From Candidatus Gastranaerophilales bacterium (lineage in GTDB: Bacteria > Cyanobacteriota > Vampirovibrionia > Gastranaerophilales > Gastranaerophilaceae), in NCBI GenBank assembly GCA_905236205.1, contig CAJOPF010000123.1, positions 1 to 33,103 on the forward strand: a stretch of DNA of 33,103 bases, read 5' to 3'. The notes below the pieces were generated by a model that saw only the letters and a program-made list of their open reading frames with translations, ran no database searches and was not told the origin of the DNA. Position 1 is the first letter of the stretch. The number at the start of each line of letters is the position of its first letter. This document shows, in pieces, positions 1 to 33,103 of the stretch. A program made the position numbers and the translations under genes.

Positions 1-77
1 AGTAGAGAGAAAATAAGGATATTAAAAGAAAGCAAAAACAATTTAAAAATCATCATTCATCATCTTTTTCAAAATAA

Positions 78-110
78 AATTGGCGGAACGTAAGTTCCGC
101 CAATTTTTTT
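78..110 (+). terminator. Rho-independent terminator, probably bidirectional
   Basis: A perfect 12-bp stem (78-89 pairing with 94-105) with a GTAA loop is followed by a run of seven T on the plus strand. It would end a plus-strand transcript entering from the left. Read on the minus strand it lies just past the response-regulator stop codon and is followed by a weaker T-rich tract, so it may serve that gene too. Confidence 0.85.
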
Positions 111-127
111 AATTAGTATGCAGTTGA

Positions 128-802
128 TTAAACAAGTCCTTCTTTTACCGCTTTTACTGCAGCTTGAACGCGGTCATTTACGCACATTTTTTGTAAAATG
201 GAACAAACGTGTGCTTTTGCTGTATGAACACTTACTATGAGTTCTTTTGCAATTTCTGTGTTACTTTTGCCTGTAACAAGATGTTTTAGAACTTCATATT
301 CTCTTTCTGTAAGAGGAACGCGCCCTTCTTGGTTTGAATTGTTTGCTAAAAGTCTTGTATTTTCAGGTTTTGGAAAAGAATTTAGTGCAAGTTGTGCAAT
401 TTCCGGATCAAGCCAGCATACTCCGTTTGCTACGTCTCTTACAACATCTGCAAGTTTGTTTGGATCAATGTCTTTTAAACAATATCCTGTTGCTCCTGAA
501 CTTAGAGCTGCAACTACTTCTTCTTCTCTGTCGTGCGAGGTCAGGGCTATAATTTTGACTTTCGGATTCATTTCTTTTGCTTTGATTGTTGCTTCTATAC
601 CGTTCATCCCCGGTAAACCTAAGTCCATAAGGACAACATCAGGATTATATTTTTGGATTAGGTTTAAGCCTTCTTGGGCATCCTCACATTCGGCTAATAC
701 TTCAATGTCTTCATTAGCATTAAGTGCGCACCTTAGTCCTACCCGAGTTAATTTGAAATCTTCAACGATAATTACTGAAATGGTTTTTGTTGCTACTGTC
801 AT
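128..802 (-). CDS. NarL/FixJ-family response regulator
   Basis: This is a 224-residue two-component response regulator. The receiver domain (about 8-125) has the acidic pair E14-D15, the phosphoacceptor D60 in a VVLMDLGLPGMNG stretch, the switch residue T88 and the conserved K110. A LuxR/GerE-type helix-turn-helix follows (about 164-221, beginning LTEREYEVL). The start is supported by an AAGGAG ribosome site seven bases upstream. No histidine kinase is adjacent, so this is an orphan regulator here and its signal and targets cannot be told. Its DNA-binding domain clearly resembles that of the small protein at 7476-7688. The NarL class is certain; a closer match to any cyanobacterial regulator is not claimed. 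Confidence 0.95.
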   Translation of the reverse strand: MTVATKTISVIIVEDFKLTRVGLRCALNANEDIEVLAECEDAQEGLNLIQKYNPDVVLMDLGLPGMNGIEATIKAKEMNPKVKIIALTSHDREEEVVAALSSGATGYCLKDIDPNKLADVVRDVANGVCWLDPEIAQLALNSFPKPENTRLLANNSNQEGRVPLTEREYEVLKHLVTGKSNTEIAKELIVSVHTAKAHVCSILQKMCVNDRVQAAVKAVKEGLV

Positions 803-961
803 ATTTTTCTCCTTGATTAAATTGCTTACAATTAAAATTAAATTATATTTTGCTTATTTGGAAAATTAGGCAAAAGAGTAATATTATATTGCCCTACAAG
901 GTAATACCCATAAGGGGAACAGGAGGTTAAAAATTTTCAAAAAGGGCTTATAAACATGTTC

Positions 962-990
962 TTGATTATATTTTTTTTCTATTGTAAAAT
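962..990 (+). promoter_or_regulatory. Candidate sigma-70 promoter of rpoZ
   Basis: TTGATT (962-967) and TAAAAT (985-990) are separated by 17 bases. Transcription would begin near 997, giving a leader of about 22 bases that contains a GAGG ribosome site. Confidence 0.5.
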
Positions 991-1018
991 CGTTTTGTTA
1001 CAAATAATGAGGTAAAAA

Positions 1019-1264
1019 ATGGATCAAATTATTAAAACAGCATGGGATTTAAACGAAAAAACAGAAAACAGATATCAATTAGTATATGAAATTTCGGAAC
1101 TTGCAAAAAAATTGGTTGACGAAAACCAAGCAAGAAAAGCTAGAGAAGATTTCGGATTTGATGAATACGGTTTTGAAAGTTCATCATACAAGAAAGAAAA
1201 TCCGGTTGAACATGCTATTATGGTAAAATATTCAGAAGCGGATGATAACAGCCTTGTTGGTTAA
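1019..1264 (+). CDS. rpoZ: DNA-directed RNA polymerase omega subunit
   Basis: This 81-residue acidic protein fits the small omega subunit, which chaperones assembly of the beta-prime subunit of RNA polymerase. The recognisable features are an N-terminal ENRYQLVYEISELAKKL stretch, matching the omega 'NRY.LV...A.RA..L' helix, and a later NPVEHAI motif, matching 'KPV..AI' of the family. A longer insert than usual lies between the two. The style is nearer to the short cyanobacterial omega than to the proteobacterial one. A GAGG ribosome site precedes the ATG. The gene is followed 49 bases later by the nucleoside phosphorylase, but a terminator-like hairpin overlaps its stop codon. Assignment rests on motif recall in a small, divergent family. 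Confidence 0.72.
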   Translation: MDQIIKTAWDLNEKTENRYQLVYEISELAKKLVDENQARKAREDFGFDEYGFESSSYKKENPVEHAIMVKYSEADDNSLVG

Positions 1265-1279
1265 ACAACGGGCTTTTTT
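1251..1279 (+). terminator. Terminator-like hairpin overlapping the rpoZ stop codon
   Basis: GCC plus TTGTT (1251-1258) pairs with AACAA plus GGC (1264-1268 and 1271-1273), leaving a five-base loop and a two-base bulge, followed by six T (1274-1279). The TAA stop of rpoZ lies in the loop and 3' arm. It could act as a terminator or as a partial terminator reducing read-through into the next gene. Confidence 0.5.
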
Positions 1280-1313
1280 AGTTTAGTGTTGATAGATTTA
1301 GGAGAAAAACAAA

Positions 1314-2120
1314 ATGCAATTACAAGATACTGTTGCTTACATAAATGAAAAAACAAATAATTTTGTGCCTGAAATAGCTTTGATTTTAGGCTCAGGCTTG
1401 GGTGATTTTGCTGATGATTTCAGCGATTTTGTAATCCCTTACGGCGATATCCCTGGTTTTGAAGCTTCAACTGTAAAAGGTCATAAAGGACAACTTGTGT
1501 TTGCAACTATTTGCGGTAAAAAAGTTGTTATGATGCAAGGCAGATATCACTACTACGAAGGACATCCTATTCAAAGAGTTGTTTATCCTGTTAAAGTATT
1601 TAAGAAATTAGGTGTTAAAAACTTAATCGTAACAAACGCAGCAGGTGGTATTAACAGAGATTTCCAAGCATCTGATTTGATGTTAATTACTGACCATATC
1701 AATTTTATGCACGTAAATCCGCTTATAGGACCGAATGATGATGATTTGGGACCAAGATTCCCTGATATGACGGATGTTTATAAAAAAGATTTGCAAGAGC
1801 TTGCTCTTAATGCAGCTAAAAAATTAAACGTAACTCTTAAAAAAGGCGTTTATATGGCTCTGACAGGACCTAATTATGAAACTCCTTCAGAAACAAAAAT
1901 GGTTAAATTATTAGGTGCTGATGCTGTCGGAATGTCAACGGTTCCTGAAGCAATGGTTGCAAATTATTGCGGTATTAAAGTTTTAGGTATAAGCTGTATA
2001 TCAAATGCCGCAGCAGGTATTACGGGTGAAACTCTTTCTCACCAAGAAGTTATTGAGGCTGCTAATGCTGCTAAAAGTAAATTCAAATCCTTGTTGCTTG
2101 AAATAATTAAAAGTATGTAA
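1314..2120 (+). CDS. punA: Purine nucleoside phosphorylase (trimeric class)
   Basis: This 268-residue enzyme of purine salvage cleaves (deoxy)inosine or guanosine with phosphate into free base and (deoxy)ribose-1-phosphate in the cytoplasm. Family motifs are in order: the phosphate-binding GSGLGD (26-31), GRYHYYEG (76-83), VTNAAGGIN (107-114), TGPNYETPSE (184-193, with the base-binding E189), and GMSTVPE (206-212), then the late base-contacting N231. Length is normal for the low-molecular-mass trimeric class. A TTAGGAGAA ribosome site lies just upstream. It sits 49 bases after rpoZ, though a hairpin between them may uncouple expression, and a strong terminator follows. Inosine/guanosine specificity is inferred from the class. 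Confidence 0.95.
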   Translation: MQLQDTVAYINEKTNNFVPEIALILGSGLGDFADDFSDFVIPYGDIPGFEASTVKGHKGQLVFATICGKKVVMMQGRYHYYEGHPIQRVVYPVKVFKKLGVKNLIVTNAAGGINRDFQASDLMLITDHINFMHVNPLIGPNDDDLGPRFPDMTDVYKKDLQELALNAAKKLNVTLKKGVYMALTGPNYETPSETKMVKLLGADAVGMSTVPEAMVANYCGIKVLGISCISNAAAGITGETLSHQEVIEAANAAKSKFKSLLLEIIKSM

Positions 2121-2140
2121 TTAGAATATTATAATATGTT

Positions 2141-2180
2141 AAAAGCGGTGTTTGTGCTTGTGCGAACACCGCTTTTATTT
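2141..2180 (+). terminator. Rho-independent terminator after the nucleoside phosphorylase
   Basis: Perfect 12-bp arms AAAAGCGGTGTT (2141-2152) and AACACCGCTTTT (2165-2176), extended by a G-T and a G-C pair, surround an eight-base loop. A T-rich tail follows. It isolates the nucleoside phosphorylase from the efflux operon. Confidence 0.88.
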
Positions 2181-2209
2181 GTTATGTTTAAATATGTAAA
2201 GAATTAAAT

Positions 2210-2258
2210 TTCTATAATAGAATTTCATTCTGATTTGGAATAAAATTCTATTATGGCA
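2210..2258 (+). promoter_or_regulatory. Candidate double operator and promoter of the efflux operon
   Basis: A perfect 13-bp palindrome TTCTATAATAGAA (2210-2222) contains a TATAAT -10-like hexamer (2213-2218). A second, imperfect copy, TTCTATTATGGCA (2246-2258), covers the ATG of the TetR gene (2253-2255). Viewed together, 2214-2225 and 2243-2254 are a perfect 12-bp inverted repeat, with site centres 36 bp apart. A second -10-like hexamer TAAAAT (2241-2246) sits six bases before the ATG. This is the expected layout for autorepression by the TetR protein; binding is inferred. Confidence 0.6.
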
Positions 2259-2828
2259 AATTTTAATGAAAAAGTTGATGAATTAAAGAAAAATTTAATA
2301 CTTGAAACCGCAAGTGAATACTTTAAAACGCTTGGATACGGAAAAACTCAAATTGATAAAATTTCTAAAGATTTGAATATTGGAGTAGGTACGATTTACG
2401 GATACTTTAAATCAAAAGAGGGTTTATTCATTGCGTGGCTTCAAAATATTATTAACAATGTTTATGAAGAAGTAAAAGAACGCTGTGAAAAAGTTTCAAA
2501 TCCTGTTGAAAAGCTTGCTGTTGTTATAGATTACAAGGTTAGTTATTTTGAAAAAAATCGTGTAACCGTAAAAAGTTATATGGAAAACAATCAACTGTTT
2601 TTACGCGGTATTTCAAGAAGAAAAGAGCATCCGATGGCGGTTATTCTTGAATTTTGTGCGGATATTATAAAAGAAATCAAGCCAATGGATGAGCAGGAAG
2701 CGTATTTGCTGGCAAATATTTTCGATGGAATTATAAACACATACATTGAATGTTCTTTGGAAGATGAAAGTTTGTTCAATAAAAAGGATGAAATATTAGA
2801 AAGATTTTTGAAGGTGGTCGGAGTTTAG
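2253..2828 (+). CDS. TetR/AcrR-family transcriptional regulator
   Basis: This 191-residue one-component repressor has the TetR N-terminal three-helix DNA-binding domain (about 10-56), with helix-turn-helix signature residues DKISKDLNIGVGTIYGYFKSK. The C-terminal ligand-binding half (about 60-190) is variable and gives no clue to the ligand. It is the first gene of the operon and ends directly against the TolC gene, so it most likely controls the efflux genes and itself. There is no convincing ribosome site upstream and the start codon lies inside an inverted repeat, suggesting a leaderless transcript or operator-overlapping translation start. The family is certain; the regulon is inferred from position. 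Confidence 0.93.
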   Translation: MANFNEKVDELKKNLILETASEYFKTLGYGKTQIDKISKDLNIGVGTIYGYFKSKEGLFIAWLQNIINNVYEEVKERCEKVSNPVEKLAVVIDYKVSYFEKNRVTVKSYMENNQLFLRGISRRKEHPMAVILEFCADIIKEIKPMDEQEAYLLANIFDGIINTYIECSLEDESLFNKKDEILERFLKVVGV

Positions 2829-4226
2829 ATGAAAAGATTTTTAAACATATTTTTAATAATTTTTTGTCTAACCTTTGGAACATCAACAGCAGATGAAATT
2901 CAGAAGGGCGGAGTTGAGCATGTAGAACTGAGTTTTGAACAGGCTTATGAACTTATGCTTGAAAATAACAACTCGCTTAAAGCATACAATGAACTTATAA
3001 ACAAAAGCAAATACGAAAAACGTTCCGCTGTCGGTCAATTTTTCCCAAAAGTGGGTTTAAATGCAACGTATATACATTTTTCCGATGATATAGCGTTAAA
3101 TTCCTCAGGTACAGTTGATTTGCCAATACCAATTGCCTTTAATGCGAATACCTTAATTCAAGATAAGAATTTGTTTACATTTGGCGGTTCTGCTGTTTGG
3201 ACAATATTTACGGGCGGTAAATTATTATCAAATAATGCGGCAGCAAGGGCTAAATTGGAAGCAAGTAACGAAAAATACAGAGAAATAAAAGATAATTTAA
3301 CATTGGAACTTGTGAAACGCTATTATGGTTTGCGTCTTGCAAGAGATATTGTTGAAGTAAGAAAGCAAGTTGCAGAAGGTATGGAACGTCATTTAAAAGA
3401 TGCGAAATTACTTGAAAAAGAAGGTATTATTTCAAAAGCCGAAAGATTACATGCTGATGTTGCATATTCAAATGCGATGAGAGATTACAAAGCATCACTC
3501 AGAGATGCAAATGTTATAGAAGAAGGGTTAAAAACTTTAATAAAAGCAAAAGAGGCAAATTTAAAAGATGTTTATGTTGAGCCGACTTCTTTATTGTTTG
3601 TTTATAATAACAGCACAATTGACCTTCCAACAATGAAGAAAAACGCACTCGACAACAATCCTCAATTAAAGCAGCTAATGTCGAAGAAAAAAATGATGAA
3701 CGCAAAGTATCATGCACAAGTTGCAAATTATTCTCCGACTATCAGTTTGATGGCTTATGATATTGCAGGCGCAAGCCATTTATCACAAGCCGCTCCGAGA
3801 GCAGGTTTCGGAGCAACAGCAAACTGGCTGCTTTTTGATGGATTGTCAAGATATAACAATGTCAGGGCTGCAGACTGTGAAAGAAAAATGGTTGATTTTG
3901 AAATAGAAGATGCAAAATTCAACGTTGAAAGTCTTGTAGTAAAACAGTATCAGGAACTAATGAAAAATAAAGAACAATATGACAGTGCGACAAAATCTAT
4001 TGAAGATGCGACAGAAGCATTGAGAACGGCGAGCTTAGCTTTTAGAGAAGGTTTTGGAACTTCTCTGCAAGTTACCGATTCTCAAATGATGCTTTCAAAA
4101 GTAAAAATAGACAGACTTAATGCAGTGTATAATTATGATGTAAATCTTACGGATTTATTAAAAACAAACGGAGATACAAATTCAATATTAACTTACATAA
4201 AGACATCAAAACAAGAAAAGTTTTAG
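2829..4226 (+). CDS. TolC-family outer-membrane efflux channel
   Basis: This 465-residue outer-membrane factor forms the trans-periplasmic tunnel of a tripartite pump. A signal peptide covers about the first 21 residues (MKRFLNIFLIIFCLTFG then STA). The mature protein has the duplicated outer-membrane efflux pattern: two halves, each rich in long alpha-helical heptads (about 35-235 and 265-455), with strand segments such as the SAVWTIFTGGKLL and ANWLLFDGLSR regions feeding the barrel. The ATG immediately follows the regulator's TAG and GGAG lies just upstream, so the two are translationally coupled. The next gene starts ten bases downstream. The substrate cannot be deduced. Confidence 0.93.
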   Translation: MKRFLNIFLIIFCLTFGTSTADEIQKGGVEHVELSFEQAYELMLENNNSLKAYNELINKSKYEKRSAVGQFFPKVGLNATYIHFSDDIALNSSGTVDLPIPIAFNANTLIQDKNLFTFGGSAVWTIFTGGKLLSNNAAARAKLEASNEKYREIKDNLTLELVKRYYGLRLARDIVEVRKQVAEGMERHLKDAKLLEKEGIISKAERLHADVAYSNAMRDYKASLRDANVIEEGLKTLIKAKEANLKDVYVEPTSLLFVYNNSTIDLPTMKKNALDNNPQLKQLMSKKKMMNAKYHAQVANYSPTISLMAYDIAGASHLSQAAPRAGFGATANWLLFDGLSRYNNVRAADCERKMVDFEIEDAKFNVESLVVKQYQELMKNKEQYDSATKSIEDATEALRTASLAFREGFGTSLQVTDSQMMLSKVKIDRLNAVYNYDVNLTDLLKTNGDTNSILTYIKTSKQEKF

Positions 4227-4236
4227 CAGAGGGAAA

Positions 4237-5172
4237 ATGAAAAAAAGTTTAATTTTTATATTATTAGGTTTAATTTTACTTTTGTGTGGAGGAATATACG
4301 CTTTTAATCAGGCAAATTCCATGATTTTGCAAGGAGAAGTTGAGGTTAAAACGGTTGATTTGGCATCAAAAGTAACAGGACGTGTTGAAAAAATCAATGT
4401 TAAAAAAGGCGATAGAGTTATTAAAGGTGAAGTTTTGGCAGCACTTGACACTCCTGAAATTAACGCAAAAGCACAGCAGGCAGATGCATCTCTTGAACTG
4501 GCAATTGCTCAGCAGGAAAAAGCGTATAATGGCGCAAGAAGTGAACAAATTGCTATGGCAAAAGCTTCGCTTGATTTAGCTCAAAAAACTTATGACAGGT
4601 TAAATCGTTTGCATAGCGAAGGTGTTGTTCCGACACAAAAACTTGACGAAGCATATTCTAAATTTACTGCAGCAAAAGAAAATTATGAAATGCTTATCAG
4701 AGGTACAAGAATAGAAGATAAAATGTCAGCATTGGCAAATGTAAAAAAAGCTCAGGGTGCTAATAAAGAAGTAGAGTCATATCTTAAAGAAAACAAAATA
4801 ATTTCTCCGATAAACGGTATTGTTACAGAAATTACGGTAGAAGAAGGAGAACTTGTCGGCGCAGGTTATCCGATTATAACTGTTATTGATGATAACGATT
4901 GCTGGGTTACTTTTAATTTAAGAGAAGATTTACTTTCAAAAATTAAAAACGGCACTGAATTTAGCGTAAAAATACCCGCAATTGGTGAAAATCCGGTAAA
5001 AGTAAAGGTAAATTATATTTCGGCATTGGGAAATTTTGCAACTTGGCGTGCTACAAAAGCAAAAGGTGATTTTGATATGAAAACCTTTGAAGTGCGCGCC
5101 GTTCCAGTAGAAAAGGTTAAAGATTTACGTGCGGGTATGAGTGCAATATTTGACTGGAAGAAGATTGAATAA
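4237..5172 (+). CDS. HlyD-family periplasmic adaptor (membrane fusion protein)
   Basis: This 311-residue adaptor links inner-membrane permeases to the TolC channel. One N-terminal membrane segment (about 5-23) anchors it. The first half of a lipoyl-like domain follows (about 33-72, with VTGRVEKINVKKGDRV), then an alpha-helical hairpin (about 75-180), the second lipoyl half (about 188-220, SPINGIVTEITVEEGELVGAG), and a beta-barrel region to the C-terminus. An AGAGGG ribosome site precedes the ATG. Its stop codon overlaps the next start in a TAATG arrangement. The sequence resembles adaptors that pair with ABC-2 permeases (YbhG/YhiI type), which fits the neighbours. Confidence 0.92.
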   Translation: MKKSLIFILLGLILLLCGGIYAFNQANSMILQGEVEVKTVDLASKVTGRVEKINVKKGDRVIKGEVLAALDTPEINAKAQQADASLELAIAQQEKAYNGARSEQIAMAKASLDLAQKTYDRLNRLHSEGVVPTQKLDEAYSKFTAAKENYEMLIRGTRIEDKMSALANVKKAQGANKEVESYLKENKIISPINGIVTEITVEEGELVGAGYPIITVIDDNDCWVTFNLREDLLSKIKNGTEFSVKIPAIGENPVKVKVNYISALGNFATWRATKAKGDFDMKTFEVRAVPVEKVKDLRAGMSAIFDWKKIE

Positions 5173-6335
5173 TGGCGTATTTGACAGTTGTAAAGCGGGA
5201 ATTTAAACGTTTTTACAAAAGACCGTTAGTGTGGACAGTTTCTTTTGTAATGCCTCTTTTGATGTGTTTATTGATTTGTTTGATATTTTCAAAGGGTTCT
5301 CCGACGAATTTGCCGATTGCTGTTTTGGACGAGGATAATTCGGAAATTTCAAGATTATTTGTAAGAAATTTGGATATTTTACCATCTTGTAATGTTATAT
5401 ATAGAGTTACAGATTATAACGAAGGACATCAATTGATTACGGAAGGTAAGGCATACGCTCTTTTTGCCATTCCGAAAGATTTTCAACGTGATATATTCAG
5501 ATTAAAACAGCCGAAATTAGTTTTTTATTATAATAATCAACGTATTTTAATCGGCGGAATTATTGCAAAAGACGTTAATTTAATGGTGCAGACTATGATG
5601 GTTGGACTTGATGCGAAGGTTCGTTCAAAACGAGGACTTCCAATGGATGAAGCAATTAAACAGGCAAATTTAATTGCGATAATTGACCACATTAAAGCAA
5701 ATCCTTTTTTTAATTACCAATATTTCCTTTCTTTGATTGCTTTTGGTCACATTTTGCAAATTCACATTATTTTAACTTCTGTTTGGGCTTTAGGTACTGA
5801 ATTTAAACTTGGAACGACTAAAGAATGGCTAAAAACTGCGAATAATTCCGTTATTATAGCTTTTTTAGGAAAAATAACACCTTATTTTTTAATTTTTACT
5901 CTGTTATTTATTATTTTATACACAATATATTTTATTTTTCTTGGTGTGCCTTATGTGGGAAGTGTTATTACGGGAATATTCGGCACAGGCATGTTTATAT
6001 TGGCAGGCTTGTCTTTAAGTGCAATTTTTTTGAGCCTGAATGGCAATTTTAGGTACGGTTTGAGTAATGCTGCTTTTTATGTTGCTATGGGTTTTGCGTT
6101 CGCAGGAGTTACGTTTCCTACTATGTCAATGCCATGGGGTGCAAAATTATATGGGGCAATTATACCTTTGAGTTATTGGGTTCAGATTATGATAAATCAG
6201 TCTTTGCGCAATATTCCGCCAATATATGATTTAAAAAACTTTGTTGTAATTTTTTTACTGGCGTGTTTGGGCTGGATATTTTTACCTAGAATTAAAAGAC
6301 TTGCAAATGATGAAAGCAGGTGGTATCAACAATGA
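5172..6335 (+). CDS. ABC-2-type transporter permease, first of a pair
   Basis: This 387-residue inner-membrane protein has the ABC-2 exporter layout. The N-terminal cytoplasmic stretch (KREFKRFYKRP) leads into membrane helix 1 (about 22-42). A large extracytoplasmic domain follows (about 45-185, containing PIAVLDEDNS and a FAIPKDFQRDI motif), and then a block of about five hydrophobic helices (185-375). It starts within the adaptor's stop codon (TAATG) and its own TGA overlaps the next ATG, so adaptor and both permeases are tightly coupled. It resembles the YbhS/YhhJ class, which needs a partner ATPase; none is encoded in this operon. The two permeases are paralogues and probably form a heterodimer. 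Confidence 0.9.
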   Translation: MAYLTVVKREFKRFYKRPLVWTVSFVMPLLMCLLICLIFSKGSPTNLPIAVLDEDNSEISRLFVRNLDILPSCNVIYRVTDYNEGHQLITEGKAYALFAIPKDFQRDIFRLKQPKLVFYYNNQRILIGGIIAKDVNLMVQTMMVGLDAKVRSKRGLPMDEAIKQANLIAIIDHIKANPFFNYQYFLSLIAFGHILQIHIILTSVWALGTEFKLGTTKEWLKTANNSVIIAFLGKITPYFLIFTLLFIILYTIYFIFLGVPYVGSVITGIFGTGMFILAGLSLSAIFLSLNGNFRYGLSNAAFYVAMGFAFAGVTFPTMSMPWGAKLYGAIIPLSYWVQIMINQSLRNIPPIYDLKNFVVIFLLACLGWIFLPRIKRLANDESRWYQQ

Positions 6336-7495
6336 AACGATTTTTGTCTGTTGTAAAATCAGAAATTCATCATTTTTTGCATGAGCCTGCGGCAATATTG
6401 ATTATGATTATTGGTGTTGTTGTGTACTCTTTGTTTTATGCAATGCCATATTCTGCCGAAGTTGTAAAAAATGCGCCTGTTGCAGTTATCGACCTTGACA
6501 GAACAAATTTATCAAGAGAATTTACGAGAAATCTTAATACTACCGATTATGTTGAAGTCGTATCCACTCCGACAAGTATGCAGGATGCTCAAAAAGATTT
6601 TTATAAAAATAAAACAAGGGGCATTATAATTATACCAAAAGACTTTGAACAGGATATTTTAAGAGGAAAACAGTCAACGATTTCTTTTTATGCTGATACA
6701 AGTTATTTGATTATTTATAAATCCGTCTATACAGGAACGCTTCAAACAGCTGTTGATATGGGCGCAAAAATAGAAGTGGCGAAATTGATGAAATCAGGAG
6801 TACCAAAACAAATGGCTATGAACATAAAGCAACCGTTTGAATTTGTGCAGGTACCTTTATATAACGCGGCGGGAGGATATGAAACTTACGTTTATCCGTC
6901 AATTCTTGTCATGATTCTCCACCAGACTCTTATTATAGGGTTGGCTTTAATGCAGGGTACAAGAAATGAATTGAGAGAAAATTATTGCAAAAAAAAGGAA
7001 GATATTCCATATACATTATTTGCAAGATGTACAACTTACGTTTTACTCTATCTTTTCTACTCCATAATTATATTCTTAATCTTCCCCGCAATATTCGTTT
7101 ATCCAATGTCATATAATATAATTCCGTTATTTGCTCTTTTAACGGTGATGTTTTATGCTGCTTCGTTCTTTTCTCATACAATTTCTTATTTTTTCAAAAC
7201 AAGAGAATCCGCGTTGTTAATATTGGTTGTAACATCATTGATTTTTATATTTTTACCGGGATTTATCTGGCCAAAAGAATCAATTCCGGCATGTATAAAC
7301 GTTTTTGCACAATTTATTCCTGCAACAAGTGGTGTTGACGGTATTATAAAAATTAACCAAATGGGCGGAACTTTTTGGAATATAAGATATAATTTCTTAT
7401 GGTTGCTTATCTTGTGTCTGGTTTATTTTGTTTCGTCTTGTAAGATTATGAAGTTATTATTTAAAGAAAAATACTCTAATTCTTTAAATTCATAA
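6332..7495 (+). CDS. ABC-2-type transporter permease, second of a pair
   Basis: This 387-residue membrane protein is the same length as its upstream paralogue and shares its layout: helix 1 (about 18-40), an extracytoplasmic domain with VAVIDLDRTN and IIPKDFEQDI motifs, then about five C-terminal helices. A GTG at 6320 also opens the frame, but the ATG at 6332 is preferred. It forms an ATGA overlap with the preceding stop and has AGGTGG eight bases upstream. The last 20 bases overlap the convergent LuxR-type gene on the other strand. No Walker motifs occur in either permease, so the energy source is not encoded here. Confidence 0.9.
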   Translation: MKRFLSVVKSEIHHFLHEPAAILIMIIGVVVYSLFYAMPYSAEVVKNAPVAVIDLDRTNLSREFTRNLNTTDYVEVVSTPTSMQDAQKDFYKNKTRGIIIIPKDFEQDILRGKQSTISFYADTSYLIIYKSVYTGTLQTAVDMGAKIEVAKLMKSGVPKQMAMNIKQPFEFVQVPLYNAAGGYETYVYPSILVMILHQTLIIGLALMQGTRNELRENYCKKKEDIPYTLFARCTTYVLLYLFYSIIIFLIFPAIFVYPMSYNIIPLFALLTVMFYAASFFSHTISYFFKTRESALLILVVTSLIFIFLPGFIWPKESIPACINVFAQFIPATSGVDGIIKINQMGGTFWNIRYNFLWLLILCLVYFVSSCKIMKLLFKEKYSNSLNS

Positions 7496-7688
7496 GAAGA
7501 TAAACACCTTTTGCAGCTGCAGCCGTTCTTGTTGATACGTGTAATTTTCTTAAAATAGAACTTACGTGAGATTTTGCTGTGCTTAGGCTCATAAACAATT
7601 TTTTTGCAATCATGGTGTTTGTTGCTCCTTTTATAAGTTCTTCCAAAACTTCATATTCTCTAGGACTAAGAGGTTCGTCTTTTTGCAT
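7476..7688 (-). CDS. Stand-alone LuxR/GerE-type DNA-binding protein
   Basis: This 70-residue protein consists of little more than a LuxR-type helix-turn-helix (about 6-65: LSPREYEVLEELIKG, then TNTMIAKKLFMSLSTAKSHV). There is no receiver or ligand-binding domain. It has its own AAGGAG ribosome site and ATG, and no receiver-like coding sequence lies upstream, so it looks like a genuine short gene, not a fragment. The domain is close to the C-terminal part of the regulator at 128-802, suggesting descent from such a regulator by loss of the receiver. Its 3' end overlaps the last 20 bases of the convergent permease gene. Targets are unknown. Confidence 0.85.
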   Translation of the reverse strand: MQKDEPLSPREYEVLEELIKGATNTMIAKKLFMSLSTAKSHVSSILRKLHVSTRTAAAAKGVYLLMNLKN

Positions 7689-7800
7689 AATATCTCCTTT
7701 CTTTTTTTACACAAAAATTATATTAAATTTTTATGATAATTTTTACATATATTTGCCTTTGCAAAAAAGAGATATTAAAATTTTATAAAAATAATCAGAT

Positions 7801-7829
7801 TTTTCATTATTTATTATATATTTGATAAT
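7801..7829 (+). promoter_or_regulatory. Weak candidate promoter for lpxA
   Basis: TTTTCA (7801-7806) and GATAAT (7824-7829) are separated by 17 bases, giving a leader of about 20 bases with a GGGAG ribosome site. The surrounding DNA is so AT-rich that chance matches are likely. Confidence 0.3.
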
Positions 7830-7855
7830 GTATTAGAAGAAATTGGGAGAAATGA

Positions 7856-8665
7856 ATGATACATCCATCGGCAATAATTCATGAAACAGCAAAAATAGCG
7901 GAAGATGCATATATCGGACCAAATGTTGTAATTGGTGAAAATGTTGTAATCGGCAGCGGTACAAGGGTTATCTCAAGTGCATTTATTGAGTTTGCGGAAA
8001 TCGGTAAAAATTGTACCATAAGTCCTTTTGCAACAATAGGTTCAGAACCTCAGGATTTAGGTTATAAAGGTGAGCCTACAAAAGTTGTTATTGGCGATGA
8101 AGTTATTATAAAAGAAAATGTAACTGTTCATAGAGGGGCTGCTTGTGGTGATTTCACAACAAAAATAGGTAACAAATGCTTGCTTATGGCAGGGGTTCAT
8201 GTTGCACATAATTGTGTTTTGGCTGACCAAGTAATTATGGCAAACCTTGCAACTCTCGGCGGACACTGTCATGTTGGTTTTGGTGCTTGGCTTGGCGGAA
8301 TGACCGTTTTTCATCAAAATGTAAGAGTTGGTGATATGGCTATAATTAGTGGTTTTTCTGCTACAAGACAAGATATTTTACCTTATTCAAAAGGTGAAGG
8401 CAGACCTCCTGTTCCGAAAGGGTTAAATGTTGTTGCGATGAGAAGACGTGGTGTGTCAAAAGAAGACAGAATTAACACAAATGCTGCATTTAAGCTTCTT
8501 GTTTCACCTGAATATAACACTACTCAGGCAATTGAAAAAATTAAAGCAGATATTCGAATGAATGAATATATTGAAAAAATGATTGAATTTATAAAATCAT
8601 CAAAAAGAGGTGTACTTTTAAAATCTCATAAACAGGGCTTTGAAAGTCTTAACAACGAAGAATAA
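7856..8665 (+). CDS. lpxA: Acyl-[ACP]--UDP-N-acetylglucosamine O-acyltransferase
   Basis: This 269-residue enzyme catalyses the first step of lipid A synthesis, transferring a hydroxyacyl chain from acyl-ACP to the 3-OH of UDP-GlcNAc. The N-terminal two thirds is a left-handed beta-helix of hexapeptide repeats. The catalytic histidine is H118 in HVAHN, with the supporting histidines H137 (GGH) and H153 (FHQ). The C-terminal helical part begins after the RRRGVSKEDR segment. Start and length match the family (MIHP... opening). An out-of-frame ATG four bases upstream is rejected. lpxA stands alone, without the usual lpxC/fabZ/lpxB/lpxD neighbours. Its presence is strong evidence for a lipid A outer membrane. 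Confidence 0.95.
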   Translation: MIHPSAIIHETAKIAEDAYIGPNVVIGENVVIGSGTRVISSAFIEFAEIGKNCTISPFATIGSEPQDLGYKGEPTKVVIGDEVIIKENVTVHRGAACGDFTTKIGNKCLLMAGVHVAHNCVLADQVIMANLATLGGHCHVGFGAWLGGMTVFHQNVRVGDMAIISGFSATRQDILPYSKGEGRPPVPKGLNVVAMRRRGVSKEDRINTNAAFKLLVSPEYNTTQAIEKIKADIRMNEYIEKMIEFIKSSKRGVLLKSHKQGFESLNNEE

Positions 8666-8696
8666 AAAAGGCGGCTGCATTGCAGCCGCCTTTTTT
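8664..8696. terminator. Bidirectional terminator shared by lpxA and dnaE
   Basis: A perfect GC-rich stem, GGCGGCTGCA (8670-8679) with TGCAGCCGCC (8681-8690), is flanked by six A on the left and six T on the right. It therefore works on both strands. It lies between the lpxA stop and the convergent dnaE stop. Confidence 0.93.
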
Positions 8697-8698
8697 AT

Positions 8699-11600
8699 TT
8701 ATATTTTTTCTTCAATTGATTTAATTTCAATATCAATTTTATTTGGAATAAAGTTTTTAACCGCGTGTTCCAAATCATTTGATGCCGTAACCCAAAATGT
8801 TGATGAAGAAGCAATTTTTACTTCGTTTTCTTCGTCTTTTATTTTTATTATGACAGGATCAGAACCTGGGTATTTTGCCAAAATGTCTTTCATCGCAACA
8901 AGTTCTTCGTAGCGAACGTCGTCATTTATTGATATTACAAATAAATTGGAATTGTCGACAGGGGTTACATTATCAACGATAATATTTGGTTCGTCTTCAT
9001 TTTTATAACTTACTTTACCTGTTATTATTATCTTATTATCTGTTTCCATAAAACTGTTAAAATCTGCGAATTTTTTATGGAAGCAAATAGCTTCAATTTT
9101 ACCTGTCAAATCTTCCAACATTATTACTTTTCTGTATTTTGTAGGATCATCTTTATATTGAAAAGTTTTAGCAGAGGTTACAAGACCGCACAAAGAAACA
9201 ATTTTATCTTTAGGTAAATCTTTTATTTCAGAAACTTTGTGCGTTTCAAGAAATTTCATTTTATCCATTATGGAAGAAAGCGGATGAGATGTTACATAAA
9301 ATCCCAAAAATTCTTTTTCAAAAGCCAAAAGTTCTTTTTCTGAGTATTCTTCGTCTGAACCTGACAATTGGAATTGAGTGCTTGCAAAATCTTCATTATC
9401 TTCCAAGCCTGCAAAAAGACTTGTTTGTCCTAATTCTTTTGCTTTTGCCTCTTTACTTGCCGTATTTACAATGTATTCTAAATTTTCAAAAAGTTGTTTA
9501 CGGCTTTTTTCAAGATTTGCAAAGGCACCTGATTTAATCAAACCTTCCAAAACTCTTTTGTTTGTGGCTTTTGGGTCTATTCTTTTACAATAATCATAAA
9601 TAGACTTAAATTCACCGTTTTCTTCACGTTCTTTGATAATCATATCTACAACAACTTCACCAACTTGTTTTACGGAAGCAAGTCCGAAACGGATATTATC
9701 TCCGTCAGGTGTAAATTCTGAGTATGATTTGTTGATATCAGGCGGAAGAACTTTTATACCTTTTTTATTACATTCTTCAATATACAATTGAGTTTTTTCT
9801 TGTTCTGTTGAAACGCTTGAAAGTAAGCAAGCCATATATTCAACAGGATAATGACATTTTAAATAAGCTGTTTGGTAAGCAACAAAAGCATAAGCTGCCG
9901 AGTGGCTTCGGTTAAAGCAGTAAGAAGCAAATTTTTCAATTTGTTCAAACAAAGTGGTCGCATCTTGTGCTGACATACCATGTCGGGCAGAGCCTTCAAT
10001 GAATTTACCTTTTTGCTTTTGCATTTCTTCAACTTTTTTCTTACCCATCATACGTCTTACCATATCGGCTTGACCTAATGAGTAGTCAGCAAGAGTTTGG
10101 AACACCTGCATGATTTGCTCTTGATACACGATTGTTCCGTAAGTATCCTTTAAAACAGGTTCTAATGACGGATGTGCATAAGTAATAGCTTTTCTGCCAT
10201 GTTTTCTGTCAACAAACTCATCAACCATGCCTGAATCTAACGGACCTGGGCGGAAAAGGGCAACCAATGCGCCCAAATCTTCAAACACGTCAGGACGAAG
10301 TCTTTTAACCAAGTTTTTCATACCTGCGGATTCTAATTGGAATATACCGTCTGTATCACCTCTCATGAGCATTTCATAAGTAGGTTTATCATCAAGCGGA
10401 ATATGGTTAATATCAACGTCTATACCTTGGCGTTTTTTTATAGCATCAAGTGTTTTATAAATTGTTGTAAGGTTTCTCAAGCCCAAAAAGTCCATTTTTA
10501 AAAGGCTTAAAACTTCGGTAACATCATGAGGCGGATAACCTGTTTGAACGATGCCGTCTTTTGACGGTTGAACAGGCAGGATTTCATCAAGAGGTTTTGG
10601 AGCAATAATTACACCGGCAGCGTGTGTGCCTGTGTTATTTTTAATTCCTTCAATACCTACCGCCAAATCTATCCATTTTTTCATACCGACGGTTTTGCCT
10701 GTTTCAATATCAATTACAAACTGTTTATCCTCGTCGTATAATTGCCTTAATTCACTACCTTCGTATTTGATTGCAGCGCCAAGAGTTTTTGCCTTATCAT
10801 TTTGAGTTAATGCGTATTCAATACATGGGTCAATAAGTGCAGCCATTTTGTTACTGTCGGCAAACGGTATCCTTAAAATTCTGGCAACACCTTTAAATGC
10901 GGCTTTTGCGGCATAAGTACCAAAGGTTATAATTTGACAAACCTTGTCTTCTCCGTATTTTTTTGTTACGTAGTCAATAACTTCTCCGCGGCGTTCAATA
11001 CAAAAGTCGATATCAATATCGGGCATTGTAAAACGTTCAGGATTTAAAAATCTTTCAAACAAAAGTTTGTGTTCAATAGGATCCAAATCTGTAATTTCAA
11101 GAGCATAGGCAACAAGTGAACCTGCGGCTGAACCACGCCCCGGACCTACAGGAATACCGTGTGTTTTTGCATAGTGAATAAAATCCCATGTAATTAAAAA
11201 GTAAGCCGCAAACCCCATTTGTTCTATTACGCCCAATTCGTATTCAGCACGTTCCCGTAATTCTTTTGTAATTTCTCCGTAGCGATTTTTTACACCTTCC
11301 ATTACAAGATAAGTTAAATAACTTTCTGTTGTATGATTTTTAGGCACTTCATAGTTTGGAAGCGGTGATTTTCCGAGTTCAAGTGTTAAATGGCATTTGT
11401 CTGCGATTTTGACTGTGTTTGCAATACATTTTCCAAATAAATCTTCATCCATCCAAGAAAAAGATTGTCTCAGTTGTTCTGCATTTTTTACATAAAATTC
11501 ATTACCCTCAAAATGAAAACGGTTAGGGTCATCTTTTTCTGAATTAGTATTCATGCACAACAGGGTATCGTGCATGTCTGCATCTTCTTTATGTAAATAA

Positions 11601-12220
11601 TGTGAGTCATTGGTAATAACCATTTCAATACCAAGTTCGTTTGCTATTGAAATAAGTTCAGGATTTGTCTTTTTTTGGTCTTCCAAACCATGGTCCTGTA
11701 ATTCAATATAATAATCTTCACCAAATAACTCTTTATATTGCTTTGCAACTTCTCTTGCTTTTTCAGGCTCATGATGAAGAAGATTTTGTAAAACTTCTCC
11801 GCCAAGGCATGCCGATAAACAGATTAAACCTTTGTGGTGTTCTTTAATTAGTTCCCAGTTAATACGCGGATGAACATACTTACCTTCACACCATGCAACT
11901 GACGTTAGTTTAATTAAATTTTTGTAACCGTCTTTATCTTTTGCAAGCAAAATCAAGTGGTAACAAGGGTTATTCGCTTTATCACGTTCTTTTATGTCGC
12001 CATTATGCACATAAAATTCACAACCCAGAATAGGCTTGATACCTGCCTCTTTTGCTGTTGTGTAAAGTTCCATATCTCCGTACATTACACCATGGTCGGT
12101 AATTGCAACTGCAGGAAATTCTTCTTCTTTTGCAAATTTACACAAATCGTCTATTTTTATTGCGCCGTCAAGAAGTGAATATTCTGTGTGCAAGTGTAAC
12201 GGTACATACGGTCTTCTCAT
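8699..12220 (-). CDS. dnaE: DNA polymerase III alpha subunit (replicative polymerase)
   Basis: This 1173-residue protein is the catalytic subunit of the chromosomal replicase. The N-terminal PHP domain (about 5-270) keeps metal-ligand motifs HLHTEYS (9-15), TDHG (41-44), CEFY (67-70) and NDSHY (204-208). The polymerase core carries GPGRGSAAGSLVAY (359-372) and the catalytic aspartates D401 and D403 in MPDIDID, with a third at D577 in KMDFLGL. The fingers and helix-hairpin region contain CFNRSHSAAYA, and the C-terminal part holds the OB fold. Length fits DnaE1, not the shorter DnaE2/ImuC or the PolC type. An AAGGGG ribosome site precedes the ATG. The gene stands alone and ends at the terminator shared with lpxA. 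Confidence 0.97.
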   Translation of the reverse strand: MRRPYVPLHLHTEYSLLDGAIKIDDLCKFAKEEEFPAVAITDHGVMYGDMELYTTAKEAGIKPILGCEFYVHNGDIKERDKANNPCYHLILLAKDKDGYKNLIKLTSVAWCEGKYVHPRINWELIKEHHKGLICLSACLGGEVLQNLLHHEPEKAREVAKQYKELFGEDYYIELQDHGLEDQKKTNPELISIANELGIEMVITNDSHYLHKEDADMHDTLLCMNTNSEKDDPNRFHFEGNEFYVKNAEQLRQSFSWMDEDLFGKCIANTVKIADKCHLTLELGKSPLPNYEVPKNHTTESYLTYLVMEGVKNRYGEITKELRERAEYELGVIEQMGFAAYFLITWDFIHYAKTHGIPVGPGRGSAAGSLVAYALEITDLDPIEHKLLFERFLNPERFTMPDIDIDFCIERRGEVIDYVTKKYGEDKVCQIITFGTYAAKAAFKGVARILRIPFADSNKMAALIDPCIEYALTQNDKAKTLGAAIKYEGSELRQLYDEDKQFVIDIETGKTVGMKKWIDLAVGIEGIKNNTGTHAAGVIIAPKPLDEILPVQPSKDGIVQTGYPPHDVTEVLSLLKMDFLGLRNLTTIYKTLDAIKKRQGIDVDINHIPLDDKPTYEMLMRGDTDGIFQLESAGMKNLVKRLRPDVFEDLGALVALFRPGPLDSGMVDEFVDRKHGRKAITYAHPSLEPVLKDTYGTIVYQEQIMQVFQTLADYSLGQADMVRRMMGKKKVEEMQKQKGKFIEGSARHGMSAQDATTLFEQIEKFASYCFNRSHSAAYAFVAYQTAYLKCHYPVEYMACLLSSVSTEQEKTQLYIEECNKKGIKVLPPDINKSYSEFTPDGDNIRFGLASVKQVGEVVVDMIIKEREENGEFKSIYDYCKRIDPKATNKRVLEGLIKSGAFANLEKSRKQLFENLEYIVNTASKEAKAKELGQTSLFAGLEDNEDFASTQFQLSGSDEEYSEKELLAFEKEFLGFYVTSHPLSSIMDKMKFLETHKVSEIKDLPKDKIVSLCGLVTSAKTFQYKDDPTKYRKVIMLEDLTGKIEAICFHKKFADFNSFMETDNKIIITGKVSYKNEDEPNIIVDNVTPVDNSNLFVISINDDVRYEELVAMKDILAKYPGSDPVIIKIKDEENEVKIASSSTFWVTASNDLEHAVKNFIPNKIDIEIKSIEEKI

Positions 12221-12267
12221 TCAACTACCCCTTAATTTCTTTATAATACAAGTTTATCATGCAAGGG

Positions 12268-12282
12268 TGACATTTTCTGTCA
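12268..12282. promoter_or_regulatory. Short inverted repeat upstream of dnaE
   Basis: TGACA (12268-12272) and TGTCA (12278-12282) form a 5-bp inverted repeat with a five-base spacer, 48-62 bases upstream of the dnaE start. Its size and place would suit a regulator site near the dnaE promoter, but no known consensus is recognised. Confidence 0.25.
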
Positions 12283-12301
12283 TTATTAAGAATTGTGAGT
12301 T

Positions 12302-12341
12302 AAAAAAAATAAAACGACCAATTATATTTAATTGGTCGTTT
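12302..12341 (-). terminator. Terminator of the oadGAB operon
   Basis: A perfect 13-bp stem (12312-12324 with 12329-12341; core ACGACCAATT / AATTGGTCGT) and a TATT loop lie just past the oadB stop. Read on the minus strand it is followed by a T-rich tail (12311 down to 12302). Confidence 0.88.
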
Positions 12342-12360
12342 CAATTTATTTTGTTAAATA

Positions 12361-13548
12361 TTAGTGGCAAAGTGCAAGTAAGATACCTGCTGCAACAGCA
12401 GAACCGATTACACCTGCAACGTTTGGTCCCATTGCGTGCATCAATAAGAAGTTTTGAGGATTTGATTCCAAGCCGACTTTATTAACTACACGTGCTGCCA
12501 TTGGAACTGCTGAAACACCTGCTGCACCAATAAGCGGGTTGATTTTAGTTTTAGAAAATAAATTCATTATTTTTGCAAAAATAACACCTGATGCTGTTGC
12601 AATTGAAAAGGCGCACAGACCTAAGAACAATATACCTAAAGTTTCAAGTGTCAAGAATTTATCTGCCGACAATTTTGAACCAACCGACAAACCTAATAAT
12701 ATAGTTACTATATTGATAAATTCATTTTGTAATGTTTTTGCAAGTCTGTCCGTAACTCCGCATTGCATTACCAAATTACCGAATGTTAAAGCACCTAATA
12801 ATGGAGTTGCATCAGGTAAGAATATAATACATAAGCCTAAAACAACAAGAGGGAATATGATTTTTTCTCTTTTTGAAACAGGTCTTAACTGTACCATTTG
12901 AATTTTTCTTTCTGCCTCGGTTGTCAAAGCTTTCATAATAGGCGGTTGAATAATCGGAACCAATGCCATATAAGAATACGCCGCAACTGCAATTGCACCC
13001 AATAAATCAGGAGCTAATTTTGAAGTTACAAAAATTGATGTCGGGCCGTCAGCTCCGCCGATAATACCGATAGATGCCGCTTCTTGCAGACCAAAATCAA
13101 ACCCTGCATATTTTGCCAGTAACAATGCTCCCAATAAAGCACCGAATATACCGAATTGAGCGGCACCGCCAAGTAATGCCGTTTTTGGGTTTGCGATTAA
13201 CGGACCAAAGTCTGTCATTGCACCTACACCCATGAAGATAAACAGCGGGAACAGACCTCCGTCGATACCCACATGGTAAACGGTATATAAAAATCCGCCA
13301 GGTTCTGCTATTCCTGCAACGGGAATGTTTGCCAAAATACCGCCAAAACCAATCGGTAATAACAATAACGGTTCATAATTCTTTTTAATTGCCAAATATA
13401 ACAATACTAAGCAAACCAAGAACATTATAATTGCACCGTACATGTGTAAAAAGTTTTCTACGCAATTTACACCCGTAATCGGCTCCTTAACCATATTTGC
13501 AATACCTGTGATACTGCCTAAGCTTTTAAATGATTCTAATAATTGCAT
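12361..13548 (-). CDS. oadB: Sodium-pumping decarboxylase beta subunit
   Basis: This 395-residue integral membrane protein decarboxylates carboxybiotin and exports Na+. It has about ten hydrophobic helices and the family hallmark [10 protein letters not shown] (164-173, with the essential aspartate D167) in a re-entrant region. It also has the conserved N..T..LGLSVG segment in the C-terminal half and an [16 protein letters not shown] ending. Length is close to the methylmalonyl/glutaconyl-type beta subunits and a little shorter than classical OadB. It is last in the operon, 13 bases after the alpha subunit, and is followed by a terminator. The beta family is certain; the substrate is set by the alpha subunit. 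Confidence 0.95.
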
Positions 13549-13561
13549 TTTTCACCCCTAT

Positions 13562-15370
13562 CTATTCCAGAGTTACCAACACTTGACCAGGGTTAACAGT
13601 TGCACCTACGTCAACTCTTACTGAACCGACTTTGCCTGCTCTAGGAGCTTTAATTTCTGTTTCCATTTTCATTGCTTCCATTAAAATTAAAACGTCGCCT
13701 TCTTGAACAGAATCTCCGCTTCGTGCTATAACTTTTAAAATTGCACCAGGTAAAGGCGCTTTGATTTCTTCTGCGCTTCCTGAAGATGAAGATGAAGCTT
13801 GAGCTGTTTCTTTAATGCCTTCAGTAATTGAAACGTCATAAGATTTACCGTTAACAATTGCTTTATCACCGTCAATTTTAACCGCATAGTTTTTGCCGTT
13901 AACAGTAACTGTTGCGCCGTCTTTATAATTGTTAGCTGAAGCCGCTGCTTTTTGACCTTTGTTAACTAAAACTTTACCTTTGCCTAATAAGAAATCAATA
14001 CCTTTATCCGCATTGGCATCTTTGCACGCCGCAGCAATAAACAAATTTTCATCTGTAACAGGTAAGCCTGCAGCTTTCAATCTTTCTTCTGCCGCTTTTA
14101 AACCTTTTTCAGGATCTTTTTCGTTCAAATCTACAACTTTTTCTGTTGTAGGTTGTAACCCTGTTTTTTCTTCTGCCCATTTAACCAATTCAGGATCAGG
14201 TTCACAAGGTGTTTTTCCGAAATAACCCAAAATCATTTTTGCATAACCTGGGTTTGCTTGATCCCAAGGTTTTTCGGTAACTGCATTTAAGAACGATTGT
14301 TGAGCATAGAATTGAGATACAGGTGTAACTGATGTTCCAAAACCTGCTCTTTCAACAACTTCTTTCATATTTGCAATAACTTTAGGGAATTTGTCCAACA
14401 TGCCCATATCTCTTAATTGGTCAACAGTTGTAGCTGTTGCACCACCAGGGAGAGGAGCTTGAATTAAGATTGGGTTAACAGCCAAAGAAATTGGAGAAAG
14501 AGTGTAATCTTTCATACATTCTTTGAATATTTCTTCTGTTTCCATAATCTTTTTAATATCTAAGCCTAAATCATATTCTGTACCTTTTAGGGCGTGCCAC
14601 ATTGAGATAATATCAGGTTGAGCAGTACCGCCTGATACAGGTTTCATTGACAAGTCAATTCCGTCTGCACCACCGTCTAAGGCTGCCAAATATGCTGCTA
14701 AACCTGTACCTGCCGTTTCGTGGGAGTGGAAGCGGATATGTGCGTCAGAACCTAAAATTTCACGAGCCATTTTAACTGTTGCGTACACTTTTCTTGGATT
14801 AGACGTTCCAGAAGCATCTTTGAATGCCAAAGAATCAAACGGTAAACCGGAATCTAAAATGTTTCTTAAAACTCTTTCGTAGAAAGCTACATCGTGAGCG
14901 CCTTCACAACCGTATGGCAATTCCATCATTGTGATTGTAACTTCGTGTTGCAAACCATGTTGTTTAATACTGTTTGCAGAATCAATCAGGTTGTTTACAT
15001 CGTTTAAAGCATCAAAGTTTCTGATAACATCAATACCATGTTTTTTAAACATTTTTGCGTGTAAATCAATTACATCACGAGGTTGTGAATTTAAACCTAC
15101 AACGTTAACGCCTCTTGCTAAAGATTGCAATTTAACGTCAGGACCTGCAGTTTCTCTGATTTTATCCATTGTTTCAAAAGCATTTTCATTACAGAAGAAA
15201 ATAGGCGCTTGAAATCTTGCCCCGCCTGCAACTTCAAAATGCTTGATACCTGCATCTACTGCTGATTTTAAAGCAGGTAAAAAATCTTCCAGCAAAACTC
15301 TTGCTCCGAATACAGATTGGAAACCGTCTCTGAAAGACGTATCCATAACTTTAATCAATTTTTTTGTCAT
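13562..15370 (-). CDS. oadA: Oxaloacetate decarboxylase alpha subunit (biotin carboxyltransferase)
   Basis: This 602-residue protein moves CO2 from oxaloacetate to its own biotin. The N-terminal carboxyltransferase TIM barrel (about 1-290) has metal ligands D15, H215 and H217 (RFHSHETAG) and the active-site lysine K184 (FKDASG). The conserved carboxylase domain follows (about 300-470), then a Ser/Ala linker, and a biotinyl domain (about 535-602) with EAMKMET; biotin would be on K568, 34 residues from the end, as usual. The opening reads DTSFRDGFQS where classical OadA has D.(T)LRDAHQS, marking a divergent branch. The alternative, a pyruvate carboxylase B subunit, is less likely because beta and gamma pump subunits flank it. 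Confidence 0.9.
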   Translation of the reverse strand: MTKKLIKVMDTSFRDGFQSVFGARVLLEDFLPALKSAVDAGIKHFEVAGGARFQAPIFFCNENAFETMDKIRETAGPDVKLQSLARGVNVVGLNSQPRDVIDLHAKMFKKHGIDVIRNFDALNDVNNLIDSANSIKQHGLQHEVTITMMELPYGCEGAHDVAFYERVLRNILDSGLPFDSLAFKDASGTSNPRKVYATVKMAREILGSDAHIRFHSHETAGTGLAAYLAALDGGADGIDLSMKPVSGGTAQPDIISMWHALKGTEYDLGLDIKKIMETEEIFKECMKDYTLSPISLAVNPILIQAPLPGGATATTVDQLRDMGMLDKFPKVIANMKEVVERAGFGTSVTPVSQFYAQQSFLNAVTEKPWDQANPGYAKMILGYFGKTPCEPDPELVKWAEEKTGLQPTTEKVVDLNEKDPEKGLKAAEERLKAAGLPVTDENLFIAAACKDANADKGIDFLLGKGKVLVNKGQKAAASANNYKDGATVTVNGKNYAVKIDGDKAIVNGKSYDVSITEGIKETAQASSSSSGSAEEIKAPLPGAILKVIARSGDSVQEGDVLILMEAMKMETEIKAPRAGKVGSVRVDVGATVNPGQVLVTLE

Positions 15371-15394
15371 TTTTTTATCCTTTTCTTTAAATAA

Positions 15395-15616
15395 TTAGTT
15401 CATTTTCATTTTTGCAACAGCAATAGCAACAGCAATTTCTTCATCTGTATTTGTTTCTTTACGAACAACAACAGGTGCTTCAACTTCTTCAGGCATGAAT
15501 TTACTAACAAATTCAATAGTCTTTGCCATTAGTTTCATTGCAAAAACAAGTATTGTTAAAAATAATAATACTGTACTCATTCCGACTACTGTTATTATTA
15601 GGCCTTCTTGTAACAT
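15395..15616 (-). CDS. oadG: Sodium-pumping decarboxylase gamma subunit
   Basis: This 73-residue small subunit has one N-terminal membrane helix (about 6-30, with IITVVGMSTVLLFL) and a short charged tail. It matches the OadG/MmdD-type gamma chain that holds alpha and beta together. It is first in the operon (gamma-alpha-beta order), with a strong GGAGG ribosome site and a good promoter upstream, and oadA follows 24 bases later. The family is short and loosely conserved, so identification leans on size, topology and operon position. Confidence 0.88.
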   Translation of the reverse strand: MLQEGLIITVVGMSTVLLFLTILVFAMKLMAKTIEFVSKFMPEEVEAPVVVRKETNTDEEIAVAIAVAKMKMN

Positions 15617-15639
15617 ATTTCTTGTCCTCCATACACTTA

Positions 15640-15668
15640 ATAATATAACAAAAATAAAAAATTCACAA
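15640..15668 (-). promoter_or_regulatory. oadG: Candidate promoter of the oadGAB operon
   Basis: On the minus strand, TTGTGA (15668-15663) and TATTAT (15645-15640) are separated by 17 bases, giving a leader of about 15-20 bases ending in the GGAGG site. It lies back to back with the plus-strand promoter at 15670-15697. Confidence 0.5.
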
Positions 15669-15669
15669 T

Positions 15670-15697
15670 TTGAAATTTAAAAAAAAATGATTATAAT
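15670..15697 (+). promoter_or_regulatory. Candidate promoter of the HEXXH protein gene
   Basis: TTGAAA (15670-15675) and a consensus TATAAT (15692-15697) are separated by 16 bases. The predicted start near 15704 leaves a short leader with an AGGGGA ribosome site. It is divergent from the oad promoter with only one base between the two -35 boxes, so a common regulator could act on both. Confidence 0.58.
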
Positions 15698-15726
15698 GGT
15701 ATATATATCGAGTAACAGGGGATTTT

Positions 15727-16425
15727 ATGAAGTTGAAAAAGATTTTGGCAATAACATTATTTATTTTATTTGCTTTACCGCAAACGAGTTTTGCGTTTTT
15801 GTTTAAAAAAGAAAAAGAAGCGGTAACTGTTCAACAACCGAGAGCTGCATATCCGCCAAAATATGACAGTATTTATTTGGAACAATTAAAAAAAGAATAC
15901 AAAAAAATAAGTAATGATGAAGTTATCTTGGTTGCGCTTGATATGATGAAAAATACAAATGCCGATTTTTCAAGACGTGCGATTATGGGCTATAACTTAA
16001 CAGAAAGACCTGTAAAAATTCAATTTAAGGATTTGGGCGCAATAAAAGAAGATTATGCAAATTTTGATGCATTGGGCTGGAAAAAGAAAAACGATTTATA
16101 TATTTATATAAATCCACGACACGCTGATGCTCCGCCTGCCGCATTAGCAGCACTTTTGGCTCATGAAGCTTTGCATCAGGACGAATTTAATTCCCTTGCC
16201 GAAGAAACTTATGCTTGGACTATGGAAGCTGCCGTTTGGTGTGAAATGCTTGAAATTTATCCCGAATCAAATGATGTTCAACATCCGCTTTTACAACGTG
16301 AAAATACCCTTAAACAACTGTTTGAAAAGGGTGGATATACCAATAAATACATAAAGAAAACTGTTTACGCTAACAAAGGATATCAAAATCTTCCGCAAAC
16401 TTCTCCGGGGTTTGAAAGATTGTGA
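15727..16425 (+). CDS. Exported putative zinc metallopeptidase (HEXXH)
   Basis: This 232-residue protein has a signal peptide (about 1-23, ending TSFA) and no lipobox. It carries H146-E147-A-L-H150, the HEXXH zinc motif, in LLAHEALHQDE, followed by E159-E160 in EETYAW. That is the arrangement in which a downstream glutamate supplies the third zinc ligand. A hydrophobic Ala-rich helix precedes the motif, as in zincins. No known family is recognised with confidence. It probably acts in the periplasm or on the envelope, next to but not obviously co-transcribed with the toxin-antitoxin pair. A lone HEXXH motif can arise by chance; the signal peptide, helix context and nearby glutamates make it more convincing. 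Confidence 0.72.
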   Translation: MKLKKILAITLFILFALPQTSFAFLFKKEKEAVTVQQPRAAYPPKYDSIYLEQLKKEYKKISNDEVILVALDMMKNTNADFSRRAIMGYNLTERPVKIQFKDLGAIKEDYANFDALGWKKKNDLYIYINPRHADAPPAALAALLAHEALHQDEFNSLAEETYAWTMEAAVWCEMLEIYPESNDVQHPLLQRENTLKQLFEKGGYTNKYIKKTVYANKGYQNLPQTSPGFERL

Positions 16426-16500
16426 GTCGTGAGTCGTGAAGAGTGAGTTGTGAATAGTGAGTTGAATTTCGTGAGCAGTGTTTTGTGAGTTGTGAATAGA
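16422..16500 (+). repeat. Degenerate GTGAGT-rich tandem repeat
   Basis: Directly at the HEXXH gene's stop codon, about 80 bases are built from imperfect copies of GTGAGT(T/C)GTGAA(TAG). Two short copies stand head to tail (GTGAGTCGTGAGTCGTGAA), and later two copies of GAGTTGTGAATAG appear. No hairpin or terminator is visible. It may be slipped-strand expansion of the stop-codon region. Confidence 0.7.
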
Positions 16501-16557
16501 TTTTTAATGGCTTAATTTATTTTGTATATTGTTATTATATAAAGTAAATTGTTCATC

Positions 16558-16586
16558 TTGACAAAATGTTGTTTTTAGACTACAAT
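16558..16586 (+). promoter_or_regulatory. Strong promoter placing the transcript start on the toxin ATG
   Basis: TTGACA (16558-16563) is consensus and TACAAT (16581-16586) is near consensus, with 17 bases between. The expected start at about 16593 is the A of the toxin ATG. Related CAAAATGTT and CAATGTT elements (16562 and 16583) lie about two helical turns apart and could be operator half-sites for the antitoxin. Confidence 0.75.
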
Positions 16587-16592
16587 GTTAAT

Positions 16593-16913
16593 ATGAAACA
16601 AATCCTTACTTACAAAACATCGACAGGAAAATGCCCGTATGAGGATTGGTTTTATAAGCTTGATAAAACTACACAGGCACGAATAGAAAAAAGACTCGAA
16701 AGAGTTGAAGAAGGTAATTACGGAGATTTTAAAAAATTAGATAGTGATATTTCCGAATTACGTTTTAATTTTGGCAGCGGATATAGAATTTATTTTTCTG
16801 AAGCGGAAAATATTATTGTAATACTGTTGTGCGCAGGCGATAAAAGTACCCAAACTGAAGATATAAAAAAAGCCAAAAAATATTTGAATGATTTAATTGA
16901 AAGGAATATATAA
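16593..16913 (+). CDS. RelE/HigB-type toxin of a toxin-antitoxin pair
   Basis: This 106-residue basic protein has the RelE/ParE 'addiction module killer' fold pattern: an N-terminal strand, an EDWFYKLDKTTQARIEKRLERV helical pair (about 15-36), then ELRFNFGSGYRIYF and IIVILLCAGDKSTQ strands (about 53-85), and a C-terminal helix. Such toxins usually cleave mRNA on the ribosome. An upstream in-frame ATG at 16566 is rejected because it lies between the -35 and -10 boxes. The chosen ATG at 16593 has no ribosome site and coincides with the predicted transcript start. The antitoxin begins one base after the stop, so the order is toxin first, as in higBA. Confidence 0.88.
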   Translation: MKQILTYKTSTGKCPYEDWFYKLDKTTQARIEKRLERVEEGNYGDFKKLDSDISELRFNFGSGYRIYFSEAENIIVILLCAGDKSTQTEDIKKAKKYLNDLIERNI

Positions 16914-16914
16914 T

Positions 16915-17235
16915 ATGGAACTAAACATAAATAAATTAAAAGAAAATACAATACCTTATGAAGAACTTTCAGAAAAACATTTTCTTGATACCGAATTTCA
17001 AAAAGAATATTTAAACCTTTCTTTGGATGAATATATTACGGATGGTGATTTTAATAAATTCTTTAAATCATTAGAAAAAGTTATAAAAAGCAGAGAAAGT
17101 GTTTCTTCGTTTGCTAAAAAAGTTAATATTGACAGAACAAACCTATATACATTATTTAACGGTGAAAAAATTCCAAGACTTGATACAATTGCAAAAATAT
17201 TAAAAGAACTTGGTTATACAATAAAAGTTGCCTAA
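16915..17235 (+). CDS. HigA-type helix-turn-helix antitoxin
   Basis: This 106-residue protein should neutralise the upstream toxin and repress the pair. The N-terminal half (about 1-55) has no clear motif and probably binds toxin. The C-terminal half (about 60-105) is an XRE-like helix-turn-helix (VSSFAKKVNIDRTNLYTLF then RLDTIAKILKELGY). This arrangement matches the 'addiction module antidote' family that partners RelE-like killers. An AAAGGA ribosome site seven bases before the ATG lies in the toxin's last codons. A TTG at 16897 opens the frame earlier but is unlikely. Unlike the toxin, this gene is translated from an ordinary ribosome site. Confidence 0.88.
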   Translation: MELNINKLKENTIPYEELSEKHFLDTEFQKEYLNLSLDEYITDGDFNKFFKSLEKVIKSRESVSSFAKKVNIDRTNLYTLFNGEKIPRLDTIAKILKELGYTIKVA

Positions 17236-17236
17236 T

Positions 17237-17289
17237 TAGATAAATATATCCTATTATCTATTGATAAAATTTAATCGTTGTTGTTAAAT
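17237..17289 (+). promoter_or_regulatory. Inverted repeat and promoter before the S41 protease
   Basis: A 7-bp inverted repeat, TAGATAA (17237-17243) with TTATCTA (17254-17260), directly abuts a -35-like TTGATA (17261-17266). After 17 bases comes TTAAAT (17284-17289), which is six bases before the ATG at 17296. The repeat could be an operator or a weak terminator of the toxin-antitoxin pair. Confidence 0.45.
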
Positions 17290-17295
17290 ATTGCT

Positions 17296-18534
17296 ATGAA
17301 CAAAAAACACATTATAATCGCTGTTATACTAATTACAGCTTTACTAATATTTAATAATATTCTCCATGATATTTATATGAAAATGGTATCATCACCTTCA
17401 AGTGTGCAGACAACCACAAACACAGAACAAATATCCGCGCAGAAATTATTTGATAAAACTTGGAAAATTATTAAAAAATCTTATTATGATACAAATATGA
17501 ACGAACAGGACTGGTATCGCTGGAAAGAGCATTATCAAGGTAAAATCAAAACGGAAGATGATGCTTATGTCGCAATAAATACAATGCTTGCAAGTTTAAA
17601 TGATCCGTATTCAAAATTTATGTCAAAAAAAGAATTTGCCGAACTAAATTCTTCTATTGCTTCTAAAATAACAGGTATTGGCGTAAATATTTTTTCTAAT
17701 GCAGGAAAAATTATGATACTGAACGTTATTGAAGGCACTCCTGCTAATACTGCAGGTTTAAAAACAGGTGATATAATTTTTGCGGTTGATAAAAAAGAAG
17801 TCAGCGGAATGACAATTTCTGATGTTGCAGGACTTGTTAGAGGCCCTGAAAACAGTATGGTTGAGTTAACCGTACTCCGTAATGATAAAAAAATTACAAA
17901 GAATATAAAACGGAAAGAAATAAAAATAAAAACCGTAAAAAGCTCTGTTGACAAAAATATCGGATATATTCAAATAATGAGTTTTATTGGTTCTACTACT
18001 TCAAATGAATTTTTAGAAGCATTAGAAAAAACACAAAAAACAGACGGACTTATCTTGGATTTAAGAGGAAACCCTGGTGGTTTGCTGCCAAATGCCGTAT
18101 TTATTGCAAATCTGTTTATACCTGAAGGTAAAATTGTAAGTGTAGTCGGAAGAAACGGTTTTAAACAGGATTTGTCCGCACAAAAGACTAATTTCACAAT
18201 AAATAAACCTTTAATTGTCTTAATTGACCATTCAAGTGCAAGTGCAAGCGAAATTCTTTCTGGTGCTTTAAAGGATTATAACAAAGCAAAACTTGTAGGT
18301 ACCACAACTTACGGAAAAGGTATGGTACAGGAAGTTTTGGCTTTACCTAACGAAACGGGCTTAAATCTTACTATTGCCAAGTATCTTACTCCAAAAGGAA
18401 CAGACATAAATAAAAAAGGTATTGAGCCTGATATTAGCGTTGATTTAACTCTTGATGACTTAAAACAAAACAGAGATTCTCAATTATTAACGGCTAAAAA
18501 AATGATGAATGATATTTTAAAAGAAGATAAATAA
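17296..18534 (+). CDS. S41-family carboxy-terminal processing protease
   Basis: This 412-residue periplasmic serine protease is anchored by one N-terminal helix (about 5-24). A PDZ domain (about 125-200, with GIGVNIF and AGLKTGDIIFAVD) recognises C-terminal tails. The S41 catalytic domain has the dyad S316 in HSSASASE and K341 in TYGKGMVQ, 25 residues apart as in Prc/CtpA, and the GLILDLRGNPGG substrate-cleft segment. The frame opens at TTG 17278, but ATG 17296 is better: it starts the anchor cleanly and lies where a transcript from TTGATA/TTAAAT would begin. No ribosome site is seen. Its stop directly abuts the stop of the convergent fliI. Confidence 0.93.
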   Translation: MNKKHIIIAVILITALLIFNNILHDIYMKMVSSPSSVQTTTNTEQISAQKLFDKTWKIIKKSYYDTNMNEQDWYRWKEHYQGKIKTEDDAYVAINTMLASLNDPYSKFMSKKEFAELNSSIASKITGIGVNIFSNAGKIMILNVIEGTPANTAGLKTGDIIFAVDKKEVSGMTISDVAGLVRGPENSMVELTVLRNDKKITKNIKRKEIKIKTVKSSVDKNIGYIQIMSFIGSTTSNEFLEALEKTQKTDGLILDLRGNPGGLLPNAVFIANLFIPEGKIVSVVGRNGFKQDLSAQKTNFTINKPLIVLIDHSSASASEILSGALKDYNKAKLVGTTTYGKGMVQEVLALPNETGLNLTIAKYLTPKGTDINKKGIEPDISVDLTLDDLKQNRDSQLLTAKKMMNDILKEDK

Positions 18535-19842
18535 TTATTTTGCTATATCAATCAATTCTTCAATGGTTTTTTCGTATTCAAAAGATTCACCCGTACTTTG
18601 GCAAAGGAACGAGTTTATTGTATTCATTCTGCGAATTGCTTCATCACACAACGGGTCGGTACCTTTTGCATAGGCTCCTATATTGATTAAGTCTTCATTT
18701 TTTCTGTAAACAGCAAGTAAATTTCTGATTTTTGCCGCTGCGTCTCGATGTTCTTTTGTTGTAACATCTCCCATAACCCTGCTTATTGATTGCAAAACAT
18801 CAACCGCAGGGTAGTGATTTTTGTGTGCTAATTCTCTTGAAAGCATAATATGGCCGTCTAATATGCTTCTTGCTGTGTCAGAAATAGGTTCATTAAAATC
18901 ATCACCTTCTACAAGAACTGTATATAATGCTGTAATAGAACCTTTATCGTTACAGCCTGCCCTTTCCATTAGTTGGGGCATAATTGCAAAAACACTCGGA
19001 GTATATCCTCTCATTGCAGGCGGTTCTCCTGCACTTAAGCCTACAACACGCTGAGCCATTGCAATACGGGTTACGGAATCAAGCATAAACAGAACGTCTT
19101 TGCCTTGGTCTCTAAAATATTCGGCTATTGATGTTGCTACAAATGCAGCTTTTATTTTAACCAAATCAGGCTGTTCCGAAGTTGCGGCAACAACTACACT
19201 TCGTTTCATACCTTCAGGCCCCATATTTTTTTCAATAAATTCTCTGACCTCACGACCACGTTCACCGATTAAGGCAATAACGTTAATATCTGCGTTGGTG
19301 TTTTTTGCCATCATTGCCAGAGTTGTACTTTTTCCGACACCTGAACCTGCAAATATTCCTAAACGTTGACCTTTACCTACTGTTATAAAACTGTCTATGG
19401 ATTTTATTCCCAGAGAAAGAGGTTCTTCTATTCTTGCTCTTTTTAATGGGTTTATAGGTTTTGCAGATGTTGAAACATAAGATTGAGCATTGATTTCACC
19501 CAAATTGTCTATCGGATTTCCAAGTCCGTCTAAAACTCTGCCCAATAAATTGTTGCCGACTTTTAATTTCATCGGCTCTCCCGTATTCAAAACGATTGCA
19601 CCGGGTTGTATTCCGTCCATTGAGCCAAGGGGCATTAAAAGTATTTTTTCGTCCTTAAATCCGACAACTTCCGCCCAAATCGGTTTGTCTTCATTTTTTT
19701 TATAAATGTGGCATAAGTCACCGATACTTGCCTGAGGTCCGTCTGATTCTATGATTAAACCTTTTATTTCCGTAACTTTTCCTATTTCTTTTATTGTTAC
19801 GGTATTTTCAACAATATTCATAAATTTTTGTTTATTGAACAT
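18535..19842 (-). CDS. fliI: Flagellar export ATPase FliI
   Basis: This 435-residue ATPase of the flagellar type III export apparatus energises unloading of substrates at the export gate. The Walker A motif is AGSGVGKS (165-172), followed by ALIGERGREVREFIE, and a Walker B-like VLFMLDSVTR near residue 250. The SGEPPAMRGYTPSVFA stretch is typical of FliI/YscN proteins. The closest alternatives, an injectisome ATPase or an F1 beta subunit, are rejected because fliF, fliG and fliH are directly upstream. An AGAGGA ribosome site overlaps the end of fliH. No fliJ follows; the operon ends here against a convergent protease gene, with no clear terminator. Confidence 0.96.
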   Translation of the reverse strand: MFNKQKFMNIVENTVTIKEIGKVTEIKGLIIESDGPQASIGDLCHIYKKNEDKPIWAEVVGFKDEKILLMPLGSMDGIQPGAIVLNTGEPMKLKVGNNLLGRVLDGLGNPIDNLGEINAQSYVSTSAKPINPLKRARIEEPLSLGIKSIDSFITVGKGQRLGIFAGSGVGKSTTLAMMAKNTNADINVIALIGERGREVREFIEKNMGPEGMKRSVVVAATSEQPDLVKIKAAFVATSIAEYFRDQGKDVLFMLDSVTRIAMAQRVVGLSAGEPPAMRGYTPSVFAIMPQLMERAGCNDKGSITALYTVLVEGDDFNEPISDTARSILDGHIMLSRELAHKNHYPAVDVLQSISRVMGDVTTKEHRDAAAKIRNLLAVYRKNEDLINIGAYAKGTDPLCDEAIRRMNTINSFLCQSTGESFEYEKTIEELIDIAK

Positions 19843-19844
19843 TG

Positions 19845-20759
19845 TTATTCCTCTTGATTTTCTTCTTTTTCTTCTGTTTCGGAATTGTCGGCGCTGTTGT
19901 CGGCAATTTCTTTTTCGCTTAAATCAATATCTGTGAAAACAATATCTTCTGTTTCAGCGTCATCTTGTAAATCTTCCGAAGAATAATGGGCTGTTAAAAA
20001 TTTTTCTACAATTTGGTCTATTTGAATTTTTAATCTGTTATCTACTCTTGAAAGCAAGCTTTCTACAATTACACCGTCTTCTGAAATATTGTTATCTTCC
20101 AGAATTTTTATTGATTCCAATTTAGGGAATTTTTCTTTTAATTCATCAGAAATGGAATATAATTTTTCTGCAATAGCAGGATTTACTGTAATTGTTATTT
20201 GTTCTTTATCTTTAAGTTGTTTAATAGCATCTTCCGTAATTGATTTTAAGATAGTTATATCTTCATCAAAGACTTTTTTACAAACTTTTCTTGCAATTGC
20301 ACATACAAGCTCTATAATATCCAATTCGGAAGATTTTATAATATTATTTTTTAAGTCAAATTGGCTTTTTGCAAAAACGTCAACTGCCAGAACTTTTTCT
20401 TCCAAAGAGTTTGTTCCGTCATCATAACCTTGTTTATAACCTTGTTCAAAACCTTCTTTGCGTGCGTTTTCCCGTATTTCATCTGCTTCGGAATTAGCTT
20501 GATTATTTGCTTGCTCAATAATTTGTTTTGCATCTTCCTGTGCTTGTGCAAGAATTTGCTTTGCTTCTTCTACAAGCTGTTTTGCCTGTTCTGTTCCTTC
20601 TTTTATAATTTTTTCTTTATCTATTTTAGCTTGTTCAAGCATTTTTTGTATGGCAGTAAGTTCTTCCTTGTGTTGGTTTTCAATGGGAAGAACGAAGTTT
20701 GAGCCTATTTGAACGTTATTAGCCTTTATTCTACTCAATGAATTCTTCTTCTCCTTCAT
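19845..20759 (-). CDS. fliH: FliH-family flagellar export ATPase stator
   Basis: This protein of about 304 residues binds and regulates FliI and links it to the switch. A long Gln/Lys/Glu/Ala coiled coil fills about 30-110, ending in the FliH-like glycine repeat GFEQGYKQGYDDG. The C-terminal globular part (about 130-260) resembles V-ATPase E subunits. The last 40 or so residues are strongly acidic (about half Asp/Glu), an unusual extension. The start is uncertain: the frame opens at 20792 inside fliG, and ATG 20759 is adopted. The only good ribosome site (AAGGAG) lies just downstream of that ATG and would serve a TTG at 20738. Identity rests on the coil, glycine repeat and gene order. Confidence 0.85.
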   Translation of the reverse strand: MKEKKNSLSRIKANNVQIGSNFVLPIENQHKEELTAIQKMLEQAKIDKEKIIKEGTEQAKQLVEEAKQILAQAQEDAKQIIEQANNQANSEADEIRENARKEGFEQGYKQGYDDGTNSLEEKVLAVDVFAKSQFDLKNNIIKSSELDIIELVCAIARKVCKKVFDEDITILKSITEDAIKQLKDKEQITITVNPAIAEKLYSISDELKEKFPKLESIKILEDNNISEDGVIVESLLSRVDNRLKIQIDQIVEKFLTAHYSSEDLQDDAETEDIVFTDIDLSEKEIADNSADNSETEEKEENQEE

Positions 20760-21768
20760 CACGGTCAAGAACGATTTCACCGGAAGCTTCAAGTGCTTTA
20801 ATGATTACACAAATTTGAGATTGAACTTCTTGAACATCTTTTGCACGAACAGGTCCAAGGTATTCCATATCATCACGCAACATTTGTTGAGCACGTTCTG
20901 ACATATTTGAGAATATCTTTTCTCTAACTTCTTGTTTTGTTCCCTTAAGTGCAAGAGCAAGGTCTTTTGTATTAACTTCACGTAAAATACGTTGAACTGT
21001 TTTATCATCAAGAGATTTAATATCTTCAAATACGAACATCAATTCTCTTACTTCATCTGCCAATGTAGGATTTTCAATTTCTAACAATTCCAATACATTT
21101 CTTTCTGTTGCACTGTCGGTTCTGTTTAAGATATTTGCAAGTGTATCAATACCTCCAGCTTGAGAGAAGTCTTGAATCATTACTGATGAGAATTTGGATT
21201 CTACAATTTTTTCAATATCCGAAAGGATTTCAGGATTTGTAGTATCCATTTCCGCAATTTTTATTGCAACTTCAGCCTGTACTTCAGGCGGCAGGCAGTT
21301 TAATACTTTTGCCGATTGGTTCGGTTGCAGGTATGCTAAGATAAGTGCAATAAGTTGAGGGTTTTCATTTTGGAAAGATGTTGCAAGCTGAACAGGATCG
21401 GCTTCGTTGAAGAATTGAAACGGATTGGCGTTCATCAATGTTTCAAGTCTTGACATTATTCTCTTAGCCTGATCAGGTCCGTATGTCATTTCCAATACTT
21501 GTTTTGCATATTCTTTACCACCTTTTGCAAGGTAACTGTTTGCCTGAAATAAACTTCTAAATTCATCTAATATACCAACCAGCGATGTCATTGGAACTTT
21601 ATTCAAACTTGCTATTTCAAGTGCAATTTTTTCCAATAAATCGTTATCGGTTATATTTCTTAATACTTCGGCTGCGGTTTGAGGTCCAAGCAGAATTAAA
21701 AGTGCCGCAACTTTTTGTATTGAATTCATTGATAATATTTGTTGTTGTGTTAATAGTGCGTTATCCAT
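20731..21768 (-). CDS. fliG: Flagellar motor switch protein FliG
   Basis: This 345-residue protein forms the upper C-ring, joining the MS-ring to the torque-generating interface. The N-terminal domain (about 15-110, with KVAALLILLGPQTAAEVL) binds FliF. The middle domain has ENPQ (135-138) where most FliG proteins have EHPQ, followed by the family-typical LIALILAYL and LPPEVQAEVAIKIAEMD segments. The C-terminal domain carries the MFVFEDIKSLDD charged-ridge segment and the RAQQMLRDDMEYLGPVRAKDV helix that faces the stator. Its 3' end overlaps the start of fliH, and it begins three bases after fliF, so the genes are translationally linked. Confidence 0.97.
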   Translation of the reverse strand: MDNALLTQQQILSMNSIQKVAALLILLGPQTAAEVLRNITDNDLLEKIALEIASLNKVPMTSLVGILDEFRSLFQANSYLAKGGKEYAKQVLEMTYGPDQAKRIMSRLETLMNANPFQFFNEADPVQLATSFQNENPQLIALILAYLQPNQSAKVLNCLPPEVQAEVAIKIAEMDTTNPEILSDIEKIVESKFSSVMIQDFSQAGGIDTLANILNRTDSATERNVLELLEIENPTLADEVRELMFVFEDIKSLDDKTVQRILREVNTKDLALALKGTKQEVREKIFSNMSERAQQMLRDDMEYLGPVRAKDVQEVQSQICVIIKALEASGEIVLDRDEGEEEFIE

Positions 21769-21771
21769 ATT

Positions 21772-23331
21772 CTAATCCTTGATATAAGATACCAAAAGTC
21801 TTGCTGCTTCAGCAGGATCTGCCATAATTGTATCGTTTAATTCCATTCTTGCTCTTTCTAATTCAGGATCAATATTGGCTTCAATTTTAGGCAGAGTTTC
21901 CTGTAACGTGATTTCAGGAACTTCTTCCGTAATTTGAGGTAATTGCGGTTCAAATACTTTTTGATGAACATCCGCAACTTCCACAGTTCTGCCCATTTTG
22001 CCCATTAGTCCTCTGATTATGAATAATGCCGCAAGTCCTAATATTAAAACTACAATTAACGGACCTAAATCCTTTGTTACATAATCTACTGTTGCTTTTG
22101 TTTTTATTTCTTTTTCAATTACTTCTTGTTTCTTTTGATCGTCTGCCAAAGATTCAAACTGTAAGCTTGAAACCGTTATAACGTCTCCTCGTTCATAATT
22201 TGCACCTGCTGCTGATAGAACCAAATTTTGGAGTTCTTCTTTTTCCGTATCTGTAAGAATTTTATTTACGGCAACGGCAATAGTCATTCTTTTTATTGTA
22301 CCAGGAGCGTATACAACCTGTTTTATTTCTTTGGATACACTATAATTTACGGAATTTTTTTCTTTGGCATAGTTTAAATTTCTTGCCTGAACGTTTGCAT
22401 TTACAGGTGCTTGATTAGGATTTTCATAAGTTTCAACCTCTGACTGAGATGTTGTTAAAACTCCCTTATATCCGTTTTCTCCCTCTCCGACAGGAACGTA
22501 AGTTTCAATGGTAGCTTTTGTTGAATTGAAATCTATATCAGCATTGACTTGAACGGAAACATTACCTTTACCCACAATTTTTTCCAAAACTTGAGTCACT
22601 TTGGCTGCGGTTTGTTTCTCCGCATTTGATTTAAAAGTTTCCATATCATTTGAATTTTTGCCTGTTTCTTCAGATAAGCTTGCTCCGTTTTGATCAGTAA
22701 TGAAAACTCTTTCAGAAGTTAATCTCGGAACAGAGTATGCCACAAGATTTTTAATAGCTTTTACTTGAGATGCCTTTAAACGGTATCCTTCTTGTAATAT
22801 CAGCATAACAGATGCGGATGGAGCTTCGTCTTTGTCTTCAAAAATTGAGCGCTCGGGATCTGCAAGTTGGACTCTGCAACTTTTTATGCCGTTCATTTTT
22901 TCTATTGAACGAACAAGTTCTCCTTGGAAAATTCTTTGTTTAGTCAGTTTATTCTTAAAATCGGTTGAACCCAATTGCATGTCATCAAGCAGTTCAAACC
23001 CAGGTGATTGATTTTCAATTAAAGAGTTTTCCGCAACAAACATTCTCATATCATCTTTGTCTTTTGCGGGTACGAGGACAGCTTTTTTATCTTCAGAAAC
23101 TTTATAGGCTTGACCGTTTTTCTTGAAGGCTTCTACTATGTTAGCCACATCTGTTTGTGGTAAGTCACTATACAAAACAACCCATTCAGGCTCAAAAGAT
23201 TTTGCAAGCATATATGCCGCAGCAGCGACAGTGATTACCGTAAGTGCAAGCAAACCGACTTTTTGCGGTAGCTCAAGTCCGTCCCAAAGCTTCTTTATAT
23301 CGTCTAAAAAAGGTTTTAAACTGTTTTCCAT
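21772..23331 (-). CDS. fliF: Flagellar MS-ring protein FliF
   Basis: This 519-residue inner-membrane protein forms the MS-ring, the platform for flagellar assembly. It has one helix at about 24-45, a long periplasmic region with the two ring-building motifs (early WVVLYSDLPQTD, central QTAAKVTQVLEKIVGKGNVSVQVNADID), a second helix near 430-452 (LIVVLILGLAALFIIRGL), and a cytoplasmic tail ending in DPAEAARLLVSYIKD that docks to FliG. It is the first gene of fliF-G-H-I; fliE, flgB and flgC, which often precede it, are absent. No strong ribosome site is visible. The promoter upstream is followed by a terminator-like hairpin. Confidence 0.97.
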   Translation of the reverse strand: MENSLKPFLDDIKKLWDGLELPQKVGLLALTVITVAAAAYMLAKSFEPEWVVLYSDLPQTDVANIVEAFKKNGQAYKVSEDKKAVLVPAKDKDDMRMFVAENSLIENQSPGFELLDDMQLGSTDFKNKLTKQRIFQGELVRSIEKMNGIKSCRVQLADPERSIFEDKDEAPSASVMLILQEGYRLKASQVKAIKNLVAYSVPRLTSERVFITDQNGASLSEETGKNSNDMETFKSNAEKQTAAKVTQVLEKIVGKGNVSVQVNADIDFNSTKATIETYVPVGEGENGYKGVLTTSQSEVETYENPNQAPVNANVQARNLNYAKEKNSVNYSVSKEIKQVVYAPGTIKRMTIAVAVNKILTDTEKEELQNLVLSAAGANYERGDVITVSSLQFESLADDQKKQEVIEKEIKTKATVDYVTKDLGPLIVVLILGLAALFIIRGLMGKMGRTVEVADVHQKVFEPQLPQITEEVPEITLQETLPKIEANIDPELERARMELNDTIMADPAEAARLLVSYIKD

Positions 23332-23439
23332 TTCAAATTGTTATCCCGAGATTACACTTTATCAACAATATAATAACTATTTTCAGCTAAAATTTCAAAA
23401 ATGTTAAGGACTGTTACTTTTATTGAAGGTAAATAACAA

Positions 23440-23475
23440 AACATAAATAAAAAGTCTTACACATGTGCAAGACTT
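23440..23475 (-). terminator. Terminator-like hairpin in the fliF leader
   Basis: AAGTCTT (23452-23458) pairs with AAGACTT (23469-23475), with CACATGTG in between adding four more pairs after one mismatch. On the minus strand a T-rich run (23451 down to about 23443) follows. It lies about 110-140 bases before the fliF ATG and only about 20 bases after the predicted transcript start. Confidence 0.6.
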
Positions 23476-23502
23476 AAAAAAATATACATTTACCCCACAC
23501 AA

Positions 23503-23531
23503 TTTATAGCATAAAGAATTTTTTTAGTCAA
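23503..23531 (-). promoter_or_regulatory. fliF: Promoter for fliFGHI
   Basis: On the minus strand, TTGACT (23531-23526) and TATAAA (23508-23503) are separated by 17 bases, with TGC just before the -10 giving an extended -10. Transcription would begin near 23496, leaving a leader of about 165 bases to fliF. It looks like a housekeeping sigma promoter, not a sigma-28 or sigma-54 one. Confidence 0.65.
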
Positions 23532-23558
23532 ACGGTCATTGTATAATCAGGTATACTA

Positions 23559-23576
23559 TGTAACAAATTTGTTACA
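23559..23576. promoter_or_regulatory. Perfect 18-bp palindrome between fliF and glgC
   Basis: TGTAACAAATTTGTTACA reads the same on both strands. Its centre is about 71-72 bp upstream of the predicted fliF transcript start and about 80 bp upstream of that of glgC. The size and symmetry suit a dimeric regulator such as a CRP/FNR-type protein. It is not the NtcA pattern, because GTA and TAC are ten, not eight, bases apart. Confidence 0.55.
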
Positions 23577-23612
23577 AATAGGTCAACAAAAATTTTTCAC
23601 CGTTTTGTATGA

Positions 23613-23640
23613 TTGTGTAATTTTTATTCGTATTTATAAT
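23613..23640 (+). promoter_or_regulatory. glgC: Candidate promoter of glgC
   Basis: TTGTGT (23613-23618) and a consensus TATAAT (23635-23640) are separated by 16 bases. The predicted start near 23647 leaves a leader of about 35 bases containing a GAGG ribosome site. Confidence 0.55.
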
Positions 23641-23681
23641 AATATTTGTATAAATGGTATAGATAAGTAGTGAGGTAGAAA

Positions 23682-24917
23682 ATGTCCATTGATGACGCAT
23701 TAGTTATGATTTTAGCAGGTGGTGAAGGTAAGAGACTGCATCCGCTTACAAAAGACCGTGCAAAGCCTGCGGTTCCGTTTGGCGGAAGATACAGGATTAT
23801 CGATTTTGTGTTGAATAATTTCATAAATTCCGGTTTTTATAAAATTAAAGTTTTAACTCAATACAAATCGGATTCATTAAATCAACATATTTCACGCGGT
23901 TATGCATTATCTCCGTTTCTTGATCAATATGTAGATTTGGTTCCTGCTCAAATGAGAACGGGCGGTGATTGGTACAGAGGTACTGCTGATGCTGTATTCC
24001 AAAATGTTTTACACATTGTAGATGCCGATCCTACATACGTTTGCGTTTTTGGCGGAGACCATGTTTATAAAATGGATGTTTCGCAAATGCTTGATTATCA
24101 TAAACAAAAGAAATCCGCATTAACTATTGCAGCAATTCCAATTCCTATTGAAGAAGCTTCGGAATTTGGTATTATGGAAGTTGACGAAAACTGGAAATTG
24201 ACAAACTTTGTTGAAAAACCAAAAACAAAACCAAGAGCACTTCCAGGCAATCCAAATATGTGTTTGGCTTCAATGGGTAACTATATTTTTGATAAAGATG
24301 TTCTGATGGATGCGCTTTATCGAGATAACAAAATTGAAGATTCAAGCCACGATTTTGGTAAGAATGTTATTCCAATGTTATTGAATGAAGGCAAACCTGT
24401 TTATGTTTATAACTTTAAAGAAAACACATTCCCAGGAGTAACAGATGCCGAAAGAGGTTACTGGAAAGACGTAGGAAACGTAGATGCATATTGGCAAGCA
24501 AATATGGACTTGTTGGATTCTTGTCCTGAACTTAATTTATATGCAAAAGAATGGCCTTTAAGAACCTTCAACTATAACTATCCGCCGGCAAAATTTATAT
24601 GGCAGGAAGGTGATAGAGTCGGTATGGCAACAAATTCAATGGTGTCTGAAGGTTGTATTATTTCTGGTGGCGGATTGTCAAGATGTATTCTTTCTCCAAA
24701 AGTAAGAATCAATTCTTATTCTTCCGTAACAGAAAGTATTTTAATGGAAAATGTTAACGTAGGAAGACACTGTGAAATAAGACGCGCAATTATTGATAAA
24801 AATGTTCAAATTCCGCCATATACAAAAATCGGTTTTGACAGAGAAATTGATTTACAAAAAGGTTTCTATGTATCTCCGAACGGAATTACGGTTGTTCCAA
24901 AGGGAGCAATTCTATAA
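23682..24917 (+). CDS. glgC: Glucose-1-phosphate adenylyltransferase (ADP-glucose pyrophosphorylase)
   Basis: This 411-residue enzyme makes ADP-glucose from ATP and glucose-1-phosphate, the committed step of bacterial glycogen synthesis. The nucleotide-binding loop is GGEGKRLHPLTKDRAKPAVP (13-32). WYRGTADAV (97-105), GDHVYKMD (125-132) and the FVEKPK lysine form the active site. The C-terminal part (about 305-411) is a left-handed beta-helix with the allosteric region. It begins at an ATG with GAGG upstream. No other glycogen gene is nearby, and a terminator follows. The overall look is of the plant/cyanobacterial-like branch, though bacterial GlgC proteins are similar enough to leave this open. 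Confidence 0.96.
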   Translation: MSIDDALVMILAGGEGKRLHPLTKDRAKPAVPFGGRYRIIDFVLNNFINSGFYKIKVLTQYKSDSLNQHISRGYALSPFLDQYVDLVPAQMRTGGDWYRGTADAVFQNVLHIVDADPTYVCVFGGDHVYKMDVSQMLDYHKQKKSALTIAAIPIPIEEASEFGIMEVDENWKLTNFVEKPKTKPRALPGNPNMCLASMGNYIFDKDVLMDALYRDNKIEDSSHDFGKNVIPMLLNEGKPVYVYNFKENTFPGVTDAERGYWKDVGNVDAYWQANMDLLDSCPELNLYAKEWPLRTFNYNYPPAKFIWQEGDRVGMATNSMVSEGCIISGGGLSRCILSPKVRINSYSSVTESILMENVNVGRHCEIRRAIIDKNVQIPPYTKIGFDREIDLQKGFYVSPNGITVVPKGAIL

Positions 24918-24931
24918 TAAAAATCTTTAAT

Positions 24932-24973
24932 AAAAAATTCCTTTGTGCTAGTATAAGTGCAAAGGAATTTTTT
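24932..24973 (+). terminator. Terminator of glgC
   Basis: Perfect 14-bp arms, AAAAAATTCCTTTG (24932-24945) and CAAAGGAATTTTTT (24960-24973), surround a 14-base loop. The 3' arm contains AAAGGA, the only ribosome-site candidate for the gene starting at 24977, so that site would be sequestered in any read-through mRNA. Confidence 0.85.
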
Positions 24974-24976
24974 ATT

Positions 24977-25540
24977 ATGGTTACAAAGAAAAAAATAGTA
25001 ATAATTTTATCGGTATTACTGGTTATTATACTTATTGCATTGGCTATTTCTTTTGTTTTTATGAATAAAAAGAACAATGTAAATTCAGCTCATTTAAAAT
25101 CATTTTTTGAAAGTAAAATTTTGACAAGTATGGCGGAAACAAAAAAGCTGGATAATTCAAAGCCTACATTCATTATGTTTTACGGAAACTATTGTAAAAC
25201 TTGTCATGATTTTATGCCTGCTTTTCACCAATTGGCGAAAGATTATAAAGACAAATATAATTTTGCATTGTTAGATATTCAGGATCCTGCAAATTATCCG
25301 ATAGTATCAGGTAATGTCGGCAGTATTCCAGCTTTATATATCTTTGATTCTGAAATAGGTAATAAGATTCATATTTCACTTTCTGCATTAAGGTCTTATG
25401 ATGAATTAAAGGCCGAATTGGACAGATATTTAAGAATTCGTTCATTTATTGACTTGGAAAAAGCAAAAGCCGAACAAAACAAATTGATTCAGGCATATTA
25501 CGAAGAATTGCAAAATCTTGAAAAAAAAGAAAGTAAATAA
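24977..25540 (+). CDS. Membrane-anchored thioredoxin-fold protein
   Basis: This 187-residue protein has a basic start and one membrane helix (about 7-28). A thioredoxin-like domain follows (about 45-155) with the redox pair C73-K-T-C76 after FIMFYGNY, and a SIPALYIF segment holding the conserved cis-proline. The C-terminal 35 residues form a charged helix. The active site faces the periplasm if the anchor is type II. Related proteins carry electrons to envelope proteins or help cytochrome or disulfide maturation, but no partner such as DsbD/CcdA is nearby. It is followed nine bases later by a second exported thioredoxin-like gene, so the two probably work together. Confidence 0.85.
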   Translation: MVTKKKIVIILSVLLVIILIALAISFVFMNKKNNVNSAHLKSFFESKILTSMAETKKLDNSKPTFIMFYGNYCKTCHDFMPAFHQLAKDYKDKYNFALLDIQDPANYPIVSGNVGSIPALYIFDSEIGNKIHISLSALRSYDELKAELDRYLRIRSFIDLEKAKAEQNKLIQAYYEELQNLEKKESK

Positions 25541-25549
25541 AAATATATA

Positions 25550-25930
25550 ATGAAAAAATTATTGTTTATTATCCTTATAATGTTTGGTTTTGCAAATTCC
25601 GTAAATTCTGCAAATTACATGTCATGCGAAGATGCGATGAATACGGGTAAGCCATTTGTTTTATATATACATGCAAATTCCTGTTATGCTTGTAAGCAGT
25701 TTACACCTATTTTTAAAAAAATAATGAATTCAATGCCTGATTATAATGTTGTTGATATCAATTTGAGTTATATGCAGCCGCATAATGTTTGTTCCGCTGC
25801 GGAAACAAATACAATACCTGCTGTTTATGTTGTAAATTCGCAAAAAAGAACTCGTTCAAAAATTAGTTTCAGTACTTATTTTAATGAAAAAAATTTTGTG
25901 TCGGCTCTTGTTGATTTGATGAATGAGTAA
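25550..25930 (+). CDS. Exported small thioredoxin-fold protein
   Basis: This 126-residue protein has a signal peptide (about 1-20, MKKLLFIILIMFGFANSV...). The thioredoxin-like domain has C45-Y-A-C48 in HANSCYACKQF and a TIPAVYVV cis-proline segment. Two further cysteines, C26 and one near residue 83, could make a structural or regulatory disulfide. It starts nine bases after the membrane-anchored thioredoxin gene with no good ribosome site, suggesting coupling. The pair may form a relay from the membrane to a soluble periplasmic partner; that is inference. No plus-strand terminator with a T tract follows. Confidence 0.83.
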   Translation: MKKLLFIILIMFGFANSVNSANYMSCEDAMNTGKPFVLYIHANSCYACKQFTPIFKKIMNSMPDYNVVDINLSYMQPHNVCSAAETNTIPAVYVVNSQKRTRSKISFSTYFNEKNFVSALVDLMNE

Positions 25931-25957
25931 AAAAAAGGTGAAACTTTTTGTTTCACC
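25929..25957 (-). terminator. Strong minus-strand terminator
   Basis: GGTGAAAC (25937-25944) and GTTTCACC (25950-25957) form a perfect 8-bp stem with a five-base loop. On the minus strand eight T follow (25936 down to 25929). On the plus strand no T tract follows. It therefore ends a leftward transcript coming from the 26-kb side, although the nearest gene ends 260 bases away. Confidence 0.8.
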
Positions 25958-26165
25958 GCGTCTGTTACATAAAATTACTACACAATTTTCCCTATTTCAA
26001 CCTTACCTAATTTTTATAAAACCAAATCTTTTTTATATTCTAAAGGTACATCCTTTCTTTGAATATGCGTTTAATCCAAAATACCAATAACAAATAAACG
26101 TTATGAGAAATAATATATCTATCTCTCTCGGTTTATCTTACATGTATATAAAGTCATTAGTTTTT
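25958..26165. other. Non-coding gap between two minus-strand terminators
   Basis: No open reading frame with a ribosome site is seen on either strand; the longest ATG frame is 28 codons on the plus strand. A weak terminator lies at its right edge and a strong one at its left edge, both acting leftward. Either the flagellar chaperone mRNA has a long 3' end, or a separate small RNA of up to about 200 bases is made from the minus strand. No convincing promoter was found for the latter. Confidence 0.35.
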
Positions 26166-26187
26166 AAAAAATTGCCTTTTCAGCAAT
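26166..26187 (-). terminator. Weak terminator just past the FliT-like gene
   Basis: On the minus strand ATTGC TGAAAAG GCAAT (26187 down to 26171) is followed by five T. The five-pair stem is short, so it may only partly terminate; the stronger hairpin at 25937-25957 would catch read-through. Confidence 0.45.
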
Positions 26188-26218
26188 AATCAGCTTTTAG
26201 CATAAATTAAACAATATA

Positions 26219-26590
26219 CTAATCACTTGTGTATTCACAAATTGAACCCGTAATTTCTTCCGTTTGTCCGTATTGATTTGAGAGTTTTGTTTGTGAATTC
26301 AATTTTGTTAATTCCAGTAAAGTTTCAGCTTTCAACTCTTTTATTATTTCAAGATTTTCTTTTTCACTTTGCAAAATTTTAGATTTAAGCTTTTCTAAAA
26401 TTTCCGTTTCGTTTTCGTCAAGTTGTATTGTTTTTCTTGCAAGTAAAACCCGATTTATAATCTGTGATTTTAAAGTTTCTTTTGAAATTATTTCATCAAA
26501 ATTTTTTTCATCGGTCAAATCTTTTATTTCATGAGAAATACATAAAATTTGTTTATATAAAATTTCAAGCTGTTCAAACTGTTTTGACAT
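26219..26590 (-). CDS. FliT/FlgN-like small helical protein
   Basis: This 123-residue protein is almost wholly alpha-helical and charged, with coiled-coil heptads (about 1-100) and a Ser/Thr/Gln-rich tail. It starts directly after the fliS stop (TAGATG) with a GAGGGA ribosome site in the end of fliS. In many bacteria fliS is followed by fliT, a chaperone for the filament cap, and the size and helical character fit. No sequence signature of FliT is recognisable, so the call rests on position and shape. It is the last gene of this cluster. Confidence 0.55.
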   Translation of the reverse strand: MSKQFEQLEILYKQILCISHEIKDLTDEKNFDEIISKETLKSQIINRVLLARKTIQLDENETEILEKLKSKILQSEKENLEIIKELKAETLLELTKLNSQTKLSNQYGQTEEITGSICEYTSD

Positions 26591-27013
26591 CTATCCCTCG
26601 TAACCTGATTCTTCGGATGTCGCAGCAACAAATGTTTTTTGACTGTTAGCTATAGCTATTGCCTGTTTCCATGTCGCACGCAAATCAATCAAATGTCTCA
26701 ATACTTCGTCAATTTTTGACTCATCTTTTTTAATATTTGCCTGAACAAGTGTATTATAAAAATATTGATAAAGGGCTTGTATTCTTACAGCAAAATCACC
26801 GCCGTTTTCAAGGTCTACGGTATTTATAAATTCCAAAAGGATGTTTTCACAACCAATTATGTTGTTATGAATTTCAGGAATATTTTTTTGCGACATGGCA
26901 ATTTTCGCTTTGTTTAAAAATTGTATCGCTCCGTCATACAGCAGAATTAGTATCTTCTCAGGAGAAGCTGTTTCTACCTCATTTTTTTGATATTGCTGTA
27001 AATATTGATTCAT
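26591..27013 (-). CDS. fliS: Flagellin export chaperone FliS
   Basis: This 140-residue chaperone binds the flagellin C-terminus and prevents early polymerisation in the cytoplasm. It begins in the family manner (NQYLQQYQKNEVETASPEKILILLYDGAIQFL, broken here as conserved Tyr-rich start, then the SPE-KILILLYDGA helix). The remainder is a four-helix bundle, with ATWKQAIAIA late in the protein. An AGAGG ribosome site precedes the ATG. It sits between a FlaG-like gene and a FliT-like gene, in the usual order apart from the missing fliD. Flagellin itself is not in the window. Confidence 0.94.
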   Translation of the reverse strand: MNQYLQQYQKNEVETASPEKILILLYDGAIQFLNKAKIAMSQKNIPEIHNNIIGCENILLEFINTVDLENGGDFAVRIQALYQYFYNTLVQANIKKDESKIDEVLRHLIDLRATWKQAIAIANSQKTFVAATSEESGYEG

Positions 27014-27027
27014 TAAACTAACCTCTT

Positions 27028-27495
27028 TTATATTGTTTTATTTACGAGTATACCCGAATTATAATCCAACTTGTTTATCATTTCAACAAAATCGTTTACA
27101 TTTATGCTTTCAAGAATCTTTTTTGTAACTTTATTATACAATTCAACTTTTTCTGTTTTGTTATTAAAATAAAGAACAACATTTTGAGGGTCTTTGATAG
27201 CTGTAATTTTAAGTTCTTTGGCTTTTTTACCCGTTATTTTTTCGTCTTTGTCTACTATATCCTTTTTTTCTTCGTCTTCCTCGTTTTCGTCGTATCCGTC
27301 CTTAAAATCTTGATTTCGTCTGTTTTTTTCTTCTTTTTCTTCATTATTGATTTTTTTATTTAAAGCTCGGTCAATTTTTCCAACAACTTTTTCATTACCG
27401 ATGTTAATTCCATGTTCGGTGCTTAGTGCCGCCTGTGCAGATGTAATATCTTTTGGCATTCCTATGGAAGCCATTGAAAAACCGTCTACGCTCAT
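27028..27495 (-). CDS. FlaG-like flagellar protein
   Basis: This 155-residue protein has three parts: a Ser/Ala-rich start (about 1-45), a very highly charged, low-complexity middle (about 48-90, mostly Glu, Lys, Asp and Asn), and a C-terminal domain (about 95-155) with VVLYFNNKTEKVELYN and KKILESINVNDFVEMINKL. That C-terminal pattern resembles FlaG, in which a short beta segment is followed by 'I..IP..E......L' and 'G.L.'. It lies immediately before fliS, the usual position of flaG (flaG-fliD-fliS). An AAAGGA ribosome site precedes the ATG. The charged insert is not typical of FlaG. The call depends strongly on position. Confidence 0.55.
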   Translation of the reverse strand: MSVDGFSMASIGMPKDITSAQAALSTEHGINIGNEKVVGKIDRALNKKINNEEKEEKNRRNQDFKDGYDENEEDEEKKDIVDKDEKITGKKAKELKITAIKDPQNVVLYFNNKTEKVELYNKVTKKILESINVNDFVEMINKLDYNSGILVNKTI

Positions 27496-27543
27496 TTTGT
27501 TATCCTTTGTTACATTCTTTTATTTTCTATTGAATATGCTATT

Positions 27544-27572
27544 ATTATATTATATAATTCCTGTTATATAAA
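27544..27572 (-). promoter_or_regulatory. Candidate promoter of the FlaG-like - fliS operon
   Basis: On the minus strand TTTATA (27572-27567) and TATAAT (27549-27544) are separated by 17 bases; a second TATAAT overlaps at 27554-27549. The same bases 27567-27572 read TATAAA on the plus strand, six bases before the divergent gene's ATG, so both genes may share this element. The region is very AT-rich. Confidence 0.35.
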
Positions 27573-27578
27573 TACTGA

Positions 27579-28328
27579 ATGGAGAGTATTTTGAAGAAAA
27601 ATCTGTTAAACAATTTCATATTAAAAATAAAAGAATTTCCATTGTGGATTAAGCAGGTAATCTTTTTCTACATGTGGCAAGATTTGAAACACGTTATTTC
27701 AGATGACTTTATTTTCCAAGAAGAAAATGATTTGCTGCATATATACGTTCCTGAATTATCTTATGTGGGTAAAACAGAACTTGCGGAAAGAACAAAGGGC
27801 TTTGACCAAAATATTTATACATTTTTGGAAAGCGCAGAAGACGGAATGTCTATTATGGAGTGTGCTTTAAACCATTTTTGGACATTGGAAGAAACTTGTA
27901 AATATTTCTTAGCTGCAGTTGATGCCGATTTAATAAAGGCTCCTGTTCCTGTGAAAATTATTGCCATGTCTGGGTTTATGTCAGGAAGATTTAGAACAGG
28001 TGAATATTATAAGAGAGTTGGTAAAATCAATGTTGACCAACTTGAAATAACAATTAGAAAACAAAAGGAACTGGCTGCACAAGGTATTCAGAAGAAAATA
28101 GCTGAATTGATGATAGAACTTGGTTTTATCACTCAAAAGGATACGTCATCGTTAATGGTAATAAAGGAAGAAGCTAAAAAGAGATTTATTTTGGATTCTT
28201 CAATAATTCCTGACGGAGTTACAGGGAACGACAGCAAATATATCAATGAAATTAACGAATTGAAAAAACAAAATATGGTTTTAAAAGCAAAATTAGCTAA
28301 GTTGTTATCAATGTTTAAAAAGTCGTAG
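27579..28328 (+). CDS. Protein with two MshEN/GspE-N-type motifs
   Basis: This 249-residue cytoplasmic protein has no membrane segment. The N-terminal half (about 1-135) is not recognised. Residues 139-162 (RTGEYYKRVGKINVDQLEITIRKQ, given here by its key positions R139, G141, G148, L155, Q162) and 172-196 (KIAELMIELGFITQKD...) are two tandem copies of the MshEN-type pattern 'RLG..L...G.I....L..AL..Q', known in pilus/secretion ATPases as a cyclic-di-GMP-binding unit. A coiled coil ends the protein (about 224-249). There is no ATPase domain. It is divergent from the FlaG-like - fliS operon. ATG 27579 lacks a ribosome site; TTG 27591 with GGAGAG upstream is an alternative start. Confidence 0.6.
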   Translation: MESILKKNLLNNFILKIKEFPLWIKQVIFFYMWQDLKHVISDDFIFQEENDLLHIYVPELSYVGKTELAERTKGFDQNIYTFLESAEDGMSIMECALNHFWTLEETCKYFLAAVDADLIKAPVPVKIIAMSGFMSGRFRTGEYYKRVGKINVDQLEITIRKQKELAAQGIQKKIAELMIELGFITQKDTSSLMVIKEEAKKRFILDSSIIPDGVTGNDSKYINEINELKKQNMVLKAKLAKLLSMFKKS

Positions 28329-28332
28329 TATT

Positions 28333-29265
28333 ATGTATCCTGACAGTTATATTCCGCAAAGGTTAGTAAAACATTTTAGAGATGAGTTAACAGTACAAGA
28401 ACATTTAGGTTTTGTTGTACTTTTTGACAAAGAGTTTGGAGAGACTTTTGGTTATCCTTTCTTTTTGCGTTCTTGTGCAAAGTCTTTGCAGGGTGCGTTA
28501 ATAATTGATGAAGATTTAGATTTTACGGTAGAAGAAATTGCCTTGTGTTGCGCTTCGCATGCCGGTGAAAGCTGCCATATTGAAATTGCGCAGAAATTAT
28601 TGAAAAAAGTTGGCATTTCGGAATCTGATTTACAATGTGGTATTCATGAACCTCTTTCTAAGCGGGCAAGAGAAAACTTGATTAAAAATAATGAAAAGCC
28701 TACCGTTCTTCACAATAATTGTGTTGGCAAGCATATTATGATGCTGGCATTATGTAAAAAATACGGTTGGGATATGCAAAATTATTGTGATTTGGAACAT
28801 CCTGTGCAACAGCTTATAAAAGAAAAAATATACGATTTATGCGAAGTTGTTGAAGATTATCCGATAACAAAAGACGGATGTGGAGTACCTATTTTTTCAA
28901 TGCCGTTGAAAAGCATGTTAAGGGGATATTTGAATTTGTTTTTATCTCCAAAATACGAAAGAATAAAAAGAGCATTTTTGGAATATTCTTATATAATTGG
29001 CGGTGAAGACAGATTAGATACAAAAATAATGTTGAAATCAAAAAATTTAATAGCAAAAGTTGGTGCTGACGGACTTATTATTATTGTAAATCTTGATGCT
29101 GCTGATGGTTTGGTTATTAAGCTTTTGGACGGTGATGCAAAAGCTCGTGAAATTTCTGCGTTGAGTTTAATTAAAAAATTAAGTTGGGCTAATATACCAT
29201 TTGAACAAGAAATTAAAACTCTAAACGGAGAAGTTGTCGGTTTGATGAAATTTGTTATGGTTTAA
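28333..29265 (+). CDS. L-asparaginase II family protein
   Basis: This 310-residue protein belongs to the thermolabile, Rhizobium-type L-asparaginase II family, which is unrelated to the E. coli AnsA/AnsB enzymes and hydrolyses asparagine to aspartate and ammonia. Diagnostic motifs are RSCAKSLQ (46-53), CASHAGE (73-79), HNNCVGKH (127-134) and DGCGVPIFSMP (181-191). Length fits the family. It starts four bases after the MshEN-motif gene, so the two are probably co-transcribed, although no functional link is obvious. There is no signal peptide, so it should be cytoplasmic. Its stop overlaps the stop of the convergent amidase by four bases. Confidence 0.9.
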   Translation: MYPDSYIPQRLVKHFRDELTVQEHLGFVVLFDKEFGETFGYPFFLRSCAKSLQGALIIDEDLDFTVEEIALCCASHAGESCHIEIAQKLLKKVGISESDLQCGIHEPLSKRARENLIKNNEKPTVLHNNCVGKHIMMLALCKKYGWDMQNYCDLEHPVQQLIKEKIYDLCEVVEDYPITKDGCGVPIFSMPLKSMLRGYLNLFLSPKYERIKRAFLEYSYIIGGEDRLDTKIMLKSKNLIAKVGADGLIIIVNLDAADGLVIKLLDGDAKAREISALSLIKKLSWANIPFEQEIKTLNGEVVGLMKFVMV

Positions 29266-30680
29266 CTTATTTTTTCAAATTTTATTTTATGTCTGTTCCA
29301 AACAGTAAGGTGTTTGTGTCTGTTTTGCCATACGTAATCTTTTATTCCCTGTGCAACTGCTTTTGCATATTTTTGCCTAAAATCATCAGTCATTAAAAGA
29401 TAATTGTCATCAGGGTTTATTACGTATGCTGTTTCGATTAGAACGCTTACTGCAGATGTGTTTCTGACAACAGCAAAACTTGCTTGTCTAATACCTTCTA
29501 TATTTATGTTAACAGATTTACTTACGGCATTTAATATAGCTTCTGTTAAAGGTCTTGCTTCGTCATAGTAATAATATGCGCTAGACCCGCTGTGTTTTTG
29601 TGGATTTTGACTGTCAGGAAGGGAGTTTGCATGTATACTTACAAAAATTTGTGCATCTTTGTCGTTTGTAAATTTAACTCTGTCATTTAAAGATACAAAT
29701 TTATCTGATTTTCTTGTCATATAAACGGTTGCACCCATCTTTTTAAGGTTTTCTTCTAAATATTTGGATATTGATAAGTTAAAATCTTTTTCGTAGTTTC
29801 TGCAGCAGCCTACTGCACCAAGTTCTTTACCACCATGACCTGCGTCTATGACTATTTTAACGTTTTTAAGCGGATATTTTTTTGCTCTTTTTATTTTTGG
29901 TTCTTTTTTTATGCTTAAAACGAGAGTATCTCCCTTGTATTGCAGGTTATAGCCCATTAGTCTTTGGTTTAAGGTTATTTTAAATACTGCAGTATTATCT
30001 TCGTTTGCTCCGACATTAAATATTTTCAATGTCATTGTTTCACCGTTTTCTGTTATTGAATAAGGTGTTTTTTGTGAAAGTGCAAATTCATATATAAAAT
30101 CCGAATCGGTTTCTCTGCTTCTGTAATCGAATAAAAAGGCGCGCTCATAGCTTTCTTTTTTTTGCTTAACATCTGATTTTGCAACCCAAGCTGATGTTTT
30201 TGGCGATAACTCTATTTTATACATATTACCTAATTCACCCAAAACTTTTAGCGGCATTCCCTTTTGAAAATGTGAAATTCTGTTTATTCCTTCTTGAATT
30301 GCCGTTGTGCGAATTGGCGCTCCGTTTCTTGAAATTTCTACGGTTAAAGGATTATTGTATTTTGTATAAACTGCAGGTTTATAATTTTTGTATGAAGAAG
30401 GTCTTTCTATTACGTAAGTTTTTGTTTGATTGTCTGAAACCAGAACAAATTCATTTCTTCCTTCGTTTAATTTAACGCTTTGAGCGAAAGCACCAGTTTT
30501 ATGAACGGGAATTTCTTCATTATTCAAATAGAGTTTACTGCCATTTTTAACCGCTCCTACAAAAAATGTGCTTGGAGAATTGATTTTTGAAAAAGCTGAT
30601 TTAGGGTAAACTACATCAAAAGCAAAAGCGGAATGGCTGAATATAATAAGACATAAAATTGTAAATATAATTTTCTTCAT
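29262..30680 (-). CDS. N-acetylmuramoyl-L-alanine amidase (Ami/CwlM type)
   Basis: This 472-residue exported enzyme cleaves the amide bond between muramic acid and the peptide stem of peptidoglycan. The signal peptide is about 1-20 (ending HSAFA). The N-terminal half has a first beta-rich part, an SH3-like segment (about 125-170) and an AMIN-like region (about 180-260). The amidase_3 domain (about 275-450) has all four key residues: H281 in DAGHGG, E297 in NYEKD, H350 in SIHAN and E416 in LIETAYV. The frame also opens at 30719, but the ATG at 30680 begins a proper signal peptide and lies six bases after a TATAAT, so it is preferred. No ribosome site is seen. Confidence 0.93.
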   Translation of the reverse strand: MKKIIFTILCLIIFSHSAFAFDVVYPKSAFSKINSPSTFFVGAVKNGSKLYLNNEEIPVHKTGAFAQSVKLNEGRNEFVLVSDNQTKTYVIERPSSYKNYKPAVYTKYNNPLTVEISRNGAPIRTTAIQEGINRISHFQKGMPLKVLGELGNMYKIELSPKTSAWVAKSDVKQKKESYERAFLFDYRSRETDSDFIYEFALSQKTPYSITENGETMTLKIFNVGANEDNTAVFKITLNQRLMGYNLQYKGDTLVLSIKKEPKIKRAKKYPLKNVKIVIDAGHGGKELGAVGCCRNYEKDFNLSISKYLEENLKKMGATVYMTRKSDKFVSLNDRVKFTNDKDAQIFVSIHANSLPDSQNPQKHSGSSAYYYYDEARPLTEAILNAVSKSVNINIEGIRQASFAVVRNTSAVSVLIETAYVINPDDNYLLMTDDFRQKYAKAVAQGIKDYVWQNRHKHLTVWNRHKIKFEKIS

Positions 30681-30686
30681 GTTATG

Positions 30687-30692
30687 ATTATA
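30687..30692 (-). promoter_or_regulatory. Consensus -10 box six bases before the amidase ATG
   Basis: TATAAT reads on the minus strand at 30692-30687, followed by CATAAC and then the ATG. The -35 position (ATTTCC) is poor. The expected transcript start coincides with the start codon. Confidence 0.5.
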
Positions 30693-30720
30693 GTAATTTA
30701 TGTGAGAAAGGAAATCCACT

Positions 30721-31425
30721 ATGCAGCCTACTTTGATATTTGATATGGATGGTGTTCTTGTTGATACAAGAAATTCCTATTGCAAGCTTTTGGTTGATTG
30801 CTATAATTACTTTTCAAAAGACGAAATATCTTATGAAAAAGATGTTATTCCGATTAAACAGTCAGGAGGGTATAATAACGATTGGGATATTTTGGAATTA
30901 TTGTTTAAAAAGGGCGGATATGAAGTTGATTACAAGGACATTCAAAAATTTTATTTTGAAAGATATTGTAATGAAAATTTTGAAGGTTATATAAATATAG
31001 AAGAGCCGATATTAGACCAAGAATATATTAAAGAATTGGCAAAGGATTATAATTTAACTATTTTCACAGGCAGATACGAATACGAAGCAAAGCATACGTT
31101 AAAGAGATTTGAAATAATAGATTATTTCACGCAAGTAGTAGGTTTTGATTCTGTTGGTGAAGGACATCAAAAACCAGATCCGAAGGGAGCAATTATTATA
31201 AAATCAAATGTTGATAGCGAAAGAATATACTACATGGGTGATACCGTAGATGATATGCGTGCGGCAAAAGCTGCGGGAGTAATAGGTATTGGTTGTTTAC
31301 CGCCTCAGGATAAATCGCAAACATTAGTTGAACGATTAAAATCAGAAGGTGCTTATGCAGTTTTGAATTCCACAACCGAATTAAAAGATTTTCTGCAAAA
31401 TGACTTAGCGGCAAAATCTTTGTAA
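30721..31425 (+). CDS. HAD-superfamily phosphatase, subfamily IA (TIGR01548-like)
   Basis: This 234-residue hydrolase has the nucleophile and acid D8 and D10 in IFDMDGVLVDT, motif II threonine in LTIFTGR, a motif III lysine in EGHQKPDPKG, and motif IV in YMGDTVDDMRAA. The cap contains KQSGGYNNDW, a signature recalled from the TIGR01548 subgroup known mainly from cyanobacteria and some archaea; its substrate is not established. An AGAAAGGA ribosome site precedes the ATG. A weak TTGTAA/TATGAT pair (30659-30664, 30683-30688) could be its promoter, overlapping the divergent amidase start only 40 bases away. A general phosphoglycolate-phosphatase role is the fallback call. Confidence 0.87.
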   Translation: MQPTLIFDMDGVLVDTRNSYCKLLVDCYNYFSKDEISYEKDVIPIKQSGGYNNDWDILELLFKKGGYEVDYKDIQKFYFERYCNENFEGYINIEEPILDQEYIKELAKDYNLTIFTGRYEYEAKHTLKRFEIIDYFTQVVGFDSVGEGHQKPDPKGAIIIKSNVDSERIYYMGDTVDDMRAAKAAGVIGIGCLPPQDKSQTLVERLKSEGAYAVLNSTTELKDFLQNDLAAKSL

Positions 31426-31526
31426 GAGAATATTAAAGTTAACAAAAGTTTTCACCCTCTTTATGGTGTCGAAGGGGGGACTTGTCTTAGATTTTACTGT
31501 CTCTCGGACAAGTAATTTTACCTCTC

Positions 31527-31551
31527 ACAAAACAATATTTAATTGTTTTGT
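31527..31551. repeat. Perfect 10-bp inverted repeat
   Basis: ACAAAACAAT (31527-31536) and ATTGTTTTGT (31542-31551) form a perfect stem with an ATTTA loop. No T tract follows on the plus strand, so it is not a standard terminator of the HAD gene. Confidence 0.7.
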
Positions 31552-31590
31552 TCGGCAGAGTACTTCGTTGTCGCAAATATTTATCCTCAC

Positions 31591-31630
31591 ATACTCGAGT
31601 TCGCTCGCATACGCTCGACTACACTCTTAC
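31591..31630 (+). repeat. Short degenerate 10-bp tandem repeat
   Basis: Four consecutive ten-base units, approximately ACGCTCGACT, run in phase: ATACTCGAGT, TCGCTCGCAT, ACGCTCGACT, ACACTCTTAC. A looser relative (GCTCGTTCGCG) follows at about 31648-31658. The unit matches one helical turn. Confidence 0.5.
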
Positions 31631-31801
31631 GTAAAATCTGCTGTCTTGCTCGTTCGCGTTTAACGGGACTACGGTTTTTCTTTTCAGAAACTTGTTTCTT
31701 TCAAAGAAAAGACCTTCGCCCTCAGCTCACTCGCGCTGAACCCCAAAAAGGTTGTAATTTAACACTCAGAACAAGATTAAATTAACTATGAGATGGAGAT
31801 C

Positions 31802-33103
31802 TTATAATATTTGTTCTCTTAACATATATCCAAAAACGGAACCATTATTAACTAAAAAAGTTAAAATATCAATAATTGTATTTTTTAATTTTGTATCAGT
31901 CTTTATTTGTTGCTTATTTAGTGCATAATAATTTCTTACAATATTTTCAATATAATATATAGTATTAGATTCTATCTCAGAATAGATATTTTGTGTTACT
32001 AATTGATGTAATATTTTAATACCATCCTCAATATAATTAGACGCAATACCATTAAATACTCTTGCAATGGAATATAGTGTTTCAGAATATTTTCCAATAT
32101 CATTTGCTATATTGTAATAAAATTCTATATTTTCTTTTTTTAGAGAATGCCAAGATTTTGTATTACCATAATTCATTATATATCCTGCCAGAAGATAGTT
32201 TTCTATAATTTCTTTTGGCACATATCTTGAAGTGTTAACAATATTTTTTATCTTTTCATATAAAAGCATCCAAATATACCAAAATTTTTCATATTCTTTT
32301 TCTTCATCTTGCACAACAGATAAATCCAATAAAAATTCTGAAAAATCTTTCTTTAAGTGTTCTTTCAATAAAATTGGTTCAATAAATTTGTCAATTTCAT
32401 CCAATGGAAGTTTTAATAAATAGTATGCCAATTTACTCGAGAATTGGCTAATAACTTCTCTGTAATTTGTTTCATTATAATCAAAATCTTTGTCAAAAAT
32501 ATTTGTAAATTTTTGAATGTTCTCTAAGCAGAATTCTTTGTGTTCATTGCAACTAGAACCATTTGGAAGAATTTGAAAACCAACACATAAACCCTCATAA
32601 TCAAGCAAAGATAAATCAATATCTTTATATGTAATTTCTTTTTTTAATATTTTTTCAATTTTAATAAAGAATCTTTTATATACTTTATCAATTTCTTTTA
32701 AATTATTATTATATTTTAATTTCCAAGCTTTTTGGCAGAACTTTTCATATTCTGGCTTAAAATTTAAGTATGCAAGCCACACATCGTTTGCAATATCAAA
32801 ATTAGTATTCCACAATTTTGCTAAACATTTAATGGCATATTTTCTAATATCTTTCCAACTGAATAATGCAAAAATTAGTAAAATCTCAACAATTTGAGTA
32901 TCATTTGGATATATTTCAATAATATGATTTAGCGTTTCTATTGCTGGCTGTACTCCATCTGAATATTGAAAATTATAATTTAAATTTATCGGCATTCTTG
33001 CGTAGTCTAATAATACATTTTTACATATTTCTAATTCAGATTTTGTTAGTGCTTGGGTATACTTTTCTAGTAAAACAGCAGACACATAGGCGGGAACTGC
33101 ATG
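31802..33103 (-). CDS. Large helical-repeat protein, C-terminal part (5' end outside window)
   Basis: At least 433 codons are open to the window edge. A GTG at 33085 could start the frame, but six in-frame codons without a stop continue upstream and no ribosome site precedes the GTG, so the gene is most likely cut by the window. The visible protein is almost entirely alpha-helical, rich in Lys, Asn, Ile, Tyr and Glu, in paired helices like TPR/HEAT repeats, and ends LVNNGSVFGYMLREQIL. No catalytic motif is present. It is even more AT-rich than its neighbours. C-terminal helical repeats of this style occur in large NTPase sensors of phage-defence systems, but the diagnostic NTPase part is not here and the function is unknown. 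Confidence 0.75.
   Translation of the reverse strand, partial: HAVPAYVSAVLLEKYTQALTKSELEICKNVLLDYARMPINLNYNFQYSDGVQPAIETLNHIIEIYPNDTQIVEILLIFALFSWKDIRKYAIKCLAKLWNTNFDIANDVWLAYLNFKPEYEKFCQKAWKLKYNNNLKEIDKVYKRFFIKIEKILKKEITYKDIDLSLLDYEGLCVGFQILPNGSSCNEHKEFCLENIQKFTNIFDKDFDYNETNYREVISQFSSKLAYYLLKLPLDEIDKFIEPILLKEHLKKDFSEFLLDLSVVQDEEKEYEKFWYIWMLLYEKIKNIVNTSRYVPKEIIENYLLAGYIMNYGNTKSWHSLKKENIEFYYNIANDIGKYSETLYSIARVFNGIASNYIEDGIKILHQLVTQNIYSEIESNTIYYIENIVRNYYALNKQQIKTDTKLKNTIIDILTFLVNNGSVFGYMLREQIL

Follow-up and report, generated by a model that had tools for sequence, protein, structure and literature searches.

The window (the whole stretch of DNA analyzed, 33,103 nucleotides) contains an open frame at 27579..28328 on the plus strand, the coding sequence of a predicted stand-alone MshEN_N-type protein of 249 amino acids. 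An asparaginase II gene (28333..29265, plus strand; PF06089, E 1.1e-73) begins 4 nt downstream. On the minus strand, in divergent orientation, lie FliS (26591–27013; PF02561, E 1.1e-37) and an unassigned gene for a 155-amino-acid protein with no Pfam match (27028–27495), which we label FlaG-like as a working assumption. The earlier note described the gene as divergent from flagellar chaperones; this is borne out for FliS, whereas the FliT-like gene gave an E value of 0.0059 only, below the cut-off. The window also encodes a 427-amino-acid protein (31802–33085, minus strand) with no Pfam match at E ≤ 0.01.

Layout and distribution of the protein

All features given below are on the plus strand. 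The protein starts with an N-terminal helical pair (residues 9–39; 27603..27695), made of AF2-predicted helices 9–19 and 22–39, in which P21, W23, and K25 are near-invariant in the alignment of relatives. It is followed by an acidic winged-helix-like domain (residues 48–134; 27720..27980; AF2 helices 77–87, 92–98, and 103–115). The four-helix MshEN_N-like domain (residues 137–199; 27987..28175) was delimited by family profiles and the predicted structure. According to residue counts and the consensus score, its motif 1 (residues 139–162; 27993..28064) is well conserved across the family, and motif 2 (residues 173–196; 28095..28166) is uniformly degenerate, with K196 replacing the glutamine. 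The motif positions define a spacer of 10 residues (28065..28094). At the C terminus, AF2 predicts a long helix (residues 218–247; 28230..28319); the earlier note had placed a coiled coil here, of which the helix stands and the coiled coil is only probable. This helix is absent from 10 of the 49 relatives, one of which (L052) ends at a contig edge. As the note had stated, no ATPase domain was found in the protein by the Pfam and NCBI-type family profile scans, and its front part was given a family name by none of the profile libraries scanned.

Homologues were detected in 49 of 59 genomes (58 related ones and the own genome, which is counted), and judged from these sequences the gene family spans one bacterial order. 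A search of the genome contigs for related loci returned one near relative only. One further locus, L033, shares a contig with the locus of G001; it was excluded from the 49-row tables and included in the 41 neighborhood loci. L033 comes from sheep ileum, and the organism of the window may likewise be a gut-dwelling member of the Gastranaerophilales.

Homology and predicted fold of the MshEN_N-type domain

The Pfam model PF05157, with which the earlier note had proposed to search, gave no match to the protein at E ≤ 10, and it is absent from the first 25 of the 38 families listed for the 49 relatives. Because PF05157 spans the stretch behind the motifs in PilB of the same genome, it chiefly probes the half of the domain without the motifs; it was dropped as a membership test on both grounds. 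The apt model is NF053729, which describes an MshE-related c-di-GMP motif over 53 positions. The window protein scored 15 bits (E 0.016), short of the curated cut-off of 38 bits. The same model matched 44 of the 49 aligned relatives at E ≤ 0.1 (best 8.5e-16), and eight of ten relatives scanned singly gave E ≤ 0.001, all below the cut-off. Two relatives passed it: G013, and G007 with its neighbors in frame.

Profile–profile comparison was carried out with 30 MshEN_N domains from these genomes, which lie in frames mostly of 670–780 amino acids that are putative PilB-type ATPases by their length and by the own-genome copy. The family aligned with them in hhalign at E 1.8e-10 and a probability of 96.9; R139 pairs with the residue that opens the motif, and the linker carries an insertion. 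With the domain only, the E value was 8.9e-13, against 0.075–0.5 for six control pairings. A search of PDB sequences with the family profile retrieved PilF (2.2e-8), PilB (4.8e-6), and MshE (5htl, 0.022); with the window protein as a single sequence, it returned one chance row only.

The earlier note had read two repeats matching the MshEN consensus, with typical spacing, from the one sequence. When 24-mers were scored against the 11 positions of the published consensus, motif 1 fitted at 6 and motif 2 at 3. The motif of the single sequence is therefore not above chance, since 2975 of 20,000 shuffles of the protein reached a best score of at least 6. Family profiles, hhalign, and the structure do support an MshEN_N-like helical repeat pair. 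Read from one sequence, the repeats were a good guess and no more; the evidence for the domain, as assembled from sequences, comes from the relatives and not from the window sequence alone. The spacing is not the typical one: 10 residues separate the motifs in 28 of the 49 relatives and 11 in 18 (10 or 11 in 46), as compared with 5 in MshE in the accessible part of PMC5013675.

The full-length model has a mean pLDDT of 87.9. Whole-protein Foldseek gave no useful row (best E 2.7), and the domain was therefore folded alone (residues 124–205, mean pLDDT 89.7). The top Foldseek rows for this model were two MshE chains with c-di-GMP (probability 0.95 and 0.97), with E values above 1 throughout, for the whole protein and the domain alike. 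Among 88 chains aligned with VIA-align, c-di-GMP-bound MshE gave Z 8.0 (1.8 Å over 58 residues) and c-di-GMP-bound PilF GSPII-B Z 7.4, followed by the first unrelated chain at 4.3 and PilF GSPII-A at 3.6. Fumarase, aspartase, and cyclin rows were taken as common helical arrangements. The model has the four-helix MshEN_N fold, and its residues 137–199 superpose on residues 7–66 of MshE with the register unchanged. A fold unlike MshEN, which the note had named as grounds for rejection, is thus not what is predicted. As small helical bundles match easily, the case rests on sequence and structure agreeing in a single register, and on this basis we regard an MshEN_N-type domain at residues 137–199, in fold and homology, as close to certain.

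Other MshEN proteins were encountered in these genomes. The own genome encodes a 459-amino-acid MshEN protein (L001:1306-2685, contig C2) whose GspE-like ATPase part looks reduced, and most relatives likewise have PF05157-matching frames of about this length. G058, a 4.3-Mb genome of the same class, has 41 NF053729 matches (e.g., C9:716326-717048), several of them in frames of 400–480 amino acids that contain at least two copies in tandem. Other families of the class have stand-alone MshEN_N proteins of ~68–72 amino acids (L200, L201, L202, L203, and L206) that consist of the two motifs and little else.

Guanine half-sites and the candidate ligand

In the MshE structure, the accessible part of PMC5013675 places the first guanine among R9, G11, L25, L29, L39, and Q32; the second site was taken as R38, G40, L10, L54, L58, and Q61, by the symmetry described there. 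In the counts that follow, which depend on the alignment, conservative changes were scored as kept: R, K, or L was accepted at the first position, and F or any aliphatic residue at the leucines. The first site of the window protein is complete (R139, G141, L155, I159, I174, and Q162), and all six positions are kept in 39 of 49 members and at least five in 48. The second site is complete in none of the 49 members and most often retains two positions (25/49). In the window protein, T140, A175, T189, and K196 (four of the six) depart from known binders, and K173 and M193 are conservative. The position of Q61 is lysine in 47 of the 49 members, a uniformity that suggests a retained role over simple decay.

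The comparison domains differ in this respect. Both sites are fully kept in seven DUF4388-type relatives except at R38 (0/7). In the 30 ATPase-type domains, the second site is likewise kept apart from R38 (0/30). Their first site is kept only if serine is allowed at Q32 (Q or S in 28/30), and motif 1 mostly ends in serine. The changed R38 is therefore not a mark of the family, as it is common among the MshEN_N domains compared; by alignment, the family is marked by the changed G40, L10, L54, and Q61. Compared with MshE of Vibrio cholerae (PDB ID: 5HTL) and PilF GSPII-B (9GLG), the window protein shares the four-helix bundle in register and the first-site positions, but it has the longer spacer (10 residues, not 5), has lost the second guanine site, and is without a PF05157 match and an ATPase. 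PilF GSPII-A (9G1W) likewise combines one good and one degenerate motif, though it belongs to an ATPase and its structural similarity is low (Z only 3.6).

The earlier note had described a c-di-GMP-binding MshEN unit without an ATPase, to be abandoned upon loss of the nucleotide-contacting residues. The MshEN_N domain outside an ATPase holds, and that loss is found for one half only, the first guanine site being kept. Since the second is lost, c-di-GMP binding is doubtful, and we put binding by the window protein at slightly under an even chance. One intact half-site might confer weak binding, binding between two chains, or none. A change from R to K at the first motif position is compatible with tight binding, according to the accessible part of PMC11731258.

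c-di-GMP can probably be made, because GGDEF domains occur in 59 of 59 genomes (in the own genome, GGEEF was readable in two of eight domains). Enzymes of the Hypr type are recognized by the residue at the aspartate position of GxxGD. As to 3',3'-cGAMP as the ligand, no such enzyme was seen, and the aspartate was present in 21 of 21 readable motifs of 30 GGDEF loci (from 32 matches listed; nine loci gave no readable motif).

Gene neighborhood, relatives, and proposed role

The constant partner of the gene is asparaginase II. In 35 of 41 loci it is the next gene downstream, on the same strand, at gaps of −59 to 49 nt (≤8 nt in 31 of the 35). Adding the listed positions in G000, G005, G010, G046, G050, G055, and G056 to the 35 loci brings adjacency to 42 of 49 genomes. 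Of the seven genomes without adjacency, six have no asparaginase II gene, and in G053 the locus is at a contig end. The asparaginase genes carry CxGKH in 34 of 35 cases and DGCxxP in all 35, which we take to be the active-site motifs. The case for this partnership rests on adjacency because co-occurrence is not significant (both genes in 43 of 59 genomes, one alone in 6 and 8, neither in 2; p 0.61), and the link is not obligatory, as either gene occurs alone. Among the eight genomes with asparaginase II only, L126 and L130 have it ~75–180 nt from a flagellar cluster, with the window gene missing in between.

A c-di-GMP-controlled switch for motility or adhesion, as the earlier note had envisaged, would fit the divergent FliS-containing cluster, which is found near the gene in 12 of 41 loci. 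However, FliS and FliG occur in 37 and 38 of the 59 genomes, and the window gene is retained in 14 of the 19 that lack both (35 of the other 40). The FliS association is not significant (Fisher p 0.15), so that a flagellar link by co-occurrence was rejected, and in other lineages VKOR/DsbA and QueH genes occupy the same upstream position. The flagellar neighbors are a local feature; because the constant partner is the asparaginase gene and not the flagellar genes, such a switch is not the likeliest job of the protein, and we consider it very improbable. The same divergent arrangement could be read as that of a ligand-controlled winged-helix transcription factor acting on the intergenic region 27496–27578, and MarR, DosR, and MntR did appear over residues 65–127 in the structure comparison. 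These rows reach only Z ~2.5 to 5, and the sequence charge (domain pI 4.4, recognition helix −2, family mean pI 5.1) indicates no basic DNA-reading surface. The acidity argues for protein contact over DNA, and a role as a transcription factor is improbable.

The search for relatives outside the order covered 386 genomes of the phylum and 22 chosen genomes. The nearest are proteins of ~310–350 amino acids with DUF4388, which we take to be the PATAN domain, in front and MshEN_N behind; DUF4388 was above the Pfam cut-off in four of six scanned. Their MshEN_N part aligns with that of the window family at E 2.2e-14 in hhalign, and their middle region with the window front domain at E 1.3e-4, with a probability of only 54%, which makes homology of the winged-helix-like region no more than suggestive. 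Pfam detects no DUF4388 in the window protein and one among the 49 relatives, at E 0.013; the N terminus compares with the DUF4388 part at E 0.39 in hhalign. Four of these proteins (L195–L198) share the domain order, the 10-residue spacer, and a motif 1 start of F(R/K)xGEY, but they retain DUF4388 and the second site save its first position, and their neighbor is a mutS-like gene, not asparaginase. Adjacency to the mutS-like gene was seen for L195, L223, L224, L226, and L228, in five of six neighborhoods read by eye. In Synechocystis, PilB1, the pilus motor, is a binding partner of PATAN-CheY proteins, as described in the accessible parts of PMC9090330 and PMC7690835; by this analogy, a tie to pili may be no less natural than one to flagella.

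Here, we tentatively propose that the protein is a stand-alone signaling adaptor with one intact half-site that still senses c-di-GMP, a statement that as a whole we hold somewhat less likely than its opposite. The computed basis is the homology, the predicted fold, the half-site pattern, and the linkage to the asparaginase II gene. In this adaptor, an acidic interaction domain of the winged-helix-like kind would be followed by a single four-helix MshEN_N domain and, in most members, by a coiled coil at the C terminus; the protein would be related to the DUF4388-containing MshEN_N proteins but lack their DUF4388 part. It may sense c-di-GMP, or a close guanine nucleotide, via the single intact guanine site and relay the signal through contact with other proteins, without hydrolyzing ATP or binding DNA; co-expression with asparaginase II would be the best lead on the controlled process. 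A serious competitor, to which we give rather more than one chance in three, is that the MshEN_N fold was retained and nucleotide binding lost, leaving a protein-interaction module only, its role served by K196 and the LKEE signature. The loss of the second guanine site with its uniformly replaced glutamine fits this, as do the precedents of PilF GSPII-A and of XpsE with eight changes, for which the accessible parts of PMC11731258 and PMC5013675, respectively, report no c-di-GMP binding. On the other hand, a pure scaffold need not keep the first guanine site at all six positions, as most members do, and the lysine could still reach a phosphate. A variant of the proposed adaptor, which we consider unlikely, has symmetric c-di-GMP clamped between two chains, one half-site each, so that binding would make or reshape a dimer coupled to the asparaginase operon. 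If true, a one-chain two-motif pocket would have been turned into a two-chain pocket.

The bare fact of an MshEN domain outside secretion ATPases is not new, as such domains are already known. In Escherichia coli NfrB, according to the accessible part of PMC8669469, the domain lies in a glycosyltransferase, but there it is fully conserved and binds c-di-GMP. A literature search, with subscription journals mostly outside its reach, found no account of the present MshEN_N family. The unusual feature of the present family is that, across a whole order, one nucleotide half-site is fixed and the other uniformly changed. The family offers a clean natural test of whether MshEN can work with half a site, and it hints that c-di-GMP and asparagine use may be connected.
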